Of a stretch of 64,000 bases of DNA, positions 1 through 64,000 are shown piece after piece. The stretch covers positions 62,001 to 126,000 of the forward strand of contig NZ_JAKZLA010000005.1 of assembly GCF_022808775.1 (NCBI RefSeq), in the 5' to 3' direction. The notes under the pieces were generated by a model. That model did not search any database and had not been told where the DNA came from. It was given only the letters and a program-made list of their open reading frames with translations. The position numbers and the translations under genes were made by a program. This DNA is from Geothrix terrae. GTDB lineage: Bacteria > Acidobacteriota > Holophagae > Holophagales > Holophagaceae. Numbering within the stretch: the stretch's first letter is position 1; each line of letters opens with the position of its first letter.

Positions 1-1240
1 GGAACTCGCCCACCATCAGCGTGCGGAGGTCGCACTTGGCCATGCGGGCGGCCTCGAGGGCGCGGTCGATGTGCTCGTCATCCGTGGAGAGACGCCTGGC
101 CAGCGCCTTGGTGAGGGCCACCACGCGGCCTGTCTTGTCGTGGTAGCTGCCCAGCTCGCGCTGGAACGTGAGCGCCTTGAGCTTCTCAAGCCGGTCGGAC
201 AGAGGATGCTTCCGGTCCTCCGCGAAGAAGAACCGGGCATCGTAGAGGCGCGCCTTCAGCACCCACTCGTTGCCGGCCTTCACGAAGCCCGCCGGATCGT
301 CCGTGCGGTTGGCGGCGGTGAGGAAGAAGGGCAGCAGGGCCCCGTCCGGACCCTCGATGCAGAAGCTCTTCTGGTGCTCGCGCAGGCTGGTGACCAGCAC
401 CTCCTTGGGCAGCTCCAGGAAGTCCGCCGGGAACTCGCCGCGCACGATCTTGGGGAACTCCACGATCTCCGCCAGGGTGTCCAGCAGCTCCGCGTCCGCC
501 ACCACGCGGCCGCCCGCTTCGGCGGCCAGCTGGTCCAGCTGCTGGGCGATGCGCGTCCGGCGGCCTTCGAGCCCAGCCACGACGCCGGCCGCCTCCAGGG
601 CCGCCTCGTAGACCTCAGGCGATGCGATCTTCACCGGCTCGGGATGCTGGCGGTGGTAGAGCCGATGACCCCAGGTGGTGGACGTGGCCGCCACGCCATC
701 CACGGTGATGGGCACCACCTGGTCCCCCAGGAGGCAAAGGATGTTGCGGATGGGCCGCACGAACTCGAATTCGGAGTTCCCCCAGCGCATGGCCTTGGGC
801 ACGTGCAATCCGGCGATGAGCCCCGGCAGCGCCTCTGCCAGCAGGTCCGCCGTGGGTCGTCCCTGCTTCGTGATCGTCACCACCGCGCAGGGCTCTTTCT
901 TGCCGGCGGGCTGCTCGAAGCGCACGGCACCGAACTCCACGCCCCACTTCTCCGCGAACTTCAGCCCCTGGATCGTGGGCTGGCCGTCCTCCCCCACGCA
1001 CATGCGCTGGGGCGGGCCGACCTGGGTGTCGGTCTGATCGGGCTGGGATGCGGGCAGGCCCGCCCCTCGCCATGCCAGCTTGCGTGGGGAGAAGAAGATC
1101 TCGAGGCCGGAGGTCACGAGGCCCTGCCCCGCGGCCCAGGCCGAGAAAGCCATGGCGAACTCATCGGTCAGCGGCTTCAGGAACCGCGCCGGAATCTCCT
1201 CGCAGTGCAGCTCGAGCAGGAAGGTCTTCGCGCCGCTCAC
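1..1240 (-). CDS. glyS: Glycyl-tRNA synthetase beta subunit (5' part, runs off the window)
   Basis: This is the beta subunit of the bacterial alpha2beta2 glycyl-tRNA synthetase, which charges tRNA-Gly in the cytoplasm and contributes most tRNA contacts. Read from 1240 leftward, about 413 codons are present of roughly 690 expected; the 3' end lies outside the window. The N-terminus reads (V)[19 protein letters not shown], the hallmark GlyS start (LLxExxxEEIP), followed by SPRKLAW and, near the window edge, [17 protein letters not shown], another conserved GlyS block. The GTG start overlaps the glyQ stop in a GTGA, so the two subunits are translationally coupled. No damage is visible in the part seen. 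Confidence 0.95.
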
Positions 1241-2178
1241 TTGGCACCTCCCTTCCCGGCCACCGTGCTTTTCTCCGCGATCTCCGCGTTCCCTGCGGTT
1301 GGCGTTTTCCCGTTCTCGAACTCGAGGTACGCCCGAGCGCAGGCACACGCCAGGTCGCGCACGCGCTTGATGATGCCCGGCCGCTCGGTGGTGCTCACGG
1401 CGCCGCGGGCGTCCAGCACGTTGAAGGTGTGGCTCATCTTCAAGGCCTGCTCATAGGCGCTGAGGAAGTGGCCGTGGTCCTTGAGCAGCCGCCAGCCTTC
1501 CTTCTCGAACGATTCGAAGAGGGTGCGATGCAGGTCCAGGTCGGCGTGCTCGAAGCTGTAGGCGCTGAGCTCGAATTCCTCCCGCTGGCGCATCTGGCCA
1601 TAGGTGATGGGGAACACGCCGTCGTCGGTGGTCACCTCGCCGTGGATCAGATCGAAGATGTTGTCGTAGCCGCCCAGGAACATGCAGATGCGCTCGATGC
1701 CGTAGGTCAGCTCGGCGCTCACCGGCCGGCAGTCCAGGCCGCCCACCTGCTGGAAGTAGGTGAACTGGCTGATCTCCATGCCGTCCAGCACCACCTGCCA
1801 GCCCACGCCCCAGGCTCCCAGGGACGGCGACTCCCAGTTGTCCTCCTCGAAGCGGAGGTCGTGCTTGGAGAGGTCGATGCCCAGAGCCTCCAGGCTCTCG
1901 ATGTAGAGATCCTGCACCTTGGCGGGGCTGGGTTTGAGGATCACCTGGAACTGCAGGTGCTTGTAGACGCGGAAGGGGTTCTCCCCGTAGCGGCCGTCCG
2001 CGGGCCGGCGGGAAGGCTCCACGTAGGCCACGTTCCAGGGCTTGGATCCCAGGGCCCCGAAGAAGGTGAGCGGGTTCATGGTGCCCGCCCCCTTTTCCAG
2101 ATCGTAGGGCTGGCCGATGAGGCAGCCCCGGTCGGCCCAGAACCGCTGCAGGCGGAGGATCAGTTCCTGGATGTGCAT
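1237..2178 (-). CDS. glyQ: Glycyl-tRNA synthetase alpha subunit
   Basis: The catalytic alpha subunit of heterotetrameric glycyl-tRNA synthetase, 313 residues, which forms glycyl-adenylate and pairs with GlyS just downstream. The sequence is highly conserved: [14 protein letters not shown] at the start, GAGTMNP, the [14 protein letters not shown] block and [17 protein letters not shown]. The start at 2178 matches the usual GlyQ N-terminus; an in-frame ATG at 2310 lies inside the divergent neighbour and was rejected. The last ~25 residues ([16 protein letters not shown]...) have no counterpart in the family and coincide with a dispersed repeat. A promoter-like -10 lies 20 bases upstream of the start codon. 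Confidence 0.97.
1266..1315 (-). repeat. Dispersed palindrome-family repeat inside the 3' end of glyQ
   Basis: On the minus strand this stretch contains the core GAACGCGGAGATCGCGGA followed by an A-rich run. The same core, with a few substitutions, occurs in the intergenic hairpins at 16118-16160 and 34746-34779 (GAACGCGAAGACCGCGAA in the latter). Here it is in frame and encodes the GlyQ tail NAEIAEKS and flanks. I infer a short mobile or replicating repeat that became coding sequence. Confidence 0.5.
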
Positions 2179-2198
2179 GGAGGCCCACCAAAACGAGC

Positions 2199-2227
2199 AT
2201 TGTAGCGGGTTTTCGGCCCCTTGATAA
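2199..2227 (-). promoter_or_regulatory. Predicted promoter of glyQ-glyS
   Basis: On the minus strand TTATCA (2227-2222) is followed after 17 bases by TACAAT (2204-2199), a 4/6 and 5/6 match to sigma-70 boxes, giving a short leader before the ATG at 2178. It sits in the 58-bp gap to the divergent acetyltransferase gene. Confidence 0.45.
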
Positions 2228-2236
2228 GCTGCTGGA

Positions 2237-2770
2237 ATGCTGATCCGCATCGCCCTTCCTTCCGAAGCCCTTGCCCTGGCGGCCCTGGGTGAGCGCCTGT
2301 GGCGCGCCACCTACACCGGGCTCATCCCGGCCTCGAATCTGGAGCTCCACCTGGCGGAGACCTTCGGTCCCCGGCAGCAGGCCGCGGAACTGGCCGACCC
2401 CGCCTGTCGGGCGCTGGTGATCGAGTTCGATGGCGTCCTCACGGGCTACACCCTCCTGAAGGCCCACGCCCCGGACCTCGCGCATCCGGGTTTCCGCTTC
2501 GTCAATCCGCTTGAAGTGGCGCGGTTCTACGTGGAGGCCTCCTTGCATGGCCGTGGGGCCGCCCAGGCGCTGATGACGGCGGCGCTGGACCACGCCACAT
2601 CCGCTGGCCACGACGGCGTCTGGTTGCAGGTCTGGGAGAAGAACCCCCGCGCCATCCGGTTCTACGCCAAGGCGGGCTTCCAGGATGTCGGCGAGGCCAC
2701 CTTCCGCGTGGGCGAGCAGGTGGACCGGGACCGGTTGCTGGTGCACAACCTGATGACCCGGAGCCTCTAA
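2237..2770 (+). CDS. GNAT family N-acetyltransferase
   Basis: A 177-residue GNAT-fold acetyltransferase that would move an acetyl group from acetyl-CoA to an amine; the substrate cannot be read from sequence. The acetyl-CoA-binding motif A is visible at about residues 97-112 ([17 protein letters not shown], with the R-G-x-A pyrophosphate loop), followed by [20 protein letters not shown] at 129-148, the typical motif B with the conserved N and the Y-x-K-x-G-F end. The length is complete. It is divergent from glyQ with 58 bases between, has no clear Shine-Dalgarno, and ends 37 bases before the convergent Sel1 gene. Confidence 0.9.
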
Positions 2771-2807
2771 AGCCCCCCGCTCCCCCGGCCCGAGGAGTTC
2801 GGCTGGG

Positions 2808-4598
2808 TCAGGAATCCTCGTCGGGCTCGGGCAGCGGAGGCAGGGTGAGGCGCTGGTAGGCCGCCCGGGCCTCCGCATCGCCAGCCTCCATACCCTTCCG
2901 GTACCAGGAGAGCGCCTGGTCGATGTCCCTTGCGCCGCCCAGTCCCTGCTCCAGGTAGTTTCCGAGCTTTCCCATGGCGGCCGCGTTCCCGCCTCCGGCG
3001 GCCTCAGCGAAGGCGTGCCGGGCCTTTTCCAGGTCCTTTGGAACCGTGCCTTCGCCCGACTCGTAGATCAGGCCCGCATTCCACCAGCTGGTGGCACTGC
3101 CCTTGGCACCGGCCTTGAGATACCATCCGAGGGCCATCTCCGGAGCCCTGGGCACGACCAGGCCCTGGGCGTAAAACCAGCCGAGCTGATTCATGGACGC
3201 CCCGTTCCCCAGGTCTGCGGCCGCCTGGTAGCACCTCATGGCCTCGGTGAGGTTCACCGGCACACCCTCGCCGTTCTGATGGGCCCAGCCGACCTGATGC
3301 AGGGCGGTCACATTGCCCAAGTCCGCCGCCTTGCGGAAATAGTCCAGCGACTTGCCGAGATCCCTGTCCGCCCACCCCTCGGACTTGTAGCAGAAACCCA
3401 GCTGCACCCAGGCCTGCACCCAGCCCCGCTCCCCAGCCCGCTGATAGTGGCCGATGGCCGCCTGGAGGTCCTCGGGCCCGCCCCACCCATGCTCCGCGAA
3501 CCACCCCAGGAGGTAGATCGACCGCGCGGACCCCTGCTTGGCCCCTTGCCTCAGCCAGGTGAGGGCCCGCCGGTCATCCTGGCCGACGCCCTGGCCCTTG
3601 TGGTAGAGCCAGGCGAGCTGGGGGAACGCCCCGACGTATTCAAGCCCGGCGGCCTTCGCGTACCAGGAGACGGCTTCCGAGTAGTCCGCCGCCACCCCGA
3701 TGCCGTATTCGTAGCACTCCCCCAGCCATCCCATGGCCTGGGGAGAGCCCATCCGTGCGGCCTGCCTGCAGAGCAGGACGGCGCGTTCAGGGTCCTTGGG
3801 AACACCCTGGCCCCGGATGAGCATCCCGGCCAGCATGACCAGGGCCGAGGGATCCTCGAGTCCCTGGGCCTGCGTGAGCCAGGAGAGGGCTCCCGTCGGG
3901 TCCCTGGGCACGCCGATGCCGTCGAGGAGGAACCGCCCCATGAGCCGCGGCCCATCGGCGTAGCCCGCCTCGGCGGCTTGCTTGGCGAACCGGAGCGCCG
4001 CTGCGGCGTCCTTGGGGAACCCCAGGCCCCGCTCATGCATCCAGGCGAGCGTCATGGGGTAGAAGCGCGGCTGGGGCTGGCTCGCGGCCCGGCTGAACCA
4101 GGCCTTGGCGGCCGAGGGGTCCCAGTCGACGCCGGTCCCGCCATCGAAGCACTGCCCCAGCTCCGCCATGGCATCCGGAGATCCCTTCTCCGCCGCCTGC
4201 CGGAGCAGCCTGGCGTACTGGACATGATCCACCGGCACGCCGAAGCCGTTCTGATGGAGTTCCGCCAGGTGGTAGAGACCCCGGGCATTGCCTTTGGCCG
4301 CGCTGGCCTTCAGCCATTTCAGGGCCTCAGCAGAATCCCTGGGGATGCCTTCACCCCGGAAGTGCATGCGTCCGAGATGGGCCATGGCCTCGGCATCGCC
4401 GGCCTCGGCCGCCGCCCGGTAGCAGGCCGCCGCCCTAATCCGATCGCGCGGACAGCCCTCCGAACCGAGCCAGCGGCGATGCCCCTCGGCCAGCAGGCCG
4501 CCTTCGAGGCCGGGGGCGCCCGGTGCCTGGGCGAACGCCATCGCGGCAGGCATGAGCAGCCACGGAAGGAGGGTGGGCCTGAGGATCGAGGGGCGCAT
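2808..4598 (-). CDS. Exported Sel1-repeat protein (14 repeats)
   Basis: A 596-residue protein with a signal peptide (MRPSILRPTLLPWLLMPAAMAFAQA, cut likely after the last A) and then an almost uninterrupted solenoid of about fourteen 36-residue Sel1-like repeats, each of the form A-x-x-x-LG-x-x-Y-x-x-G-x-GVP-x-D-x-x-x-A-x-x-W-x-x-x-AA-x-x-G. The repeats start near residue 70 and end near 585, followed by a short acidic tail. Sel1 solenoids act as protein-protein scaffolds in the periplasm or cell envelope; the partner is unknown. The start at 4598 was chosen because it gives the signal peptide; an in-frame ATG 57 codons upstream would bury it. Divergent from arcC. Confidence 0.88.
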   Translation of the reverse strand: MRPSILRPTLLPWLLMPAAMAFAQAPGAPGLEGGLLAEGHRRWLGSEGCPRDRIRAAACYRAAAEAGDAEAMAHLGRMHFRGEGIPRDSAEALKWLKASAAKGNARGLYHLAELHQNGFGVPVDHVQYARLLRQAAEKGSPDAMAELGQCFDGGTGVDWDPSAAKAWFSRAASQPQPRFYPMTLAWMHERGLGFPKDAAAALRFAKQAAEAGYADGPRLMGRFLLDGIGVPRDPTGALSWLTQAQGLEDPSALVMLAGMLIRGQGVPKDPERAVLLCRQAARMGSPQAMGWLGECYEYGIGVAADYSEAVSWYAKAAGLEYVGAFPQLAWLYHKGQGVGQDDRRALTWLRQGAKQGSARSIYLLGWFAEHGWGGPEDLQAAIGHYQRAGERGWVQAWVQLGFCYKSEGWADRDLGKSLDYFRKAADLGNVTALHQVGWAHQNGEGVPVNLTEAMRCYQAAADLGNGASMNQLGWFYAQGLVVPRAPEMALGWYLKAGAKGSATSWWNAGLIYESGEGTVPKDLEKARHAFAEAAGGGNAAAMGKLGNYLEQGLGGARDIDQALSWYRKGMEAGDAEARAAYQRLTLPPLPEPDEDS

Positions 4599-4682
4599 GG
4601 GTAACTTTTGACATGGTGCAAACATCACGGGCATCCCGGCAAGGAAATTCCGTGAAGTGCCCTGCACTGTGACGCCCGTCCT

Positions 4683-4710
4683 TTGGCCCGCCCCCCGGGC
4701 CCTGTAGAAT
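4683..4710 (+). promoter_or_regulatory. Predicted promoter upstream of the arcC region
   Basis: TTGGCC (4683-4688) and TAGAAT (4705-4710) are separated by 16 bases, 4/6 and 5/6 matches to sigma-70 consensus. Transcription would begin near 4717, so the transcript would carry the small arcC-like reading frame at 4732 ahead of arcC. Confidence 0.4.
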
Positions 4711-4731
4711 CCTCGTTTCCCGGGGACCTGC

Positions 4732-4836
4732 ATGACCCGAAAAATCGCCCTCCTGGCCATTGGTGGCAATGCCCTTCTCTCGGCATCCGCTTCGCGAATG
4801 CACGAGACGCTCGGCCACGCTGGGGGTGCGCGGTGA
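4732..4836 (+). pseudogene. Truncated carbamate kinase N-terminus (34-codon remnant or leader ORF)
   Basis: This short open frame begins MTRKIALLAIGGNALL and then diverges to SASASRMHETLGHAGGAR before a TGA. Its first 16 codons mirror the start of the full arcC gene just downstream (VNPRRIALLAIGGNALLKEK). Across the 14 aligned codons from R/R to L/L about seven differ synonymously and one conservatively (K/R), so the two starts diverged while under protein-level selection; this is not a fresh duplication. The TGA overlaps the arcC GTG start (GTGA), so if translated it would couple to arcC. It is either the stump of a second carbamate kinase gene removed by recombination, or a retained leader peptide. 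Confidence 0.6.
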
Positions 4837-5783
4837 ATCCTCGCCGGATCGCGCTATTGGCCATCGGGGGGAATGCCCTTCTCAAAGAGAAGGAGCGCGG
4901 GCTCCAGGAGGAGCAGCTGGAGAACGCCCGGGAGACGGCGGAGATGCTGGCGCGGGTGGTGGCGGAGGGCTACGCGCTCTGCGTGGTGCACGGCAACGGG
5001 CCCCAGGTGGGCAACCTGCTCATCCAGCAGGAGGCCGGATCCGGCCAGATCCCGCCCTACAGCCTGGACATCTGCGGGGCCATGACCCAGGGCTCCATGG
5101 GCTACATGCTCGAGCGCATGCTCATCAACCGCCTGCGCTTCACGGGCCTGGATGCGCCCGTGACCTCCGTCCTCACGGAAGTCGTGGTGGACAAAGAGGA
5201 CAAGGGTTTCCAGGACCCGACCAAGCCCGTGGGCCCCTTCTACCCCGAGTTCCGCGCCCTGGAGCTGATGCGCTCCAAGCGCTGGAAGATGAAGGAGGAC
5301 TCGGGCCGCGGCTGGCGCAAGGTGGTGCCCTCGCCCAAGCCCATCGAGATCGTCCAGCTGGACGCCATCAAGACCCTGCTCCAGTCCGGCAGCTCGGTGA
5401 TCGCCGGCGGCGGCGGCGGCATTCCCGTGATCCGCGACGCCAGCGGTTTCCTGGTGGGCGTCGAGGCCGTCATCGACAAGGATCGCCTCAGTGCGCTCCT
5501 GGCCGCCCAGCTGGACGCGGACCTCTTCATCATCCTCACGGGCGTGGCCAAGGTGGCCCTGGACTTCGGCAAGCCCTCCCAGCGCTGGGTGGACCGCCTC
5601 ACCGCCAGCGAGGCCCGGAAGCACCTGGCCGAGGGCCAGTTCCCGCCTGGCAGCATGGGCCCCAAGATCGAGAGCGCCCTGGCCTATCTGGAAGGCGGCG
5701 GCCACGAGGTGCTCATCACCACCGCCGAGGCCCTGGCCACCGAGGACCCCGCCACCGTGGGCACCCGCATCGTGCGAGACTGA
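4833..5783 (+). CDS. arcC: Carbamate kinase
   Basis: A 316-residue carbamate kinase, which reversibly makes ATP from carbamoyl phosphate (arginine deiminase or purine/agmatine fermentation) and may also work as a carbamoyl phosphate source. Family blocks are intact: IGGNALL at 11-17, VVHGNGPQVGNLL at ~51-63, the glycine run AGGGGGIPV near 189-197, IDKDRLSALLAAQLDAD near 213-229 and GSMGPKIESALAYLE near the C-terminus. The GTG start overlaps the stop of the upstream arcC-like fragment; the alternative in-frame start at 4683 would add an unrelated sequence. No ornithine carbamoyltransferase or arginine deiminase gene is nearby, so its pathway is open. Confidence 0.95.
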   Translation: MNPRRIALLAIGGNALLKEKERGLQEEQLENARETAEMLARVVAEGYALCVVHGNGPQVGNLLIQQEAGSGQIPPYSLDICGAMTQGSMGYMLERMLINRLRFTGLDAPVTSVLTEVVVDKEDKGFQDPTKPVGPFYPEFRALELMRSKRWKMKEDSGRGWRKVVPSPKPIEIVQLDAIKTLLQSGSSVIAGGGGGIPVIRDASGFLVGVEAVIDKDRLSALLAAQLDADLFIILTGVAKVALDFGKPSQRWVDRLTASEARKHLAEGQFPPGSMGPKIESALAYLEGGGHEVLITTAEALATEDPATVGTRIVRD

Positions 5784-5806
5784 GGATTCTTGGGAGGAAG
5801 CTTCCG

Positions 5807-6100
5807 ATGTACGCCCTCATCCTCGTTCGCTACCGCCGCCCCCTCGCCGAGGTGGAAGCCGTCACGGAAGCCCACCGGGCCTACCTCGACACCCTGAAGA
5901 AGCAGGGCATCCTCCTGGCCTCGGGCCCCCTGGATCCCCGGTTCGGCGGCGCCTGGCTGGTGCGGGTGCAGGACGAGAACCCCCTCGCCGACCTGGACAC
6001 CCTGCGCGATGGCGATCCCTTCCACAAGGCTGGCCTCGCCAACTACGAGCTGCTGCCCTGGAAGGTGATGGCCGGCAAGGAAGCGTTCGACAAGATCTGA
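5807..6100 (+). CDS. YciI family protein
   Basis: A 97-residue single-domain YciI-like protein with a ferredoxin-like (dimeric alpha-beta barrel) fold. Visible family features are the N-terminal YALILVRYRRP strand, the H-R-A-Y-L-D-x-L helix, GILLASGPLDP and the D-P-F-x-K-A-G-L block; the conserved His and Asp of the putative active site (H25-R-A-Y-L-D) are present. No reaction is firmly assigned to the family. A good ribosome site (GGGAGG) precedes the ATG, and the gene follows arcC by 23 bases, so it is probably in the same transcript. Confidence 0.85.
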   Translation: MYALILVRYRRPLAEVEAVTEAHRAYLDTLKKQGILLASGPLDPRFGGAWLVRVQDENPLADLDTLRDGDPFHKAGLANYELLPWKVMAGKEAFDKI

Positions 6101-6150
6101 TCCCCGCCCGCCGGGCCTCCCCTGCGGGCGGAGATCCTCCTGAGCTCCGC

Positions 6151-6705
6151 TCAGTGGCTGAGCTTGATGTCCACAGGGTTCTTGAAGGTGTCGTAGAGGG
6201 GCGACGTCCGCATGACGCAGTCGTGGAGCTCCTGGATCTGCGCCGGGGTGCCGCTGCAGGCGAGGTTCACCTTCACGCGGATCTGGGACAGCCCGGGCCG
6301 GATGTTCTTGTCGAGCTCCAGGAAGCCCCGGAGGTCGGAGTCCGTCTCCATGTCGAAGCTGAGGCTGCTGATGTCCAGGCCCATGGCCGCGGCCGTGTAG
6401 GCGTAGGTCACGCTCAGGCAGGAGCTGAGGGCGTGCAGGGCCGCTTCCCCGGCATTGGGCGCCAGGTCCGAGCCCAGCAGGGCCTCCGGCTCATCGGCCT
6501 CCAGGAACATCGGTGTGGTCCGCTTGTGCTCCATTCCGGCTCCGTAGAGCGAATCGAAGGTGCTCTGGGAGTGCGCCCCGTTGATCCATTTGGCCTTGGA
6601 CCGGAAGGTGAATTTGGCGAGGGCGGGATTGGCCTTCACCATCGAGACCGTGGTGTTGAGGGCATCCACATTCACGCCGTTGTGGATGGTTGCGATGCTG
6701 CCCAT
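6151..6705 (-). CDS. OsmC family protein
   Basis: A 184-residue OsmC/Ohr-superfamily protein. OsmC-type proteins are thiol peroxidases that reduce organic hydroperoxides, using two cysteines; others in the superfamily have no known reaction. The characteristic central helix ALHALSSCLSVTYAYTAAAMG carries the first cysteine and NLACSG near residue 155 the second, so the Cys pair is plausible. The strand block RSKAKWINGAHSQSTF fits the OsmC N-terminal sheet. The start at 6705 has an AGGAGG ribosome site. It lies 195 bases downstream of mlaD on the same strand. Confidence 0.85.
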   Translation of the reverse strand: MGSIATIHNGVNVDALNTTVSMVKANPALAKFTFRSKAKWINGAHSQSTFDSLYGAGMEHKRTTPMFLEADEPEALLGSDLAPNAGEAALHALSSCLSVTYAYTAAAMGLDISSLSFDMETDSDLRGFLELDKNIRPGLSQIRVKVNLACSGTPAQIQELHDCVMRTSPLYDTFKNPVDIKLSH

Positions 6706-6900
6706 GGATCCTCCTCGTGGATCGGGCGCTGCCCGGACGGGGGTCGGGCCTCCGAGGGGAAGCGCGTGTAGGACACCCACAAGGGTCCCGCAAGCCACGG
6801 GGCCCCCTGGAAAGAGCCCCCAGGATGGGCCCAGTTGAGCCTGAAACAAGATCGCAAAATTCGAACCAGGGACCCGCTGGTCCATCTGTCGAAGGCACAG
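6706..6900. other. Noncoding gap with a tRNA T-arm-like 16-mer
   Basis: The 195 bases between mlaD and the OsmC gene contain no convincing gene. On the minus strand 6874-6859 reads GGTCCCTGGTTCGAAT, identical in form to the variable-loop/T-arm part of many tRNA genes, but the complementary half of the T stem and any acceptor stem are missing. It may be a leftover of a tRNA 3' end or chance. The OsmC promoter should also lie here but no clear boxes were seen. Confidence 0.3.
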
Positions 6901-7866
6901 CTACTTCGGCGCCGGCGCTGCCTTGGCGGCTTCCACCGCCTGCCGGGCCCGGGTCCGTTCCGCGTCGCTGGGGGTGCCCCAGACGGCCCGGCTGGGCTTC
7001 TGCTTCAACAGTTGCAGCAATTCCTCCGCGGAATCCAGGGAACGCCGCAGCGCCTTGAGGCTGGCCTCCAGCTCCGGCTGGTCCTCGGCCCGGAACCGGG
7101 CCAGCAGCGTATCCGACTGTTGCAGCACCGACGCCAGGCTCACGAGGATCCGATCCAAGTCCGGCGCGCGCGTTTCGAGGAGGGTCCGGGTCACCGCCAG
7201 GCTCTTCTCCAGGTCGACCAGGGCCTTGTCGGCCTCTCCCATGCTTCGGTCCGCATGGGCGGCCAGTCCACGACCCTCCCGGGCCAGGGCCTGGAACTCG
7301 CGCAGGGTGGCGTCCATCGATCGCAGGGCCCGGGCCACGGAAGGATGCTCCAGCAGGTCGCCCAGACCCTTCGTCTGGATGCGATCGCGCACCGCGTCCA
7401 GGGAGGCGTTCAGGTTGGCCAGGAGACGGTCCGCCCGCTCCAGTACGCCCCCCAGGGAGACCCCCTCCTCGCCCGGGAGCTGGTCGCCCGCGGCCAGGGG
7501 CACCGTGCGGGTGTCAGATGGCGGCAGCCGCAGGTCCAGCATCACGCTGCCCACACCCTTGGGGGCCACCACGGCCCGGGTGCCGCGCCACAGCTGGATG
7601 TCCGAACGCACGGCCAGGGTGGCCAGGAAATGGTAGTCCGTGCCCTCGCGCCGCATGTCCACCCGTTCCACGGATCCCACGCGATAGCCCTTCAGCTGGA
7701 CATCCGTGCCGGGCGCCACCCCCTCCATCTGGTCCAGGCGCACCACCAGCGGATAGGTCTTCTCGGTCACGACCGCGGCGTTCTTGTAGGCCAGGAGACC
7801 CCCGAAGAAACCCAGCGCCAGGAGGACGAAGAGGCCCAGGCGGGCGTCCTGCTTCTCGAAGTTCAT
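6901..7866 (-). CDS. mlaD: MlaD-like MCE-domain lipid transport protein
   Basis: A 321-residue inner-membrane-anchored MCE protein: one N-terminal transmembrane helix (LGLFVLLALGFFGGLLAYK, about residues 10-28), the MCE domain from about 35 to 120 (YPLVVRLDQMEGVAPGTDVQLKGYRVGSV is the signature), then a long helical region with heptad-like leucines to ~290 and a basic tail. MCE proteins form hexameric rings that pass phospholipids between the inner and outer membranes, powered by an MlaFE ABC core. It starts at 7866, overlapping the ATPase-like gene by four bases (ATGA). The long helical region suggests an extended, PqiB/YebT- or LetB-like or Mce-like tube rather than the short E. coli MlaD. 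Confidence 0.88.
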   Translation of the reverse strand: MNFEKQDARLGLFVLLALGFFGGLLAYKNAAVVTEKTYPLVVRLDQMEGVAPGTDVQLKGYRVGSVERVDMRREGTDYHFLATLAVRSDIQLWRGTRAVVAPKGVGSVMLDLRLPPSDTRTVPLAAGDQLPGEEGVSLGGVLERADRLLANLNASLDAVRDRIQTKGLGDLLEHPSVARALRSMDATLREFQALAREGRGLAAHADRSMGEADKALVDLEKSLAVTRTLLETRAPDLDRILVSLASVLQQSDTLLARFRAEDQPELEASLKALRRSLDSAEELLQLLKQKPSRAVWGTPSDAERTRARQAVEAAKAAPAPK

Positions 7867-8528
7867 GACGGCTCCGAAGGCGAGTGGGGCGCGTGGAGGT
7901 CCAGCGTCTGGAACTCCGGCCCCGGAGGCAGGTCCCTCCCCTCCATGGCCAGGAGGAGGGTGCGGCCGGAATCCAGCGCCCAGCCCGAGATGAGGCCGAG
8001 GGCCAGGTCGCGGTCGGTGGCGTCCAGTCCCTCCAGGGGCCCGTCCAGGAGGATCAGCTCCGGGTCCAGGGCCAGCACCCGGGCCAGGTTGGCATGCTTC
8101 CGTGCCGCCGCGCTCACCGCATGGGGGCGGAGGTCCGCCACGGACTCCAGCCCGAGTCGCGCCAGGGCCTCCCCAACCCTGCGGGCGACCTCCGCCCTGG
8201 GGAGCCCCAGGAACCTCAGCGGGAGGGCCACGTTGTCCACCAGGCTGAGGTTGGACAGGAGCCCGCCGGCAGGGAAGGCGAACCCCATGCGCACCCTTCC
8301 CGCCAGCCCGAGGGCGCCCTCTCCCGGCCAGACGGGGATGCCCGCGATCTTCACCTCGCCGGCCCTGGGACGCTCCGTGCCGGCGAGCACCTTCAGCAGG
8401 TGGCCCCTTCCCGTGCCCACGGCGCCCGCCAGCAGGAGGTTCCGACCCCGCGGAAGGTCCAGATCCATCCCCTCCACCAGAGGCCGGCCATCGGGGAGAT
8501 CGTAGGCGAGGCCGCGGACCTGGAGCAT
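7863..8528 (-). CDS. Degenerate MlaF-like ABC ATPase (catalytic motifs lost)
   Basis: A 221-residue ABC nucleotide-binding-domain protein in the position of MlaF, between mlaE (TGATG, one-base overlap) and mlaD (ATGA overlap). The fold is recognisable from start to end, but the working motifs are not: the Walker A position (35-42) reads GAVGTGRG instead of GxxGxGK(S/T); the Q-loop region (~84-90) reads AFPAGGL with no Gln; the LSGGQ signature (~138-142) reads VSAAA; Walker B is followed by LLDGP (161-164) with Gly in place of the catalytic Glu; and the switch His region reads LLAMEGRD with no His. The reading frame is intact with normal codon use, so it looks like a maintained pseudo-ATPase. 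It may bind nucleotide weakly or act only structurally; an active partner ATPase could lie elsewhere. Confidence 0.8.
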   Translation of the reverse strand: MLQVRGLAYDLPDGRPLVEGMDLDLPRGRNLLLAGAVGTGRGHLLKVLAGTERPRAGEVKIAGIPVWPGEGALGLAGRVRMGFAFPAGGLLSNLSLVDNVALPLRFLGLPRAEVARRVGEALARLGLESVADLRPHAVSAAARKHANLARVLALDPELILLDGPLEGLDATDRDLALGLISGWALDSGRTLLLAMEGRDLPPGPEFQTLDLHAPHSPSEPS

Positions 8529-9316
8529 CAGAAGTAGAAGCATGCGGCCAGAAGGCCGTCGATGACGAACACCGCCACCAGGGCGGAGACCACCGTCCTC
8601 GTGACGGCTTGGGGGACCTCGGTCTGGCTGCGCTGGACGCGGAGGCCGAAGTGGCATGCGTGGAAGGTGATGGCGCCCGAGAAGAAGAAGACCTTCAGCA
8701 GGGTGGCCGTGAAATCCAGATTCGACAGCGCCTGTCGCACTGAGCCCATGAAGAAGCCCCAGGTGATGCCGTATTTCAAGCGCGCCACCAGGAAGCCACC
8801 GCCCAGGGCCGCCGCATCGAAGCACACCACCAGTGCGAAGACGGCCACGAGCACGCCCGCCCAGCGGGGCAGGAGCAGGTAGCGGTAGGGGTCCACCCCG
8901 TGGGCCGCGAGCGCATCGACCTCTCCGTTGAGCTGCATGGTTCCCAGCTCCGCCGCGATGGCCGTGGCGCTCCGGCCGATGACCAGCACAGCGGTCAGCA
9001 GCGGGCCCAGCTCCCTCAGGATGATGAGCACCATGAGGGTGCCGATGTAGTTCTCCGCGCCCAGGCCGGAGAGCTGGCTGAACGCCTGGATGAGCGTCAC
9101 CGCGCCCAGCAGCAGGGCCGTGCCCACCACGAGCGCCCCGGCGTCGAGGCCCGTGAAGCGGATCTGGAGCTTCGTCTGCCCGCCCACCACCGCCAGCTGG
9201 CCGGATCGGAGCGCCAGCCCGGAACGCAGGGTCCGCCACACCAGGTGTGCCTGGTCGCCCAGGAACTCCAGGAAGCCGCGCACTGGCGCGCCAATCCGCG
9301 CTAGGAAAGCCATCAT
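8528..9316 (-). CDS. mlaE: MlaE-like lipid ABC transporter permease
   Basis: A 262-residue integral membrane permease of the MlaE/Mce family (5-6 predicted helices), the inner-membrane core of the lipid transporter that hands phospholipids to the MCE protein. Conserved blocks include VLIILRELGPLLTAVLVIGRSATAIAAELGTM and the following N-G-E-V-D-A-L, G-V-D-P-Y-R-Y-L-L-L-PR, all family signatures. Two ATGs (9316, 9313) are adjacent; the first is used here, with a weak GGGTGA upstream. The EQ-helix-like region that normally contacts MlaF is present, although the neighbouring ATPase is degenerate. Confidence 0.92.
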   Translation of the reverse strand: MMAFLARIGAPVRGFLEFLGDQAHLVWRTLRSGLALRSGQLAVVGGQTKLQIRFTGLDAGALVVGTALLLGAVTLIQAFSQLSGLGAENYIGTLMVLIILRELGPLLTAVLVIGRSATAIAAELGTMQLNGEVDALAAHGVDPYRYLLLPRWAGVLVAVFALVVCFDAAALGGGFLVARLKYGITWGFFMGSVRQALSNLDFTATLLKVFFFSGAITFHACHFGLRVQRSQTEVPQAVTRTVVSALVAVFVIDGLLAACFYF

Positions 9317-9354
9317 TCACCCGAGGGATGGTTCCAAGGCTAGCAGAAAACCGT

Positions 9355-10164
9355 TCAGGGCTGAGCCGCGCCACCCCGGCTGAGGCGCGGCCTCCCCGCC
9401 TCCAGGCTGAGGGTCGCCTGGTAGCCGAGGTAGAGGTGGGTCTCCCGGTCGCCCGACAGGTTCCGGCCCGCGCTGATCAGGACGTGGTCCCGCTCCGACA
9501 GGTTGAGGATGGCCCCGATGTTGAATCCGGAGGAGGCCACCCCATCCTGCGTGGCCGCCGAGCGCTGGAACAGTTCTCCGCCCAGGGTGATCCGCGCCGA
9601 CAGATCCCGCTGGAGGAGCCACCCGAGGTAGTGCCAGTTGCGCTGGCCTTCCCCTGGATTCCGCCACCAGCCGTACCCGCCGTAGCTGGTCCAGGGGCCC
9701 CAGCTCTTCTGGAGCCACAGCGGGAGGTACACCTGGGTGTGCCCTGCGCCGAGGCCCCGTTCCGCGGCCCCCGTCGGAACCTCCACCAGCGGGAAGACGC
9801 CCACCTGCGGAAGGACCTCGGTTTCGCGCAGAAGGCGGATCTTGAGCCCGACCTCCGTATCGCCGTAGCCCCGCGTCACGGGCTCACCCGCGGGCTTGGC
9901 GTAGGCGAGGGGCGCCACGAGGTGGAACTGCGTTTCCGGCAGGATGCCGGCGTTGAACTCCACCAGAGGCAGGCTGCCCGACGCGCCACCGGGCGCCCGG
10001 AGTCCCATCCAGCTCAGGTAGAGCTCCATGTGGTGGTGCTCCACCGGCTCCGGATCATCCGTGAAGAAGGGCGGCCCCGCCTTCAGGCAGGTCCCCAGGA
10101 GCCCGGCCACAACCAGCGCCCGCCACCGTCCGGCCCGCGAAAGGAGGGTTCCAGCCTGCCCCAT
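9355..10164 (-). CDS. Outer-membrane beta-barrel, transporter-like (MetA-pathway of phenol degradation type)
   Basis: A 269-residue exported protein with a signal-peptide-like N-terminus (RWRALVVAGLLGTCLKA) and a pattern of alternating hydrophobic/polar strands with many aromatic girdle residues, as in small outer-membrane barrels. The opening PPFFTDDPEPVEHHHMELYL and the phrases LPLVEFNAGILPETQFHLV and GYGDTEVGLKIRLL are typical of the protein family often labelled transporter or MetA-pathway-of-phenol-degradation-like; no substrate is established. It lies between the CAP gene and the mla genes on the same strand with short gaps (10 and 38 bases), so it may share their transcript. Confidence 0.65.
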   Translation of the reverse strand: MGQAGTLLSRAGRWRALVVAGLLGTCLKAGPPFFTDDPEPVEHHHMELYLSWMGLRAPGGASGSLPLVEFNAGILPETQFHLVAPLAYAKPAGEPVTRGYGDTEVGLKIRLLRETEVLPQVGVFPLVEVPTGAAERGLGAGHTQVYLPLWLQKSWGPWTSYGGYGWWRNPGEGQRNWHYLGWLLQRDLSARITLGGELFQRSAATQDGVASSGFNIGAILNLSERDHVLISAGRNLSGDRETHLYLGYQATLSLEAGRPRLSRGGAAQP

Positions 10165-10174
10165 GCCACGGCCC

Positions 10175-10804
10175 CTACCGGCTCTCCACGAACCCGTCGG
10201 CGTAGTCGATCACCGTCACGGTGCGATAGTCCCTGTGGGGCGCGGAGCCGGCGCCGGCCTGGTGGAGATCCGGATTGAAGAGGTTCTTCCGGTGGCCGCG
10301 GCTGGCCACCCCATCGTCGATCAGCAGCTGGATCACCACCTGCCGGGCCTCGTCCTCGCCGGCGCTGATGTTCTCCGCGATGAGCCCCTGCCACCGCCCC
10401 AGCCGGTTCAGGCGGTCTCTGAGGCGGCTGCCATCCGAACCGGTGTGCTCGATGCTGCCCTTCGGCCCGATGTCCTGGGCGTGCAGGCGGGCCGCCCGCG
10501 CCAGCCCCTCATTGAAGCGCAGGGGACCCACCGGCCGCGCGGACTCGAGGAAGGCGATGGCCTCGTCCAGGGCCGCCACGCCCTCCTCCGTGCGCAGGGG
10601 CACGCGGCCTGGGCGGCTCCAGAGGGTGCCGTCGAAATACGGCCGCAGCTCCCGGAGGTACTTCGCGTAGGCCTTCGGCCGCACGCGCGCGTCGCTCATC
10701 TCCTGGACCACCGCACGTTCGAAGGACGCGGCCTTCGCCGGTTCACCGGACACCCCGTGGATGGGAAACAGCAGCGCGGCAAGGGACAGGGTGGCGATCC
10801 TCAT
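10175..10804 (-). CDS. Exported CAP (SCP-like) domain protein
   Basis: A 209-residue secreted protein: signal peptide MRIATLSLAALLFPIHGVSG, then one CAP domain. The CAP hallmarks are there: LARAARLHAQDIGPKGSIEHTG (the first His motif), IAENISAGE (the E-N motif) and the DDGVASRGHRKNLFNPDL block (second His). CAP proteins in bacteria are of unknown or varied role (lipid binding, adhesion, proteolysis have been reported). The start at 10804 gives a clean signal peptide and a GGGAGA ribosome site seven bases away; an ATG eight codons upstream is less likely. It sits 36 bases after the DUF4395 gene. Confidence 0.85.
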   Translation of the reverse strand: MRIATLSLAALLFPIHGVSGEPAKAASFERAVVQEMSDARVRPKAYAKYLRELRPYFDGTLWSRPGRVPLRTEEGVAALDEAIAFLESARPVGPLRFNEGLARAARLHAQDIGPKGSIEHTGSDGSRLRDRLNRLGRWQGLIAENISAGEDEARQVVIQLLIDDGVASRGHRKNLFNPDLHQAGAGSAPHRDYRTVTVIDYADGFVESR

Positions 10805-10840
10805 GGGCATCTCCCGACGGACCCTCAAGGATAGGCGCTC

Positions 10841-11338
10841 TTAGCGCGCCGGTTCATCGGCTCCGGTGGCAAGCAGTTGGGTCGAGGCGCTCCGCACCCA
10901 GGGCAGCCAGGGATGGATCCGGCAGGCCAGGCAGAACCCGAAGAAGGCCTCAAGGCCCGCACAGGTTCCCAGGATGAACGCCAAGGCGAGGCCGGGGGAC
11001 CGGAGGCCGGTCACGAATGCCAGGCCGATGCCGAGAGAGAACAGGAATCCCACCGAGGCCGCGAAGCGCTTGGGGCCCGCGTTGATTCTCCGCTCGGGAA
11101 GACCCGTCCGGCGGCGGAGGAAACCTGCCGCGCGGGCCACCGGGCTGAAGGCCGGGCGGCCCGCGGCGCGGAGGAGGAAATCCGCGGCCAGGCCCAGGAC
11201 CGCCCAGCCCCAGCCCTGCCAGGCGGACACCCCGAGGAGGCCCAGCGACAGGAAGGCGGCAATCCGCCCGGCCGATTCATCGGTCAGATCCGGGGCGATG
11301 GGGCAGCTCGGCCCCGGACGGAAGGCCTTCTGGCTCAT
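10841..11338 (-). CDS. DUF4395 domain membrane protein
   Basis: A 165-residue inner-membrane protein with about four hydrophobic segments. The opening CPIAPDLTDESAGRIAAFLSL is the DUF4395 signature (C-P-x-x-P-x-x-x-x-E-x-x-A-R), and the later G-P-K-R-F-A-A-x-V-G-F-L-F-S and FGFCLACRIHPWLPW (Cys pair near residue 145) also fit. Function is unknown; the family often sits near sulfur or thiol metabolism genes. It starts ten bases after the cysK stop, and the conserved Cys residues plus this linkage hint at a sulfur role, which is inference. An in-frame start at 11365 would overlap cysK and was not chosen. Confidence 0.8.
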   Translation of the reverse strand: MSQKAFRPGPSCPIAPDLTDESAGRIAAFLSLGLLGVSAWQGWGWAVLGLAADFLLRAAGRPAFSPVARAAGFLRRRTGLPERRINAGPKRFAASVGFLFSLGIGLAFVTGLRSPGLALAFILGTCAGLEAFFGFCLACRIHPWLPWVRSASTQLLATGADEPAR

Positions 11339-11348
11339 CGGGGCTCCC

Positions 11349-12305
11349 TCAGATCGCCGGCCCATCGATCTCGGCGAAGAGCGGATGCGTCAGGTAGCGC
11401 TCGCCGGTATCGCAGAGCACGGCCACCACGGTCTTGCCTTCGCCCAGCTCCTTGGCCACTTCCAGGGCCGCGAAGACGATGGCGCCCGTGCTGATGCCCG
11501 TGAGCAGGCCCTCTTCGCGGGCCAGGCGGCGGGCGATGGTGATGGCGTCGTCGTAGCCGACGGGACGGACGCGCTGGAAGGCCTTCTTGTTGAGAATGCC
11601 CGGCACGAAGTTCGGCCCCAGGCCCTGGAGCTTGTGCGGACCGGCCTTCCCTTCGCTCAGCAGGGGCGACGTCTCGGGCTCCACGGCCACCACGAGGGTG
11701 CCGGGCTTCTTCTCGGCCAGCACCTCGCCCACGCCGGTGACGGTGCCGCCGGTGCCCACGCCCGCCACAAAGGCGTCCAGCTCCGGCACCTGCTCGAGGA
11801 TCTCCAGGGCCGTGGTGCGGCGGTGGACGGCGGGGTTGGCGGGGTTCTCGAACTGGCGCACCAGGAAGTAGGACGGATCGCCATCCGCCAGCTCCTGGGC
11901 CTTGTCCACCGCGGCCTTCATGCCGCCCGAACCGGGCGTCAGCAGCAACTCCGCGCCATAGGCCTTCAGCAGCGATCGACGCTCCTGCGTCATGGTGTCC
12001 GGCATCACCAGCGTGATCTTGTAGCCCTTGGCCGCCGCCACGAAAGCGAGGCCGATGCCGGTGTTGCCGCTGGTGGCCTCCAGCAGCGTCATGCCGGGCT
12101 TCAGCGCGCCGCGGGCCTCCGCGTCCTGGATCATGCTCAGGGCGATGCGGTCCTTCACGCTGCCTCCGGGGTTGGCGCTCTCCAGCTTCACGTAGACCTT
12201 GGCCGAGCCCTTGGGCACAAGGCGGTTCAAGCGCACGACGGGCGTGTAGCCCACCAGCTCATAGGCGTGCTCGACGCGGTTGGGGCGTTCAGTGGGGCGG
12301 GCCAT
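11349..12305 (-). CDS. cysK: Cysteine synthase A (O-acetylserine sulfhydrylase)
   Basis: A 318-residue PLP enzyme that condenses O-acetylserine with sulfide to give cysteine. The PLP lysine is in NPGGSVKDR (K51); EATSGNTGIGLAF near 77-89 binds the substrate carboxylate, GVGTGGTVTGVGE near 183-195 binds the PLP phosphate, and the C-terminal GISTGAIVFAAL and VLCDTGERYLT blocks are intact. The ATG at 12305 has a GGAGG site; the in-frame TTG four codons earlier is part of that site. The gene is divergent from an Rrf2 regulator across an AT-rich region, which suggests direct control, and is followed by DUF4395. Confidence 0.96.
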   Translation of the reverse strand: MARPTERPNRVEHAYELVGYTPVVRLNRLVPKGSAKVYVKLESANPGGSVKDRIALSMIQDAEARGALKPGMTLLEATSGNTGIGLAFVAAAKGYKITLVMPDTMTQERRSLLKAYGAELLLTPGSGGMKAAVDKAQELADGDPSYFLVRQFENPANPAVHRRTTALEILEQVPELDAFVAGVGTGGTVTGVGEVLAEKKPGTLVVAVEPETSPLLSEGKAGPHKLQGLGPNFVPGILNKKAFQRVRPVGYDDAITIARRLAREEGLLTGISTGAIVFAALEVAKELGEGKTVVAVLCDTGERYLTHPLFAEIDGPAI

Positions 12306-12349
12306 GGCTTCCTCCAAGCTTCGGACGCTGCCGAGTCCTGGAGTATGAA

Positions 12350-12400
12350 GAAGAAAAATAGATTGTCAAGTTTGTCAATTTATTTTGTTATATATTAAGC
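12350..12400. promoter_or_regulatory. Divergent cysK / rrf2 promoter region with tandem operator-like repeats
   Basis: This AT-rich patch stands out from its GC-rich surroundings. Plus strand: TTGTCA (12363-12368), 17 bases, TGTTAT (12386-12391) would drive the Rrf2 gene. Minus strand: TTGACA occurs twice nine bases apart (within 12364-12378), and the one nearer cysK is followed 16 bases on by CATACT. The direct repeat TTGACAAAC-TTGACAA overlaps the -35 boxes of both promoters, so a protein binding there could repress both genes. Confidence 0.5.
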
Positions 12401-12425
12401 TATCCAGGCTGGAGGGGGGGTCACC

Positions 12426-12854
12426 ATGCGGGGATCGGCCAAGGGGCGCTACGGACTGCAGTTCATGGTGGAACTGGCTCTGCACGCCGGACACGGCCCC
12501 GTCCAGGTGGAGGCCGTGGCCCAGCGCCAGGCCCTGCCCCCCAAGTTCCTCCGGGTGCTCCTGGGTCCCCTCAAGGCCTCAGGACTGGTGAAGGTGCAGC
12601 GGGGCCCCAATGGCGGTTGCGAGCTGGCCCGACACCCCAGCCACATCACGGCCCTGGAGGTGCTGGAAGCCCTCGAAGGCCGCCTCGGCCCGGCCAGCCT
12701 CCCCCTCGACGCGACTCCGGGCGCCCGGGCTGTCCGCGAGCTCTGGACCCGCAGCACCGAGGCTGCCCGCACGGTTCTCCGCGGTACCACCCTCGCCGAC
12801 CTCGCCTTCAAGCAACAGGCCATTGAAGTGGACAGCCAGGGGTACTCCATCTGA
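12426..12854 (+). CDS. Rrf2 family transcriptional regulator, CymR-like
   Basis: A 142-residue Rrf2-type winged-helix regulator. The N-terminus RGSAKGRYGLQFMVELALH, the helix VAQRQALPPKFLRVLLGPLKASGLVKVQRGPNGGCELAR and wing are standard for the family. The three-cysteine Fe-S cluster motif of IscR/NsrR-type members is absent (only one Cys, at the wing), as in CymR, the cysteine-metabolism repressor that binds CysK. Given its divergent position to cysK, a CymR-like role as repressor of cysteine synthesis and of itself is likely. The ATG follows a GGAGG site; a perfect hairpin directly follows the stop codon. Confidence 0.85.
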   Translation: MRGSAKGRYGLQFMVELALHAGHGPVQVEAVAQRQALPPKFLRVLLGPLKASGLVKVQRGPNGGCELARHPSHITALEVLEALEGRLGPASLPLDATPGARAVRELWTRSTEAARTVLRGTTLADLAFKQQAIEVDSQGYSI

Positions 12855-12890
12855 CCGGCTCGGAATCCGCCCCCGCGGATTCCGAGCCGG
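12855..12890. terminator. Perfect 16-bp hairpin between convergent genes
   Basis: CCGGCTCGGAATCCGC (12855-12870) pairs perfectly with 12875-12890 around a CCCC loop. It begins one base after the rrf2 stop and lies ten bases before the convergent C45 gene end. There is no U-tract, so it may act as a bidirectional, Rho-assisted or RNA-protecting terminator. Confidence 0.65.
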
Positions 12891-12900
12891 CAGGGGACGC

Positions 12901-15900
12901 TCAGGGTTCGAAGTCCACCACCATCCCTTCGGTGGCGGGCTGGCCCTTCTCCTTCACCTCGCCGCCGCGGTAGATCGCCCAGCCAGGCAGGCCGCGGGGC
13001 ACGGTCTTCGTCATGGCCCACTGCTGCACGCGGCTGTTGGCCAGCACGAAGACCATCATGCGCTTGGGGTTCCAGGGGTTGGGGAAGGCGGCCAGCAGAC
13101 CGTCGTCGGGGCGGCCGTAGGTGCGCCCCTGCCACGTGAACCAGCCAGGGCCGGCTTCGAAGGGCAGCTTGCCCTCGGCCTGGAGGCGGGCCACCACGCC
13201 GTTGTCGGCGGGACCGCCGAAGAGCACCAGGTCGCTGGCGGCCAGGTCGCCATCGCCTACTTCGGCATCAGGCTTCAGGGGCAGCAGCACCTCGGTCATG
13301 TTGTCCGCCAGTGTCTCGCGGTAGTTCAGCGCCAGCGTGCGCTGGGCCTCGACTTCGCGGGCGGTGCCGAAGACCAGCAGCGCGCGGCTCCAATCGTCCA
13401 GGAGATTCCCCGGCACCCAGACATTGGCGCGGGGCATGGGAAGGTCGTTTCCCGCATTGAGGACGAGCCTCGTGGGCTTCGACTCGCTGCGGAGCGTGAA
13501 GGCCGCTTTCGCGCCGTTCACCTCCAGCCGCTCCAGCTTCGCCCCCGTGTCCGTCTCCACACTGGCGAAGGCCACGAAGGGGTAGGCGAAGCCGGGCTGT
13601 TCCACCTCGACCCTCACCTCGTAGGCGCCACCCGCCTTCTCGACGTGGGCCCGGACCTTGGGCGCGGGCAGGTCCGCCCGCTCCAGCCAGGGCTTCAGGA
13701 TCGGCGCCACATCCTTTCCGGCGCCCTCCGAGAGGGCCTTCAGGAGCTCGGCGGTGGTGACCGCCTTGCCGGCGAAGCGGCCGTGGACCGACTGCATGGC
13801 CTTGGCGAAGGCCGCGTTGCCCAGGTGCAGCCGGAGCTGATGCAAGGCGAAGACGCCCCGGATGCGGGGGATCTGATAGGCCCCATAGCGGTCGTACTCC
13901 GTGACCGTCGCCAGCGGGGCCTTGGCCCCTTCCGTGGCGCCCAGCCAAAGGTGGCGGGTGGCAAGATCCGCCAGGGCCGCGGACTGCACCTCGAAGCCCT
14001 TGGCGGGGCTGGAGGGCTGATGCTTCAGCTGCTGCCAGTAGGCCGCGGACCCGCTGATGAACCAGTTGTCCGCGTCCGAGGCCGGGCGGGCGGTACCTGT
14101 CCAAAGCCCCTTCGCATCGAAGACGAAGGCCTCCTTCACGCCGCCCACCTCAGGTGCTGGCGCGACCTTCGCAGGCTTCTCCTGACTCCTGGCCGCCCGG
14201 GCAGCCTGGAGCTTGGCCGTCACCCAGATGGGACTGAAGGCCGTGTAGCCATAGGTGAGGTGCGGCGTGGCGCCGGGCAGATCGGCGATCCACCGGCCCC
14301 CCACCATCTTCTCCCGCTGGGTGGTCTTGCCCTGGTGGGCGATGAAGACGAGCTTCTCGGCCATTTCCGAGGTGGTCAGCTTGGCGTCGCAGGCGTGGGG
14401 GCGGTTGATGGGGCTGCTGGCCATGAGGCGCGTGGAGGCGTCGATGTCGAAGCCACCCTTGCCATAGGTCCTGAAGGCCTCCTGGAAGGCAATGTCGCGG
14501 TTCCAGGTGTTGAAGGCCAGGTCTGCGGGGGCGTTCTCGGGGTTGGCCACGTACTCGCCACGCACGTCCAGGTCCCGGTTGTTGTTGTTGGCCCAGATGA
14601 AATCCCGGTGGTTGCCGGGCGTGTCCGCGGCCTTCCCCTTCGTCCCCGTCCGCCACAGGCGGGTCTTCGCGGTGCCCAGCAGGAAGCAGGCGCCTTCGTC
14701 GGTCTTGGCGTCCGCCATGGTCCAGTCGTTGGTGTAGAGGCCATTGTTCTGCTTGAAGAGGATCTCCGCGGCCTCGTCGATGCCGCCGGCATACTGGGCG
14801 GCCTTGCGGATGCGATTGCTCTGGGGCGTGCCGTCGGGGTTGAAGGGTGTCTGTCCCACGGTGGTCTCGCCCATCACGAGCCCCGCGGCGTTGAGGTACC
14901 AGTCCGTGCCGCTGTGGATGCCGCCGGCGAAGGTCTGCATCACAAAGCGGTGGCCCTTCTCAGGGACGACATCCAGCATCACGTTCCACTCGGTGCCCGT
15001 GTAGCCGTTCCACATGAACATCTGGGTGAAGATGAAGCGGCCGCTCCTGGTGGCGCCCTTGGTGGCCACGAAGGAGGAGCAGTGGTCGCCCTCGCCGCCC
15101 TTGGCCATCTCGTCCTCGCCGGTCATGAAGGTGCGTCCGGTGAGGGGGTTCGCAGCGCGGGCCAGGCCCTCCTGGAGGGAGCTCATGTCCACGGCGCTGT
15201 TCAGGGTCACGATGTCCAGCAGGTCCACGGGGCGCCCCTTGAACGCCGCACCCGCCTTCGCCGCGCCGTCCGCGATGCCCTTCATCTCCTCCAGGAACTC
15301 CACGTCGTACTTGCGGAAGAAGAGGGCATCGGCCATCTGCCGCTGGTCGGCCCAGCCGCGGGCGGGATCCGCCGCATTCTTCAGCACGCCCAGCTTCGTC
15401 ATGTAGCGCACGATCTCGTCGGCCATGAGCTCGCCGTGCTGGCGGCCCCGGGCGTAGGGTGCGCCCTCGATGTGCAGGAAGGTCCAGCCGCCCATCTCGT
15501 AGCGGAAGCCCTTCCCGGCCCAGCGCACGGTCTGCATGGGAATGAACTGGGTGACGTCCTCCACCTTCTCCAGCTTGACGGCGCTGAAGGTGACGGCGCC
15601 GGTGGCCTTCCCGTTGCGGCCCAGGTGCAGCTGCACGCGGTCCGCCGGGGCCGTGGCCAGGAACAGCACGGAGACCTTGCGTTCGGAGGTGCCGGCCACG
15701 CTCTGGGAAGCGTTGGTGAAGGGGAAGCTCTCCATGGAGAGGCAGGCGCCCAGGGCCGTGGGGTAGCGAGCCAGCGCGTCGGCCTTCACGCCTTCCGTGC
15801 GGAGGGTGGCGCTGAGCCGGTACAGTTCGCCTACCTTCAGCGTCACGGGAGCCGAGGCCAGCGTGGCTTCCGCCCCGGCCGCCGGAGCAATGAGGCGCAG

Positions 15901-16017
15901 GCCCTGGACCTGGGCCGTGGAACCGGGTTTCAGCGTGAAGCCGGACACGGGGATCTCGGCGGCCATAGGCAGCACCGACAGGGCCATCAGCAGCCCGGCG
16001 CGAAGCAGTCGGATCAT
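12901..16017 (-). CDS. Exported C45-type acyltransferase/peptidase with an M1-like C-terminal region
   Basis: A 1038-residue exported protein. A signal peptide (IRLLRAGLLMALSVLPMAA) is followed by a beta-rich region (~25-165). The C45 (acyl-CoA:6-aminopenicillanate acyltransferase / phospholipase B-like, Ntn-type) domain runs from ~170 to ~640, with the candidate self-cleaving nucleophile Cys313 in GEGDHCSSF and the typical TQMFMWNGYTG, FAGGIHSGTDWYLNAAGLV and NNNNRDLD blocks. After a Pro/Lys-rich linker, residues ~680-850 resemble the end of an M1 aminopeptidase domain (Y-Q-I-x-R-I-R-G-V-F-A-L-H-Q-L, then a helical tail) but no HExxH zinc motif is present. The C-terminal ~150 residues are a separate domain of unknown kind. 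The substrate is unknown; amide bonds of acylated amines or peptides are plausible. Confidence 0.75.
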   Translation of the reverse strand: MIRLLRAGLLMALSVLPMAAEIPVSGFTLKPGSTAQVQGLRLIAPAAGAEATLASAPVTLKVGELYRLSATLRTEGVKADALARYPTALGACLSMESFPFTNASQSVAGTSERKVSVLFLATAPADRVQLHLGRNGKATGAVTFSAVKLEKVEDVTQFIPMQTVRWAGKGFRYEMGGWTFLHIEGAPYARGRQHGELMADEIVRYMTKLGVLKNAADPARGWADQRQMADALFFRKYDVEFLEEMKGIADGAAKAGAAFKGRPVDLLDIVTLNSAVDMSSLQEGLARAANPLTGRTFMTGEDEMAKGGEGDHCSSFVATKGATRSGRFIFTQMFMWNGYTGTEWNVMLDVVPEKGHRFVMQTFAGGIHSGTDWYLNAAGLVMGETTVGQTPFNPDGTPQSNRIRKAAQYAGGIDEAAEILFKQNNGLYTNDWTMADAKTDEGACFLLGTAKTRLWRTGTKGKAADTPGNHRDFIWANNNNRDLDVRGEYVANPENAPADLAFNTWNRDIAFQEAFRTYGKGGFDIDASTRLMASSPINRPHACDAKLTTSEMAEKLVFIAHQGKTTQREKMVGGRWIADLPGATPHLTYGYTAFSPIWVTAKLQAARAARSQEKPAKVAPAPEVGGVKEAFVFDAKGLWTGTARPASDADNWFISGSAAYWQQLKHQPSSPAKGFEVQSAALADLATRHLWLGATEGAKAPLATVTEYDRYGAYQIPRIRGVFALHQLRLHLGNAAFAKAMQSVHGRFAGKAVTTAELLKALSEGAGKDVAPILKPWLERADLPAPKVRAHVEKAGGAYEVRVEVEQPGFAYPFVAFASVETDTGAKLERLEVNGAKAAFTLRSESKPTRLVLNAGNDLPMPRANVWVPGNLLDDWSRALLVFGTAREVEAQRTLALNYRETLADNMTEVLLPLKPDAEVGDGDLAASDLVLFGGPADNGVVARLQAEGKLPFEAGPGWFTWQGRTYGRPDDGLLAAFPNPWNPKRMMVFVLANSRVQQWAMTKTVPRGLPGWAIYRGGEVKEKGQPATEGMVVDFEP

Positions 16018-16117
16018 GGGGGGAGCCTCCACCCTCCAGCATGCCAAAATGCGGCGCCAAATTGCCTCGCTTTTTGAGGCAGCCCCTTTATCGGTTCCAC
16101 CCACTTGGACAAAACAG

Positions 16118-16160
16118 GAACGCGAAGAGCGCGAAGGGCTTTTTCGGGGTCTTAGCGTTC
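16118..16160. repeat. Dispersed palindromic repeat, copy 2
   Basis: GAACGCGAAG (16118-16127) and CTTAGCGTTC (16151-16160) form a 9-of-10 inverted repeat in the 208-base gap between the C45 gene and the rluA-type gene. Its core matches the copies at 34746-34779 (perfect arms) and in the 3' end of glyQ. No other feature was recognised in this gap. Confidence 0.55.
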
Positions 16161-16225
16161 CCCTTATTGACGGATCAGACTGCCCGCCGAAGGGGTGAGT
16201 TCGTCACACCCGCTACGCTGGAGCC

Positions 16226-17095
16226 ATGACGCTTCGGAAATGGACCTTCATCGTGGACCTTGAGGATGCGGAGCTGCGCCTGGACCAGCTCATCGCGAAA
16301 CGGACGGAGCTGTCCCGCCGGGCGGCCCGCGAAGCTCTGAAGCTGGGCGGCGTGCAGGTGGACCGCAAGCGCGTGAAGGTGGCGGGCAAGCTGGTGAAGC
16401 CGGGGCTTGAGATCCGCGTGGCCTACGATCCCGACCTGCCGCCGGTGCCGACGACGGCCATCCCCATCGTGTTCGAGGACGCATGGCTCCTGGCCGTGGA
16501 CAAGCCGGCGGGCCTCGCCACCCAGGGCACCTGGGCCACGGACCGCCACGACCTGCTCGCCCTGCTGAAGACCCAGCGTCCGGACCTGAAGCTGTTCCTG
16601 CACCACCGCCTGGACCAGGGCACTTCGGGCCTGCTGGTGCTGGCGAAGGACGCCAAGGCGAACCCGGGCCTCGCCGCCGCCTTCGCGGACCGGAACCTGG
16701 AGAAGCTCTACCTGGCACGGGTCTCCGAACCCCTGGAAGCCTGCACGGTGGAGGCCCCCATTGGCCGCCTGCGGGGCGCTGATCCCGGCCGCTTCGGCTG
16801 CGAGGGCGACCTCATGGATCCGAAATCAGCGCGCACGGACTTCCGCCCTGCCACCGCCGAGGAGATGGCAGGCCTCGTCCCGGGGCATTACATCGTGGCC
16901 CGCATCCACACGGGCCGCACCCACCAGATCCGCGTCCACCTGGCCCACCTGGGCCGCCCCATCCTGGGTGACGCCCTCTACGGCGGCGCGCCCTCGGACC
17001 GCCTCTGGCTCCACGCCTGGCGGCTGGGCCTGAAGCATCCTGTGACCGGAGCGGACCTCCGGCTGGAAGCGCCACCTCTCCGGTTCAAGGCCTGA
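16226..17095 (+). CDS. RluA family RNA pseudouridine synthase
   Basis: A 289-residue pseudouridine synthase that isomerises specific uridines in rRNA or tRNA. An S4 RNA-binding domain occupies about residues 15-70 (RLDQLIAKRTELSRRAAREALKLGGVQVD), then the catalytic domain with VFEDAWLLAVDKPAGLATQG and the active-site motif HHRLDQGTSG, where Asp130 is the catalytic residue. RIHTGRTHQIRVHLAHLGRPILGD near 225-250 is the conserved C-terminal block. Which RluA subfamily (RluC/RluD/other) cannot be set without alignment. It has no clear ribosome site; TACGCT lies 6 bases before the ATG. Confidence 0.93.
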   Translation: MTLRKWTFIVDLEDAELRLDQLIAKRTELSRRAAREALKLGGVQVDRKRVKVAGKLVKPGLEIRVAYDPDLPPVPTTAIPIVFEDAWLLAVDKPAGLATQGTWATDRHDLLALLKTQRPDLKLFLHHRLDQGTSGLLVLAKDAKANPGLAAAFADRNLEKLYLARVSEPLEACTVEAPIGRLRGADPGRFGCEGDLMDPKSARTDFRPATAEEMAGLVPGHYIVARIHTGRTHQIRVHLAHLGRPILGDALYGGAPSDRLWLHAWRLGLKHPVTGADLRLEAPPLRFKA

Positions 17096-17174
17096 CCCGA
17101 GCGCTGGCCCCAACCTATCTCCTGGTCCAGAATGGGCCCACGGAGCCTCGACGGGCCCTGCACGGAAGGCACGC

Positions 17175-18143
17175 ATGAACCTCCCCGCCCAAGCACCTGT
17201 CCGGGTGGCAGTCCTCATCCCCTGTTTCAATGAAGAGACCGCCATCGCCCGCGTGGTGGCGGATTTCCGCGCCGTCCTGCCCGGCGCGGCCATCCACGTC
17301 TACGACAACAACTCGACGGATCGCACGGTGGAGGCGGCCCGGGCGGCGGGCGCCCTGGTGGGCTTCGAGACTGCCCAGGGCAAGGGCCACGTGGTGCGCC
17401 GCATGTTCGCGGACATCGACGCGGACGTGTACGTGATGGTGGACGGCGACGCCACCTACGGCGCCGCCAGCGCCCCCGCCCTGGTGGACCTCCTCCTGCG
17501 CCGCCAGCTCGACATGGTGGTGGGCTGCCGGGTCGAGACGGGGACCGAGGCCTACCGCCGGGGCCACCGGTTCGGGAACCACCTGCTGACCTCCGCCGTG
17601 CGCCTGCTGTTCGGCCAGCGCTTCACGGACATCCTCTCGGGCTACCGGGCCTTCTCGCGGCGCTTCGTGAAGAGCTTCCCCGCTCTGTCGAGGGGCTTCG
17701 AGACCGAGACGGAACTCACGGTCCACGCGCTGGAACTGTCCATGCCCGTAGCCGAGCTGGCCACGCCCTACGGGGCCCGCCCCGAAGGCTCGGCGAGCAA
17801 GCTGCGGACCTACGCCGACGGATTCCGGATTCTCCGCCTCATCGCCTCGCTCTACCGGAACGAGAAGCCGCTCCAGTTCTTCTCCGTGCTCTCGACCCTC
17901 CTGGCCCTGGCCGCCATCGGCCTGTCGGTCCCGATCTTCGTGACCTACTTCCGCACAGGCCTCGTGCCTCGGTTCCCCACGGCGATCCTCACCACCGGGA
18001 TGATGGTCATCTCGGCCCTGGGCTTCACCTGCGGCCTCATCCTCGACACGGTCACCCGGGGCCGCAAGGAGCTGAAGCGCATGGCCTACCTGGCCATCCC
18101 GCCGGTGGAAGCCGGTCCGGCGGATCCGGAGGGCCACCGATGA
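17175..18143 (+). CDS. Family 2 glycosyltransferase, membrane-anchored (polyprenyl-phosphate type)
   Basis: A 322-residue GT2 enzyme. The GT-A domain shows VAVLIPCFNEETAI, VYDNNSTDRT (~43-51), the nucleotide-sugar/metal DxD motif in MVDGDATY (~88-95), and SGYRAFSRRFVKSFP with the downstream TETELTVHALE acceptor-side block. Two C-terminal transmembrane helices (~235-255 and ~268-290) anchor it. This architecture matches DPMS/GtrB/ArnC-like enzymes that load a sugar on to undecaprenyl phosphate. It overlaps the next gene by four bases (ATGA), a membrane protein with a GT-C-like motif, so the pair may make and then transfer a lipid-linked sugar. Confidence 0.88.
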   Translation: MNLPAQAPVRVAVLIPCFNEETAIARVVADFRAVLPGAAIHVYDNNSTDRTVEAARAAGALVGFETAQGKGHVVRRMFADIDADVYVMVDGDATYGAASAPALVDLLLRRQLDMVVGCRVETGTEAYRRGHRFGNHLLTSAVRLLFGQRFTDILSGYRAFSRRFVKSFPALSRGFETETELTVHALELSMPVAELATPYGARPEGSASKLRTYADGFRILRLIASLYRNEKPLQFFSVLSTLLALAAIGLSVPIFVTYFRTGLVPRFPTAILTTGMMVISALGFTCGLILDTVTRGRKELKRMAYLAIPPVEAGPADPEGHR

Positions 18144-19660
18144 CCCTGCTCCACCCGCGTGAAGGATGGGCGTCCCGGCTGAGGGCCTGGGCTGCCCCGG
18201 GAGGCCTCCTCCTCTATGCCCTGCTCCTGTTCGGGGGCACCGCCTGGCTCCAGCGGGGTCTCTTCGAGCGGGACGGCTACTTCCACGCCCGCTTCGCGGC
18301 GCTGATGCCCACCCAGGGCCTGTCGCGGGCCTTCCCGTGGACCCAGCTGAGCACCTGGCGGGAGCACTTCTGCGACAAGGAGTTCCTCTACCACCTGGCC
18401 ATGGCCCCCTTCGCGCGGATCGGCGGCGACCCGATCCTGGGGGCGCGGATCTTCGGCGTGCTGCTCTCCGTGGCGGTCCTGGCCGCGCTCTATGCGGTGC
18501 TCCGGGCCCACCGCGTCCGCTTCCCCGCCTTCTTCGCGGCCCTGACGCTGGCCACGGGCGGCCTCTTCATCGCCCGCCTGGGCATGATCCGCTCCCACGT
18601 GCTCAGCATGCTGCTGCTGGTCCTGGGCCTGCACTTCCTGCTGCGGAAGCGCTGGAAGGCCCTCCTCGTCCTGGGCTTCGTCTATGCCTGGGCCTACACC
18701 GTCCCCTTCGTGCTGCTCATGACGGCGATCCCCTTCGTGCTGGGGGCGTGGCTCGGCCGCGAACGGCCGGACCTCCGGCTGCCCCTGGCGGCGGGCGCCG
18801 GCTCCGTGCTGGGGCTGGCGATCCATCCCTACACGCCCCTCACGCTGGAGACCTTCCTCACCTACATCCAAGTCTTCCGCCTGGGCCTGCAGGGGTCGGC
18901 AGCCTCCGGCTTCGAGCTGGGGAACGAGCTCTATCCCTACTCTTGGCCGGTCTTCTGGGACATCTACCCCCTCCTGCTGATGCTGGCCTTCGCGCTGCCC
19001 CTGGTCCTCCTCCTCACGCGGAAACGGCTCGCCCCGGGCACCCTCGGCCTGGGCGCGGCCGCCCTCTTCTGGTTTGGCCTGACCATCGCCACCCCCCGGT
19101 TCGCCGAATACTCGGCCCTGCTCATACCCGCGGCCTGGGCGCTGGTGGTCCGCGACCTGTGGCCCCTCCTGGAGGCGTCGGCCTGGTGGACCGCCCGGCG
19201 CCCCATCCGCCTGGCGGCGGGCGCGCTGGCCCTGATCGCCCTCGCAGGGTTCCACGCGAGATCCCTGACGTTCTACCGGGTCTACCAGATCCAGGCGTCG
19301 CCTCCCCGCTTCTTCACCGGCGCCTGCGCCTGGATGGCCCGGAACCTGGCCCCGGGCGAGACGGTCATCAACCTCTACTGGGACGACTTCCCCGAGCTGT
19401 TTTACGACGGGTACCGGCAGAGGTTCCTCTGGGGCCTGGATCCCACCTATTCCCTGCGCGACGACGCGGACCGGGCGAGGCTCCTCGAGCGCCTGCGGCG
19501 GCACCAGATCCGCCTGGACGCCGAGCAGATGAAGACCCAGTTCCACGCGCGGTATCTGGTCCTCCGCGCCGCCCGGGCGGCCGGCTACCCCGAGCTCCGG
19601 CAAGCCCCCTTCCGGGTGGCCTACGAGGACCCCACCGCCCTGGTGGTCGCCCTGGATTGA
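18140..19660 (+). CDS. Multi-pass membrane protein, GT-C-like glycosyltransferase candidate
   Basis: A 506-residue integral membrane protein with roughly ten hydrophobic helices up to residue ~385 and a soluble C-terminal part. The first periplasmic loop holds ERDGYFHARFA (D45, H49), which resembles the acidic/His first-loop motif of GT-C enzymes and of oligosaccharyltransferase STT3-type proteins. The C-terminal soluble part (FTGACAWMARNLAPGETVINLYWDDFPELFYDG) is a common feature of related membrane proteins. Overlap with the GT2 gene suggests it uses the polyprenyl-sugar made there. Not a clear member of a named family to me; the GT-C call is inference. Confidence 0.6.
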   Translation: MTLLHPREGWASRLRAWAAPGGLLLYALLLFGGTAWLQRGLFERDGYFHARFAALMPTQGLSRAFPWTQLSTWREHFCDKEFLYHLAMAPFARIGGDPILGARIFGVLLSVAVLAALYAVLRAHRVRFPAFFAALTLATGGLFIARLGMIRSHVLSMLLLVLGLHFLLRKRWKALLVLGFVYAWAYTVPFVLLMTAIPFVLGAWLGRERPDLRLPLAAGAGSVLGLAIHPYTPLTLETFLTYIQVFRLGLQGSAASGFELGNELYPYSWPVFWDIYPLLLMLAFALPLVLLLTRKRLAPGTLGLGAAALFWFGLTIATPRFAEYSALLIPAAWALVVRDLWPLLEASAWWTARRPIRLAAGALALIALAGFHARSLTFYRVYQIQASPPRFFTGACAWMARNLAPGETVINLYWDDFPELFYDGYRQRFLWGLDPTYSLRDDADRARLLERLRRHQIRLDAEQMKTQFHARYLVLRAARAAGYPELRQAPFRVAYEDPTALVVALD

Positions 19661-19685
19661 GGGGGCGAGCGGGTATCCTCGCCTT

Positions 19686-20633
19686 ATGAGACTTCCGATC
19701 CTCTTCAATCCCGCCTCGGGCACGACCCCGAAGGATCCGGACGCCCTGCTGCGGCCACTCCCGAAAAACCTGCGGGACCGCGTGGAGGTCCTCCCCTTCG
19801 GGCCGCCCTGGGACTTCGAACCCGCCATCGACCAGGCCCGGCGGGCGGAAGGGCCCCTGCTCGTGTGGGGTGGGGACGGCACCATCCACCACGCAGCCCG
19901 GGCCCTGTTCGAGCGGGGCTGCCCCGTGCCCCTCGGGGCCATCCCCGGCGGCAGCGGGAACGGGCTGGTGCGGGGCCTGAGGACCCCGCTGGAGCCCGCC
20001 GGCGCCCTGCGGCGGCTGCTCGAAGGCCGGGAAGTGCGCATGGACCTCCCCTGCCTGGATGGCGCCCCTTTCGTGAATGTCTGCGGCACCGGCTTCGAAG
20101 CCGCCGTGGCACACCGCTTCGCGGGCCTCCCGGGCCGCGGCTTCGCCGCCTACGCCCGGGCCACCCTGGAGCTCTGGCGCACCTGGAAGCCGACCACCCT
20201 GGCCTGGGAGGCCGAAGAGGCGCCCATGCCCCCCTCGGACGGCCGGATCGAGCGCATCCGCGCCGCCTTCCACCCCGGCGCATCGAAGCTGCCGGAAGCC
20301 GCCTGGAGCCTCTGCTTCGCCAACCTCCCCACCTACGGCAGCGGCCTGTGGATCGCCCCGTACGCCGACCCCACGGACGGCTGCCTCCAGTGGGCCACCC
20401 TGGCCCGGCCCACCTGGCTCACCCTGTTCACCGAAGCGCCCAGGCTCTTCCAGGAGGGCGGGCACACGGCCCTCCGCCACGAGGGGCGGATCCGCCGCGC
20501 CACCCTGCGCCTGGAGCGCCCCCTGCCCTGGCACCTGGACGGCGAACCTGTCGCAGAGCGCGACCGCGCCGAGCTCACTGTGGAGCCCCGGGCCTTCCGG
20601 ATGTGGGTGACGGGAGGCTGCCCCTGGCAGTAG
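19686..20633 (+). CDS. Diacylglycerol kinase-family lipid kinase
   Basis: A 315-residue DAGK/YegS-type kinase expected to phosphorylate a lipid hydroxyl. The catalytic domain begins LPILFNPASGTT and carries the nucleotide-binding WGGDGTIHHAARAL (~59-72), LGAIPGGSGNGLVRGL (~83-98) and FVNVCGTGFEAAVAHRF (~130-146); the C-terminal beta-sandwich ends with PWHLDGEPVAERDRAELTVEPRAFRMWV, the usual family finish. It is 25 bases after the GT-C-like gene. TATCCT lies 7 bases before the ATG, which would fit a leaderless transcript. A strong hairpin follows the gene. Confidence 0.9.
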   Translation: MRLPILFNPASGTTPKDPDALLRPLPKNLRDRVEVLPFGPPWDFEPAIDQARRAEGPLLVWGGDGTIHHAARALFERGCPVPLGAIPGGSGNGLVRGLRTPLEPAGALRRLLEGREVRMDLPCLDGAPFVNVCGTGFEAAVAHRFAGLPGRGFAAYARATLELWRTWKPTTLAWEAEEAPMPPSDGRIERIRAAFHPGASKLPEAAWSLCFANLPTYGSGLWIAPYADPTDGCLQWATLARPTWLTLFTEAPRLFQEGGHTALRHEGRIRRATLRLERPLPWHLDGEPVAERDRAELTVEPRAFRMWVTGGCPWQ

Positions 20634-20640
20634 GCGTAGC

Positions 20641-20682
20641 CCAGCGCAGAAACGGCCCCGAACGGGGCCGTTTCTGCGCTGG
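20641..20682. terminator. Perfect 20-bp hairpin between convergent genes
   Basis: Bases 20641-20660 (CCAGCGCAGAAACGGCCCCG) pair completely with 20663-20682 around an AA loop. It lies between the convergent lipid kinase and the exported unknown. A short A-run follows on the plus strand but no U-tract, so termination may be bidirectional and Rho-assisted. Confidence 0.7.
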
Positions 20683-20695
20683 TGAAAAAGGTGAG

Positions 20696-21577
20696 TCAAT
20701 GCGGAAAGACCGCGGGCCCGGTGAGGCTCGGTCCGCGGAACTCGGCGCTGACACTGGGGCTGGCGCCCCAGAGGCCGGCCACCATCTTCACCCCGCTCAG
20801 ATCCACCGTGGCGGGGTCCCAGTTCCGGCGGACGACCAGGGTGTAGGGGTCCCGGGCGTCTGACCACCAGGCGGGATCATCCACGATGACGTAAACGGCC
20901 GTGGCCTCCTTGTGGGGGTTCTTGTAGGTCACGAGGATGGGCTGGGGCGCATAGGCGGCCTGCATCATGCCGGGCCCGGGCTGGCCCCACTTGTCCACCA
21001 GCATGAGCCGGAACCAGGCCAGCTTGGTGTGCTGGACCTCGACCTGGACGGTCCCCCCCGCGGGGACGGAGACGCCGTAGGCGCGCCACCCGGCGGGAAC
21101 CTGGACATAGTCCGAGAGGGACTCCACGGTGCCGCCCAGGGGTGTCACGGGGATGTAGCCTCGGCGGGAGAGCCACTGGATCTCCGCCATGATGTCGCGC
21201 CGCTGCCAGTAGCGGACCGAGGGCATGGCGGAGCAGCGATTCCAGGCCGGGGGCACCACCACCTGGGTGCCCGGGTACAGGCTGATGCGGGTGGCCCGGG
21301 GGGCGAGATCCGCCGGACGGGGATCGACCCGGGGCGTGCGGATCCCCGGGTGGCGCTCCGTTCGATCCATCCGATCGGCCGCCACGGGCCCGGCCAGGTT
21401 TCGGGGACTGTCAGACCGTGAGGCGTCGGGAGCGGGCCGGTCGGCCGTGGGACGCATGGGCTGTGGCGTTGCGCGACGGCCCCGCTCCTGCTGTGGCGAA
21501 GCACCACAGACGGGAGCCATGGCGAGAAGACAGGAAAAGAGCGCGGTGGCGCGGAGTTGCGTATCGAGCTTCCTCAT
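20696..21577 (-). CDS. Exported protein of unknown function
   Basis: A 293-residue protein with a signal peptide (MRKLDTQLRATALFSCLLAMAPVCGA), a Pro/Arg/Asp-rich low-complexity stretch (~28-90), and a C-terminal domain from ~95. The C-terminal part has IMAEIQWLSRRGYIPVTPLGGTVESLSDYVQVPAGWRAYGVSVPAGGTVQVEVQHTK-like beta-sandwich patterning followed by a DDPAWWSDARDPYTLVVRRNWDP stretch. I do not recognise the family. The start was placed at 21577 to give the signal peptide, with a G-rich ribosome site. Divergent from murC. Confidence 0.65.
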   Translation of the reverse strand: MRKLDTQLRATALFSCLLAMAPVCGASPQQERGRRATPQPMRPTADRPAPDASRSDSPRNLAGPVAADRMDRTERHPGIRTPRVDPRPADLAPRATRISLYPGTQVVVPPAWNRCSAMPSVRYWQRRDIMAEIQWLSRRGYIPVTPLGGTVESLSDYVQVPAGWRAYGVSVPAGGTVQVEVQHTKLAWFRLMLVDKWGQPGPGMMQAAYAPQPILVTYKNPHKEATAVYVIVDDPAWWSDARDPYTLVVRRNWDPATVDLSGVKMVAGLWGASPSVSAEFRGPSLTGPAVFPH

Positions 21578-21676
21578 CACACACCCCCATGGTTCCGGTA
21601 GGAACCCCATCAGGATGCCAGAGCCATGCCAGGAGCTGGGGTATCCTGACACCTGCTTAAACATGGGGGCCTCCAG

Positions 21677-23044
21677 GTGTTCGGCAAGATCCAGCACATC
21701 CATTTCGTGGGCATCGGCGGCATCGGGATGTCCGGCATCGCGGAAGTGCTCGCCAACCTGGGCTACCGGGTGTCGGGCTCGGACCTGCGGGAGACGGCCG
21801 TGACCCAGCGCCTGCGGGGCCTGGGCATCGAGGTGCACCTGGGCCACCGGGGTGAGGCCATCGAAGGCGCCCAGGTGGTGGTGATCTCGTCGGCCGTGAA
21901 GGGTGACAATCCGGAAGTGGTGGCGGCCCACGCCGCCAAGGTGCCCGTGATCCCACGGGGCGAGATGCTGGCGGAGCTGATGCGCATGAAGTACGGCATC
22001 GCCATGGCCGGCTCCCACGGGAAGACCACCACCACCAGCATGGTGGCCCAGGTGCTGAGCCACGGCGGCCTCGACCCCACCATCGTCATCGGCGGCAAGC
22101 TGGGCACCATTGGCAGCAACGCCAAGCTGGGAAAGGGCGACATCCTGGTGGCCGAAGCCGACGAGAGCGACGGCAGCTTCCTCATGCTGAACCCCACCCT
22201 GGCCGCGATCACCAACATCGACCGTGAGCACCTCGACCACTACAAGGACCTCGAGGAGATCCAGGACGCGTTCGTGGTGTTCGCGAACAAGGTGCCCTTC
22301 TACGGCTCCGTATTCCTCTGCATGGACGACCCCCACGCCGCCGCCGTGCGCCCGCGCCTGAAGCGGCAAGTGCGGACCTACGGCACCCACCCCCAGGTGG
22401 ACATCCGCGCCCAGGAGATCCGGCAGGAGGGCTTCCGCACCCACTTCAAGGTCCGCGCCTACGGCGAGGATCTGGGCGCTTTCAGCCTGGGCGTGCCGGG
22501 CCACCACATGGTGCTGAACGCCCTGGCCGCCATCGGCGTGGCCCTGGAGCTCGAGGTGGACCGCGAGATCATCCGCACCAGCCTGGCCAGCTTCACGGGC
22601 GCCGACCGGCGCTTCCAGGTCAAGGGCGAGAAGGACGGCGTGCTGGTGGTGGACGACTATGGCCACCACCCGACGGAGATCGCCGCCACCCTTGCCGCGG
22701 CCCGGGCCGGCTTCCCCGAGCGTCGCATCGTGGCCGCCTTCCAACCCCATCGCTACAGCCGCACCAAGGCGCTGCTGGAAGAGTTCAGCACGGCGTTCTT
22801 CGAGGCGGATTCCGTGGTGGTCACCGACATCTACCCCGCCGGCGAGCCCCCCATCCAGGGCGTGGACAGCGCCGCCGTGGTGGAGGCCCTGCGCGCCCAC
22901 GGCCAGAAGGACGTCCACCTCGCCGGGCGGATCGACGATCTGCCCGAAGTCCTCAAGCGCCTGACCCGCAGCGGAGATCTCCTCATCACCTTCGGCGCGG
23001 GCTCCATCACACAGGCCGGGCCGGCCTTCCTGGGCCTGGCCTGA
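21677..23044 (+). CDS. murC: UDP-N-acetylmuramate--L-alanine ligase
   Basis: A 455-residue MurC that adds L-alanine to UDP-MurNAc, the first step of the peptidoglycan stem peptide. The N-terminal Rossmann domain starts [15 protein letters not shown]; the central ATPase domain has [11 protein letters not shown] (~113-123), [14 protein letters not shown], and the C-terminal domain has [10 protein letters not shown] and [10 protein letters not shown]. The start codon is GTG, giving [15 protein letters not shown]. It lies alone, outside any division/cell-wall cluster, followed after seven bases by an M14 peptidase gene. Confidence 0.96.
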
Positions 23045-23051
23045 GGCGCGC

Positions 23052-25691
23052 ATGAGGCGGCGCTCCCTCCTCCTGCCTGCCCTTCTCGCCCCGGCCTGCG
23101 CCGCGATCAGCCTCATGGCCGGCCTTCCACCCGGCCTGCTGCCGGCCGGGGACCGCCGTCCCGACGTGCCCCGGCCGGATCTGGGCACCCGCTATACCTC
23201 CCACCACGACCTGCTGGCCTACGTCCGGGCCCTGGCCGCGACGGCGCCGGACCGCGTGAAGCTCCTCACCCTGAACGTCACGGAGGAGGGGCGGGAACAG
23301 CCCTTCCTGGTCATCAGCTCGCCGGAGAACCTGAAGCGCCTGGATGAGCTGCAGGCCCTCAACGCGAAGCTCGCGGACCCCCGGACCTGCGGGGAGGACG
23401 AGGCCCGCCGCATCGCGGAGTCCAACCCCGCCTTCGTGTGGCTGGGCTACTCGGTCCATGGGTCCGAGGCTTCGGGTTCTGAGGCCGCCCTGGCGGTCGC
23501 CTACCACTTCGCCTCGGCCCGCAGCCCCGAGGTGGTGAAGCAGCTTGAACGCGTGGTGCTGCTCATGGACCTCACGCAGAACCCGGACGGGCTGGCCCGG
23601 CACCGGCAGGCCGTGGCGGAAGCCTCGACCCCCTTCAACACCAACGACCCCATGGACGCCCAGAACACCGGACGCTGGCCCGGGGGACGCTTCAACCACC
23701 GGCTCTTCGACCTGAACCGCGACTGGGCCTGGCAGACCCAGGGCGAATCCCGGGCCAAGGCCGCGGCCTTCCTGCGCTGGAACCCCCAGGTGCTGGCGGA
23801 TCACCACGAGATGTGGCCGGAGGCCACCTACTACTTCCCGCCCACCATGCAGCCCATCCACGAAGCGCTCCCCGCGGCCTTCTCCGGCCGCTGGCAGGCG
23901 GCCTTCGGGAAGGGCGTGGCCCGGGCCTTCGACGCCCATGGCTGGGCCTACTTCAGCCGGGACGTGTTCGACCTCTTCTACCCCGGTTACGGGGATTCCT
24001 GGCCCACCTTCCAGGGCGCCGTGGGCATGACCTTCGAAGTGGCGGGCCAGGGCGGGCCCGCCTACAAGCGGCAGGATGGCGAGATCCTCACCCTCGAGGG
24101 GCGCATCCAGCGCCACGTGGCCTCCAGCCTGGCCACCGTGGCCACCGCCGCCAGCGAGCGCCAGGCCCTCCTCTGGGACTACCAGCGGGCCCACCGCGAG
24201 CGCGTGGCCCTGGGCGACCGCGCCGGGGCCTTCCTCCTGGCGGAGGGGGACGATCCGGGCCGGACGAGGGCCCTCGTGGACCTGCTGGGGCGGAACGGCA
24301 TCGAGGTGCTGCGCACCACCGCCGATCTCGGGGCCAATCCAGCCGCTGGCGGCCTGGAGCCCATCGGCCTCGCCAAGGCCCACGGCCTGCCCGCGGGCAG
24401 CTACCTGGTGCCCCTGGACCAGCCTCGGGGCGATCTGGCCCAGGCCCTGCTGGAGGGCGAGGCCCACATGGGCCCCAAGCCCACGTACGACCTCACGGCC
24501 TGGAGCCTGCCCCTGGCCTTCCATGTGCCCGCCTGGCGGGCGAAGGCCCGCCCCAGGGTCGCCACGGCGCCCCTCACGGTGGCCGGGGAGGGAGCGCTCC
24601 CCGAAGCGGCCTGGGGTTACCTCATCCCCGCGGGCCACGAGGGGGTCGAACGCACCGTGGCGGCCCTCCTCCAGGAAGGCTTCAAGGCCACGGTCCTGGC
24701 CGAACCGGCCACCTACCGGAACCAGCGGTTCGGAGCGGGCACCATCATCCTGCCCCGGCGCACCAACCTGGAATCCCTGGCCGGGCGGCTGCAGGCCCTC
24801 GCCCGGGAGAACCACCACCCGGTGGTGGCCATGGACACCGCCCAGATGGACTCGGGCCCAGATCTGGGCTCCAACCGGACCCTGGTCCTGCGGACCCCCC
24901 GCATCGCCATCCTCATGGACCGACCCGCCAACCCCATGGCCTTCGGCGCCCTCGCCCACACCCTCACCGAGGCCGGCCTGCCCTTCGTGCAGCTTCGGGC
25001 CGACCGGTTCGGAGCCGTCCCCCTGGGCCGGTTCACCCACGTCCTCGTCGTGGACGATGGCGCCCAGGGCAAAGCGTGGCAGCAGGCCCTCGGCGAGGGC
25101 GGCGCGGCCAAGCTGAAGGCCTGGATCACCGAGGGCGGCAGCCTCCTGGCCTTCCAGGGCGGCGCGGCCTACGCCTCCCGGGCCGGTCTCACCCCCACGG
25201 GCTACCACCTGCTCGCCAAGGCCGCCGAGGAGGCCCGGCTCAAGGAGAAGGATCCCAAGCGCGAGGCGCCCAAGGCCGATCCCGCGGACCTGGTGCGCCC
25301 CTGGGACAAGCGCGAGGAGCGGGCCCTGGAGGAGAGCATCCCGGGCGCCTTCCTGAAGGTCCAGGTGGACGGCGGCCATCCCCTGGCCTGGGGCCTCCAC
25401 GCCGAGGGCGGCGCGGCGGTGCTCGACACCAGCGACCCCATCCTCGAGCTGAGCCAGGGGGGCGAAAACCCCGTCCACTACGGCAAGGAGGAGCTGAAGG
25501 TGTCCGGCCTGGTGCCGAGGGCCATGGAAGCCAAGCTCCAGCAGACCGCCTACGCCTTTCGCGAGAAGCTGGGCCTGGGCGCGGTGATCCTGGTGGCGGG
25601 CGATCCGGTCTTCCGCGGCCAGGAGCCCTTTACGCGGCGCCTGCTGTTCAACGCCATCTTCTTCGGGGCCTACCGGCCTGCTCCCGAATGA
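23052..25691 (+). CDS. Exported M14-family zinc carboxypeptidase
   Basis: An 879-residue exported metallopeptidase. After a signal peptide (LLLPALLAPACAAISLMAG), the M14 domain spans roughly 45-380: zinc ligands in SVHGSEASGSEAA (His136, Glu139) and a His in VLADHHEMWPEATYYFPP (~251), with the catalytic Glu candidate in MTFEVAGQGG (~330). The C-terminal ~450 residues hold a glutamine-amidotransferase-like (DJ-1/PfpI-type) region (VVAMDTAQMD..., ILMDRPANP...HVLVVDDGAQG) common in large bacterial M14 proteins. It is translated seven bases after murC, so the pair may be cotranscribed; a role in peptide or peptidoglycan turnover is possible but not shown. Confidence 0.85.
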   Translation: MRRRSLLLPALLAPACAAISLMAGLPPGLLPAGDRRPDVPRPDLGTRYTSHHDLLAYVRALAATAPDRVKLLTLNVTEEGREQPFLVISSPENLKRLDELQALNAKLADPRTCGEDEARRIAESNPAFVWLGYSVHGSEASGSEAALAVAYHFASARSPEVVKQLERVVLLMDLTQNPDGLARHRQAVAEASTPFNTNDPMDAQNTGRWPGGRFNHRLFDLNRDWAWQTQGESRAKAAAFLRWNPQVLADHHEMWPEATYYFPPTMQPIHEALPAAFSGRWQAAFGKGVARAFDAHGWAYFSRDVFDLFYPGYGDSWPTFQGAVGMTFEVAGQGGPAYKRQDGEILTLEGRIQRHVASSLATVATAASERQALLWDYQRAHRERVALGDRAGAFLLAEGDDPGRTRALVDLLGRNGIEVLRTTADLGANPAAGGLEPIGLAKAHGLPAGSYLVPLDQPRGDLAQALLEGEAHMGPKPTYDLTAWSLPLAFHVPAWRAKARPRVATAPLTVAGEGALPEAAWGYLIPAGHEGVERTVAALLQEGFKATVLAEPATYRNQRFGAGTIILPRRTNLESLAGRLQALARENHHPVVAMDTAQMDSGPDLGSNRTLVLRTPRIAILMDRPANPMAFGALAHTLTEAGLPFVQLRADRFGAVPLGRFTHVLVVDDGAQGKAWQQALGEGGAAKLKAWITEGGSLLAFQGGAAYASRAGLTPTGYHLLAKAAEEARLKEKDPKREAPKADPADLVRPWDKREERALEESIPGAFLKVQVDGGHPLAWGLHAEGGAAVLDTSDPILELSQGGENPVHYGKEELKVSGLVPRAMEAKLQQTAYAFREKLGLGAVILVAGDPVFRGQEPFTRRLLFNAIFFGAYRPAPE

Positions 25692-25713
25692 ATCCCGGAA
25701 TGAGGGACGCCCG

Positions 25714-26295
25714 ATGACCAACTCCAGCGGCCGCCGCTTCACCCTCGCCATCACCGGCGCTTCCGGCTCGGCCTTCGGCGTGGCCGTGCTGCGGCGCCTC
25801 TCCGCCAGCCCCGCCGTGGCGCAGATCGCGCTGCTGCTGTCGCCCACGGGGAAGCGCTGCCTGCTGGACGAGACCGGCCTCACACCCAAGGACCTGGCGG
25901 CCCTGCCGAAAGTCGGCCTGCGGGACGAGCGCGACCTGGGCGCGGACATCTCCTCGGGCTCCCACCGCCACGACGGCATGGCCATCGTGCCCTGCAGCGC
26001 CGGCGCCCTGGGCCGCATCGCCGCCGGCGTGAGCGAATCCCTCGTGAGCCGCGCCGCGGACGTGTGCCTGAAGGAGCGCCGCCCGCTGGTGCTCTGCCTG
26101 CGGGAAACCCCCCTGAACCGCATCCACCTGGAGAACATGCTTCGCGTCCACGACGCGGGCGCCATCGTGATGCCCCTCATGCCCAGCTTCTACACCGCCC
26201 CCAAGGGCCTCGACGACCTCTACGACACCTTCGCCACCCGGGTGCTGGACCAGCTGGGACTGGCGGAGGCGGACCCCCGCCGGTGGAAGGAATGA
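25714..26295 (+). CDS. ubiX: UbiX family flavin prenyltransferase
   Basis: A 193-residue flavin prenyltransferase, which attaches dimethylallyl phosphate to FMN to make the prenylated flavin used by UbiD decarboxylases. The FMN loop LAITGASGSAFGVAVL at 11-26, VPCSAGALGRIAAGVSESLVSRAADVCLKERRPLVLCLRETPLNRIHLENM (~92-142) and MPSFYTAPKGLDDL are canonical. No ubiD is in the window. It overlaps the following PfkB kinase gene by ATGA. Confidence 0.95.
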   Translation: MTNSSGRRFTLAITGASGSAFGVAVLRRLSASPAVAQIALLLSPTGKRCLLDETGLTPKDLAALPKVGLRDERDLGADISSGSHRHDGMAIVPCSAGALGRIAAGVSESLVSRAADVCLKERRPLVLCLRETPLNRIHLENMLRVHDAGAIVMPLMPSFYTAPKGLDDLYDTFATRVLDQLGLAEADPRRWKE

Positions 26296-27188
26296 GCTCC
26301 CTCGAGGTGGTCGTCGTCGGGTGCGCGGGCCTCGACACCAACGTGTACCTTCCGCCGGAAGGCATCGACTGGACCGTGGAGGGGAACTTCACGGAGAACC
26401 TGGACTGCGTGGGCCAGGCCGGGGGCTACGCCAGCCTGGGCTACGCGGCCCTAGGGCGGCGCGTGGCCTTCATCGGCCATGTGGGCGAGGACGCCGCTGG
26501 CGGGGCCGTCCGAGCGCGGCTCGCCGGTGCGGGCGTCGACCTGCGCGGCCTGGGTCTGGACCCTGCGGGAACCGCCCGGAGTGTGAACCTGATGTATCCC
26601 GATGGGCGGCGGAAGAACTTCTACGACGGGAAGGGGCACCCCGCCCTCGATCTGGACCTGCCGCGCTGCCGCGCGGTGATGGCCGGCGCCCGGCTGGCGC
26701 ACGTCAACATCCCGGACTGGGCGCGCCGCCTGCTGCCGGTGGCGAAGGGGCTGGGCCTCACCGTGGCCTGTGACCTCCAGGATGTCATCGACCCGGCGGA
26801 TTCCTATCGGCGCGACTTCATCGAGCAGGCGGACATCCTGTTCTTCTCCGCCGCCAATCACGGCGATCCCAGCCCTCTCATCCAGGCCTTCCTGGAGGGG
26901 CACCCCGGCCGCATCGTGGTGTCGGGCATGGGCGCGCAGGGCTGCGCCCTGGGCACCCGCGCCGGCATCACCTTCTTCCCGCCCGTGGCCGACGAACGCC
27001 CTGTGGTGGACACCAACGGCGCCGGCGACGCCCTCGCCGTCGGGTTCCTCACCAGTTACGTGCTGGAAGGACGATCGTTGGAGGCGTCCATCCGGCGGGG
27101 CCAGATCGCCGCCCGCCACGCCTGCACTCTGCGGGGAACCTCGTCCGGCCTCATCACGGCCCCGGAACTGGACGTCCGGTCCCGCTGA
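26292..27188 (+). CDS. PfkB family carbohydrate/nucleoside kinase
   Basis: A 298-residue ribokinase-fold kinase. The N-terminus VVVGCAGLDTNVYLP and the glycine-rich GQAGGYASLGYAALGRRVAFIGHVGEDAAG (~43-73) match PfkB motif 1; DTNGAGDALAVGFL near 240-253 is motif 2 with the catalytic Asp in GAGD. The sugar specificity cannot be read. Translation is coupled to ubiX by an ATGA overlap. The stop is only nine bases from the convergent ftsX end, with no obvious terminator. Confidence 0.88.
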   Translation: MSSLEVVVVGCAGLDTNVYLPPEGIDWTVEGNFTENLDCVGQAGGYASLGYAALGRRVAFIGHVGEDAAGGAVRARLAGAGVDLRGLGLDPAGTARSVNLMYPDGRRKNFYDGKGHPALDLDLPRCRAVMAGARLAHVNIPDWARRLLPVAKGLGLTVACDLQDVIDPADSYRRDFIEQADILFFSAANHGDPSPLIQAFLEGHPGRIVVSGMGAQGCALGTRAGITFFPPVADERPVVDTNGAGDALAVGFLTSYVLEGRSLEASIRRGQIAARHACTLRGTSSGLITAPELDVRSR

Positions 27189-27197
27189 GGCCCGGAA

Positions 27198-28127
27198 TCA
27201 GCCCGCGCTCTCCATCAGCGCGGCCTCGGCGCGCTGAGCCCGGCGGGTGCTCCAGAAGGCCCAGAGCGCGCCCAGGGCGCCGGTGGCGGCCCCCACGAAG
27301 GCGAGCAGCGCCATGCTGCCGGCGGAGAAGAAGCCCAGGCGGGCCAGATCCACCAGGAGCGGCGAGAGGCCGCCCAGGCCCCGGGAGACGGGCAGCCACA
27401 GTCCGAACAGGCCCAGCAGGGCCAGGAGGCTGCCCCCGAGACCCAGCGCCGCGCCTTCCAGCACCAGGGGCGTGCGGATGAAGCTCTCGGAGGCGCCCAC
27501 CAGGCGCATGATGCTGATCTCCTCCTCCCGGGCCAGGATGCTCATGCGGATGACGTTCCCCGTGGCGAAGCCCGCGGCCACCAGGAGGAGCGCGCCCAGG
27601 CTGGCCAGGGCCGAGCGCAGCATCCGGGCCATGCGCTGGAGCTGCTCCAGCCGTTCCTGGTCCGCCAGCACATCGCCCACGCCGGGAAGATTCCGGAGGC
27701 TCGCGGCCACCTCCACCGCCTTGGCGCCTTCGGCGAGGTCCTGGCGGAGGCTCAGCTCCAGGCTCTCCGGCAAAGCATCCTGGCCAGCGCTCTCCAGCAG
27801 CAGGCCCGCTTCGCGCGTGGCCGACTGGAAGCGCTTGCGGTTCTCCGCGGCGGTCACCCGGCGCACCTCCCGGAAGCGGGGATCCCGGCGGAGCCGCGCT
27901 TCGGCCTCATCGAGAGTCTTGCCATCGGCGGCGTAGACCACCACCTTGGCCATGTCCTCCAGGCGCCCCACGAAGCGGTCGAGGCTCTCCACCAGGAGCA
28001 GGCCGCCGCCCGCCAGGAGGAGGCCCGAGGCCAGGGTGAGCACGGCGAGGAAATACTGGCCCCGGTGCCGGAAGAGGTCTCGCAGCACGTCCTGGAGCAG
28101 CAGTCCCAGGAGGCGGAGGGCGGTCAC
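27198..28127 (-). CDS. ftsX: FtsX-like cell division permease
   Basis: A 309-residue FtsX protein: a cytoplasmic start, one transmembrane helix (YFLAVLTLASGLLLAGGGLLLV, ~20-41), a ~120-residue periplasmic domain, then three C-terminal helices (GALLLVAAGFATGNVIRMSIL, LGLGGSLLALLGLFGLWL, GSMALLAFVGAATGALGALWAFW). FtsX with FtsE activates cell-wall hydrolases at the septum. The GTG start overlaps the stop of the preceding lipoprotein gene (GTGA), unlike the usual ftsE-ftsX pairing; ftsE is not in the window. Confidence 0.85.
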   Translation of the reverse strand: MTALRLLGLLLQDVLRDLFRHRGQYFLAVLTLASGLLLAGGGLLLVESLDRFVGRLEDMAKVVVYAADGKTLDEAEARLRRDPRFREVRRVTAAENRKRFQSATREAGLLLESAGQDALPESLELSLRQDLAEGAKAVEVAASLRNLPGVGDVLADQERLEQLQRMARMLRSALASLGALLLVAAGFATGNVIRMSILAREEEISIMRLVGASESFIRTPLVLEGAALGLGGSLLALLGLFGLWLPVSRGLGGLSPLLVDLARLGFFSAGSMALLAFVGAATGALGALWAFWSTRRAQRAEAALMESAG

Positions 28128-29209
28128 GAGGCGTTCCCGTCCACCGCCACTCCCTTGAAGAGGGCGGTGGTGGGCGAGGCGGTGATGGTCCTGGCCGCGG
28201 TGCCGCCCATGGGCGACTTCCACAAGTCGATGGTGGCGAAGGCCGTGGCGCCGTTTCCGCGCAGGCCCACGAGCCAGTCCTTGGTGCCGGCGTGGGCGAG
28301 GACCCGGAGGTTGGGCTGGTCCGTGGCGCTTCCCAGGGTCGCGGTCGGGGCCTGATCATAGGCCTGGCCGAACATCCCGGTCGTGAACACCAGGATCGGC
28401 GCCGTGGAAGCGCCGGCATCGGTGTTGTGGCGGGCCACGAAGAGGTAGCCGTTGCCCGAGTCCAGCGCGAGGGCGCCGTACTGGCCGAGGAGCGTCGAGG
28501 GACCGATGATCGTGTTGGCGCTGACGAAACCCGAGGCGGTTCCTTTCCGGAGGCGGGGGCCCGTGTAGGTCGTCACGGTTCCCACGGTGTCGCCCGAGAG
28601 CATGAAGGCGTAGACCGAACCTGAGGCGGAGGCGACCCCGGTCCCGCCGGTGTCTCCGCTGACCATCAGCGCCTGGAGCGTGATCGTGGCGCTCTGGGGC
28701 TGGGTGCTGGCGTTGCTGACGACCCAGATCTGGGTGCCGCTGGTGCCGTTCTCGGTGATGTAGAGGGTGTCGGTCTGCGGGTCCAGGCTGGCCTGCCCGA
28801 ACGTCGAGCTGGAGAGCCGGCCCGTGCTGGACAGGCTGAAGGAGACCACGTCGGAGCTGGCCACGTCGCCGCTCTGCGTCCGGATGTTGCTCACGCGCAC
28901 GATGGTGCCGGTGTCCGAGACCATGTAGAGGTAGCCGTTCTGCCGGTCGAAGCAGAGCCCGCCCCAGGCCAGGCTGCCGATCTTGGTGCTGAACACCGAG
29001 GAGGTGATCGTCTTGCTGGGGGCCACCGAGGTGGCGGTGCTGTCGTACAGGGCGCTCAGGTCGCTCCAGACGAACACCGAGCTCGTGGTGCTGTCGTAGG
29101 CGTACAGGGCCACGCCCGCGGTCCCGCCGGAACTGCCATCGGGTTCCTTGCACCCCATGGCCACCAGCGAGAGCACTGCCGCAAGACCTGCGAGAAGACG
29201 TCGGATCAT
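28124..29209 (-). CDS. Lipoprotein with propeller-like repeats
   Basis: A 361-residue lipoprotein: signal peptide with lipobox LVAMGC (Cys20), then a Ser/Thr/Gly-rich beta protein. Repeated phrases such as GGLCFDRQNGYLYMVSDTG, QASLDPQTDTLYITENG and GALALDSGNGYLFVARHNT look like the strands of a beta-propeller (NHL/YncE-like) surface. I do not recognise a specific family. It is co-directional with the DUF4388 gene upstream and coupled by GTGA overlap to ftsX downstream, so it may act in the envelope with FtsX. Confidence 0.75.
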   Translation of the reverse strand: MIRRLLAGLAAVLSLVAMGCKEPDGSSGGTAGVALYAYDSTTSSVFVWSDLSALYDSTATSVAPSKTITSSVFSTKIGSLAWGGLCFDRQNGYLYMVSDTGTIVRVSNIRTQSGDVASSDVVSFSLSSTGRLSSSTFGQASLDPQTDTLYITENGTSGTQIWVVSNASTQPQSATITLQALMVSGDTGGTGVASASGSVYAFMLSGDTVGTVTTYTGPRLRKGTASGFVSANTIIGPSTLLGQYGALALDSGNGYLFVARHNTDAGASTAPILVFTTGMFGQAYDQAPTATLGSATDQPNLRVLAHAGTKDWLVGLRGNGATAFATIDLWKSPMGGTAARTITASPTTALFKGVAVDGNAS

Positions 29210-29380
29210 AGAAACCGCCTACGTGGTGGCGAGGGGCGCCTTGAGATGGATGCCCACGGCGCGCGCGATGTTCCCGGTGCCGGACACCGGTGCGGGTAGA
29301 GGTCGGATCATGGGAGACCGCCTACTTGGTGGCGAAGAGCGCCTTGAGGTGGGTGTTCAGGGTGCGCACCATGTCCGCAT
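29190..29380. repeat. 102-bp tandem duplication at a gene junction
   Basis: The junction segment made of the DUF4388 gene end, the short gap and the lipoprotein gene start occurs twice in tandem: CAT of the lipoprotein start at 29207-29209 recurs at 29309-29311, and CTA of the DUF4388 stop at 29322-29324 recurs at 29219-29221 (one-base indel). Stretches such as GGATCAT...ACCGCCTAC-TGGTGGCGA...GCGCCTTGAG are shared, with perhaps a quarter of positions diverged, so the event is old. Confidence 0.75.
29219..29311 (-). pseudogene. Chimeric 30-codon remnant (lipoprotein start fused to DUF4388 end)
   Basis: This small open frame MIRPLPAPVSGTGNIARAVGIHLKAPLATT begins like the lipoprotein (MIRRLLAGL...) and ends like the DUF4388 protein (...THLKALFATK). 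It is the by-product of the 102-bp tandem duplication. It could be translated, but nothing suggests function. Confidence 0.55.
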
Positions 29381-30362
29381 CGCAGCCCGCATCCACGGCT
29401 CCGCGGCTGATGGCCAGGGCGAGGTTCTTCACCGCCTCCGGGCCGTCGCCGGAGATGATCTGCTGGGTGGCCTTGGCCTGGTAGCGGTGCACCATCTCGT
29501 GCTGGGCTTCGGGAAGCACCATCTTGGCCGCCTGGGCGATGCGCTGCGTGAAGTTCATCAGCTTCACCATGCGCTGGGGGTCGTCCGCCGGCGCGGGCTT
29601 GGCCGGGGCGGGAGCCGGCATTCCGGCGATCCCTCCGCCCACGGTCTCCGGGAGCGGCTCGGCGTTCTCCGGGAACCCGGCGGCGATGGGGGCGGCCTGG
29701 GGAAGGGACGGCCCCCCCGCATCCACTTCCCGGATGTCCGGAAGGGCCTGCGGTGATCCGGCTTGGGGTCCAGGCTGGGGTGCGGCGGGGGCATCGATCT
29801 TGGGGGGTTTGCCGGACCGGATGCCCTTCAGCGTGACGTGACCGGCCATCACCAGCCCATAGAGATCCTTGGCGATGGTGAGCACGGGCTTCTGCATGGC
29901 CTCGGCCACCTCGGCGACGCTGTAGTACCCGGTGGCGAGCGCCAGGACCCGGGCCTCCCGGGCGTTCACGCCGTGCGGTGTCTCCCCAGGAAGCAGGGTG
30001 GAGGCGGGGTAGAGGTCCACCGAAGGGACCTTCTGGCTGATGACGCGCCATTCGTCCATGCGCCGGCCCAACTCCATGAGAATGGAGGCGTTGGGTTTGG
30101 TGATGGTGGCCGGGACGTCGGGCACCAGTTCCTCGAACCGGTAAGTGCCGTCGAGCCACAGGGCCACTTCCATGAGAGCCTCGAACCCTTCCCCGGCGTG
30201 GGTCACGGCGTGGATGATCCGCCCATCCCTGAGATAGATGCGGGCGCGGGAGGCCTCCTGCTGCACGTGGAAGCACCCCGATTTCCCGCCCTGACTCACG
30301 AGCTGGATGATGTCGGGCAGCGGCGCCTCACGCATGGAGCCTTGGATCACACCCTGGGACAT
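29322..30362 (-). CDS. DUF4388 (PATAN-type) domain protein
   Basis: A 346-residue cytoplasmic protein. The N-terminal ~100 residues are a DUF4388 domain (SMREAPLPDIIQLVSQGGKSGCFHVQ...RIYLRDGRIIHAVTHAGEGFEALMEVALWLDG.YRFEE), often found in signalling proteins of Myxobacteria, Acidobacteria and cyanobacteria. A winged-helix-like middle (~135-190) has VNAREARVLALATGYYSVAEVAEAMQKPVLTIAKDLYGLVMAGHV, a Pro/Ala linker follows, and the last ~85 residues are helical. The role is unknown; regulation of gliding, signalling or transcription has been suggested for relatives. Start has GAGAGG upstream. Confidence 0.8.
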   Translation of the reverse strand: MSQGVIQGSMREAPLPDIIQLVSQGGKSGCFHVQQEASRARIYLRDGRIIHAVTHAGEGFEALMEVALWLDGTYRFEELVPDVPATITKPNASILMELGRRMDEWRVISQKVPSVDLYPASTLLPGETPHGVNAREARVLALATGYYSVAEVAEAMQKPVLTIAKDLYGLVMAGHVTLKGIRSGKPPKIDAPAAPQPGPQAGSPQALPDIREVDAGGPSLPQAAPIAAGFPENAEPLPETVGGGIAGMPAPAPAKPAPADDPQRMVKLMNFTQRIAQAAKMVLPEAQHEMVHRYQAKATQQIISGDGPEAVKNLALAISRGAVDAGCDADMVRTLNTHLKALFATK

Positions 30363-30465
30363 GGGTCGTTCCTCTCGGGAAAATGAAGGCCTACAGAAGA
30401 TGGTCAACCTTACCATGGAGTGCGCCCTTCCCCCCCGGGTCCTCCTGAGCGATCCTGATGGGTCT

Positions 30466-31566
30466 ATGAGCACCCGTCCCGACTCCCCCTTCGCCTCCAT
30501 CGAGGAAGCCATCGACACCATCCGGCAGGGCCGCATGGTCGTGGTGGTCGATGACGAAGACCGGGAGAACGAGGGCGACCTCACCCTGGCCGCCGAGCAT
30601 GTCACCCCGGAAGCCATCGCCTTCATGGCCACCCATGGCCGCGGCCTCATCTGCGCCGCCCTGGAAGGCCCCGTGCTGGACCGCCTCCAGATCCCCCTCA
30701 TGGTCCGGGACAACACCAGTCCCTTCGAGACGGCCTTCTGCATCTCCGTGGAAGCCCGCGAAGGCACCACCACCGGCATCAGCGCCCAGGACCGGTCCCG
30801 CACCATCCAGGCCCTCATCGCCCCGGACGCCAAGCCCCAGCACTTCGTGAAGCCCGGCCACGTGTTCCCCCTGCGGGCCCGGCCTGGCGGCGTGCTCACG
30901 CGCACGGGCCAGACCGAGGCCAGCGTGGACCTGGCGCGCCTGGCGGGTCTGCATCCCAGCGGCGTCATCTGCGAGATTATGAAGGATGACGGCACCATGG
31001 CCCGGGTGCCGGACCTGGTGCCCTTCTGCAAGCAGCACGGCCTGCCGCTGGTGACCGTGGCGGACCTGGTGGCCTACCGCCTCCGCCAGGAGCCCCTGGT
31101 GACGCATCTGGGGGCCCGCGACATGGTGAGCCAGTGGGGGGCCCTCAAGGTCCACAGCTTCCGGAGCCTGCTGGACGGCGGCAGTCACCTGGCCTTCGTA
31201 CTGGGCGATCTGGGGGGCGACCCGCCCCTGGTGCGGGTGCATGTGGAGACGCTGCCCGACGACCTGCACGGCTTCGAGACCGGCCTCTTCCAGCGAGCCA
31301 TGGCCGCCCTGGCCAAGGAGGGCCGCGGCGCCATGGTCTACCTGCGCCGTCACGCCCACACCCCGGGGGTGGCCGAGGAGGGCCACGCCCAGCTTCAGGC
31401 CATGAATGACCGGGATTTCGGCGTGGGCGCGCAGATCCTGCGCCAGCTGGGGGTTGGAAAAATGCGCCTCCTCAGCCGTCACGAAACCAAGTACATTGGA
31501 CTCCGTGGCTTCGGCCTCGACATCTGTGCCCACGTGCCCTTGGAACCTTCCTCGGATCCCCGGTGA
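30466..31566 (+). CDS. ribBA: RibBA-like riboflavin protein: DHBP synthase with degenerate GTP cyclohydrolase II domain
   Basis: A 366-residue two-domain protein. Residues ~8-205 are 3,4-dihydroxy-2-butanone 4-phosphate synthase, with the metal/substrate motif VVVVDDEDRENEGDL (~25-39), FMATHGRGLICAAL and HVFPLRARPGGVLTRTGQTEASVDLARLAGL, all intact; it makes the four-carbon unit of riboflavin. Residues ~206-366 match GTP cyclohydrolase II in position (VRVHVETLPDDLHGFETG, GVGAQILRQLGVGKMRLLSRH) but the zinc cysteines of RibA (C-x10-C-x-C) are missing, so GTP cyclohydrolase activity is unlikely. A separate RibA should exist elsewhere. Divergent from the DUF4388 gene and coupled by GTGA to the next gene. 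Confidence 0.9.
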   Translation: MSTRPDSPFASIEEAIDTIRQGRMVVVVDDEDRENEGDLTLAAEHVTPEAIAFMATHGRGLICAALEGPVLDRLQIPLMVRDNTSPFETAFCISVEAREGTTTGISAQDRSRTIQALIAPDAKPQHFVKPGHVFPLRARPGGVLTRTGQTEASVDLARLAGLHPSGVICEIMKDDGTMARVPDLVPFCKQHGLPLVTVADLVAYRLRQEPLVTHLGARDMVSQWGALKVHSFRSLLDGGSHLAFVLGDLGGDPPLVRVHVETLPDDLHGFETGLFQRAMAALAKEGRGAMVYLRRHAHTPGVAEEGHAQLQAMNDRDFGVGAQILRQLGVGKMRLLSRHETKYIGLRGFGLDICAHVPLEPSSDPR

Positions 31567-32057
31567 TCGACGCCCGCTTCCTGACCCAGTCGCCCCTGTT
31601 CAGGAACCTGGACGAGGTGGAGCGCGCCCAGATCCTGATCATCGGCCAGAAGCGCCAGGTCGCGGCCGGCGAGGTCATCTTCCGGGAAGGGGATGCCGGC
31701 GACGGCCTCTTCATCGTGCTGAAGGGCTCGGTGCGGATCTCCAAACGCGGCGCCACCGGTGAAGAGGCCCTCGCCGTCCTTGCCCCCCCGGCCTACTTCG
31801 GCGAGATGGCCCTCATCGACCTGGCCACCCGGGCGGCGGACGCCATCGCCAACGAGCCGTCCGAGCTGTTCTTCATCCCCCTGCAGGATCTCCGGTCCTT
31901 GATCGAAACCCAGCACAAGATCGCGCTCAAGATCCTCTATGCCCTCTGCGAAGTGCTCGCCCAGCGCCTGCGGGAGACCAACGACCGCTACATGAGCATC
32001 TTCACGATCGCCCAGTGGGGTGGCGCCAATCCCGGCGGCCCCATTCCCGTACCCTGA
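31563..32057 (+). CDS. Cyclic nucleotide-binding domain protein without HTH
   Basis: A 164-residue protein made almost only of a cNMP-binding beta-roll: LFRNLDEVERAQILIIGQKRQVAAGEVIFREGDAGDGLFIVLKGSVRIS, then PAYFGEMALIDLATRAADAIA, which carries the phosphate-binding cassette (F-G-E-M-A-L...R). A C-terminal helix ends in a Pro/Gly tail; there is no DNA-binding HTH. Such proteins act as sensors or scaffolds. The GTG start overlaps the ribBA stop (GTGA). Confidence 0.85.
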   Translation: MIDARFLTQSPLFRNLDEVERAQILIIGQKRQVAAGEVIFREGDAGDGLFIVLKGSVRISKRGATGEEALAVLAPPAYFGEMALIDLATRAADAIANEPSELFFIPLQDLRSLIETQHKIALKILYALCEVLAQRLRETNDRYMSIFTIAQWGGANPGGPIPVP

Positions 32058-32074
32058 ACTTGAAAGGAGTTCCC

Positions 32075-32395
32075 ATGTCCGACCTCGTAGCGCACATCAC
32101 CGACGCTGAGTTTCCCCAGGCCGTCGCCCAGGGTGTCACCCTCGTGGATTTCTGGGCCCCCTGGTGCGGCCCCTGCAAGATGATCGCCCCCGTCCTGGAC
32201 GAGCTGGCCGCCGAGATGAAGGGCCAGGCCAAGTTCGTGAAGATGAACGTGGACGAGAACCCCCAGGTGGCCGGCCAGTTCGGCATCATGAGCATCCCCA
32301 CCCTCATCGTCTTCAAGGACGGCAAGCCCGTGAACAAGCTCATCGGCGGCCAGCCCAAGCCCCAGCTCAAGGCGTTCGTGGAGAGTGCGTTCTGA
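32075..32395 (+). CDS. trxA: Thioredoxin
   Basis: A 106-residue thioredoxin, the general cytoplasmic dithiol reductant. The active site is WCGPCK (Cys31, Cys34), with D26 (VDFWAPW) and the cis-Pro in GIMSIPTLIVFKDG all present. Strong ribosome site AAAGGAGT. It follows the cNMP-binding gene by 17 bases and is followed by a terminator hairpin. Confidence 0.96.
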   Translation: MSDLVAHITDAEFPQAVAQGVTLVDFWAPWCGPCKMIAPVLDELAAEMKGQAKFVKMNVDENPQVAGQFGIMSIPTLIVFKDGKPVNKLIGGQPKPQLKAFVESAF

Positions 32396-32396
32396 G

Positions 32397-32483
32397 AGCT
32401 ATCAGGTGTCAGCTATCAGTAAAAACGCCGGGGCGACCCGGCGTTTTCTTTGGCTGAAAGCTGACAGCCGACAGCTGATAGCT
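32397..32483. repeat. Inverted AGCTATCAG-type repeat framing a terminator
   Basis: The left arm (32397-32420) holds AGCTATCAG twice with GTGTC between; the right arm (32454-32483) holds the complementary AGCTGATAGCT/AGCTGACAGC units. The arms can pair across the central terminator. The right arm ends on the stop codon (32484-32482) of the convergent response-regulator gene. The iterated unit suggests a dispersed repeat element. Confidence 0.5.
32422..32447 (+). terminator. Rho-independent terminator after trxA
   Basis: AAAACGCCGGG (32422-32432), a GCGA tetraloop, and CCCGGCGTTTT (32437-32447) form a perfect 11-bp stem ending in a T-run. It also serves as a hairpin for the convergent gene. 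Confidence 0.85.
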
Positions 32484-33393
32484 ACTTCCTTCTCAGCACC
32501 AGCCTCACCTGGTTCCCCTTGTCGTTGAAGTGGACTTCGTCCATCACGAGGAGGATGAGGGGCAGGCCGCGCCCGCAGTGGGGAGCCATCTCCGAATCGG
32601 GCTGGGGCGGAGAGAGCCGGCCGGCGTCGAAGCCACGGCCTTCGTCGCTGATCTCCACCTCGAACCGCTCCGTGTCCATGGCCAGGCGGACTTCGATGAG
32701 CCGCCCCGCATATTCGGGATCCGCCATGCGTTTGGTGCGGAGCGCCGCGTAGGCATCCTCCTTGGCGAAGAGATCCCCCTTCAGCCGCGAATCCAGGTCG
32801 AGGTTGCCGTGCTCCAGGGCGTTCACCAGCGCCTCATGCATGGCCATGGCGATGACGTCGATGTTGCCGACGGAGGCGAACCCCATGGGCACCAGCCGGT
32901 CCGTGAGGTGGTGCGTGAGGCTCGGGATGTCCAGCTCGTCCGACCGGAACAGGAAATGCCGCCGCTCGTTCACCAGCCCGCGCAGACCGTCGTCCGCCTT
33001 GCGGAGATCCCGGTGCAGCTCCACCAGGTGGAACACGCTGTGCACCAGATCCTTCATGGCGATGGGCTTCATGAACAGGTTGGAGGCGCCCAGCCGCATG
33101 GCCTGGATGGCGTAGTCCACCGAGGCCTGGCCGGTCATGAGCACCACGGGCAGGTGGGGGTGCGAGGCCTTCACCTTGTGGACCACCTCGAACCCGTCCA
33201 TGCCCTCCATGTTGATGTCGCTGATGACCAGGTCGAAGGGCGGGGCCTTGGGGTTCTGGAGGAGTTCCAGGGCCTGGGCGGCGTCGGGGTAGCCGTGGAC
33301 TTCCATGCCGTAATGGGCGAGGGCGGACTGGACCATCTCGAGCACCGAGGGGTCGTCATCGATCAGGAGGATGTGCGTCCCGCGGCGGGTCAT
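32482..33393 (-). CDS. Response regulator with C-terminal HATPase (anti-sigma-type) domain
   Basis: A 303-residue two-domain signalling protein. Receiver domain 1-125: acidic pocket IDDDP (11-15), phospho-acceptor Asp59 in DLVISDINMEGMDGFEV, switch Thr87 in MTGQA, Lys109 in MKPI. The C-terminal domain (~145-303) is a GHKL/RsbW-like ATPase with N-box MAMHEALVNALEHGN, G1 box VEISDEGRGFDAG and G2 GRGLPLILLV; no dimerisation/His-phosphorylation helix is present, so it is not a histidine kinase. This layout suggests a phosphorylation-controlled anti-sigma or serine kinase. It lies 14 bases after waaA on the same strand. Confidence 0.88.
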   Translation of the reverse strand: MTRRGTHILLIDDDPSVLEMVQSALAHYGMEVHGYPDAAQALELLQNPKAPPFDLVISDINMEGMDGFEVVHKVKASHPHLPVVLMTGQASVDYAIQAMRLGASNLFMKPIAMKDLVHSVFHLVELHRDLRKADDGLRGLVNERRHFLFRSDELDIPSLTHHLTDRLVPMGFASVGNIDVIAMAMHEALVNALEHGNLDLDSRLKGDLFAKEDAYAALRTKRMADPEYAGRLIEVRLAMDTERFEVEISDEGRGFDAGRLSPPQPDSEMAPHCGRGLPLILLVMDEVHFNDKGNQVRLVLRRK

Positions 33394-33407
33394 GGCGGCT
33401 CCACGCT

Positions 33408-34691
33408 TCAGAATACTCGATGAGGTTCCAGCCGGCTGGCGGCCGGAAGGGCGGCCAGATAGGGCTCCACAAGTCCCAAGGTGCGGTCCAGCGTGCCCCT
33501 CAGAGCCTCCGGCAGCGGGGCTGGGCCCCCTGAGCGCAGCGGCGCGGCGGCCAGGGTCGCCTCCAGCGCCGCGCCAAGTCCGACGGCAGGAACCACCTGG
33601 AGCAGGCCTGCTTCGCGCAGGGGTGGCACCAAGTCTTCGAAATTGGCGAAACCCGGGCCCACCAGGGCCGGAACCCCCGCGCGGACGGGCTCCAGCGGGT
33701 TGTGCCCGCCATCCGCCGCCCAGCCGCCGGCCACCAGTGCCACGGTGCCTTCGGCGTAGGCGGCCGAGAGCTCGCCCAGGGTGTCCAGGAGCAGCACGTC
33801 CGTCCCCGACCAGGGGGCGCCCTCCGCCCATCCGCCGGAAGCACGGCGGAAGGCCAGGCCCTCACCGGCCATCAGGCCCGCCACAGCATCGAAGCGACGA
33901 GGCTGACGGGGGGCCAGGATGAGTTTCAGGCCAGGGTGCTTCGCCCGGGCCTCACGCCACGCGCCGATGATCAGCCCCTCCTCGCCTTCCACCGTGTTGC
34001 CCGCCACCACCACGGGCAGGCCCACCCAGGCTTCGCGCAGCGCGGTCCAGCCTTCATGCAGGGGACGCGGGGGCGGAAGGTCGGCCTTGAGGTTGCCGCC
34101 CAACCGCACCTCCGGGGCGCCCAGGCGCCGGAAAGCCTCCGCGCTGGCTTCGTCCCGGGCCGCCACCAGGCTCAGCCGCGAGGCCGCCCGCCGCATCCAG
34201 GGGCCGCCCTTCCGGAGGGACTTCTCCGTGAGCCGCCCATTCACGATGACCCGCGGGACGCCACGAACCTCCAGCGCCTGGAGCAGCCCCGGCCAGATCT
34301 CGGTCTCCAGCGCCAGGAACAGGCCCGGCGGGCGCCGCAGGAACGGCTCCAGACCCTCGGGGTCATCCAGGGGAAAGGCCCCGCCACTGACCCGCCCCGT
34401 GCCGGCGTTCCAGCCCGGCAGCCGCTTCGCCATCAGCGCCAGCCCCGCCGGCGTGCCCGTGCTCAGATGGACACGGTGGCCGGCGTCGCGCAGGCGCGCC
34501 ACCAGGCCGTCCGCCAGCAGCAGCTCGCCCACGCTCACCGCGTGCAGCCAGATCCAGCGGCCCGCAGGCAGGTCCGGCGCATCAGCCTCCAGCCGCAGCC
34601 GCCAGCCCTCTGGCAGGCCCCGGGCGCAGGACCGGGCCATGGCCCCCGCCAGGGAGACGGCCGCGAGGTAACTCAGGTCTAGGGCATCCAT
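33408..34691 (-). CDS. waaA: 3-deoxy-D-manno-octulosonic acid (Kdo) transferase
   Basis: A 427-residue GT-B glycosyltransferase of the WaaA/KdtA family, which adds Kdo to lipid A precursor on the cytoplasmic face of the inner membrane. Recognisable blocks: WIWLHAVSVGELLLADGLVARL, LSTGTPAGLALM, LALETEIWPGLL, RVIVNGRLTEKS, VVVAGNTVEGEE, and the C-terminal GGHNPLEPVRAGVPALVGPGFANFEDLV, the CMP-Kdo-binding hallmark. Its presence implies LPS or lipooligosaccharide. Divergent from the CobW gene across a palindromic repeat. Confidence 0.93.
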   Translation of the reverse strand: MDALDLSYLAAVSLAGAMARSCARGLPEGWRLRLEADAPDLPAGRWIWLHAVSVGELLLADGLVARLRDAGHRVHLSTGTPAGLALMAKRLPGWNAGTGRVSGGAFPLDDPEGLEPFLRRPPGLFLALETEIWPGLLQALEVRGVPRVIVNGRLTEKSLRKGGPWMRRAASRLSLVAARDEASAEAFRRLGAPEVRLGGNLKADLPPPRPLHEGWTALREAWVGLPVVVAGNTVEGEEGLIIGAWREARAKHPGLKLILAPRQPRRFDAVAGLMAGEGLAFRRASGGWAEGAPWSGTDVLLLDTLGELSAAYAEGTVALVAGGWAADGGHNPLEPVRAGVPALVGPGFANFEDLVPPLREAGLLQVVPAVGLGAALEATLAAAPLRSGGPAPLPEALRGTLDRTLGLVEPYLAALPAASRLEPHRVF

Positions 34692-34745
34692 CCGTTTACG
34701 CTCTCACACTTGGTCGCGCCAGGACAAAGGAGACCTTGAAAGGAC

Positions 34746-34779
34746 GAACGCGAAGGGCGTGTTCGCGGTCTTCGCGTTC
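34746..34779. repeat. Dispersed palindromic repeat, copy 3 (perfect arms)
   Basis: GAACGCGAAG (34746-34755) and CTTCGCGTTC (34770-34779) form a perfect 10-bp inverted repeat with a 14-base loop in the divergent waaA/cobW-type gap. Related copies lie at 16118-16160 and in the glyQ 3' end. Confidence 0.6.
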
Positions 34780-34807
34780 CGCTTTTCCTCCAGGGCATGA
34801 TGGAGGC

Positions 34808-35818
34808 ATGCCCGATCGCGCTCCGCTCGAAGTCCTCATCGTCACCGGCCCCCTGGGCGCCGGGAAGACCACCGTCGTGAACCGGCTGCTGAAGGCCGAA
34901 GTCGCCGCCGGCCATCGGGTGGCCGTGCTCATCAACGAATTCGGCGCCATCAGCGTGGACGGCACGCTCGTGGACGCCGAGCGCCCCGAGCTGGCGGGTG
35001 TGGAGAACCTGGTGAACGGCTGCGTCTGCTGCAGCCTCCGCAACGACGTGGTGGCCACCCTCCAGGCCTGGTGCGAGCAGCCGGACGGCCAGCGGCCCGA
35101 GCGGGTGGTCCTGGAGACCACGGGCCTGGCGGACCCCACGGACCTGCTGGACCTGGAGGTGGAACCCGCCCTGGCCGGGCGCCTGCGGTTGGCCGGCCTG
35201 CTCACGGTCGTCTCCTGCCTGGCTCCCGTGGACCACCTGAAGACCAAGCCCCTACTCCATCGGCAGGCGGCCCTGGCCAGCCTCATCCACCTCAGCAAGG
35301 CCGATCTCGATCCCTCGGCGGCCGTAGCCTGGGAGGGCGAGCTGCGCACGGCCTTCAAGCACATCCCGTTGATCCCCACGCGCCACGGGCTCGCCCCTGA
35401 GGGCAGTCCCGATCCCTGGCGCGGAGACCTGCGCCCCATGCCCGAGGGCTGGGAAGCCTCTGGTGGCCCCAGTTTCGCCGAGGCCCGATCCCTCACGCTG
35501 CACTGGGACCATCCCGTGGATCCCGCGGCGCTGGAGGCCCTCCTGCTGGCACCGCCGGAATCCGGCGAACTGCTGCGCGCCAAGGGCGTCTGCGCCTTCG
35601 CGGGCTGGGCCGCCAGGAATGACGGCAGTGACCGCTGGGCCTTCCAGCTGGCGGACGGGCGCCTGGAGATCTCGCCCCTGCCCCTCCTCGCAGACGGCTC
35701 GGCTCCTGCCTGCGCGGCCGTGGTCATCGGCACCGGTCTGGACGGAGCCCACTGGAAGAAAGCCCTGCGCTCGCTGGAGCGGGCCCCCGCAGGCGCGCGT
35801 CGCAAGGCCATTCTCTAG
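34808..35818 (+). CDS. CobW/COG0523 family GTPase (metal chaperone type)
   Basis: A 336-residue G3E-family GTPase. Walker A GPLGAGKTT (14-22), the metal-binding NGCVCC motif (70-75), switch region LETTGLADP, and NKxD-like HLSKADLD (~160-167) are present; the C-terminal CobW_C domain (~230-336) contains LLRAKGVCAFAG, typical of the family. COG0523 GTPases deliver Zn, Co or Fe to target enzymes; the metal cannot be told here. The start at 34808 has GGAGG close upstream. No zinc-regulated neighbour is visible. Confidence 0.88.
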   Translation: MPDRAPLEVLIVTGPLGAGKTTVVNRLLKAEVAAGHRVAVLINEFGAISVDGTLVDAERPELAGVENLVNGCVCCSLRNDVVATLQAWCEQPDGQRPERVVLETTGLADPTDLLDLEVEPALAGRLRLAGLLTVVSCLAPVDHLKTKPLLHRQAALASLIHLSKADLDPSAAVAWEGELRTAFKHIPLIPTRHGLAPEGSPDPWRGDLRPMPEGWEASGGPSFAEARSLTLHWDHPVDPAALEALLLAPPESGELLRAKGVCAFAGWAARNDGSDRWAFQLADGRLEISPLPLLADGSAPACAAVVIGTGLDGAHWKKALRSLERAPAGARRKAIL

Positions 35819-35854
35819 CGCGGATCTGCCGCATCGCCGGATCCGCGTCGGGCT

Positions 35855-35863
35855 TGGTATCAT
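35855..35863 (+). promoter_or_regulatory. Predicted extended -10 promoter of tex
   Basis: TGGTATCAT is an extended -10 (TGn plus a 5/6 TATAAT match) about 38 bases upstream of the tex start codon; no good -35 is seen, as is usual for extended -10 promoters. Confidence 0.4.
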
Positions 35864-35900
35864 CGCAGTTCGCCCGGCCCCCGGGATGCAAGGAGCAAGT

Positions 35901-38405
35901 GTGGATCAAGTGCTCGACCTCATGGCCAAGGAGCTCAAGCTCCCCCGCGCCGGCGTGGCCGCCATCGTGGCGCTGTTGGAGGAGGGCAACACCGTCCCCT
36001 TCATCGCCCGCTACCGCAAGGAGGCGACGGGATCGCTCGACGAAGTCGCCATCCGCGCCGTCGAAGACCGCAACGCCTACTACAAGGACCTGCTGGACCG
36101 CCGGAAGACCGTGCTCAAGTCCATCGACGAGCAGGGCAAGCTCACGCCCGAGCTGAAGGCCAAGATCGAGGGCACCTGGGTGAAGGCCGAGCTGGAAGAC
36201 CTCTACCTGCCCTACAAGCCCAAGAAGCGCACCAAGGCCACGGTGGCCAGGGAGCGAGGCCTCGAGCCCCTGCTGGACTCGCTGCTGGCCGACGAGAGCG
36301 GCGCCGACCCCTTCCTCATCGCCGAGCCCTTCATCAAGGACGAGGACGGACTGCGCTCTCCCTCGGAATGCATGGAAGGCGCCGGGCACATCCTGGCCGA
36401 GCGCCTGGCGGAGGATGCGGAGATCCGCGCCTGGCTGCGCCTGGAGTTCCACGAGCAGGGCGTGCTGAAGTCCGAGATCCGCGAGGAGCGCAAGGCCGAC
36501 CAGGCCGCGCTGCGGTTCAAGCCCTACTTCGACTTCTCCGAGCCCATCCGCAAGATCCCCAGCCACCGCCTGCTGGCTCTGCGCCGCGGCGAGAAGGAGG
36601 AGATCCTCACCGTGAAGCTCCTGGTGGAGCGCGAGAATCTGGTCAGCCAGCTCGTCTCCAAGGTGCAGGTGAACCCCGCCAGCGGCTACCGGCGCTTCCT
36701 CAACGAGGTGGCCGGCGATGCCTTCGACCGGCTGCTGGCGCCCACCATCGAATCCGAAGTGCGCTACGAGGCCAAGAAGAAGGCCGACGGCGATGCCATC
36801 AAGGTGTTCCAGACCAACCTGGACCACCTGCTCCTGGCCCCGCCCGCGGGCCAGCGCTGCACCCTGGGCGTGGACCCCGGCATCCGCACCGGCTGCAAGC
36901 TGGTGGTCATCAACCGCCTGGGCCAGCTGGTGCAAAACGAGGTGATCTACCCCCTGGAGCCCAAGCGGGACCTGGAGGGCAGCCGCGCCATCCTCGAGAA
37001 GCTCTGCACCGAGAACCCCGTGGAGGCCATCGCCATCGGCAACGGCACCGGCGGCCGCGAGGTGGAGGCCTTCATCCGCGAGTGGCTGAAGGAGACGAAC
37101 CGCCAGGGCCTCATCTGCGTGAGCGTGAGCGAGGCCGGCGCCTCGGTCTACTCCGCCAGCGACATCGCCCGCGAGGAGTTCCCCGAGCACGACGTCACCG
37201 TGCGCGGCGCCGTGAGCATCGCCCGGCGCTTCCAGGATCCCCTGGCCGAGCTGGTGAAGGTGGATCCCAAGAGCATCGGCGTGGGCCAGTACCAGCACGA
37301 TGTGAACCAGACCGCCCTCAAGAAGGGCCTGGATGACGTGGTGGAGAGCTGCGTGAACCGCGTGGGTGTCGATCTGAACAGCGCCTCGTACAAGCTGCTG
37401 GCCTACGTGGCCGGCATCGGCGAGGGGCTGGCGAAGAACATCGTGGCCCACCGCTTCGAGCACGGCGCCTTCAAGCGCCGCGAGCAGCTCCTGGAGGTCG
37501 GGCGCTTCGGCGCCAAGGCCTTCCAGCAGGCCGCGGGCTTCCTGCGCATCCGCGACGGCGAGGATCCCCTGGACGCCTCCGCCGTGCATCCCGAGAGCTA
37601 CCCCGTGGTGCAGCGCATCTGCCAGCTGGCCGGCAAGACCGTGCCCGAGCTCATCGGCAATGACGCGGTGCTGGAGGGCCTGGATCCCAAGCTCTTCGTG
37701 GACGAGAAGGCCGGCGTGGAGACCGTGAAGGACATCCTCGCCGAGCTGAAGAAGCCCGGCCGCGATCCCCGCCACCAGTTCGAAGCGGTGCAGTTCCGCG
37801 AGGGCGTCAACAAACCGAGCGACCTGGAAGTGGGCATGGAGCTCCAGGGCATCGTCACCAACGTCACCGACTTCGGCGCCTTCGTGGATGTGGGCGTCCA
37901 CCAGGATGGCCTGGTGCACCTCTCCGAGATCGCCCACCGCTACGTGAAGAACCCGGCGGACGCCCTCAGCGTGGGCCAGGCCGTGAAGGTGAAGGTGCTG
38001 GCCGTCGATCTGGAGGCCAAGCGCATCGCGCTCTCCATCAAGGCCCTGCTGGCCGCCCCCGAGGGCGCGGAGCGGCCGCAACCGCACCATCGCCATCCTC
38101 AGGGCCGCCCTCAGGGCCGGCCCCAGGGTGCTCCCCGTCCGCCCAGGCCCCTGGGCGCCCCCCAGGCGGGTGCCCGGCCCCAAGGCCCCCGCCCGCCCCG
38201 CCCCGAGGGCCAGCGTCCCCCGCGACCCGAGGGTTCCCGGCCACCTCGGCCGGAAGGTACCCGGCCCCCGCGCACCCAGGAGGCCCGCCCGGCCCGGCCC
38301 GAGCGCGAGGCCCGACCGCCCCAGCCCAAGCGTGAGCCGGCGGTTCCGGCCTCAGGCGCTTCGCTGACCGACCTGATGGCCAAGTTCAACAAGGGACCCC
38401 GTTGA
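35901..38405 (+). CDS. tex: Tex-like RNA-binding transcription accessory protein
   Basis: An 834-residue Tex protein. Domains in order: N-terminal helical region with TVPFIARYRKEATGSLDE (~34-50), the YqgF/RuvC-like domain (CTLGVDPGIRTGCKLVVIN, ~320-338), helix-hairpin-helix motifs (LAYVAGIGEGLAKNIVAHR), and an S1 RNA-binding domain (~645-715; GMELQGIVTNVTDFGAFVDVG). Beyond the S1 domain lies a ~118-residue Pro/Arg/Gly-rich tail with about four tandem RPPRPEG units and a final short helix (SLTDLMAKFNKG). The GTG at 35901 follows AAGGAG by five bases; the ATG at 35886 contains that site and is less likely. Tex binds nucleic acid and influences transcription and stress responses. Confidence 0.93.
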   Translation: MDQVLDLMAKELKLPRAGVAAIVALLEEGNTVPFIARYRKEATGSLDEVAIRAVEDRNAYYKDLLDRRKTVLKSIDEQGKLTPELKAKIEGTWVKAELEDLYLPYKPKKRTKATVARERGLEPLLDSLLADESGADPFLIAEPFIKDEDGLRSPSECMEGAGHILAERLAEDAEIRAWLRLEFHEQGVLKSEIREERKADQAALRFKPYFDFSEPIRKIPSHRLLALRRGEKEEILTVKLLVERENLVSQLVSKVQVNPASGYRRFLNEVAGDAFDRLLAPTIESEVRYEAKKKADGDAIKVFQTNLDHLLLAPPAGQRCTLGVDPGIRTGCKLVVINRLGQLVQNEVIYPLEPKRDLEGSRAILEKLCTENPVEAIAIGNGTGGREVEAFIREWLKETNRQGLICVSVSEAGASVYSASDIAREEFPEHDVTVRGAVSIARRFQDPLAELVKVDPKSIGVGQYQHDVNQTALKKGLDDVVESCVNRVGVDLNSASYKLLAYVAGIGEGLAKNIVAHRFEHGAFKRREQLLEVGRFGAKAFQQAAGFLRIRDGEDPLDASAVHPESYPVVQRICQLAGKTVPELIGNDAVLEGLDPKLFVDEKAGVETVKDILAELKKPGRDPRHQFEAVQFREGVNKPSDLEVGMELQGIVTNVTDFGAFVDVGVHQDGLVHLSEIAHRYVKNPADALSVGQAVKVKVLAVDLEAKRIALSIKALLAAPEGAERPQPHHRHPQGRPQGRPQGAPRPPRPLGAPQAGARPQGPRPPRPEGQRPPRPEGSRPPRPEGTRPPRTQEARPARPEREARPPQPKREPAVPASGASLTDLMAKFNKGPR

Positions 38406-39031
38406 TGCGTCCGCCCCTGTCCCTGCTGGCGCCCGCGGCCCTGCTGCTGGTGCTGGCCTGCCAGCCGCGCCCCGCCGCCCCCATCTACGGTCCCTGGGAA
38501 GAGGGTCTGACCCTGGCCTTCGAGGATCCGTCCCGACCCCAGCCGGAGCGCTCCACGGACCGCCTGCAGGTACGCGTGGCCCGGTCGTCCATGGCGCCAG
38601 GTTCCCCCCGGGTGGTGCAACTGGACCTCACCAGCCTCCGCGGCCACATGAGCCTGCTGCTCCGCCACCAGGACGGCGGCATCGCCCTCCTGGGCGAGGA
38701 CGGCCAGGTGCTGGCCCAGACCCTGCCGCCAGGTTTCCCTTCCACCTCCACCTGGGAGGACCGGGGCACCCGGTTCCGCGTCGTGGGACGCGCCACTTGG
38801 GAAGGTGCCGCCCTCCTGCCGACCACCTCGGACCCCGTCGGCGTATGGGTGGAAACCCAGCCGCCACACGGGCCCCGGCGCCGCACGCTCTACCTGCCGA
38901 ACCTCGGCGAGGTGGAGTCCCAGGAGGAACGCGACGGCGCCTGGGTGACCATCAACCGGCTGGTGGCCCGCGGCTTCGTGGACCTGCCTGCCGCCCCCCT
39001 CCCCGGCCCGTTCCCCGGCCAACGTCCCTGA
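38405..39031 (+). CDS. Small lipoprotein of unknown function
   Basis: A 208-residue lipoprotein: MRPPLSLLAPAALLLVLAC gives a signal peptide with lipobox LVLAC, then a Pro-rich start and a compact beta-rich domain (VVQLDLTSLRGHMSLLLRHQDGG, FRVVGRATWEGAALLPT). I do not recognise the family. The ATG overlaps the tex stop (TGATG). lepB follows 22 bases later, so the genes probably share a transcript. Confidence 0.7.
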   Translation: MRPPLSLLAPAALLLVLACQPRPAAPIYGPWEEGLTLAFEDPSRPQPERSTDRLQVRVARSSMAPGSPRVVQLDLTSLRGHMSLLLRHQDGGIALLGEDGQVLAQTLPPGFPSTSTWEDRGTRFRVVGRATWEGAALLPTTSDPVGVWVETQPPHGPRRRTLYLPNLGEVESQEERDGAWVTINRLVARGFVDLPAAPLPGPFPGQRP

Positions 39032-39052
39032 TCGACCAATCCCGGAGCCGAC

Positions 39053-39931
39053 ATGGCCGCTGAACCCGCTTCCGACACGTCCACCGACCTCGAGGTCGAG
39101 CTGCCCCCCGGCGCCGCCAAGGGCGCCGTCCGGGACAACCTGGAAGTGATCTGCTTCGCGATGATCCTGATCCTGTTCTTCAAGACCTTCGTGGGCCAGC
39201 AGTTCAAGATCCCCTCCGCCTCCATGCGCAACACGCTGATGATCGGGGACCACCTGCTGGCCAACAAGTTCATCTTCGCGGAGCCCCAGTGGGCCTGGGA
39301 GGAGAAGCTCTTCCCCATGCGGGGCGTGAAGCGCGGCGACATCATCGTGTTCCGCTACCCCATCGACCGCGACCAGGACTACGTGAAGCGCTGCGTGGCC
39401 CTGGCGGGAGACACCGTGGAGATGCGCAACAAGCGGCTCTACGTGAACGGCAAGCTGGTCACCGGCCCCTTCGAGTTCCAGTTCGGCCGGAGCCCCGAGG
39501 GTCCCACGCCCGGCCCCTGGCCCCTGACCCGGAACGCCGGCGAGGCGGAGCACCCCGTGGGCCTGTGGCGGCACGCGGATCCGGAGGTGCTGGCCCTCCA
39601 TGACCACAACCAGATGCAGTCCATGAACAGCCTCATCCAGGATGGCTTCAAGGACAACCTGGGCCCCGTCACCGTGCCGCCGGGCCACATCTTCGCCATG
39701 GGCGACAACCGCGACAACAGCATGGACAGCCGCTACTGGGGTTTCCTGCCCATGGACCACCTGCGGGGCCGGCCCTTCATCGTGTGGTGGAGCTTCCGCG
39801 AGGGCGACACGGACAACGACAACGGCCGCGTGCCCGAGGGCCCCATGGACGTGGCCACCGATTTCATCGACGCCGCCCGCCACTTCTTCACCCGCACCCG
39901 CTGGGAGCGCACCGGGACCATTCCCGAGTAG
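39053..39931 (+). CDS. lepB: Signal peptidase I
   Basis: A 292-residue type I signal peptidase: one N-terminal transmembrane helix (NLEVICFAMILILFFKTFVG, ~29-48), catalytic Ser57 in KIPSASMRNTL, general-base Lys112 in DYVKRCVALAGD, and the box E GDNRDNSMDSRYWGFLP near 222-238. It removes signal peptides from secreted proteins at the outer face of the inner membrane. A ~70-residue insertion between boxes D and E (GRSPEGPTPG...LIQDGFKDN) is longer than in E. coli-type short loops but common in this group. Confidence 0.96.
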   Translation: MAAEPASDTSTDLEVELPPGAAKGAVRDNLEVICFAMILILFFKTFVGQQFKIPSASMRNTLMIGDHLLANKFIFAEPQWAWEEKLFPMRGVKRGDIIVFRYPIDRDQDYVKRCVALAGDTVEMRNKRLYVNGKLVTGPFEFQFGRSPEGPTPGPWPLTRNAGEAEHPVGLWRHADPEVLALHDHNQMQSMNSLIQDGFKDNLGPVTVPPGHIFAMGDNRDNSMDSRYWGFLPMDHLRGRPFIVWWSFREGDTDNDNGRVPEGPMDVATDFIDAARHFFTRTRWERTGTIPE

Positions 39932-39937
39932 TCCTGC

Positions 39938-40771
39938 ATGAAGGCCACCCTGCTCGCGCTGCTCCTGGCGGCCCTTCCCCTCTCCGCCTGGGGCGACAAG
40001 GGTCATCGCGCCACCTGCGCCCTGGCCCTGAAAGGCCTGCCACCGGAGGTCCGCGCCTGGTACGCGGGACGGGAGGGCGAGGTGGAGGACCATGCCTCGG
40101 ACCCGGACCACTGGCGCCAGGACCGCAAGGAGGGCCCCCGCCACTTCCTCGACATGGAGCCCTACGGGGGACCGGATCATCTCCCCCGCACCGTGGAAGA
40201 GGCCCAGGCCCGCCTGGGCGGCGACTTCTACCGCACGGGCGTGGTGCCCTGGATCATCCAGGACCGCTGGCGGGACCTGGTGGAGGCCTTCCGATCCGGC
40301 GACGCCGCCCGGGTGGCCATGGCCACGTCCATCCTGAGCCACTACGTGGCGGACGCCCATGTGCCCCTGCACACCACCGAGAACCACGACGGCCAGGCCA
40401 CAAACCAGCGCGGGGTCCACAGCCGCTGGGAGACGGGACTGGTCGAGCGGTACGTCCAACCGGAGACGCTCAGCCCGCTTCCCGCCGAGGTGGATCCGCG
40501 CTTCATGGAGCGCCCCTGGGATTGGCTCCGCGCCTCCCACGCCCTCATCCCCCAACTCCTGGAGGACGACCGGACCGCGGACCGCACCACACCCTCGGAC
40601 ACCCGCGACCGGACCAGGCGCACTCCCGCCTACTGGATGATCTTCTGGGCCAGGCAGGGGCCGGTGGTGACGAGGCAGCTCCAGCTGGCGGGCAAGCACC
40701 TGGGAGACGCGGTGCTCAGCGCCTGGACCGAGGCGGGCCGGCCTTCACCCCCGGCAAAGCCGGTTCACTGA
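39938..40771 (+). CDS. Exported S1/P1-type nuclease
   Basis: A 277-residue zinc-dependent nuclease/phospholipase C-fold protein. Signal peptide MKATLLALLLAALPLSA leaves Trp18 as the new N-terminus, a zinc ligand in this family (WGDKGHR). Further ligands lie in D-H-W (DPDHWR), RHFLDME, SILSHYVADAHVPLHTTENHDG and HSRWETGLVE. S1/P1 nucleases degrade single-stranded nucleic acid outside the cell. It is six bases after lepB. A hairpin overlaps its stop codon. Confidence 0.9.
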   Translation: MKATLLALLLAALPLSAWGDKGHRATCALALKGLPPEVRAWYAGREGEVEDHASDPDHWRQDRKEGPRHFLDMEPYGGPDHLPRTVEEAQARLGGDFYRTGVVPWIIQDRWRDLVEAFRSGDAARVAMATSILSHYVADAHVPLHTTENHDGQATNQRGVHSRWETGLVERYVQPETLSPLPAEVDPRFMERPWDWLRASHALIPQLLEDDRTADRTTPSDTRDRTRRTPAYWMIFWARQGPVVTRQLQLAGKHLGDAVLSAWTEAGRPSPPAKPVH

Positions 40772-40797
40772 ACTCGCTGCGAACGCGGTGAGTTCAG
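40768..40797. terminator. Hairpin at the convergent nuclease / 156-residue gene ends
   Basis: CTGAACTC (40768-40775) pairs with GAGTTCAG (40790-40797), with extra GC pairing inside. It overlaps the nuclease stop region and precedes the convergent gene end; no U-tract. Confidence 0.45.
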
Positions 40798-40809
40798 CAG
40801 CGGCCGTCC

Positions 40810-41280
40810 CTAGGGAGCTTCCTCCCATCTCCGGCGGTCCAGCCAGACCTGCTCGGCCTTGCCCTGGGGGTCCCGGCCCTGCCAATGGAGCTTCCGGGGC
40901 CCTGCGGCATCCTTCTTCAGCACGGACACGCCCGGACCTTCCCCCAGGCGGAGCATGCGCAGCAAGGCCTCGACGCTGGCCACCTGGGGCAGGAAGGGCA
41001 GTGGCAGCTCCGCCAGGGTGGCGGCCCGCTGGTCGACCTTCTGCCGGGGCACCCGGAGCCGGTAGCCAGAGGCGCGGTCGCCCTCCAGCAGCAGAAGACG
41101 CTCGCCGAGCCCGTGCAGCTCCGCCACCAGCCGGCCGGAGACCGGTTCCATGAGCAGGTTCAGGGTGCCGGTCCCCTCGCCGCCGGAGCCGGAATACCCC
41201 CAGCCGTACTGGGCGCGCACAGGCGCCGCCGGGGTCGGCGTCACATCAGCGGGGGGAACCTGGAAAAACATCATGATCAT
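40810..41280 (-). CDS. Small protein of unknown function
   Basis: A 156-residue protein with no signal peptide. The centre is beta-rich (GTGTLNLLMEPVSGRLVAELHGLGERLLLLEGD), recalling a lipoprotein-carrier-like half-barrel, then a helix (VASVEALLRMLRLGE) and a final KLHWQGRDPQGKAEQVWLDRRRW strand. I do not recognise a family. The ATG (MIMMFFQVP) overlaps the TPR gene stop by four bases, so it is the last gene of the M28-aroB-TPR operon; a start at 41274 is also possible. Confidence 0.6.
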   Translation of the reverse strand: MIMMFFQVPPADVTPTPAAPVRAQYGWGYSGSGGEGTGTLNLLMEPVSGRLVAELHGLGERLLLLEGDRASGYRLRVPRQKVDQRAATLAELPLPFLPQVASVEALLRMLRLGEGPGVSVLKKDAAGPRKLHWQGRDPQGKAEQVWLDRRRWEEAP

Positions 41281-43136
41281 TCCTCGTCGTCGTCATCGGG
41301 AGTGGCGTCCGGTGCGGGTGCCTGGGCCTCTCCGACCTTCCGGGCCTGCTCCCGGGCCAGGCGGACGCGGAGCTCCCCCAGCCGCTTCTCCAGGGCGGGA
41401 CGGTCCGGGAAGACGAAGGCCAGGGCCCGTTCCCACTGCTCGGCCGCCTCGGCCAGCTTGCCTTGCTTCACCAGCACTTCGCCCAAGTGCTTCCGCACCT
41501 CGGGGCTGAAGGGACTCAGCTCCGCGGCGCGGCGGAGGGTGGCCTCCGCCTCCGCGATCTTCCCCAGCTTGAACTGGGCCCAGCCCAGGCTGTCGATGAC
41601 GTTGCCGTTGTCCGGGGTGGCCTTGGCGCTGGCCTCGATGAGCGAGGCGGCCTCCTCCAGGTCCTGGCCCTGCTCCAGCAGCTGGTATCCCAGGTTGTTC
41701 TGCACCATGGGGTTGCCCGGATTCGCCTTCTGGGCCTCCCGGAGCACCCGGAGGGAATCGTCGGCCCGCCCCAACTGGTCATAGGCGCTGCTCTGCATGA
41801 TCAGGATGTCCACGTTCTTCACGGGCCCCAGGCTGCGGGCCCGCTCGAGCGCCTCCAGGCACTTGTCCCAGCGGCGGAACTCGGACCAGATGCCCGCCAT
41901 GCCCTCCAGATGGAGCTGCTCCAAGGCGGCGCGGGTCTCCTTCCGCGAGAAGAAGCGGTATTCCAGGCACTCGGGCGGAAGCTCCGCGGCCTGCTGGAAG
42001 AAGGGCACCTTGGGGAACCGCGTGATGCCGTCCTTCAGCGCGGCCAGGGCGCTCTTCCAGTCGTTGCGGCTGATGAGGGCCTGGCAGGCGAACACCTGCA
42101 GCTCGCCCGCGACCTGCTCCCGTCCCGGGTGCTCCTTGAGGTAGGCCAGCAGGGCGCCGCCCTTGCCCTGGAGGAGGAGCGTCTCCGCATAGAGGGCCTG
42201 CGACCCGTCGGCGATCCAGTCCTCCTGGATCTTGCCGGCGAGGAGCGTCGCGAGCCGGCCCTCGGCCTCCTGGAAGCGTCCCAGGTTCATGAGGGCGCGG
42301 GCCGTGTTGAAGGTCGTCCGGGGCGTCACCTTCAAGGCTTCCGCCTTGCCCAGGCTCTCCAGCGCCTCCTCGAACCGCGAGGTCTGGAGGCGCACCAGGG
42401 CGACGTTCTCCCAGAGGCCCGCCTCCCGCGGCAGGTGCTGGGCGAGGAGGAGGAAACTCTCCTCGGCGTGGGCCAGGTAGCCCGCCTGGATCTGATCCCG
42501 GGCCAGCTCTTCCAGCATGCGGAGATGGCGCTCGTCGGGGTTGCGGGCATTGAGGGCGAGCACGGACTCCCGCCGCCCCTCGTAGTTCTGGAGGGCCCGC
42601 GCGTGGATGACCGCCCGCTCCCAGGCCGCCTGGAAGCTGGGACGGAGCCGGCCCAGATGCAGCCAGGCCTGGAGGGCCCCCTCGCCATCCTTCAGCTTCT
42701 CGGACACCTCGCCCAGCCGGGCCCACAGTTCCGGATCCTGGGGCAGCAGGGCCGTCGCGGCCCGCAATTCCTTCGCGGCCTCCGCCGCCATGGCCTCATC
42801 CGACTGGGAGAGCTGGTACAGGAGCAGGCCCAGGTGGGCCCGCGCCTCCGCGTTCCGGGGCGCCAGGGCCACGGCCCTGCGGGCCGGCGCCAGGGCGCCT
42901 TGGGGGTCCTGGGCCTCCTGGAGGGCCTCGGACAGCCTCAGGTGGACCTCCGCGCTCTCGGGCACCTGGGCCGCCACCCGCCGGTAGATGGCCACCGCGG
43001 CGGCGGGATCCGAACCGCCGCCGCGCAGCTGCAGGGCACGGGCCTGGAGCATCAGGGCCCGCACATCTTCCGGCGGCGCCGCGGCCAGGCTGGCCGCCAG
43101 CAGGGCGGCGAGGAGAGGAAGGCGGAGATCAGGCAC
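41277..43136 (-). CDS. Exported tetratricopeptide-repeat protein
   Basis: A 619-residue protein with a short signal peptide (VPDLRLPLLAALLAASLAA) and about a dozen TPR units, the clearest at 30-110 (AVAIYRRVAAQVPESAEVHLRLSEALQEAQDPQGAL) and at 480-600 (LREAQKANPGNPMVQNNLGYQLLEQGQDLEEAASLIEAS and on). It ends in a run of Asp/Glu. TPR proteins of this type often act in envelope assembly or secretion. The GTG start has GGAGG upstream and overlaps the aroB end by eight bases. Confidence 0.85.
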   Translation of the reverse strand: MPDLRLPLLAALLAASLAAAPPEDVRALMLQARALQLRGGGSDPAAAVAIYRRVAAQVPESAEVHLRLSEALQEAQDPQGALAPARRAVALAPRNAEARAHLGLLLYQLSQSDEAMAAEAAKELRAATALLPQDPELWARLGEVSEKLKDGEGALQAWLHLGRLRPSFQAAWERAVIHARALQNYEGRRESVLALNARNPDERHLRMLEELARDQIQAGYLAHAEESFLLLAQHLPREAGLWENVALVRLQTSRFEEALESLGKAEALKVTPRTTFNTARALMNLGRFQEAEGRLATLLAGKIQEDWIADGSQALYAETLLLQGKGGALLAYLKEHPGREQVAGELQVFACQALISRNDWKSALAALKDGITRFPKVPFFQQAAELPPECLEYRFFSRKETRAALEQLHLEGMAGIWSEFRRWDKCLEALERARSLGPVKNVDILIMQSSAYDQLGRADDSLRVLREAQKANPGNPMVQNNLGYQLLEQGQDLEEAASLIEASAKATPDNGNVIDSLGWAQFKLGKIAEAEATLRRAAELSPFSPEVRKHLGEVLVKQGKLAEAAEQWERALAFVFPDRPALEKRLGELRVRLAREQARKVGEAQAPAPDATPDDDDEE

Positions 43137-44193
43137 GGGGAGCCTCCCGGTGAAGCAGATCGACAAGACGGGCATGGGGGGACTCCCAGGCCCCGGGAGC
43201 CAGGGTGCGCTGGATCGCCGGCTCTCCGAAGCGGGGAAGGATGCAGTGGATCTCCGTGGCCGACGCGTCCTCTGCGGCCCCGGGAACGTGCCTGGCCTTC
43301 TTGTCCCGGTGCAGCAGGGGGAGGCAGGCCGACCAGGGGGCGACCATGGGCGCCAGCGGGGCGAGCCGCCGGGCCAGGGAAGCGAGGAAGGCGGGGGGGA
43401 AAGGCTTGAGGCCGAGGTCCTCCGCCAGGAGGCAGGAACCCAGCAGACCCAGGCCCACGGCCTCCCCATGGAGCAGGTCGTAGCCCGATGCCGCCTCGAG
43501 GGCGTGGCCGAGGGTGTGGCCGAGGTTCAGCAGCCGCCGCTCGCCCGCCTCCCGCGGATCCCGGTGCACCACGCCGGCCTTGTAGGCCAGGGCCCGCTCC
43601 ACCCAGGGGATCTTCACAGGTCCGTCCTGCAGCATCTCCGTGGCCCAGGACATCTCGCTCTGGATGAGGGCGGTCTTGACCAGCTCCCAGCGGCCATTCT
43701 CCAGGTGCCGCTCGGGCAGAGTCGCCAGGAAGGACGTGCAGGCCACCAGGCGCCTGGGGGCGTGGAAGGCCCCCACCAGGTTCTTGCCCGCGGCGAGGTC
43801 CACGGCGGTCTTGCCGCCCAAGGCCGCGTCCGCCATGGCCAGCAGGGAGGTCGGCCAGACCTGCCAGGCGATGCCCCGAAGGTAGAGGGCCGAGGCCAGG
43901 CCCGCCATGTCCGACAGGACGCCGCCGCCCAGGGCCACCACGGTGGCGTCCCGGTGCAGGGGCACCCGGGCCCAGTGCTCCAGCCAGGGGAGAATGGTCC
44001 GCAGTTTCTTCTCCTCCTCGGACACCGACACCCACAGGGCGTGGCTGGGCTCGGGGAGGCCTGCGCGGGTCCAGGCCTCCCTCAGGTGCAGGTCGCCCAC
44101 CAGCGTCCAGGGCCCCTCGGGCAGCAGGGCCGGATCCGGCGCCTCCTGGAGGAAGACCTCGGTGGCGAACCCAGTGGGGGTGGCGAGTCTCAT
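43129..44193 (-). CDS. aroB: 3-dehydroquinate synthase
   Basis: A 354-residue dehydroquinate synthase (shikimate pathway step 2). The NAD-binding block VALGGGVLSDMAGLASALYLRGI and QVWPTSLLAMADAALGGKTAVDLAAGKNLVGAFHAP are intact; metal ligands sit in the ELVKTALIQ region (Glu), LLNLGHTLGHALEA (His), and LHGEAVGLGLL (His). The ATG overlaps the M28 peptidase stop. A separate ThiE-AroK fusion carrying shikimate kinase lies 3.7 kb away, so the window has two shikimate-pathway steps in different operons. Confidence 0.95.
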   Translation of the reverse strand: MRLATPTGFATEVFLQEAPDPALLPEGPWTLVGDLHLREAWTRAGLPEPSHALWVSVSEEEKKLRTILPWLEHWARVPLHRDATVVALGGGVLSDMAGLASALYLRGIAWQVWPTSLLAMADAALGGKTAVDLAAGKNLVGAFHAPRRLVACTSFLATLPERHLENGRWELVKTALIQSEMSWATEMLQDGPVKIPWVERALAYKAGVVHRDPREAGERRLLNLGHTLGHALEAASGYDLLHGEAVGLGLLGSCLLAEDLGLKPFPPAFLASLARRLAPLAPMVAPWSACLPLLHRDKKARHVPGAAEDASATEIHCILPRFGEPAIQRTLAPGAWESPHARLVDLLHREAPRA

Positions 44194-45941
44194 GAGCGGC
44201 CTTTCAGGGTGGCCTCGGCCTGCATGGTCTGGTCTCCCCGGAGCCATCGGACCACGGCCTTGTCGCCGGGCTTGTGGGCGCCGAGGGCGTCCATGAAATC
44301 GTAGATGTTCTTCACCGGCCGGCCACCGAAACTGATGATGATGTCGCCGGCCTGGAGCCCGATGGCCTCGGCCGTGGAGCCCCGGGATACCCCGTTGATG
44401 CGGAAACCCCGCGGATTGTCCGCGTAGTCGGGGAGGGTGCCGAAGGCGACCCGCAAGGGCCCGCCATCACCCCGCAGGACCACCTTGGCGGTGTCGGGAT
44501 CGAAGGCCGGCACCGTGTCCGCGTCGGCGAGATCCAGGGCCACCGCGCGTCCGTAGGCCGCCAGGGCCGCCATGCCGGCGACGTTGATGCGGTCCGCCGT
44601 GTCCGTGGGCCGGTGGTACTCGCCGTGGACTCCCGTGAAGAAGAAGAACGTGGGGATCTTCGCCTGGGCGAAGGTCATGTGGTCCGAGCCGCCCACGGCC
44701 GCCCCCACGTCCCCGCTGATGGAGAAGCCTTCCGGCGCCAGCTTCTTCGCGGCCTCCAGGGCGGCTTTCGGCGCGCCCAGGCCGCCCATCAGCAGCTTCG
44801 GGGCGGCGGGATCCAGCCGGCCCACCATGTCGAAGTTGAGCATGAACTTCACGGACTCGAGGGGGTGCGTGGGGTGCTGGACCCAATAGCTGGAGCCCAG
44901 CAGGCCCTCTTCCTCGCCGCCGAAGTGCATCAGCAGGATGGAGCGCCGGGGGCGGGCCTGCTTCAGCTCCCGGCCCAGCTCCACCACCAGGGCCGCGCCC
45001 GAGGCATTGTCGTCGGCGCCGGGATGCACCTGCCCGCGGGCTTCCACCCCACCGAGGCTGTGGCGCTCGCCCAGGCCCAGGTGGTCCAGATGCGCGCCGA
45101 TGACGATGTATTCCTTCTGCAGCCTGGGGTCGCGACCGGGGATCACGGCCACCACGTTGGGCACCTGGGCCTCTTCGCGGCGGAGCCTCAGCTTCAGGGT
45201 GAGCGTGGTCCAGGGGGCATAGATGAAGTCCTGGCTGGCGGGCTTCCCCGTGTCCCGGATGGCCTTGAGGCGGGCCTGGAGGTCCCCGCAGGCGTCCCCG
45301 AGGGCGCCCACCGAGAGACTGAGCACGGGGATGTCCAGCTTCACGGGCCCCTCCTCCCGCTGCAGGGGCCGGGCCGGGCCATCCTCCAGCACCAGGACCG
45401 CGGCGGCCCTCCCCGCCTCCAGGCGCTTCACGCGGGCCAGCAGGCTCCGCTCGCCCCGCGGCAGGTGGGCGAAGGCGTCCACATCCGGCAGGGTGCGGGC
45501 GATGACCACCACGTGATCCTTCACCTCGAGGCCCGCGAGATCGTCGTAGCCGCCGGGGATCTGCACGCCGAAGCCGGCGAAGGCGAGGGGCTTCATGCGG
45601 AAGTCCCCGTCCCCGCTGTAGCCGATGGCCTCGATGTCCCGGCCCCAGACCAGCGGCCGGGCCGCCTCGCCGTGGGTCAGGAGGGCGCCCTGCGCCTCCC
45701 GGACCACCTTGGCGACGAACGGGAACCGCTGGACCTGCGCCTTCAGGCCCAGGGCCTTCCACTCCCGCAGGATGTGTGCGGCGGCCTGGTCGAGCTCCGG
45801 ATACCCATTCCCCCGGCCCTTGAGGGCGGGCGAGGCCAGGTATTCCACGTCCCGGCGCAACCGTCCCTCGACCGCATTCCCAGACTGCGGCACCTGCGCC
45901 ACGAGGGTGGCGGCGAGGAAGGCGGGAATCCAGGGGCCCAT
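44190..45941 (-). CDS. Exported M28 family aminopeptidase with PDZ domain
   Basis: A 583-residue exported dizinc peptidase. Signal peptide MGPWIPAFLAATLVAQ, a protease-associated domain insert (~110-225), then the M28 core with zinc motifs in VIGAHLDHLG (His), HPGADDNASG (Asp), GGEEEGLLGS (Glu pair), NFDMVGRLD (Asp) and GVHGEYHRPTDTADR (His). A PDZ domain forms the C-terminus (~490-580: RINGVSRGSTAEAIGLQAGDIIISFGGRPVKNIYDFM). It likely trims peptides in the periplasm. It is the first gene of a four-gene overlapping run and divergent from the ABC exporter. Confidence 0.9.
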   Translation of the reverse strand: MGPWIPAFLAATLVAQVPQSGNAVEGRLRRDVEYLASPALKGRGNGYPELDQAAAHILREWKALGLKAQVQRFPFVAKVVREAQGALLTHGEAARPLVWGRDIEAIGYSGDGDFRMKPLAFAGFGVQIPGGYDDLAGLEVKDHVVVIARTLPDVDAFAHLPRGERSLLARVKRLEAGRAAAVLVLEDGPARPLQREEGPVKLDIPVLSLSVGALGDACGDLQARLKAIRDTGKPASQDFIYAPWTTLTLKLRLRREEAQVPNVVAVIPGRDPRLQKEYIVIGAHLDHLGLGERHSLGGVEARGQVHPGADDNASGAALVVELGRELKQARPRRSILLMHFGGEEEGLLGSSYWVQHPTHPLESVKFMLNFDMVGRLDPAAPKLLMGGLGAPKAALEAAKKLAPEGFSISGDVGAAVGGSDHMTFAQAKIPTFFFFTGVHGEYHRPTDTADRINVAGMAALAAYGRAVALDLADADTVPAFDPDTAKVVLRGDGGPLRVAFGTLPDYADNPRGFRINGVSRGSTAEAIGLQAGDIIISFGGRPVKNIYDFMDALGAHKPGDKAVVRWLRGDQTMQAEATLKGRS

Positions 45942-46031
45942 GACGTCTCCGGCAATCTTCTACTTTACAGGCGCGGGCCCGATCCGTCCTGGCCTCGACG
46001 GGAATCGGGGCGCCTGTGGGAGAATGGCCCC

Positions 46032-47819
46032 ATGTCCGAACAGGAAGCCTACTTTCAATCCGACCGGATGGACCAGCGGCCCATGCGCCACACGCTGCTC
46101 TGGCGCCTCGCCGGCTACCTCCGTCCGCAGTGGGCCGCCCTCCTGGCCCTGCTGTTCCTGATGGCCCTGGGCGCCTTCCTGGAGGTCATGCCCTCGGAAC
46201 TGACGCTCCGGCTCATCAACCGGTTCATGGCCCAGGGCAGCCTGGGGGGCGCGGCCCCCATGATCGCCGGGTTCTTCGGGGTGCTCATCGCCGGGTTCCT
46301 CGTCAGCTTCGCGCGCTACTTCCTGCTGGCCCGGGTGGGCCAGAAAGCCATGCTCGACCTGCGGGTGCAGCTCTTCGAGCACCTCATGGGCCGCAGCACA
46401 GACTTCTTCCACCGGAACCCCGTGGGCCGCCTCATGACGCGGGTCACCAGCGACGTCCAGAACCTCAACGAGATGTTCGCCTCGGGCTTCGTGGCCATCG
46501 TGGGGGACGCGCTCTCCCTGCTGGCCATCGTGGCCTGGATGTTCTGGACCCATCCGGGCATGGCCCTGGTGGCCCTGGGCATCCTGCCCTTCCTGCTCGT
46601 GGCCACGGAGATCTTCCGTCGCCGGGCCGGCGAGGCCTTCCGAGAGACCCAGCGCCGCTACGCGAGCATCAACGCCTTCCTCCAGGAGCAGATCTCCGGC
46701 ATGGGTCTGGTGCAGGTGAACGCCCAGGAGGCGCACAGCGACGCCCAGTTCAAGGGCCTGAACGAGGACTACTTCCAGGCCTTCCTGCGAACCATCTTCG
46801 CCTACGCCGTGTTCTTCCCCGTGGTGGAGTTCATCACCTCCGGCACCCTGGCCGCCCTCATCTTCTACGCGGGCTTCAAGCTCCAGGCCGGGGCCATCAC
46901 CTGGGGCCTGCTCCTGGCCTTCATCCAGCAGTCGGGACGGTTCTTCCGGCCCATCCGGGAACTGGCCGAGCGCTACAACGTGATGCAGACGGCCCTGGCC
47001 TCCAGCGAGCGCATCTTCCGCCTGCTGGACAACCAGGAGGAGATCCCGGAGGCGCCCGAGGCGAAGCCAGCCACGTTCGCCGGCGAGGTGCGCCTGGAGA
47101 ACGTCTCCTTCGCCTACGAGGAGGGCGGCCGGAAGGTGGTCCGCGAGCTGAGCGGCGTCATCCCCAAGGGCCGCCGCGTGGCCGTGGTGGGCCACACGGG
47201 CGCCGGCAAGAGCACGCTCATCAACCTGCTCATGCGCTTCTACGACGTGCACGAGGGCCGCATCACCGTGGACGGCGTGGACGTGCGGGACCTGAAGATC
47301 CGCAGTCTGCGCGACCTCTTCGGGCTGGTGCTCCAGGATGTCTTCGTCTTCTCCGGCACCCTGCGCGACAACATCGTGCTGGACCGCGCCCTCGACGAGG
47401 CCCGCCTGGCCTCGGTGCTGGAGCAGAGCCAGCTGAAGGACCTGGTGTCCCGCCTGCCCCAGGGCCTGGAGACCCAGGTGGGGGAGCGGGGCCAGAAGCT
47501 CAGCGCCGGGGAGCGGCAGCTCCTGGCCTTCGCACGCATGCTCTACCTGGAGCCCGCCGTGCTGCTGCTGGACGAGGCCACCGCCAACATCGACTCCGAG
47601 ACCGAGGCCAAGATCCAGAACGTCATCGAGCACGTGAGCCACCGCCTGACCACCTTCACCATCGCCCACCGTCTCTCCACCATCCGGGACGCGGACGAGA
47701 TCTGGGTCATGGACCAGGGCGTCCTCGTGGAGCGCGGCAACCACGACGCCCTCATCGCCCAGGACGGCGTCTACGCCAAGCTCGTGAAGCTCCAGTTCGC
47801 GGATGGGGAGGCGGCCTAG
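46032..47819 (+). CDS. ABC exporter (MsbA/MDR type), fused membrane and ATPase domains
   Basis: A 595-residue half-transporter. Six transmembrane helices in residues ~25-325, with the coupling-helix block FFHRNPVGRLMTRVTSDVQNLNEMF near 122-146, then the nucleotide-binding domain: Walker A VVGHTGAGKSTL (~385-396), Q-loop LVLQDVFVFSGTL, signature LSAGERQLLAFARML, Walker B AVLLLDEATANID, switch IAHRLSTIRDAD. All motifs are intact, so it is active as a homodimer. The substrate could be lipid A-core (MsbA), another lipid or a drug; waaA elsewhere supports the lipid option but does not prove it. Confidence 0.93.
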   Translation: MSEQEAYFQSDRMDQRPMRHTLLWRLAGYLRPQWAALLALLFLMALGAFLEVMPSELTLRLINRFMAQGSLGGAAPMIAGFFGVLIAGFLVSFARYFLLARVGQKAMLDLRVQLFEHLMGRSTDFFHRNPVGRLMTRVTSDVQNLNEMFASGFVAIVGDALSLLAIVAWMFWTHPGMALVALGILPFLLVATEIFRRRAGEAFRETQRRYASINAFLQEQISGMGLVQVNAQEAHSDAQFKGLNEDYFQAFLRTIFAYAVFFPVVEFITSGTLAALIFYAGFKLQAGAITWGLLLAFIQQSGRFFRPIRELAERYNVMQTALASSERIFRLLDNQEEIPEAPEAKPATFAGEVRLENVSFAYEEGGRKVVRELSGVIPKGRRVAVVGHTGAGKSTLINLLMRFYDVHEGRITVDGVDVRDLKIRSLRDLFGLVLQDVFVFSGTLRDNIVLDRALDEARLASVLEQSQLKDLVSRLPQGLETQVGERGQKLSAGERQLLAFARMLYLEPAVLLLDEATANIDSETEAKIQNVIEHVSHRLTTFTIAHRLSTIRDADEIWVMDQGVLVERGNHDALIAQDGVYAKLVKLQFADGEAA

Positions 47820-47857
47820 CGAGCAGGTCGGGAGCCTGGTCTGTAGACTGATTTCCC

Positions 47858-49009
47858 ATGCTCCACCTCCCGCCCCTCTACCCCATCACTGATGCCTCGC
47901 GTCCCGAGCCGCTGTCGGCCCAGATCCGCCGCCTGGGCGAGGCGGGCTTCCCGCTGGTGCAGTTCCGGGGCAAGCCCCTGGATGCGAGGTCCCAGTGGCT
48001 GGAGCTGCGCGCGGCTCTGGCGGACGCGGCGGCGAACGGCGGCTGGCCCTTCATCTGCGTGAACGACCGGGCGGACCTGGCCCTGCTCGCGGCCCAGGAG
48101 GGGCTCGCCCCCTGGGGCCTCCACCTGGGCCAGGGCGACCTGCCCGCGGCCGAGGCGCTCCGCCTCCCGGGCCTGGGCGGCTGCCATGTCGGCGCCTCGA
48201 CCCATGGCCCCGCGGAGTGGGAGGCCGTCGACCCGGCCTGTGACCATGCCGGCGTGGGCCCTTTCCGCGGTACGGCCACGAAGTCCGATCACGCCACACC
48301 CATCGGCCTCGAAGGACTCCGAGCGGGTTGCGCGGCCCTGCGGGCCCAGGGCCTCGCGCCCATCGCCATCGGCGGCCTGGGGCCCGCGGACGCTTGGACC
48401 TGCTTCGAGGCCGGGGCCGAAGCCCTGGCCATGGTGGGCGAGATCCACCGCAGCGCCGACCCCGCCACCCTGGGCTGGGAGGTCCAGCGGGCGCGGTGGC
48501 AGGTCCGGCCGCCCTTCCGGCGGGGCCAGGGCGTGGTGCTCCTGGGCGGCAGCGGCGCCGGGAAGAGCACCCTCGGCCAGCTTCTGGCCCGGACGCTGGG
48601 CCTGGCCTTCCAGGATCTGGATGACGTGATCGAGGCGGACCAGCGCCTTCCGGTGAGTGCCATCTTCGCTGAACGAGGCGAAAGCGCTTTCCGGGCCTTG
48701 GAGACCGCCCTGCTGCCCTCCCTCATGGCCCAGCCCGCCGTGGTGGCCCTGGGGGGCGGCGCCTGGGAGGCCCCGGCCAACCGGGAGGCCGTCGCCGCCG
48801 CCGGCTTCGCCCCCCTCTGGCTGGCGGAGCCGCCGTCCCGGGCCTGGGAACGGGTGGGGCGGGATCCCCTGCGCCCCCTGGCCCAGGATCGGAGCGCCTT
48901 CATGGCCCGGTGCGCGGCCCGCGCCTCGGCCTGGTCCCTCGCCCCCGCCCTGCTCTCCTTCGGCCGAAATCCCGAGGATCTTGTCTCCGCCATGATGGGG
49001 GCTTGTTAG
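47858..49009 (+). CDS. Fusion of thiamine-phosphate synthase (ThiE) and shikimate kinase (AroK)
   Basis: A 383-residue two-domain protein. Residues ~1-215 are a ThiE-like TIM barrel with VQFRGKPLD (the Q-x-R-x-K motif), CVNDRADLA, GLHLGQGDLP, GASTHGP, DHAGVGPFRGTATKSDH and AIGGLGP, so the thiamine-phosphate synthase site looks intact. From ~222 a complete shikimate kinase follows: Walker A LLGGSGAGKSTLGQ, LDDVIE, RGESAFRALE, VALGGGAW, and the lid RDPLRPLAQDR. Each domain keeps the residues known to be needed. There is no stop or frameshift at the junction. It is 38 bases after the ABC exporter gene. Confidence 0.88.
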   Translation: MLHLPPLYPITDASRPEPLSAQIRRLGEAGFPLVQFRGKPLDARSQWLELRAALADAAANGGWPFICVNDRADLALLAAQEGLAPWGLHLGQGDLPAAEALRLPGLGGCHVGASTHGPAEWEAVDPACDHAGVGPFRGTATKSDHATPIGLEGLRAGCAALRAQGLAPIAIGGLGPADAWTCFEAGAEALAMVGEIHRSADPATLGWEVQRARWQVRPPFRRGQGVVLLGGSGAGKSTLGQLLARTLGLAFQDLDDVIEADQRLPVSAIFAERGESAFRALETALLPSLMAQPAVVALGGGAWEAPANREAVAAAGFAPLWLAEPPSRAWERVGRDPLRPLAQDRSAFMARCAARASAWSLAPALLSFGRNPEDLVSAMMGAC

Positions 49010-49012
49010 AAT
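49004..49012 (+). promoter_or_regulatory. Extended -10 promoter overlapping the thiE-aroK stop codon
   Basis: TGTTAGAAT is an extended -10 box (TGn + 5/6) lying across the TAG stop. Transcription would start near 49019, which favours a downstream start codon (TTG 49038) for the following phosphoesterase. Confidence 0.35.
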
Positions 49013-49778
49013 GGGGGTCTCCCCCAGGAATATCCCATTGGATTTGATTCTTTCCGATCTGCATTCGAACCTGCACGCCCTCCGGGCCGTGCTGCGGTTC
49101 GCGCGGCGGAGGGCCATCCACCGCTTCGTGCTCCTGGGTGACCTGGTGGGCTACGGGGCCCATCCGAACCAGCTGCTGGACAAGGTCCGCGAGCTGCGGC
49201 CCCGGTTCATGGTCCGGGGCAACCATGACAAGGTCTGCGCGGGCCTCGAGCCCGACGGCACCTTCAGCCTGCCCGCCCACATGGCCGCAGACTGGACCCG
49301 GGAGAAGCTGCGGCAGGACAACTGGCGCTTCCTGGCGGACCTCCCGGTGGGCCCCCAGTGGGTGGGGGACGACTACCAGATCGCCCATGGATCCCCCGTG
49401 GATGAGGACGCCTACCTCCTGCACATGCGCGAGATCGGCCAGGCCTTCGACGCCTTCCAGGGGCCCCTTTGCTTCTTCGGCCACACCCACTTGCCCGGCT
49501 GCTTCGAGCTGGACGAGGCCCAGGGCAGGCTGAACTGGATCTGCCTCGACCCCGGCGTCTGGTTCGAGATGCAGCCGCACTGCCGCTATCTGGTGAACCC
49601 TGGCTCCGTGGGTCAGCCCCGGGATCGCGATCCGAGGGTATCCTTCATGACCTTCGACCCCAGGCGGAAGCGGCTCCGTCTCCACCGCATCGAGTACGAC
49701 GTGAAAGGCGCGGCCAAGGCCATCCTGGAGGCGGGACTGCACCGCACCCTGGCCGAACGGCTGAGCCAAGGCATTTGA
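49011..49778 (+). CDS. Metallophosphoesterase (calcineurin-like)
   Basis: A calcineurin-like phosphoesterase of 255 residues if read from ATG 49011, or 246 from TTG 49038, which follows CAGGAA and gives the family-like start (L)DLILSDLHSN. Dimetal motifs are complete: ILSDLHSN (D-x-H), LLGDLVGYG (G-D), VRGNHDKV (G-N-H-D), AHGSP (H), FGHTHLPG (G-H-T-H). It hydrolyses phosphoesters of unknown identity; the group includes YfcE-like and diadenosine-polyphosphate hydrolases. The ATG start would be upstream of a predicted transcription start, so the TTG is plausible. It is followed after 13 bases by a PilZ gene. Confidence 0.88.
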   Translation: MGVSPRNIPLDLILSDLHSNLHALRAVLRFARRRAIHRFVLLGDLVGYGAHPNQLLDKVRELRPRFMVRGNHDKVCAGLEPDGTFSLPAHMAADWTREKLRQDNWRFLADLPVGPQWVGDDYQIAHGSPVDEDAYLLHMREIGQAFDAFQGPLCFFGHTHLPGCFELDEAQGRLNWICLDPGVWFEMQPHCRYLVNPGSVGQPRDRDPRVSFMTFDPRRKRLRLHRIEYDVKGAAKAILEAGLHRTLAERLSQGI

Positions 49779-49791
49779 AAGGCATCACCCC

Positions 49792-50487
49792 ATGGGACAC
49801 TCCACCTTGTCGGCCCCCGTCCTGGAACAGTTCCTCATCCAGGCCCGCCTCACCAAGGCGGTGGCCAGCCTGAGGCTCCAGAGCATCAGTTCCCGGCTGC
49901 TGGGGGACCTCCGCCTCCGCAGCTTCCGTCCCGGCTCGACCCTGGAGCTGTCCGGCCTGCATGCCCGGGATGCGATGCCCACCGAGGGCACCGCCGTCAC
50001 CCTCACCGTGCTGTTGGGCGAGGAAGTGCTCACCCTGGACTCCATCCTGCTGGCCCCCCTCCAGGACGAGGCCGGCGATCCGCTCCTGCGCCTGGACTGG
50101 CCCCATGAGTCCGCGCAGCTGCACCGCCGGCGCGACATGCGCGTGGCCGCGCCGGAGCAGGCGCCGCTGAAGGTCCGGGTGGGCCTGGGGGGGCGCACCC
50201 TCGACGCCCTGCTGGTGAACCTCACCGAGACCGGCGTGGGACTCGCCCTCGACGAGCCCCTGATGGTCGACCTCTACGCCCCGGTGGAGATCGACGCGAA
50301 ACTGCCGGACGGGTCAGTCCTCCACTGTCCCGGCGAGGTCCGCCATCTCGCCTACCTCGAAGGCCAGGACTACCCCACGCGCCTTGGCGTGGTGCTGCAT
50401 CCGGGCCCGGACATGGACCTGGAACCCATCCACCGATTCATCCAGGCGCGGCGCACCGACCGGTCGCAGGGGTTCCGGCAAAGCTGA
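49792..50487 (+). CDS. PilZ domain protein (c-di-GMP receptor, YcgR-like)
   Basis: A 231-residue protein with an N-terminal YcgR/PilZN-like beta domain (~20-105) and a C-terminal PilZ domain (~108-225). The c-di-GMP-binding residues are there: HRRRDMRVAA (the RxxxR motif) and VNLTETGVGLAL (the D/N-x-S/T-x-x-G motif). It should bind c-di-GMP and act on motility or exopolysaccharide. The stop codon lies within a hairpin shared with the convergent POT gene. Confidence 0.88.
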   Translation: MGHSTLSAPVLEQFLIQARLTKAVASLRLQSISSRLLGDLRLRSFRPGSTLELSGLHARDAMPTEGTAVTLTVLLGEEVLTLDSILLAPLQDEAGDPLLRLDWPHESAQLHRRRDMRVAAPEQAPLKVRVGLGGRTLDALLVNLTETGVGLALDEPLMVDLYAPVEIDAKLPDGSVLHCPGEVRHLAYLEGQDYPTRLGVVLHPGPDMDLEPIHRFIQARRTDRSQGFRQS

Positions 50488-50507
50488 GCCCAAGCAACGG
50501 CTCAGCT
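50482..50507. terminator. Shared hairpin across two convergent stop codons
   Basis: AGCTGAGCC (50482-50490) pairs with GGCTCAGCT (50499-50507) around an 8-base loop. It contains the PilZ stop (50485-50487) and the POT transporter stop (50504-50502), so one element can end both transcripts. Confidence 0.6.
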
Positions 50508-51974
50508 CTTGCGCAGGCTGACCACCGTTCCGCCCGCGCCCAAGGCCAGCATGATCACCGCCTGGACCAGGGTTTTGTAGGAGACGGAAGGGCCGGCCAC
50601 GGCCGACCAGACGAACGCCACGCCCGCGACGAGAAGCAGGACGTAGATCCCCAGCATGATCTTGCGGGCCTTCTCGTTGGTCTCCGGCGTATCCATGGCG
50701 AAGAAGCGGTCGTAGAGGACGAGGCCGATGGCAGCCACCACGTTGAGCGCCACGAAGAACAGCCAGAAGGTGCGGGCCGCGGCGGGGCCGCCGGGCTGGC
50801 CCACCATGGGCTTCAGCATGGTGCCGTAGAGGGCGCCGCCCAGGCTGGAGCCGATGAGGCTGCCGATGACGCCGTAGAGGAAGGCATAGCCCATGTAGAC
50901 GGCCTTCTTGTCCGCCGGCGCCACCAGGCCCACGTAGCTGTAGTACTTCGGATGGGCCGTCATCTCGCCGATGGAGAAGACCGAGATGCCCAGGATGAAC
51001 ACCCACACATTGGTGGAGGCCGCCAGGCACAGGAAGCCGAGGGTGCCGATCACGATGCCCGACACCATGGTGGGCAGCGGCCGGATCTTCTTCACGATGC
51101 GGCTGACGAGCACCTGCAGCAGGATGATGGTGCCGCCGTTGACCACGGTGACGTGCTCGGCGTCGAACTTGAGGGGCACGCCGAAGGACGCGAAGAAGCG
51201 GTTCACGGGCGTGGCGTCCACGAAGTCGCGCAGGTACCAGAGCACGGACCCGAAGTTCTGGAAGTAGAGGATCCAGAAGCCGGAATACACCACGATCATC
51301 AGCATGAAGCGCGCGTCGCCCAGCACGAGGGCCGCCCCGTGGGCCACCTCTTTCAGGCTCTTGGTGTTCTCGGGTTTCGGCGGGTCCTTGAACAGGAAGA
51401 CCGTGGGCACCAGCATGGCCGCGCAGTAGAGCGCGGAGGCGATGAACACGTAGCGCCAGGAGAACCCCTTCAGCACGCTCACCACGAGGGGTGCCAGGAA
51501 GGCGCCGATGTTGATCATCCAGTAGTAGATGCCGAAGCCGAATCCGGAGTTCTCCTCCGTGGTGGTGCGGGCCAGGGTGCCGGAGATGATGGGCTTGAAC
51601 AGGCCGGCGCCCGTCGCCATCACGAGCAGCCCCGCGAAGACGGCGCCGTACGAGGTGACGTTCCCGGCCACGAAATAGCCCGCCGCCAGGATGGAAAAGG
51701 CGAAGAGCAGCATGCGCCGGTACCCGTACCGATCCGCCAGGGCTCCGCCGGCGATGGGGATGACGTAGGTGAAGGCGTAGATCAGGCTCTGGAGGAAGCC
51801 CACGGACTGCTCCGTGAAGCCCAGACCACCCCTCACGACCTCGTTCGTGAGGTAGACCGCGAGCACCGAGTTGAGGCCGTAGTAGGCTGCCCGCTCGAAG
51901 AGCTCCATGACGTTCGCCAGCCAGAAGACGGGCGGGAAGGAGCGGAGGATTCCGGAGGAGCGCTGGGTGGGCAT
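50502..51974 (-). CDS. POT/PTR family proton-dependent oligopeptide transporter
   Basis: A 490-residue major facilitator with about 12 helices. The POT signature ELFERAAYYGLNSVLAVYL (E-x-x-E-R-x-x-Y-Y) is at residues ~24-42, and GKFKP-like TGAGLFKPIISGTLARTT and GFGIYYWMINIGAFLAPL follow; the C-half has ISVFSIGEMTAHPKYYSYVGLVAP. It imports di/tripeptides with protons. Its upstream neighbour, 29 bases away on the same strand, is the AOR-operon unknown gene, so it could be read through from that operon, though a substrate link is not obvious. Confidence 0.92.
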   Translation of the reverse strand: MPTQRSSGILRSFPPVFWLANVMELFERAAYYGLNSVLAVYLTNEVVRGGLGFTEQSVGFLQSLIYAFTYVIPIAGGALADRYGYRRMLLFAFSILAAGYFVAGNVTSYGAVFAGLLVMATGAGLFKPIISGTLARTTTEENSGFGFGIYYWMINIGAFLAPLVVSVLKGFSWRYVFIASALYCAAMLVPTVFLFKDPPKPENTKSLKEVAHGAALVLGDARFMLMIVVYSGFWILYFQNFGSVLWYLRDFVDATPVNRFFASFGVPLKFDAEHVTVVNGGTIILLQVLVSRIVKKIRPLPTMVSGIVIGTLGFLCLAASTNVWVFILGISVFSIGEMTAHPKYYSYVGLVAPADKKAVYMGYAFLYGVIGSLIGSSLGGALYGTMLKPMVGQPGGPAAARTFWLFFVALNVVAAIGLVLYDRFFAMDTPETNEKARKIMLGIYVLLLVAGVAFVWSAVAGPSVSYKTLVQAVIMLALGAGGTVVSLRKS

Positions 51975-52003
51975 CCGGGGATTATACGGGACCTTGAGGT
52001 TTT

Positions 52004-52288
52004 CTAGCCCCCGCCCCGCATGAAGCCCCGCAGGAGCCGCGCCAGGAAGGCCTCGGCCGTCTCCGCCGGACAGCCCGTGAGGCGGACCTCGACACGGTGC
52101 CGAGGCAGGACCACGCTGCCCAGACGGAGATCCGCCAGGGGCACGAGCCGGATGGACCAGCGCCCGGCACCTTCCACGCCCCGGAAGAGTCCCTCCTCCC
52201 CTTCAGTGAAGGATCCCGCGGCCCCAGGCAGCAGGCGCAGGAACTCCTCCCGGGAGATGGCCATCTCCAGATCCAGGCGGTGATCCAT
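52004..52288 (-). CDS. Unknown 94-residue protein at the end of the AOR operon, GGG C-terminus
   Basis: A 94-residue protein overlapping the MoaD-like gene stop (TGATG). The sequence MDHRLDLEMAISREEFLRLLPG starts with a helix, then LVPLADLRLGSVVLPRHRVEVRLTG strands and a final helix AEAFLARLLRGFMRGGG. The C-terminal Gly-Gly-Gly recalls ubiquitin-like carrier tails, but the fold is not clearly ubiquitin-like. I do not recognise the family. Its invariable coupling to the AOR genes suggests a role in tungstopterin insertion, electron transfer or regulation; this is inference. Confidence 0.65.
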   Translation of the reverse strand: MDHRLDLEMAISREEFLRLLPGAAGSFTEGEEGLFRGVEGAGRWSIRLVPLADLRLGSVVLPRHRVEVRLTGCPAETAEAFLARLLRGFMRGGG

Positions 52289-52542
52289 CAGCCGCCGGCC
52301 ACCGGGGGCCAGATGGCCACGGCCTGTCCTTCGGTCAAGGTGCGGGAATCCCACTCCGAGGCGGACACCCAGGCGCCGTCCACCAGCACGATGGCGCACT
52401 GGGCCGGCGGGACGCGATGGCGGCGGATCACCTCGCCCACCGTGCAACCCGGATCCACCTCCAGGTCGACGCGATGGCGGCTCCGCGCCTCCGGCGGCAG
52501 ATGAACCGCGAGGGAGGCGAAGAGCTTGAAGGTGATCTTCAT
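52288..52542 (-). CDS. MoaD/ThiS-like sulfur carrier of the AOR operon
   Basis: An 84-residue beta-grasp sulfur carrier: KITFKLFASLAVHLP...DLEVDPGCTVGEVIRRHRVPPAQCAIVLVDGAWV, ending in the required Gly-Gly (PPVAGG). It resembles AorD/MoaD proteins that donate sulfur to molybdopterin or tungstopterin dithiolene. Start overlaps the FAD subunit stop by ATGA. No ThiF/MoeB-like activating gene is beside it. Confidence 0.85.
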   Translation of the reverse strand: MKITFKLFASLAVHLPPEARSRHRVDLEVDPGCTVGEVIRRHRVPPAQCAIVLVDGAWVSASEWDSRTLTEGQAVAIWPPVAGG

Positions 52543-53783
52543 GCCACCCGGTGCGCGGCCGCGAGGTAGGCCTGCATGATCCGCGTCGGATCCTCCAGAA
52601 GGCGCTGCTTCCAAACGCCCAGGCGGACCCGGCCTTCGATGAGCCCTCGGAAGGCGCCCACGTGGTCGGCGAACCCCACGCAATTGGCGCCCACCAGCCG
52701 GTCCCCGTCGAACTGGAGACTCAGGTAGCGGTAGTGGGACTCGTCGAGCACCTCGGTGGATTCCCCGCCCGGCACTCCCTGCCATTCCCCGAAGGAGGAG
52801 GACACCAGGCCGAGGGTGGTCAGTACGTTGAAGACGAAGCTGCCGCGGAACTGCGCGGGCTTCCCAGCCATGTTCAGCGCGGCGATCCGGCCCTGCTCCA
52901 CCGCGTTTGGCTGGATGGCGTTGATCCGCCGCTGGCCCGTGAGGCAGTCGGTCGCCTCGGCCACATCCCCTGCCGCGTAGATGCCGGGGACGCTGGTCTG
53001 CATGGCCGCATCCACCAGGATGCCGTGGCCCACCTCGATGCCGCTGCCCTCCAGGAAGCCCAGGTTGGGATCCACGCCCACCACGCTGAGGTAGAGGTCC
53101 GCCGGCAGCGTGCGCCCTTCGCCCAGATCCACCTGGAGGGCGCCCTCTTTGGCGGAGATGCCCCGGGGCTGGGTGTGGGTGAGGACCTTCACGCCCTTGG
53201 CCTCGCACCACTTGCGGATCAGGCCGCTGGCGGTGGGGTTCATCATGCGGCGCACCATGTAGCCGCTGCGGACGAGGATGGTGAGGTCCACGCCACGGGA
53301 GAGCAGGCCCTCCATGATGATGCAGCCCACGAAGCCCGCGCCCATCTGGACGATGCGGGTGCCCGGGCGGGCCTGGGCCAGGATGGTCCGGGCGTCCTCG
53401 AGGGTCCAGCAGCTGTGCACGCCCGGAAGGTCCATGCCCGGGATCTTCTCCAGGCTGGGATGGGAGCCCGTGGCGATGAGCAGCCGGTCGAAGGGGAGAT
53501 GGCGGCCGCCGCCCAGGTCCACGGTGTGGCGCGCCGTGTCGATGCCCTTCGCCCGGGCCTGCACCAGCTGGATCCGCAGGCGGTCGTAGTGGTCGGCGTC
53601 CTTCCGGATGTGGGTGCCCGCCTCCTCGATCTCGCCCTTCAGCAGGTAGGGGATGGCCATGCGGGCATAGGGTGGCTCCCCCTCGCCGCAGAGCAGGGTG
53701 ATCTCTGCGGCGGGGTCGGCCTTGCGCAGGGTCTCCGCGGCGATGACGCCGGCGGGCCCGCTTCCGATGATGAGGTGTTTCAT
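52539..53783 (-). CDS. FAD/NAD-binding oxidoreductase subunit (AorC-like)
   Basis: A 414-residue pyridine-nucleotide-disulfide-oxidoreductase-fold flavoprotein: FAD motif IIGSGPAGVIAAETLR (5-20), second Rossmann motif QMGAGFVGCIIMEGL for NAD(P), and GIYAAGDVAEATD near 275-287. In known aldehyde oxidoreductase (AOR) complexes of the AorABC type, such a subunit passes electrons to NAD. It follows the catalytic AOR gene by 13 bases and overlaps the carrier gene. Confidence 0.9.
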   Translation of the reverse strand: MKHLIIGSGPAGVIAAETLRKADPAAEITLLCGEGEPPYARMAIPYLLKGEIEEAGTHIRKDADHYDRLRIQLVQARAKGIDTARHTVDLGGGRHLPFDRLLIATGSHPSLEKIPGMDLPGVHSCWTLEDARTILAQARPGTRIVQMGAGFVGCIIMEGLLSRGVDLTILVRSGYMVRRMMNPTASGLIRKWCEAKGVKVLTHTQPRGISAKEGALQVDLGEGRTLPADLYLSVVGVDPNLGFLEGSGIEVGHGILVDAAMQTSVPGIYAAGDVAEATDCLTGQRRINAIQPNAVEQGRIAALNMAGKPAQFRGSFVFNVLTTLGLVSSSFGEWQGVPGGESTEVLDESHYRYLSLQFDGDRLVGANCVGFADHVGAFRGLIEGRVRLGVWKQRLLEDPTRIMQAYLAAAHRVA

Positions 53784-53796
53784 GGGAGGCCTTCGT

Positions 53797-55647
53797 TCAG
53801 ACACCGAGGCGCTTGCGCGTTTCGGCGGTGGGGACGCCATCCGGAGTCCAGCCGCGCACCCGATAGTACTCGGGCAGCATGACGTCGAGCTTGGACACGG
53901 CGCCCTTCTGGGGACCGGTCTTGGCGGGCTCCTTCATCAGGCGCGGCGGGAGGTTGTCGTCCTTGGCTGTGAAGCCGGCGGCGAGGTTGAACTCCCGCTC
54001 CATGTTCCAGATGCGTTCGCCCACCAGCAGCAGCCGTTCCTCGGACCAGTCGCCCTCGCAGGCGGCCTGGATCTGCGGCTGGATGTCCGACAGGCCCCAG
54101 GCGAAGGTGGTGAAGAGACAGATGCCGGCGGAATCCACCACGGCCGTGAGGTCCTGGAAGGCCTTCAGCATGGCGGGCTTTCCTTCCGTGGCCTGGGGTT
54201 CCATCTTCACGGGGATGCCCAGGACCTCGGGAGAAACCATGTAGCCGCGCAGGTGGCAGGCGCCCCGGTTGTTGGTGGCGTAGGCCAGGCCCATGCCCTG
54301 CAGGGCGCGCCCGTCGTAGGCCGGGAACTCCTGGCTCTTGACGGTCATGGACAGCTCGGGATGCCCGTACTTCGTGCAGAGCCGCTTGGAGCCCAGGCCC
54401 ATGATCTTGCCGAAGCCCTCGCCCTTGGCGGTCAGCTCCGCCAGCTTGACCATGGCCTCCGTGGAGCCGAAGGGTAGCTTGAAGCCCACCTCCTTCTCGG
54501 TGAGGACGCCCATCTCATAGAGCTCCATGGCCGCGCCCACGGTGGCCCCGAACGTGATGGGGTCGAAGCCGTCCTCGTTGCAGAGGAAGTTGGCATAGGT
54601 CAGGGCCTCGAGGTCGTTCACGCCATTGGCGGCGCCCAGGGCCCAGGCGGCCTCGTACTCCACGCCACCGGAGGCGCCGTGGTACTGGGGCTTGTCCTTG
54701 ACGCTGAAGTGGCCGGGATCCATGCGGGAGATGCGTCCGCAGGCGATGGTGCAGCCGAAGCAGGCGCCGTTGGTGACGAGGTTGGCCTTGCCGTCCGTGG
54801 GCCGCTTCTCGTGCATGGCCTCGCCGGAGATGTCGTGGGCGCCCTCGAACTGCACGTCGCGATGGTTCCGCGTGGGCAGCGCCCCCAGCTCGTTGATGAC
54901 ATTCATGAGCACCTGGGTGCCGTAGGTGGGGAGCCCCTGCCCCGTCACGCCGTTGGCGGCCAGCACCTTCTTGCCGGCCTCCGTGGCCGCGAAGAAGGCC
55001 TCGGGGTTGGCCATCTGGTAGGCATCGGTGCGGGTGCCGCGCACGGCCACCGCCTTCAGGTTCTTGGAGCCCATGACGGCGCCCACGCCGGAGCGTCCGG
55101 CGGCGCGGTGCAGGTCATTCACGATGGCCGCATAGAGCACGCGGTTCTCCCCGGCGCGGCCGATGGCGGCCACGCGGATCTGAGGATCCTGATGCTGGGC
55201 CTTGATGGTCTCCTCGGTCTCCCAGACGGTCTTGCCCCAGAGGTGGGAGGCATCCACCAGCTCGGCCTTGCCGTCGTTGATGAGGAGGTAGACGGGTTTC
55301 GGGGAGGCCCCTTCGAAGATCACCATGTCCCAGCCTGCGAACTTCAGCTCGGCGCCGAAGTAGCCGCCGGAGTTCGAGCAGGCGATGGCGCCCGTGAGGG
55401 GTCCCTTGGTGACCACGGAATAGCGTCCGCCGGTGGCGGCCATGGTGCCCGTGAGCGGGCCCGTCACGAAGATGAGCTTGTTCTTGGGCGAGAAGGGATC
55501 AACCTTCGGGTCGATCTCGGACACGAGGTACTTGGTGGCGAGGCCCCGCTGGCCCAGGTAGTCCTGGGCCCACTGCATGTTCAGCGGCTCCGTGGTGCAG
55601 GTGCCGGCCTCGAGGTTCACGCGGAGAACGTTCTTGGTCCATGCCAT
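53797..55647 (-). CDS. aor: Aldehyde:ferredoxin oxidoreductase, tungsten-pterin catalytic subunit
   Basis: A 616-residue AOR-family enzyme that oxidises aldehydes to acids (or reduces acids) at a tungsten bis-pterin site. The N-terminal domain has RVNLEAGTCTTEPL and YLGQRGLATKYL; the pterin-binding middle shows VTGPLTGTMAATGGRYSVVTKGPLTGAIACSNSGGYFGAELKFAG; the [4Fe-4S] ligands are GACFGCTIACGR (~293-300) plus a later Cys near 508 (GICLFTTFAWG). It starts after AGGAG and is flanked closely by its ferredoxin and FAD subunits. Confidence 0.95.
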   Translation of the reverse strand: MAWTKNVLRVNLEAGTCTTEPLNMQWAQDYLGQRGLATKYLVSEIDPKVDPFSPKNKLIFVTGPLTGTMAATGGRYSVVTKGPLTGAIACSNSGGYFGAELKFAGWDMVIFEGASPKPVYLLINDGKAELVDASHLWGKTVWETEETIKAQHQDPQIRVAAIGRAGENRVLYAAIVNDLHRAAGRSGVGAVMGSKNLKAVAVRGTRTDAYQMANPEAFFAATEAGKKVLAANGVTGQGLPTYGTQVLMNVINELGALPTRNHRDVQFEGAHDISGEAMHEKRPTDGKANLVTNGACFGCTIACGRISRMDPGHFSVKDKPQYHGASGGVEYEAAWALGAANGVNDLEALTYANFLCNEDGFDPITFGATVGAAMELYEMGVLTEKEVGFKLPFGSTEAMVKLAELTAKGEGFGKIMGLGSKRLCTKYGHPELSMTVKSQEFPAYDGRALQGMGLAYATNNRGACHLRGYMVSPEVLGIPVKMEPQATEGKPAMLKAFQDLTAVVDSAGICLFTTFAWGLSDIQPQIQAACEGDWSEERLLLVGERIWNMEREFNLAAGFTAKDDNLPPRLMKEPAKTGPQKGAVSKLDVMLPEYYRVRGWTPDGVPTAETRKRLGV

Positions 55648-55659
55648 GGCAGTCGCTCC

Positions 55660-56136
55660 TCACACCGTCGCCGGGTTGGTGTCGGTCTTGCCGGCCCACT
55701 GGCGCATCTTCCCAAGCCCCGTCCAGTCGGCATCCACGTAGGTGATGGCGCCGGTCGGACAGGCCTTGGCACAGGCCGGCTCGCCGTCGCAGAGGTCGCA
55801 CTTCTGCACCTTGCCGGTGGAGGCCACGTAGTTGATGGTGCCGAACGGACAGGCGATCGTGCAGACCTTGCAGCCCACGCAGGTGGGCTCCAGCACGATC
55901 TTCGCGCCGGTGACGGGGTCCAGCCGGATGGCGTCCACAGGGCAGGCCGTCATGCACCAGGCCTCGTCGCACTGCGTGCAGGTGTAGGGCACGAAGCGGC
56001 CTTCCTTGTGGAAGGTGAACACCTTGATCCGCGACTTCGCGATGGTGAAGCTGCGGTGGTTCTCCCAGGCGCAGGCCATCTCGCACTGAAGGCAGCCCGT
56101 GCACTTGTTGGGATCGATGTGGAGGGACTTCTGCAT
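55660..56136 (-). CDS. Four-cluster ferredoxin subunit of the AOR complex
   Basis: A 158-residue polyferredoxin with four Cys motifs: CTGCLQCEMAC, CTQCDEAWCMTAC, CVGCKVCTIAC and CDLCDGEPACAKAC, each giving a [4Fe-4S] cluster. It matches AorA-type and DMSO-reductase-type electron-transfer subunits. It is the first gene of the AOR operon, start with AGGAGG; the catalytic gene follows after 12 bases. Confidence 0.93.
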   Translation of the reverse strand: MQKSLHIDPNKCTGCLQCEMACAWENHRSFTIAKSRIKVFTFHKEGRFVPYTCTQCDEAWCMTACPVDAIRLDPVTGAKIVLEPTCVGCKVCTIACPFGTINYVASTGKVQKCDLCDGEPACAKACPTGAITYVDADWTGLGKMRQWAGKTDTNPATV

Positions 56137-56241
56137 GGCGGAACCTCCTATGTGATGGGACTGTCGGGAATGGATCGCGATGATCATAGATCGGATAACG
56201 GGGGAGGGTGGCGCTCTTTTTCCCCGCCGAGATGGACCAGG

Positions 56242-56267
56242 AAAAGGGCGCCTCGCGGCGCCCTTTT
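56242..56267 (-). terminator. Terminator hairpin after the zinc-ribbon membrane gene
   Basis: AAAAGGGCGCC (56242-56252), loop TCGC, GGCGCCCTTTT (56257-56267) form a perfect stem with a T-run, just beyond the stop of the minus-strand gene ending at 56272. The rest of the ~100-base gap to the AOR operon start holds no other clear element. Confidence 0.8.
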
Positions 56268-56271
56268 CCTT

Positions 56272-57255
56272 TCAGCTCAAAGGCTCGTATTTCACCTGGA
56301 ATCTCGGCGGACGGTTCACGTAGAGGATGTAACCCGCGCCGATCAGGGCAAATAGAAGGCTCACGTAGCCTGATCCCTCCTGGAAATCCGCCTCGAAGAA
56401 ATGCTGCGCCGCCAGGAGGGCGAGACGGAGGCTCAGTCCACCTTCCACCTCCCTCGCCGCCGAGAACAGGATGAACAGGTAATCGCCGGCCAGGACCGTG
56501 ACCACGGTCAGCAGCACCGTCAGGGCCCGGCCGACGTGGTTCACCTTCTCCATGCCCCGGTTGATGGCCCACGCCAGGGCCACGCCGATGCCGATGGCTC
56601 CCCACAGGAAGATGCGGTGGATCAGGTACGCGAGGCCGCCCCACAGGACCGCCAGCACCGCTCCAGTGACGGCGCCGTAGAGGAGCCCGGCCATCGGATT
56701 GGACACGAGACCGTCGTAGGCCTCCTTGGCCCGTCGCGCCTGCTCATCCTGGGATGCGCGGCAGGGCGTGCAGATCCGCACCGGGACGCCATCCGCCGTC
56801 CAGAGTCCCTCGCGAGTCTCCCGTCCACAGCTTTCGCACTGCTCCGCCACGGGTTTCGCCGCCTTCGCCGCGAACCCGACCAGGACCTTCAGCACGCCTG
56901 CGACGGCCTCGGGCTTGGGCGCGAACAGCGAAAAGGGCCAGTGGCAGACGATGCCATCCTCCATGAGTGTCAGCGACTTCAGGAGGGCCTTGGGCACGGC
57001 CTTCTTGCCCGTGGCCTGCCGGAGATCCTCGGAACCCGCGGCGAAGGCGGCGAGCCCGTCGGGCCCCGCCGACCAGGAGCCCTTGGCGAAGCGCACCAGG
57101 AACGAAACCTGTGAATGGTTCTGGTTTCTGCTCCAGGCGGCCGCCACGGGATATCCCTGCATGGACCCCACCGCGGCGGGGTTCTGCCAGGGACCCTTGG
57201 CGACAGGTTTCAGACTGGTGAGTTCCGCCAGGCGTACGAGACGTTTCTGGGTCAT
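56272..57255 (-). CDS. Membrane protein with zinc-ribbon, unknown function
   Basis: A 327-residue protein. Residues 1-135 are soluble (alpha-beta, with SLTLMEDGIVCHWPFSLFAPKPEAV); a C-x2-C ... C-x2-C zinc ribbon follows (CESCGRE and ICTPCRA, ~139-163); then four transmembrane helices (~185-225, 245-265 and 295-315 among them). I do not recognise the family. It is divergent from the ArnD-like gene with 122 bases between. Confidence 0.7.
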   Translation of the reverse strand: MTQKRLVRLAELTSLKPVAKGPWQNPAAVGSMQGYPVAAAWSRNQNHSQVSFLVRFAKGSWSAGPDGLAAFAAGSEDLRQATGKKAVPKALLKSLTLMEDGIVCHWPFSLFAPKPEAVAGVLKVLVGFAAKAAKPVAEQCESCGRETREGLWTADGVPVRICTPCRASQDEQARRAKEAYDGLVSNPMAGLLYGAVTGAVLAVLWGGLAYLIHRIFLWGAIGIGVALAWAINRGMEKVNHVGRALTVLLTVVTVLAGDYLFILFSAAREVEGGLSLRLALLAAQHFFEADFQEGSGYVSLLFALIGAGYILYVNRPPRFQVKYEPLS

Positions 57256-57377
57256 GGTTTCCTCATATCTAGGGTGGGGTCAGCCCAGGATACCTGGCTG
57301 TCGCCATTCCGGAAACCGCCCGCGCGCCTTGCCTCTGCCCAGGTTCGCGGGTGCAATGGGATCGGGAAGGAACCCTC

Positions 57378-58268
57378 ATGAAAGCCATCTCCCTCCGCGT
57401 GGACGTCGACACCCTGGAAGGCTCGGTCACGGGCATCCCCACCCTGCTGCGCCTGCTGGACAAGCACCAGATGCGGGCCAGCTTCTACTTCAGCTTCGGC
57501 CCCGACAACAGCGGGAAGGCCATCCGGCGCATCTTCCGCAAGGGCTTCCTGGCCAAGATGCGGCGCACCAACGCCACCAAGCTCTATGGCTTCAAGACCA
57601 TGATGTACGGGGTGCTGCTGCCGGCGCCCATCATCTGGAAGCGCGCCGCCGCCGAGATGCGGGCCGCCAAGGCCGCGGGTCACGAGGTGGGCATCCATGC
57701 CTGGGACCATGTGCAGTACCACGACCTGCTGGACCGCAAGTCGCGGAAGTGGCTGTCGGACTGGTACGTGAACGCCCACGAGGCCTTCGGCACGGTCTTC
57801 GGCGAGAAGCCCCTGGGCGCCGTGAGCCCCGCCTGGCGCTGCAACGACACCACGCTGGAGCTGCAGGAGGCCTACGGCCTGGCCTACGCCGGCGACTGCC
57901 GGGGCTTCGCGCCCTTCTACCCCATCGTGAAGGGGCGGACGCTCAGCACCCTCCAGATCCCCACCACCCTGCCCACCCTCGACGAGCTGCTGGGCCTGGA
58001 GGGCCGCACGCCGGGCCAGGTGAACCGCGAGGTCTGGGACCTGGTGCGGGAGGATGCCCTGAACGTCTACGCCCTGCACACGGAGGTCGAGGGCGGGGCC
58101 CTGTTCGAGACCTTCGACGCCTTCCTGGGCGGCCTGCGGGAACGCGGCGTCCAGGCCCGCACCCATGCGGACTGGCTGCCGGAGCTGAAGGCGGCCAGCC
58201 CACCGGCCAAGGCCGTCTCCCGCCGGGAGATCCCGGGCCGGGCCGGCTGGGTGAGCTGGGAGGGCTAG
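57378..58268 (+). CDS. ArnD-like polysaccharide deacetylase
   Basis: A 296-residue NodB-fold deacetylase closest in style to ArnD, which deformylates undecaprenyl-phosphate-4-formamido-arabinose. Conserved features: RVDVDTLEGSVTGIPTLLRLLDKHQMRASFYFSFGPDNSGKAI (D-D and PDN blocks), GHEVGIHAWDHVQYHDL (metal His pair and context), AVSPAWRCNDTTLELQEAYGLAYAGDCRG, and HTEVEGG near the C-terminus. No other arn gene is in the window, so the substrate may differ. ATG preceded by GGAAGG. Confidence 0.85.
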   Translation: MKAISLRVDVDTLEGSVTGIPTLLRLLDKHQMRASFYFSFGPDNSGKAIRRIFRKGFLAKMRRTNATKLYGFKTMMYGVLLPAPIIWKRAAAEMRAAKAAGHEVGIHAWDHVQYHDLLDRKSRKWLSDWYVNAHEAFGTVFGEKPLGAVSPAWRCNDTTLELQEAYGLAYAGDCRGFAPFYPIVKGRTLSTLQIPTTLPTLDELLGLEGRTPGQVNREVWDLVREDALNVYALHTEVEGGALFETFDAFLGGLRERGVQARTHADWLPELKAASPPAKAVSRREIPGRAGWVSWEG

Positions 58269-58337
58269 GCCCCGGGGAAGCCTCGCATGACGATGGCCCT
58301 TGCAGTACTCTCGGATCAATCCTTCTCCGAGGTCCCC

Positions 58338-59354
58338 ATGCGCCTTCCGGTCCCGCTCCTGCTCTGCGCCCTGGCCCTGCCCCCCCTCGCGGCCCAGGCT
58401 CCCGAAGAGGCGCGCCTGAAGCGGGTGGAATCCCGCGTGAACAGCCTCAACTGGGAACTGGATGCGGTACGGAAGGCCGCGGACGACCAGCTCTGGTTCC
58501 TGCGGCTGTCGGACGTGGCCCTGGTGGACAAGGTGACCTACACCGGGCCGCCAAATCCCCGTGGTGAGGAGACCTATGGCATCAAGAACCAGCGGCACCC
58601 CTTGAAGATCCAGCAATACGTCTTCGTCCCCCGCAAGGCCGAGAAGGGCCGGAAGCTGCCCCTCATCGTGCTGCCCCACGGAGGCGTCCACGGCGACTTC
58701 GGCACCTACCACGCCCACATCGTGCGGGAGATGGTGGAGCGCGGCTACATCGTGATCGCGCCGGACTACCGGGGCTCCACGGGCTACGGCAAGGGTCTGT
58801 ACGACGCCATCGACTACGGCGGCCTGGAGATCGACGACGTGGTGGCCGGCCGGGACTGGGCCGTGGAGCACCTCCCCGTGGACCCGAATCGCTGCGCCAT
58901 GGTGGGCTGGAGCCACGGCGGCCTCATCGCCCTCATGGCCGTCTTCGACCATCCGGAGAAGTTCGCCGCCTGCTATGCCGGCGTGCCCGTGTCCGACCTG
59001 CTGGCTCGGGTGGGCTACGCCGGCGAAGAGTACCGGGACGACGCCGTGGTCCGGACCATGTTCGCCGGCAAGACTCCCAGCGAGGATGTGGAGATGGTGC
59101 GGCGCCGCAGCCCCGTCTGGAACGTCCAGAAGCTCCGCACCCCCCTGCTCATCCACACCAGCACCAACGACCGGGACGTGAACGTGGTGGAGGTCGAGAC
59201 CCTCATCAACGCGCTCAAGGCCGCCGGCAAGACCTTCGAGCACAAGATCTACCAGGACGCCCCCGGCGGCCACAGCTTCAACCGCATCGACACCACCCTG
59301 GCCCTGGAGTCCCGCAGGGAGATCTATCAGTTTTTGGAGAAGCACCTGAAGTAA
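58338..59354 (+). CDS. Exported S9-type peptidase / alpha-beta hydrolase
   Basis: A 338-residue exported enzyme: signal peptide MRLPVPLLLCALALPPLAAQ, a short coiled N-terminal stretch (ARLKRVESRVNSLNWELDAVRKAAD), and an alpha/beta-hydrolase domain. The catalytic triad is visible: Ser in MVGWSHGGLIALM (G-W-S-H-G-G, ~191-196), Asp in HTSTNDRDVNV, His in PGGHSFNR. The oxyanion region is LPLIVLPHGGVHGDFG and YRGSTGYGKGLYDAIDYGGLEIDDV. The usual S9 beta-propeller is absent. Confidence 0.88.
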   Translation: MRLPVPLLLCALALPPLAAQAPEEARLKRVESRVNSLNWELDAVRKAADDQLWFLRLSDVALVDKVTYTGPPNPRGEETYGIKNQRHPLKIQQYVFVPRKAEKGRKLPLIVLPHGGVHGDFGTYHAHIVREMVERGYIVIAPDYRGSTGYGKGLYDAIDYGGLEIDDVVAGRDWAVEHLPVDPNRCAMVGWSHGGLIALMAVFDHPEKFAACYAGVPVSDLLARVGYAGEEYRDDAVVRTMFAGKTPSEDVEMVRRRSPVWNVQKLRTPLLIHTSTNDRDVNVVEVETLINALKAAGKTFEHKIYQDAPGGHSFNRIDTTLALESRREIYQFLEKHLK

Positions 59355-59376
59355 TCCGCAATGCTTATCGGAGAAA

Positions 59377-59409
59377 ACGAAGAAGCCCGGCTACGCCGGG
59401 CTTCTTCGT
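59377..59409 (+). terminator. Strong hairpin after the S9 peptidase gene
   Basis: ACGAAGAAGCCCGGC (59377-59391), loop TAC, and its perfect complement 59395-59409 form a 15-bp stem. Downstream is G-rich, not U-rich; upstream is A-rich, so it would also be a good terminator (with U-tail) for the convergent secDF transcript. Confidence 0.7.
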
Positions 59410-59412
59410 GGG

Positions 59413-59492
59413 GGTCCGGGGGTGTTCGCGCAGCAAAGCGGAGCGTGGACCTTAGATCCCCGCCACGCAGGCGTGGCGGGGAAACCCCCGGA
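59413..59492. repeat. Nested inverted repeat (two concentric stems)
   Basis: Inner stem CCCCGCCACGC (59458-59468) / GCGTGGCGGGG (59471-59481) with an AG loop; outer stem TCCGGGGGT (59415-59423) / ACCCCCGGA (59484-59492). It can fold as a long cruciform or RNA hairpin between the S9 peptidase terminator and the secDF stop. It resembles a dispersed palindromic unit. Confidence 0.5.
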
Positions 59493-59497
59493 GTGGA

Positions 59498-62344
59498 TCA
59501 AGCGTGCTGCTTGAGCTTGTCCTTGCCGCCGAACCACTGGTCCCAGTACACCACCACGGGGCTGGCGATGTAGATGGACGAGTAGGTGCCAGTGATGACG
59601 CCGATGACCAGCGGGAAAGCCAGGTCCTTGAGGGCCGGGCCGCCGAAGAGCCAGAGGCAGACGCTGACGAACAGCACGGACATGGAGGTGAGAATGGTCC
59701 GGCCGAGGGTCTGGTTGATGGAGTCGTTCACCAGCTTAGTCACCGTGGCACGGCGGTACTCCGGCCGGTGGCTGTTTTCGCGGATGCGGTCGAACACCAC
59801 GATGGTGTCGGCCATGGAGTAGCCCATCAGCGTGAGGAAGCTGGCCACCACGGGCACATTGAACTCGTAGCCGAAGGCGGCGAAGAGGGCCAGGGCCATG
59901 AGCATGTCGTGGATCAGGGACACGATGCCGCCCACGGCGTAGCTGGCCGTGAACCGGAACATCACGTAGACGAGGATGGCGCCCAGGGCCCAGGCCACGG
60001 CGGTGAGGGTCTTGCGCGTCCACTCGCCGGAGATGCTGGGGGAGAAGCTCTCGTCCTTGAGGATGCCCACCGCGCCCAGCCGGTAGCTCTTCTGGACGGT
60101 GTCCCGCACGACCTGGGGCAGGTCCTGCGGCAGCTCGGCAAAGCCCTGGTAGAGGCCCGAGGGCAGCCGGTCGCGGCCGGCGATGATCTTCTCCGCGAAG
60201 GGGGTGTAGGCGGCCTGCAGCGCCGTCTCGTCCCCGCCGATGCCGGCGGGATTGGCCTTCACCAGCGTGTCCGTCAGCGTCTTGGAGCCTTCGAGGTTGA
60301 GGGCCGGCAGCGCGCTGGTCGCGCCTTCGGGATCCAGCTGCTTGAAGATGGCCCGCAGGGCGTTGGCCTGGATGGTGCTGTCCTTCTGGTCCCCTTCCTT
60401 CTTGGCCTTCACCTTCACCGCGAAGTCACGGATCGACTTGTCGGGGTTCTCGTAGGCCACCACGGAGGCGTCGGAATAGCCCTGCCGGGCGAGAGCGGCG
60501 CGGATGGTCTCGGGTTCCATGGCGCCGCGGAACCGCACGGTCATGTCGTTGCCGCCCACGAACTGCATACCCAGATGGATGCGGTTGCTGTGGGTGAGAT
60601 TCCAGGGCCGCACATAGAGGAGCGAGATCAGGATGATGCCCCAGCTGATGGCGATGGCGGTGCCCTTGTACTTCATGAAGTCGTAGGACGAGCCCTTGAA
60701 GAAGGTGTGGCTGCCCACGGAGAGGGTCTTGGTGCCGGGGTGGTGCTCGAGCACCCAGTCGTAGATGTAGCGGCTGATGTAGATGCTGGTGAACAGCGAG
60801 GCCACGACGCCCACGGTGAGGGTCACGGCGAAGCCCTTCACCGGGCCCGTGCCGAAGATGAAGAGCAGCAGGGCCGCGAAGAGCTGAGTCACGTGGCTGT
60901 CCACGATGGTCCAGAACACCCGGTCGAAGCCCGCGTCGATGGCCCCGGGCACGCTCTTGCCGAGGCCCAGTTCCTCCTTGATGCGCTCGAAGATGAGGAT
61001 GTTCGCGTCCACCGCCATGCCCAGGGTGAGCACGAAGCCCGCGATGCCTGGCAGGGTGAGCGTGGCGCGGAAGGAGCCCAGCAGGCCCATCATCACGATC
61101 ACGTTCACGGTGAGGGCCACGATCGCGTTGACGCCCGACCAGTGGTAGAAGATGACCATGAAGCCGATGATGGCGGCGAAGCCGATGACGGCCGCCCGCA
61201 CACCGGCGTGGATGGAGTCGCGGCCCAGGCCGGGACCCACGACGCGCTCCTCGAGGAACTTCATGGGGGCGCGGAGGGCGCCGCTGCGGAGCTGGCTGGC
61301 CAGGTCGTCGGCTTCCTGGGCGGTGAAGCTGCCGCTGATGCGCACGGCGCCGCCGATGATCTTCTCCTTGGCCGTCAGCTCGGTGACGATCTTCCGGTCG
61401 AGCACGATGGCGATGTAGCGGCTCTCTTCCGAAGCGATGCCCGTGAGGCGGGCGAAGTCGTCGTCCCCCTTCTTGTTGAGGGTGAAGTTGACCTCGTTGG
61501 CCTCGGTCTGGGAGTTGGAGGCGCGGTGCGAGTCGATGATGTCGGCGCCATCCACGGCCACGCGGCTCTCAAGGAGGACCCACCTGCTGATCTTCTCCTC
61601 GCCGGGCTTGGCCTTCGCCACGGACTGGCCGGTGCGGCGCGCCTGGCGCTCGCTCTCGATCTCCGGGAACAGCTCGAATTCAGGCGGGATGGTCCCCTTG
61701 AAGAAGGCCAGGGCCTCCTCCTTGGAGTTGAAGTAGACCTGGGGAGCCTTCGCCACCAGGCGCTGCTCCAAGTGGCCCGGCGTGGCCAGCAGCTTCTTGA
61801 TGCGTTCGCGGTCGCCTTCCTCGATGCCGGGGATCTCCACCACGATGCGGTTGCCCTCGGCACCGCTGGCCGTGATCTCGGGCTCCAGCACGTTGGCGGG
61901 GTCGATGTCGCGGATGCGCTTCTCAATGACCTCCAGGGCGCGCTTGTTGGCGTCATCCTTCAGCTGCTTCTGGTAGGAGTCGCGCTGGGTGAGCCGGAAG
62001 ACGTCCCCTTCGGCGCTGAAGGCGTAGCCGGAGAAGTAGTCCTTGGCGACCTTCTCCACCGTGGCCTTCTGGTCCGCGCCCACGCCGTCGACCCGGAGGG
62101 CGTCGCCGTCCACCTGCACCACAGCGCCGGGGAGGCCCTTCTCCTTGAGGCGGGCGGTGAGGCGATCCCGGCTGTCGCGCAGATCAGCCGCGAGGGCTTC
62201 CTGGCCCTGGACCTCCAGCTCGAAGTGGACGCCGCCCCGGAGATCGAGGCCCAGCTTCACCTTCGAGAGGGGCGTGAAGAAGTAGCCGCAGCCGAACAGC
62301 ACGGCGAGAACAATGGCGAGGCGCCAGAGGCTCCGCTTGGTCAC
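59498..62344 (-). CDS. secDF: Fused protein translocase SecDF
   Basis: A 948-residue fusion of SecD and SecF, the proton-driven accessory of the SecYEG translocon. SecD part (1-~590): first helix, large periplasmic domain with LGLDLRGGVHFELEV, NRIVVEIPGI, SGALRAPMKFLEERVVGPGLGRDSI, then the helices with GMAVDANILIFERIKEE. SecF part from ~600: HLGMQFVGGNDMTVRFRG, YSMADTIVVFDRIRENSHR and NDSINQTLGRTILTSMSVL. The start is GTG (62344) with AGGAG seven bases away. It is cotranscribed with tgt and yajC. Confidence 0.96.
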   Translation of the reverse strand: MTKRSLWRLAIVLAVLFGCGYFFTPLSKVKLGLDLRGGVHFELEVQGQEALAADLRDSRDRLTARLKEKGLPGAVVQVDGDALRVDGVGADQKATVEKVAKDYFSGYAFSAEGDVFRLTQRDSYQKQLKDDANKRALEVIEKRIRDIDPANVLEPEITASGAEGNRIVVEIPGIEEGDRERIKKLLATPGHLEQRLVAKAPQVYFNSKEEALAFFKGTIPPEFELFPEIESERQARRTGQSVAKAKPGEEKISRWVLLESRVAVDGADIIDSHRASNSQTEANEVNFTLNKKGDDDFARLTGIASEESRYIAIVLDRKIVTELTAKEKIIGGAVRISGSFTAQEADDLASQLRSGALRAPMKFLEERVVGPGLGRDSIHAGVRAAVIGFAAIIGFMVIFYHWSGVNAIVALTVNVIVMMGLLGSFRATLTLPGIAGFVLTLGMAVDANILIFERIKEELGLGKSVPGAIDAGFDRVFWTIVDSHVTQLFAALLLFIFGTGPVKGFAVTLTVGVVASLFTSIYISRYIYDWVLEHHPGTKTLSVGSHTFFKGSSYDFMKYKGTAIAISWGIILISLLYVRPWNLTHSNRIHLGMQFVGGNDMTVRFRGAMEPETIRAALARQGYSDASVVAYENPDKSIRDFAVKVKAKKEGDQKDSTIQANALRAIFKQLDPEGATSALPALNLEGSKTLTDTLVKANPAGIGGDETALQAAYTPFAEKIIAGRDRLPSGLYQGFAELPQDLPQVVRDTVQKSYRLGAVGILKDESFSPSISGEWTRKTLTAVAWALGAILVYVMFRFTASYAVGGIVSLIHDMLMALALFAAFGYEFNVPVVASFLTLMGYSMADTIVVFDRIRENSHRPEYRRATVTKLVNDSINQTLGRTILTSMSVLFVSVCLWLFGGPALKDLAFPLVIGVITGTYSSIYIASPVVVYWDQWFGGKDKLKQHA

Positions 62345-62401
62345 GGGGCGCTCCTATACAGAAGGCGGGCCGGCGGATGCCGGCCCGGCAGGTCAGGAAG
62401 A

Positions 62402-62713
62402 TCAGTTCTGGGATTCCGGTTCGTTGGCCAGGGCCGCCACGGCGGCGCGCCGGGCCTTGACCACGGAGCCGCCAAGCTTGATCCAGATGTGCTTGTCCTC
62501 GACGCGGTCGATGGTCGCGTAGAGGCCGGAGGTCAGGACGACTTCGTCGCCGGCCTTCAGCTTGGACAGGCGGGCCTCCATCTCCTTGCGGGCCTTGCTC
62601 TGGGGCCGGATGAGGAGGAAGTAGAACATCAGGGCCATGCCGCCGATGAACACGAACTGGATCCAGGCCGGGCCACCGCCGGCCGCGGGCTGCTGAAGAA
62701 GGGCGTAGATCAT
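62402..62713 (-). CDS. yajC: Preprotein translocase subunit YajC
   Basis: A 103-residue YajC, the small single-helix partner of SecDF. The helix IQFVFIGGMALMFYFLLIRPQSKARKE with the R-P-Q motif at its end is the family mark, followed by KLKAGDEVVLTSGLYATIDRVEDKHIWIKLG. The ATG directly abuts the tgt stop; its GGAG ribosome site is inside tgt. Confidence 0.96.
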   Translation of the reverse strand: MIYALLQQPAAGGGPAWIQFVFIGGMALMFYFLLIRPQSKARKEMEARLSKLKAGDEVVLTSGLYATIDRVEDKHIWIKLGGSVVKARRAAVAALANEPESQN

Positions 62714-63862
62714 CTAGGGCTCCTCGGTCTGCCATCGGGCGCGCGCGATCTGGGCGAACGCCGGAAAGCGGTTTTCCAGCAAGGCCTGCCGCGCGTCGCG
62801 GGTGAGCCCCACAGTGTAGCTCAGGTTGTGGATCGTGTTCAGCGTGAAGCCCAGCAGCTCGCCGCAGCGGAAGAGATGATGGAGGTAGGCCCGGCTGAAG
62901 GTCCGGCAGGTGTAGCAGCCGCAGTCCGGGTCCAGCGGCAGGTCGGTCTCCCGGTGCCGGGCGTTCTTGAGGTTGAGCTTGCCCCGGCTGGTGAGGATGC
63001 GGCCGTGGCGGGCCTCCCGGCTGGGCAGCACGCAATCGAAGAGGTCCACCCCCTGCTCGATGCCGAATAGCAGGTCCTCCGGCGTGCCCACGCCCATGAG
63101 GTACCGCGGCCGGTCTGCCGGGAGCTCCTTCACGAACTCCGCCAGAACGGCGTTCATCTCGCCCTTGGGCTCCCCCACGCTGAGGCCGCCGACGGCGAAG
63201 CCCTGGAAGGGGGTCTTCGCATCGAGCTCCATCGCCTCCGCCAGGTGGCGCCGGCGCAGGTCCAGGTGGGTCCCGCCCTGGTTGATGGCGAAGAGCCCCT
63301 GGTGCGGCTGGAGCGGCACCGCCCGGCTGCGGGCCAGCCATCGCGTGGTGCGGGCCATGCTGATTTCAAGCTTGGCGCGCTCCATGCGGCCCGGCGGGCA
63401 CTCATCCAGGGCCATGCAGATATCCGAGCCCAGGTTCCGCTGGATCTCCATGCTCCGCTCGGGAGACAGGAACTGCGGACTGCCGTCGACGTGGCTCTGG
63501 AAGGTGACGCCTTCCTCGGTCATCTTCCGGAGCGAGGCCAGGGAGAAGACCTGGAACCCTCCTGAATCCGTGAGGATGGGCCCATCCCACCCCATGAACC
63601 GGTGGAGGCCCCCCAGGCGGGCCACCAGGCTGTCACCGGGGCGCAGTCCCAGATGATAGGTGTTGCCGAGAATCACCTGGGGGCCCACCTCCCGGAGCTG
63701 GACCGGCGTGATGCCCTTGACCGTCCCCTGGGTCCCGACGGGCATGAAAGCCGGGGTCAGAACCTCGCCATGCGAGGTATGGAACCCGCCCGCTCTCGCG
63801 GGCCCGGAGGGGGGGGTGGAGGCTGGGGCGAATGAAAAATATGGGGTTGTGACCTTCGACAT
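62714..63862 (-). CDS. tgt: tRNA-guanine(34) transglycosylase
   Basis: A 382-residue Tgt that exchanges G34 of GUN tRNAs for preQ1 on the way to queuosine. The TIM barrel has GTQGTVKGITP, GNTYHLGLRPG, LTDSGGFQVFSL (catalytic/general-base Asp), GVGTPEDLLFGIEQGVDLFDCVLPSREARHG (nucleophile Asp in the D-L-F-D-C block) and the zinc site CGCYTCRTFSRAYLHHL near 300-320. First gene of the classic tgt-yajC-secDF operon. The start at 63862 is preferred; a TTG eight codons upstream is possible. Confidence 0.96.
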   Translation of the reverse strand: MSKVTTPYFSFAPASTPPSGPARAGGFHTSHGEVLTPAFMPVGTQGTVKGITPVQLREVGPQVILGNTYHLGLRPGDSLVARLGGLHRFMGWDGPILTDSGGFQVFSLASLRKMTEEGVTFQSHVDGSPQFLSPERSMEIQRNLGSDICMALDECPPGRMERAKLEISMARTTRWLARSRAVPLQPHQGLFAINQGGTHLDLRRRHLAEAMELDAKTPFQGFAVGGLSVGEPKGEMNAVLAEFVKELPADRPRYLMGVGTPEDLLFGIEQGVDLFDCVLPSREARHGRILTSRGKLNLKNARHRETDLPLDPDCGCYTCRTFSRAYLHHLFRCGELLGFTLNTIHNLSYTVGLTRDARQALLENRFPAFAQIARARWQTEEP

Positions 63863-64000
63863 GGGATGCCCGGACCTTCTTAACAAAAATTAACAATTTC
63901 ATTTGCTTGGGCCGCAGACGGGTGTTGCGAAACCAAGCAAAAAACAGCGAAAGACAGATATGGCGGGGATCAGGCCCGTCTTTCGAGCTTGACCAGCCGT
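63863..64000. other. Upstream region of tgt, AT-rich
   Basis: This 138-base edge region has an AT-rich patch (63878-63905) that would hold the tgt promoter, though I could not fix clear -35/-10 boxes. TTTGCTTGG (63902-63910) and CCAAGCAAA (63933-63941) form a 9-bp inverted repeat. No gene is evident before the window ends. Confidence 0.35.

Follow-up and report, generated by a model that had tools for sequence, protein, structure and literature searches.

The window analysed here, a stretch of 64,000 nucleotides from a 3.4-Mb Geothrix genome (G000:C10:62001-126000), contains an MlaEFD-type operon whose MlaF possesses none of the five features of an active MlaF (Walker A Lys, Q-loop Gln, LSGG signature, catalytic Glu and switch His; 0/5). 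On balance, we lean towards the view that this protein is a dedicated, catalytically dead MlaF with a structural role, part of a lipid conduit of MlaE and MCE protein that draws no power from its own NBD. This reading is founded on the dead MlaF being kept together with a permease and an MCE partner, and on its being conserved at the presumed contact with the permease and free to vary at the ATP contacts.

The operon and the motifs of its MlaF

The operon lies on the minus strand and unites an MlaE permease, an NBD and an MCE protein, encoded in the order mlaE, mlaF, mlaD. All three genes overlap, the mlaE stop with the mlaF start at 8528 and the mlaF stop with the mlaD start at 7863-7866. Its putative lipid cargo would be phospholipid. 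The features referred to in the following are:

8528..9316 (-): mlaE-type permease, first gene of the operon, 262 aa, RSxTA clade (PF02405 202 bits, cut-off 22.5; clade support in trees)
7863..8528 (-): pseudo-ATPase mlaF, 221 aa, overlapping both neighbours (translation, Pfam, AlphaFold2 pLDDT 92)
6901..7866 (-): mlaD-type MCE gene, 321 aa (PF02470 41.7 bits, cut-off 25.1)
8403..8426 (-): degenerate Walker A GAVGTGRG, residues 35-42, canonical GxxGxGK[S/T] (translation; GRG shared only with G004 and G013)
8262..8285 (-): Q-loop without Gln, GFAFPAGG, residues 82-89 (translation; Gln missing in 54/54 Holophagaceae orthologues)
8211..8267 (-): stretch GGLLSNLSLVDNVALPLRF after the Q-loop, where conservation in the pseudo-MlaF family is highest and where the coupling helix of MlaE is presumed to dock (alignment, column conservation; docking from general knowledge)
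8103..8117 (-): lost signature VSAAA, residues 138-142, canonical LSGG[QM] (translation; SGG missing in 85/85 family members)
8037..8051 (-): Walker B end LLDGP, residues 160-164, Asp kept, catalytic Glu replaced by Gly (translation, alignment)
7938..7961 (-): switch (H-loop) region TLLLAMEG, residues 190-197, without His (translation; His missing in 85/85 family members)

Re-reading the translation bears out the sequence-only reading, which had described Walker A, Q-loop, signature, catalytic Glu and switch His as degenerate within an open frame overlapping mlaE and mlaD at its two ends; the retained Walker B Asp was not on its list. Pfam still assigns ABC_tran (PF00005) to the protein with 56.3 bits (cut-off 25), and the NCBIfam MlaF equivalog PRK11831 yields 74.5 bits, far below its cut-off of 441. 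Furthermore, the alignment reveals that the C-terminal extension of MlaF is missing (221 versus 263 amino acids). Judged by these defining features of its sequence, the protein is a member of the ABC NBD fold family and not an active MlaF, and we would not expect it to hydrolyse ATP.

The AlphaFold2 model of the window's MlaF reaches a mean pLDDT of 92, as does that of a fully degenerate orthologue from another genus. Foldseek matches both models to LolD, FtsE, YbbA and MlaF, with E values of 6e-17 to LolD and 3.5e-16 to MlaF for the window's protein, and the nearest solved chains by sequence are Acinetobacter-type MlaF proteins. These single-chain models are compatible with an ABC ATPase fold, if short of proof of it.

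As to the partner proteins, the mlaE product is 97% identical to its counterparts in Geothrix paludis SG195 and Geothrix sp. SG200 and scores 157.5 bits against the subfamily profile TIGR00056 (NCBIfam), under the cut-off of 212 bits. The mlaD product consists of an N-terminal membrane helix, one MCE domain and a long C-terminal part. Directly upstream of mlaE (window 9355-10164, minus strand) a protein without Pfam match is encoded, perhaps an outer-membrane beta-barrel; this gene is not conserved beside mlaE in other genera.

With MlaFEDB and minimal MlaEFD of E. coli, Acinetobacter and Veillonella the operon shares the mlaE-mlaF-mlaD set, the MlaE and MCE domains and the ABC fold, and with minimal MlaEFD systems, which exist without MlaA and MlaC, also the long MlaD (PMC10665443). 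In contrast to these systems, the window's MlaF is devoid of the catalytic residues and the C-terminal extension, and its MlaE falls into a separate clade, with RSxTA where canonical MlaEs carry GRxGS. Searches of an open-access library turned up no description of a degenerate or inactive MlaF.

Motif losses in Holophagaceae and in the MlaE clade

The operon was followed through 77 genomes of the family, reading the mlaF which adjoins each mlaE. Among the 54 Holophagaceae orthologues compared, one of which ends at a contig edge, Q-loop Gln, SGG and switch His are each absent throughout (0/54) and the catalytic Glu is present in eight (8/54). All have open frames, and no frame break occurs among the 54. 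The Walker A Lys is kept in 38/54, most Geothrix being among them (GxSGSGKS). Besides the window's genome, GRG occurs in its two closest relatives, G013 and G004, the contigs of which correspond to those of G. paludis SG195 and Geothrix sp. SG200; further losses of this Lys affect G038 of the same genus (GRS) as well as other Holophagaceae genera. Since Lys survives in 38 orthologues and the other three motifs in none, the alignment points to an early loss of Gln, signature and His, with the Walker A Lys disappearing afterwards on at least two occasions.

The expectation that the window's substitutions are conserved in orthologues thus holds for Gln, SGG and His family-wide, but not for the Lys, whose loss is recent and limited to the trio and some others. 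Canonical motifs in orthologues, which the sequence-only reading had regarded as speaking for recent decay or sequencing error, present a mixed picture, only Walker A and, in a few, Glu being canonical. Sequencing error and strain-specific decay are ruled out, as the same residues recur in independent genomes and the loss is family-wide.

Scanning GTDB genome contigs with the MlaE alignment uncovered relatives labelled Deltaproteobacteria, Geobacter, Geomonas, Gemmatimonadetes, Latescibacterota, Zixiibacteriota, Brevinematales and Spirochaetia. Wherever the neighbour is readable, mlaE is followed by an mlaF without SGG and His and then by an MCE gene, the E-F-D order being preserved across phyla. 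In the 85 aligned family members SGG and switch His are missing without exception (0/85 each), Gln is present in 9/85, Glu in 13/85, Walker A Lys in 55/85 and Walker B Asp in 71/85; 25/85, including the window's MlaF, possess none of the five motifs. Together with three further proteins from loci where mlaF is absent or not in view, the MlaEs of these members group in one clade (support 100/100) which excludes canonical MlaEs, even those of the same genomes, and they carry RSGTA or RSATA at the GRxGS site. As the degenerate group constitutes one side of a 100/100-supported branch both in the MlaE and in the MlaF tree, permease and pseudo-ATPase have travelled together. A formal one-clade test rejected a single clade; it omitted the three members with mlaF out of view or absent, which forced an unnatural split, so that the rejection is no evidence against one clade.

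A wider search in the phyla of three such genomes retrieved a close relative in 20/298, 35/297 and 90/247 of the genomes sampled, and most mlaFs read were degenerate; the tree of this sample was computed by a fast method, its supports being those of likelihood tests only. A sub-branch, obtained mainly via the spirochaete search, retains Walker A together with Gln, Glu and a signature of the form LSxG, and in nine of the rows used also His. Since LSxGQ is known from working ABC ATPases, these near-intact MlaFs may be active. The assumption that the whole MlaE clade possesses dead ATPases is ruled out by this wider sampling. What emerges is a series which leads from near-intact (spirochaetes, LSxGQ) via partly degenerate (Brevinematales) to heavily degenerate proteins (Deltaproteobacteria-labelled MAGs, most Geothrix) and ends with the loss of all motifs in most Geobacteraceae and Gemmatimonadota read, in several Holophagaceae and in the window's gene.

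Several loci deviate from this gene arrangement. In L188, L264, L265 and L268 the clade mlaE stands alone, neither mlaF nor mlaD adjoining it, with the same fructose-bisphosphatase-like frame downstream; L192 (Turneriella), L311, L312 and L313, all from the spirochaete search, likewise possess an orphan mlaE without adjacent mlaF. In such genomes mlaF could sit elsewhere. The pseudo-mlaF of L232 (Geobacteraceae; about 2199-2880 in mlaE direction) is frameshifted and that of its close relative L230 is open, suggesting that the gene can be lost. In L161, mlaE and pseudo-mlaF are separated by an additional gene (3266-4208) whose product is predicted to be exported. A gene for a lipoprotein with TPR-like repeats directly follows mlaD in L162, L163, L166, L168, L174, L184-L187 (e.g. 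L185:4751-5726), L172 (4951-5773), L173 and L181, all of them Deltaproteobacteria-labelled or Brevinematales; none was seen in Holophagaceae. A conserved fourth gene as a possible energy source common to all loci was not found, this lipoprotein being present in some phyla only.

Conservation and selection

Weighted column conservation reveals that the catalytic columns (Lys, Ser/Thr, Gln, both signature Gly, Glu and His), which rank 1-48 in intact MlaFs, fall to ranks 97-208 in the pseudo-MlaF family; the glycines of Walker A and the Asp of Walker B drop less. Some residues of the pseudo-MlaF alignment remain invariant across phyla, and of its six best conserved columns four (Asn, Asn, Pro and Tyr/Phe) lie within GGLLSNLSLVDNVALPLRF of the window. 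In ABC transporters the region after the Q-loop helps to form the groove which accommodates the coupling helix of the permease. The MlaEs of the degenerate clade retain intact family motifs and a conserved coupling-helix region. In E. coli a coupling helix of MlaE located between TM2 and TM3 touches MlaF (PMC7790496). The post-Q-loop region of the pseudo-MlaF is presumed to dock on MlaE.

For the trio without Walker A Lys, pairwise Nei-Gojobori estimates from the three genomes yield an omega of 0.29-0.30 for pseudo-mlaF (bootstrap 95% limits 0.16-0.53), compared to 0.07-0.10 (mlaE), 0.15-0.17 (mlaD) and 0.10-0.15 (intact mlaF from the second Mla operon). The gene evolves about three times faster than that of its permease. 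Given an omega of about 0.3 with limits well below 1, purifying selection, as the sequence-only reading had anticipated, acts on pseudo-mlaF, clearly more weakly than on the neighbouring genes.

Proposed role of the pseudo-ATPase

If the dead MlaF is a structural subunit, two copies of it would sit beneath an MlaE dimer and, together with this permease and a ring of the long MlaD/MCE protein, would hold together an inter-membrane lipid conduit. The NBD would no longer be a motor, and lipids would move down their own gradient or with another partner as the driving force. The complex, its passive or otherwise powered transport and its lipid cargo are conjectural. MCE-based lipid transport with an inner-membrane component devoid of an ATPase domain is known from Pqi and Let (PqiAB, LetAB; PMC12436622). 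There, however, the inner-membrane part is PqiA or LetA instead of MlaE plus a pseudo-NBD, and each MCE protein contains several MCE domains. Weighing against the structural role, Walker A and the Asp of Walker B persist in the majority of Geothrix orthologues, and outside the trio ATP may therefore still be bound. The absence of a common energy-supplying partner among the loci, the roughly threefold faster evolution relative to the permease and the frameshifted copy in L232 likewise speak against it.

The sequence-only reading had also considered a pairing with an active MlaF from another locus. As it had suggested looking for, an intact MlaF does exist in the genome: a second mlaE at C1:443434 is accompanied by an mlaF at G000:C1:444263 whose product displays GGSGTGKT, FQ, LSGGM, DEP and THD. 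All five motifs are likewise present in 32/32 comparison MlaFs of this class, made up of the family's second systems, that of the window's genome included, and outgroup families. The pseudo-MlaF might accordingly form an asymmetric ATPase with the intact MlaF, or the latter alone might serve this MlaE. A borrowed motor would be in line with the finding that 16/18 clade-bearing genomes outside Holophagaceae possess a further MlaE, an intact MlaF accompanying it in most of those read. Known asymmetric ABC pairs, however, keep one consensus site: in TAP, TM287/288 and CFTR an NBD with degenerate motifs is likewise retained for structure or regulation and one ATP site is degenerate, but one consensus composite site persists, which a homodimer of the window's MlaF would not have. 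Nor would a mixed pair, by motif logic, contain any intact composite site, since in the pseudo-subunit the ATP-site residues are gone on the Walker side as well as on the signature side. The C-terminal extension with which E. coli MlaF wraps the neighbouring MlaF (PMC7790496) is missing, too. For these reasons we do not favour such a mixed dimer. Moreover, the mlaE clade accompanying the pseudo-MlaF is separate from the canonical one, and G452 and G454, two perhaps incomplete genomes, show the degenerate system only. Mycobacteria offer a precedent for an active ATPase encoded elsewhere and shared between Mce systems, MceG, and their Mce1 and Mce4 systems resemble the window's operon in combining MlaE-like permeases with MCE proteins; the shared active ATPase is where they differ. 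Mce1 and Mce4 rely on MceG (PMC9947336). Taken together, we regard a heteromer or a borrowed motor as unlikely, and a structural subunit of a system powered in another way fits better than pairing with an intact MlaF.

That the subunit acts as a regulatory nucleotide sensor or brake, binding ATP in most relatives and gating MlaE without hydrolysis, would agree with Walker A Lys and Walker B Asp being frequently retained. Yet the 25 family members without any of the five motifs, the window's protein included, make nucleotide binding unlikely as a common role, and we consider this explanation rather improbable. Slow decay of a functionless gene on its way out would accommodate the faster evolution of pseudo-mlaF compared to its neighbours, the disappearance of Lys from Walker A at a later stage in several lineages and the frameshifted Geobacteraceae copy. 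It is opposed by the low omega, by the open frames in all Holophagaceae orthologues, by the preserved overlaps and by the residues invariant across phyla, and strikes us as very improbable.

Beyond the structural role proposed for the window's protein, we tentatively suggest, with less than even confidence, that a multi-phylum MlaE-type branch may have turned ATP-independent in a stepwise manner, its ATPase becoming a pure assembly subunit, missing at the locus in some lineages, and the MCE bridge carrying lipids passively or with another source of power. It is a matter of debate which force brings lipids to the outer membrane and whether this takes ATP in Mla-type machines. The series from near-intact to dead ATPases on one permease clade represents a natural test set which would separate the structural role of MlaF from its role as a motor and provides a way to ask whether MCE bridges can work without ATP. 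An mlaEFD operon alone is hence no proof of an ATP-driven transporter.
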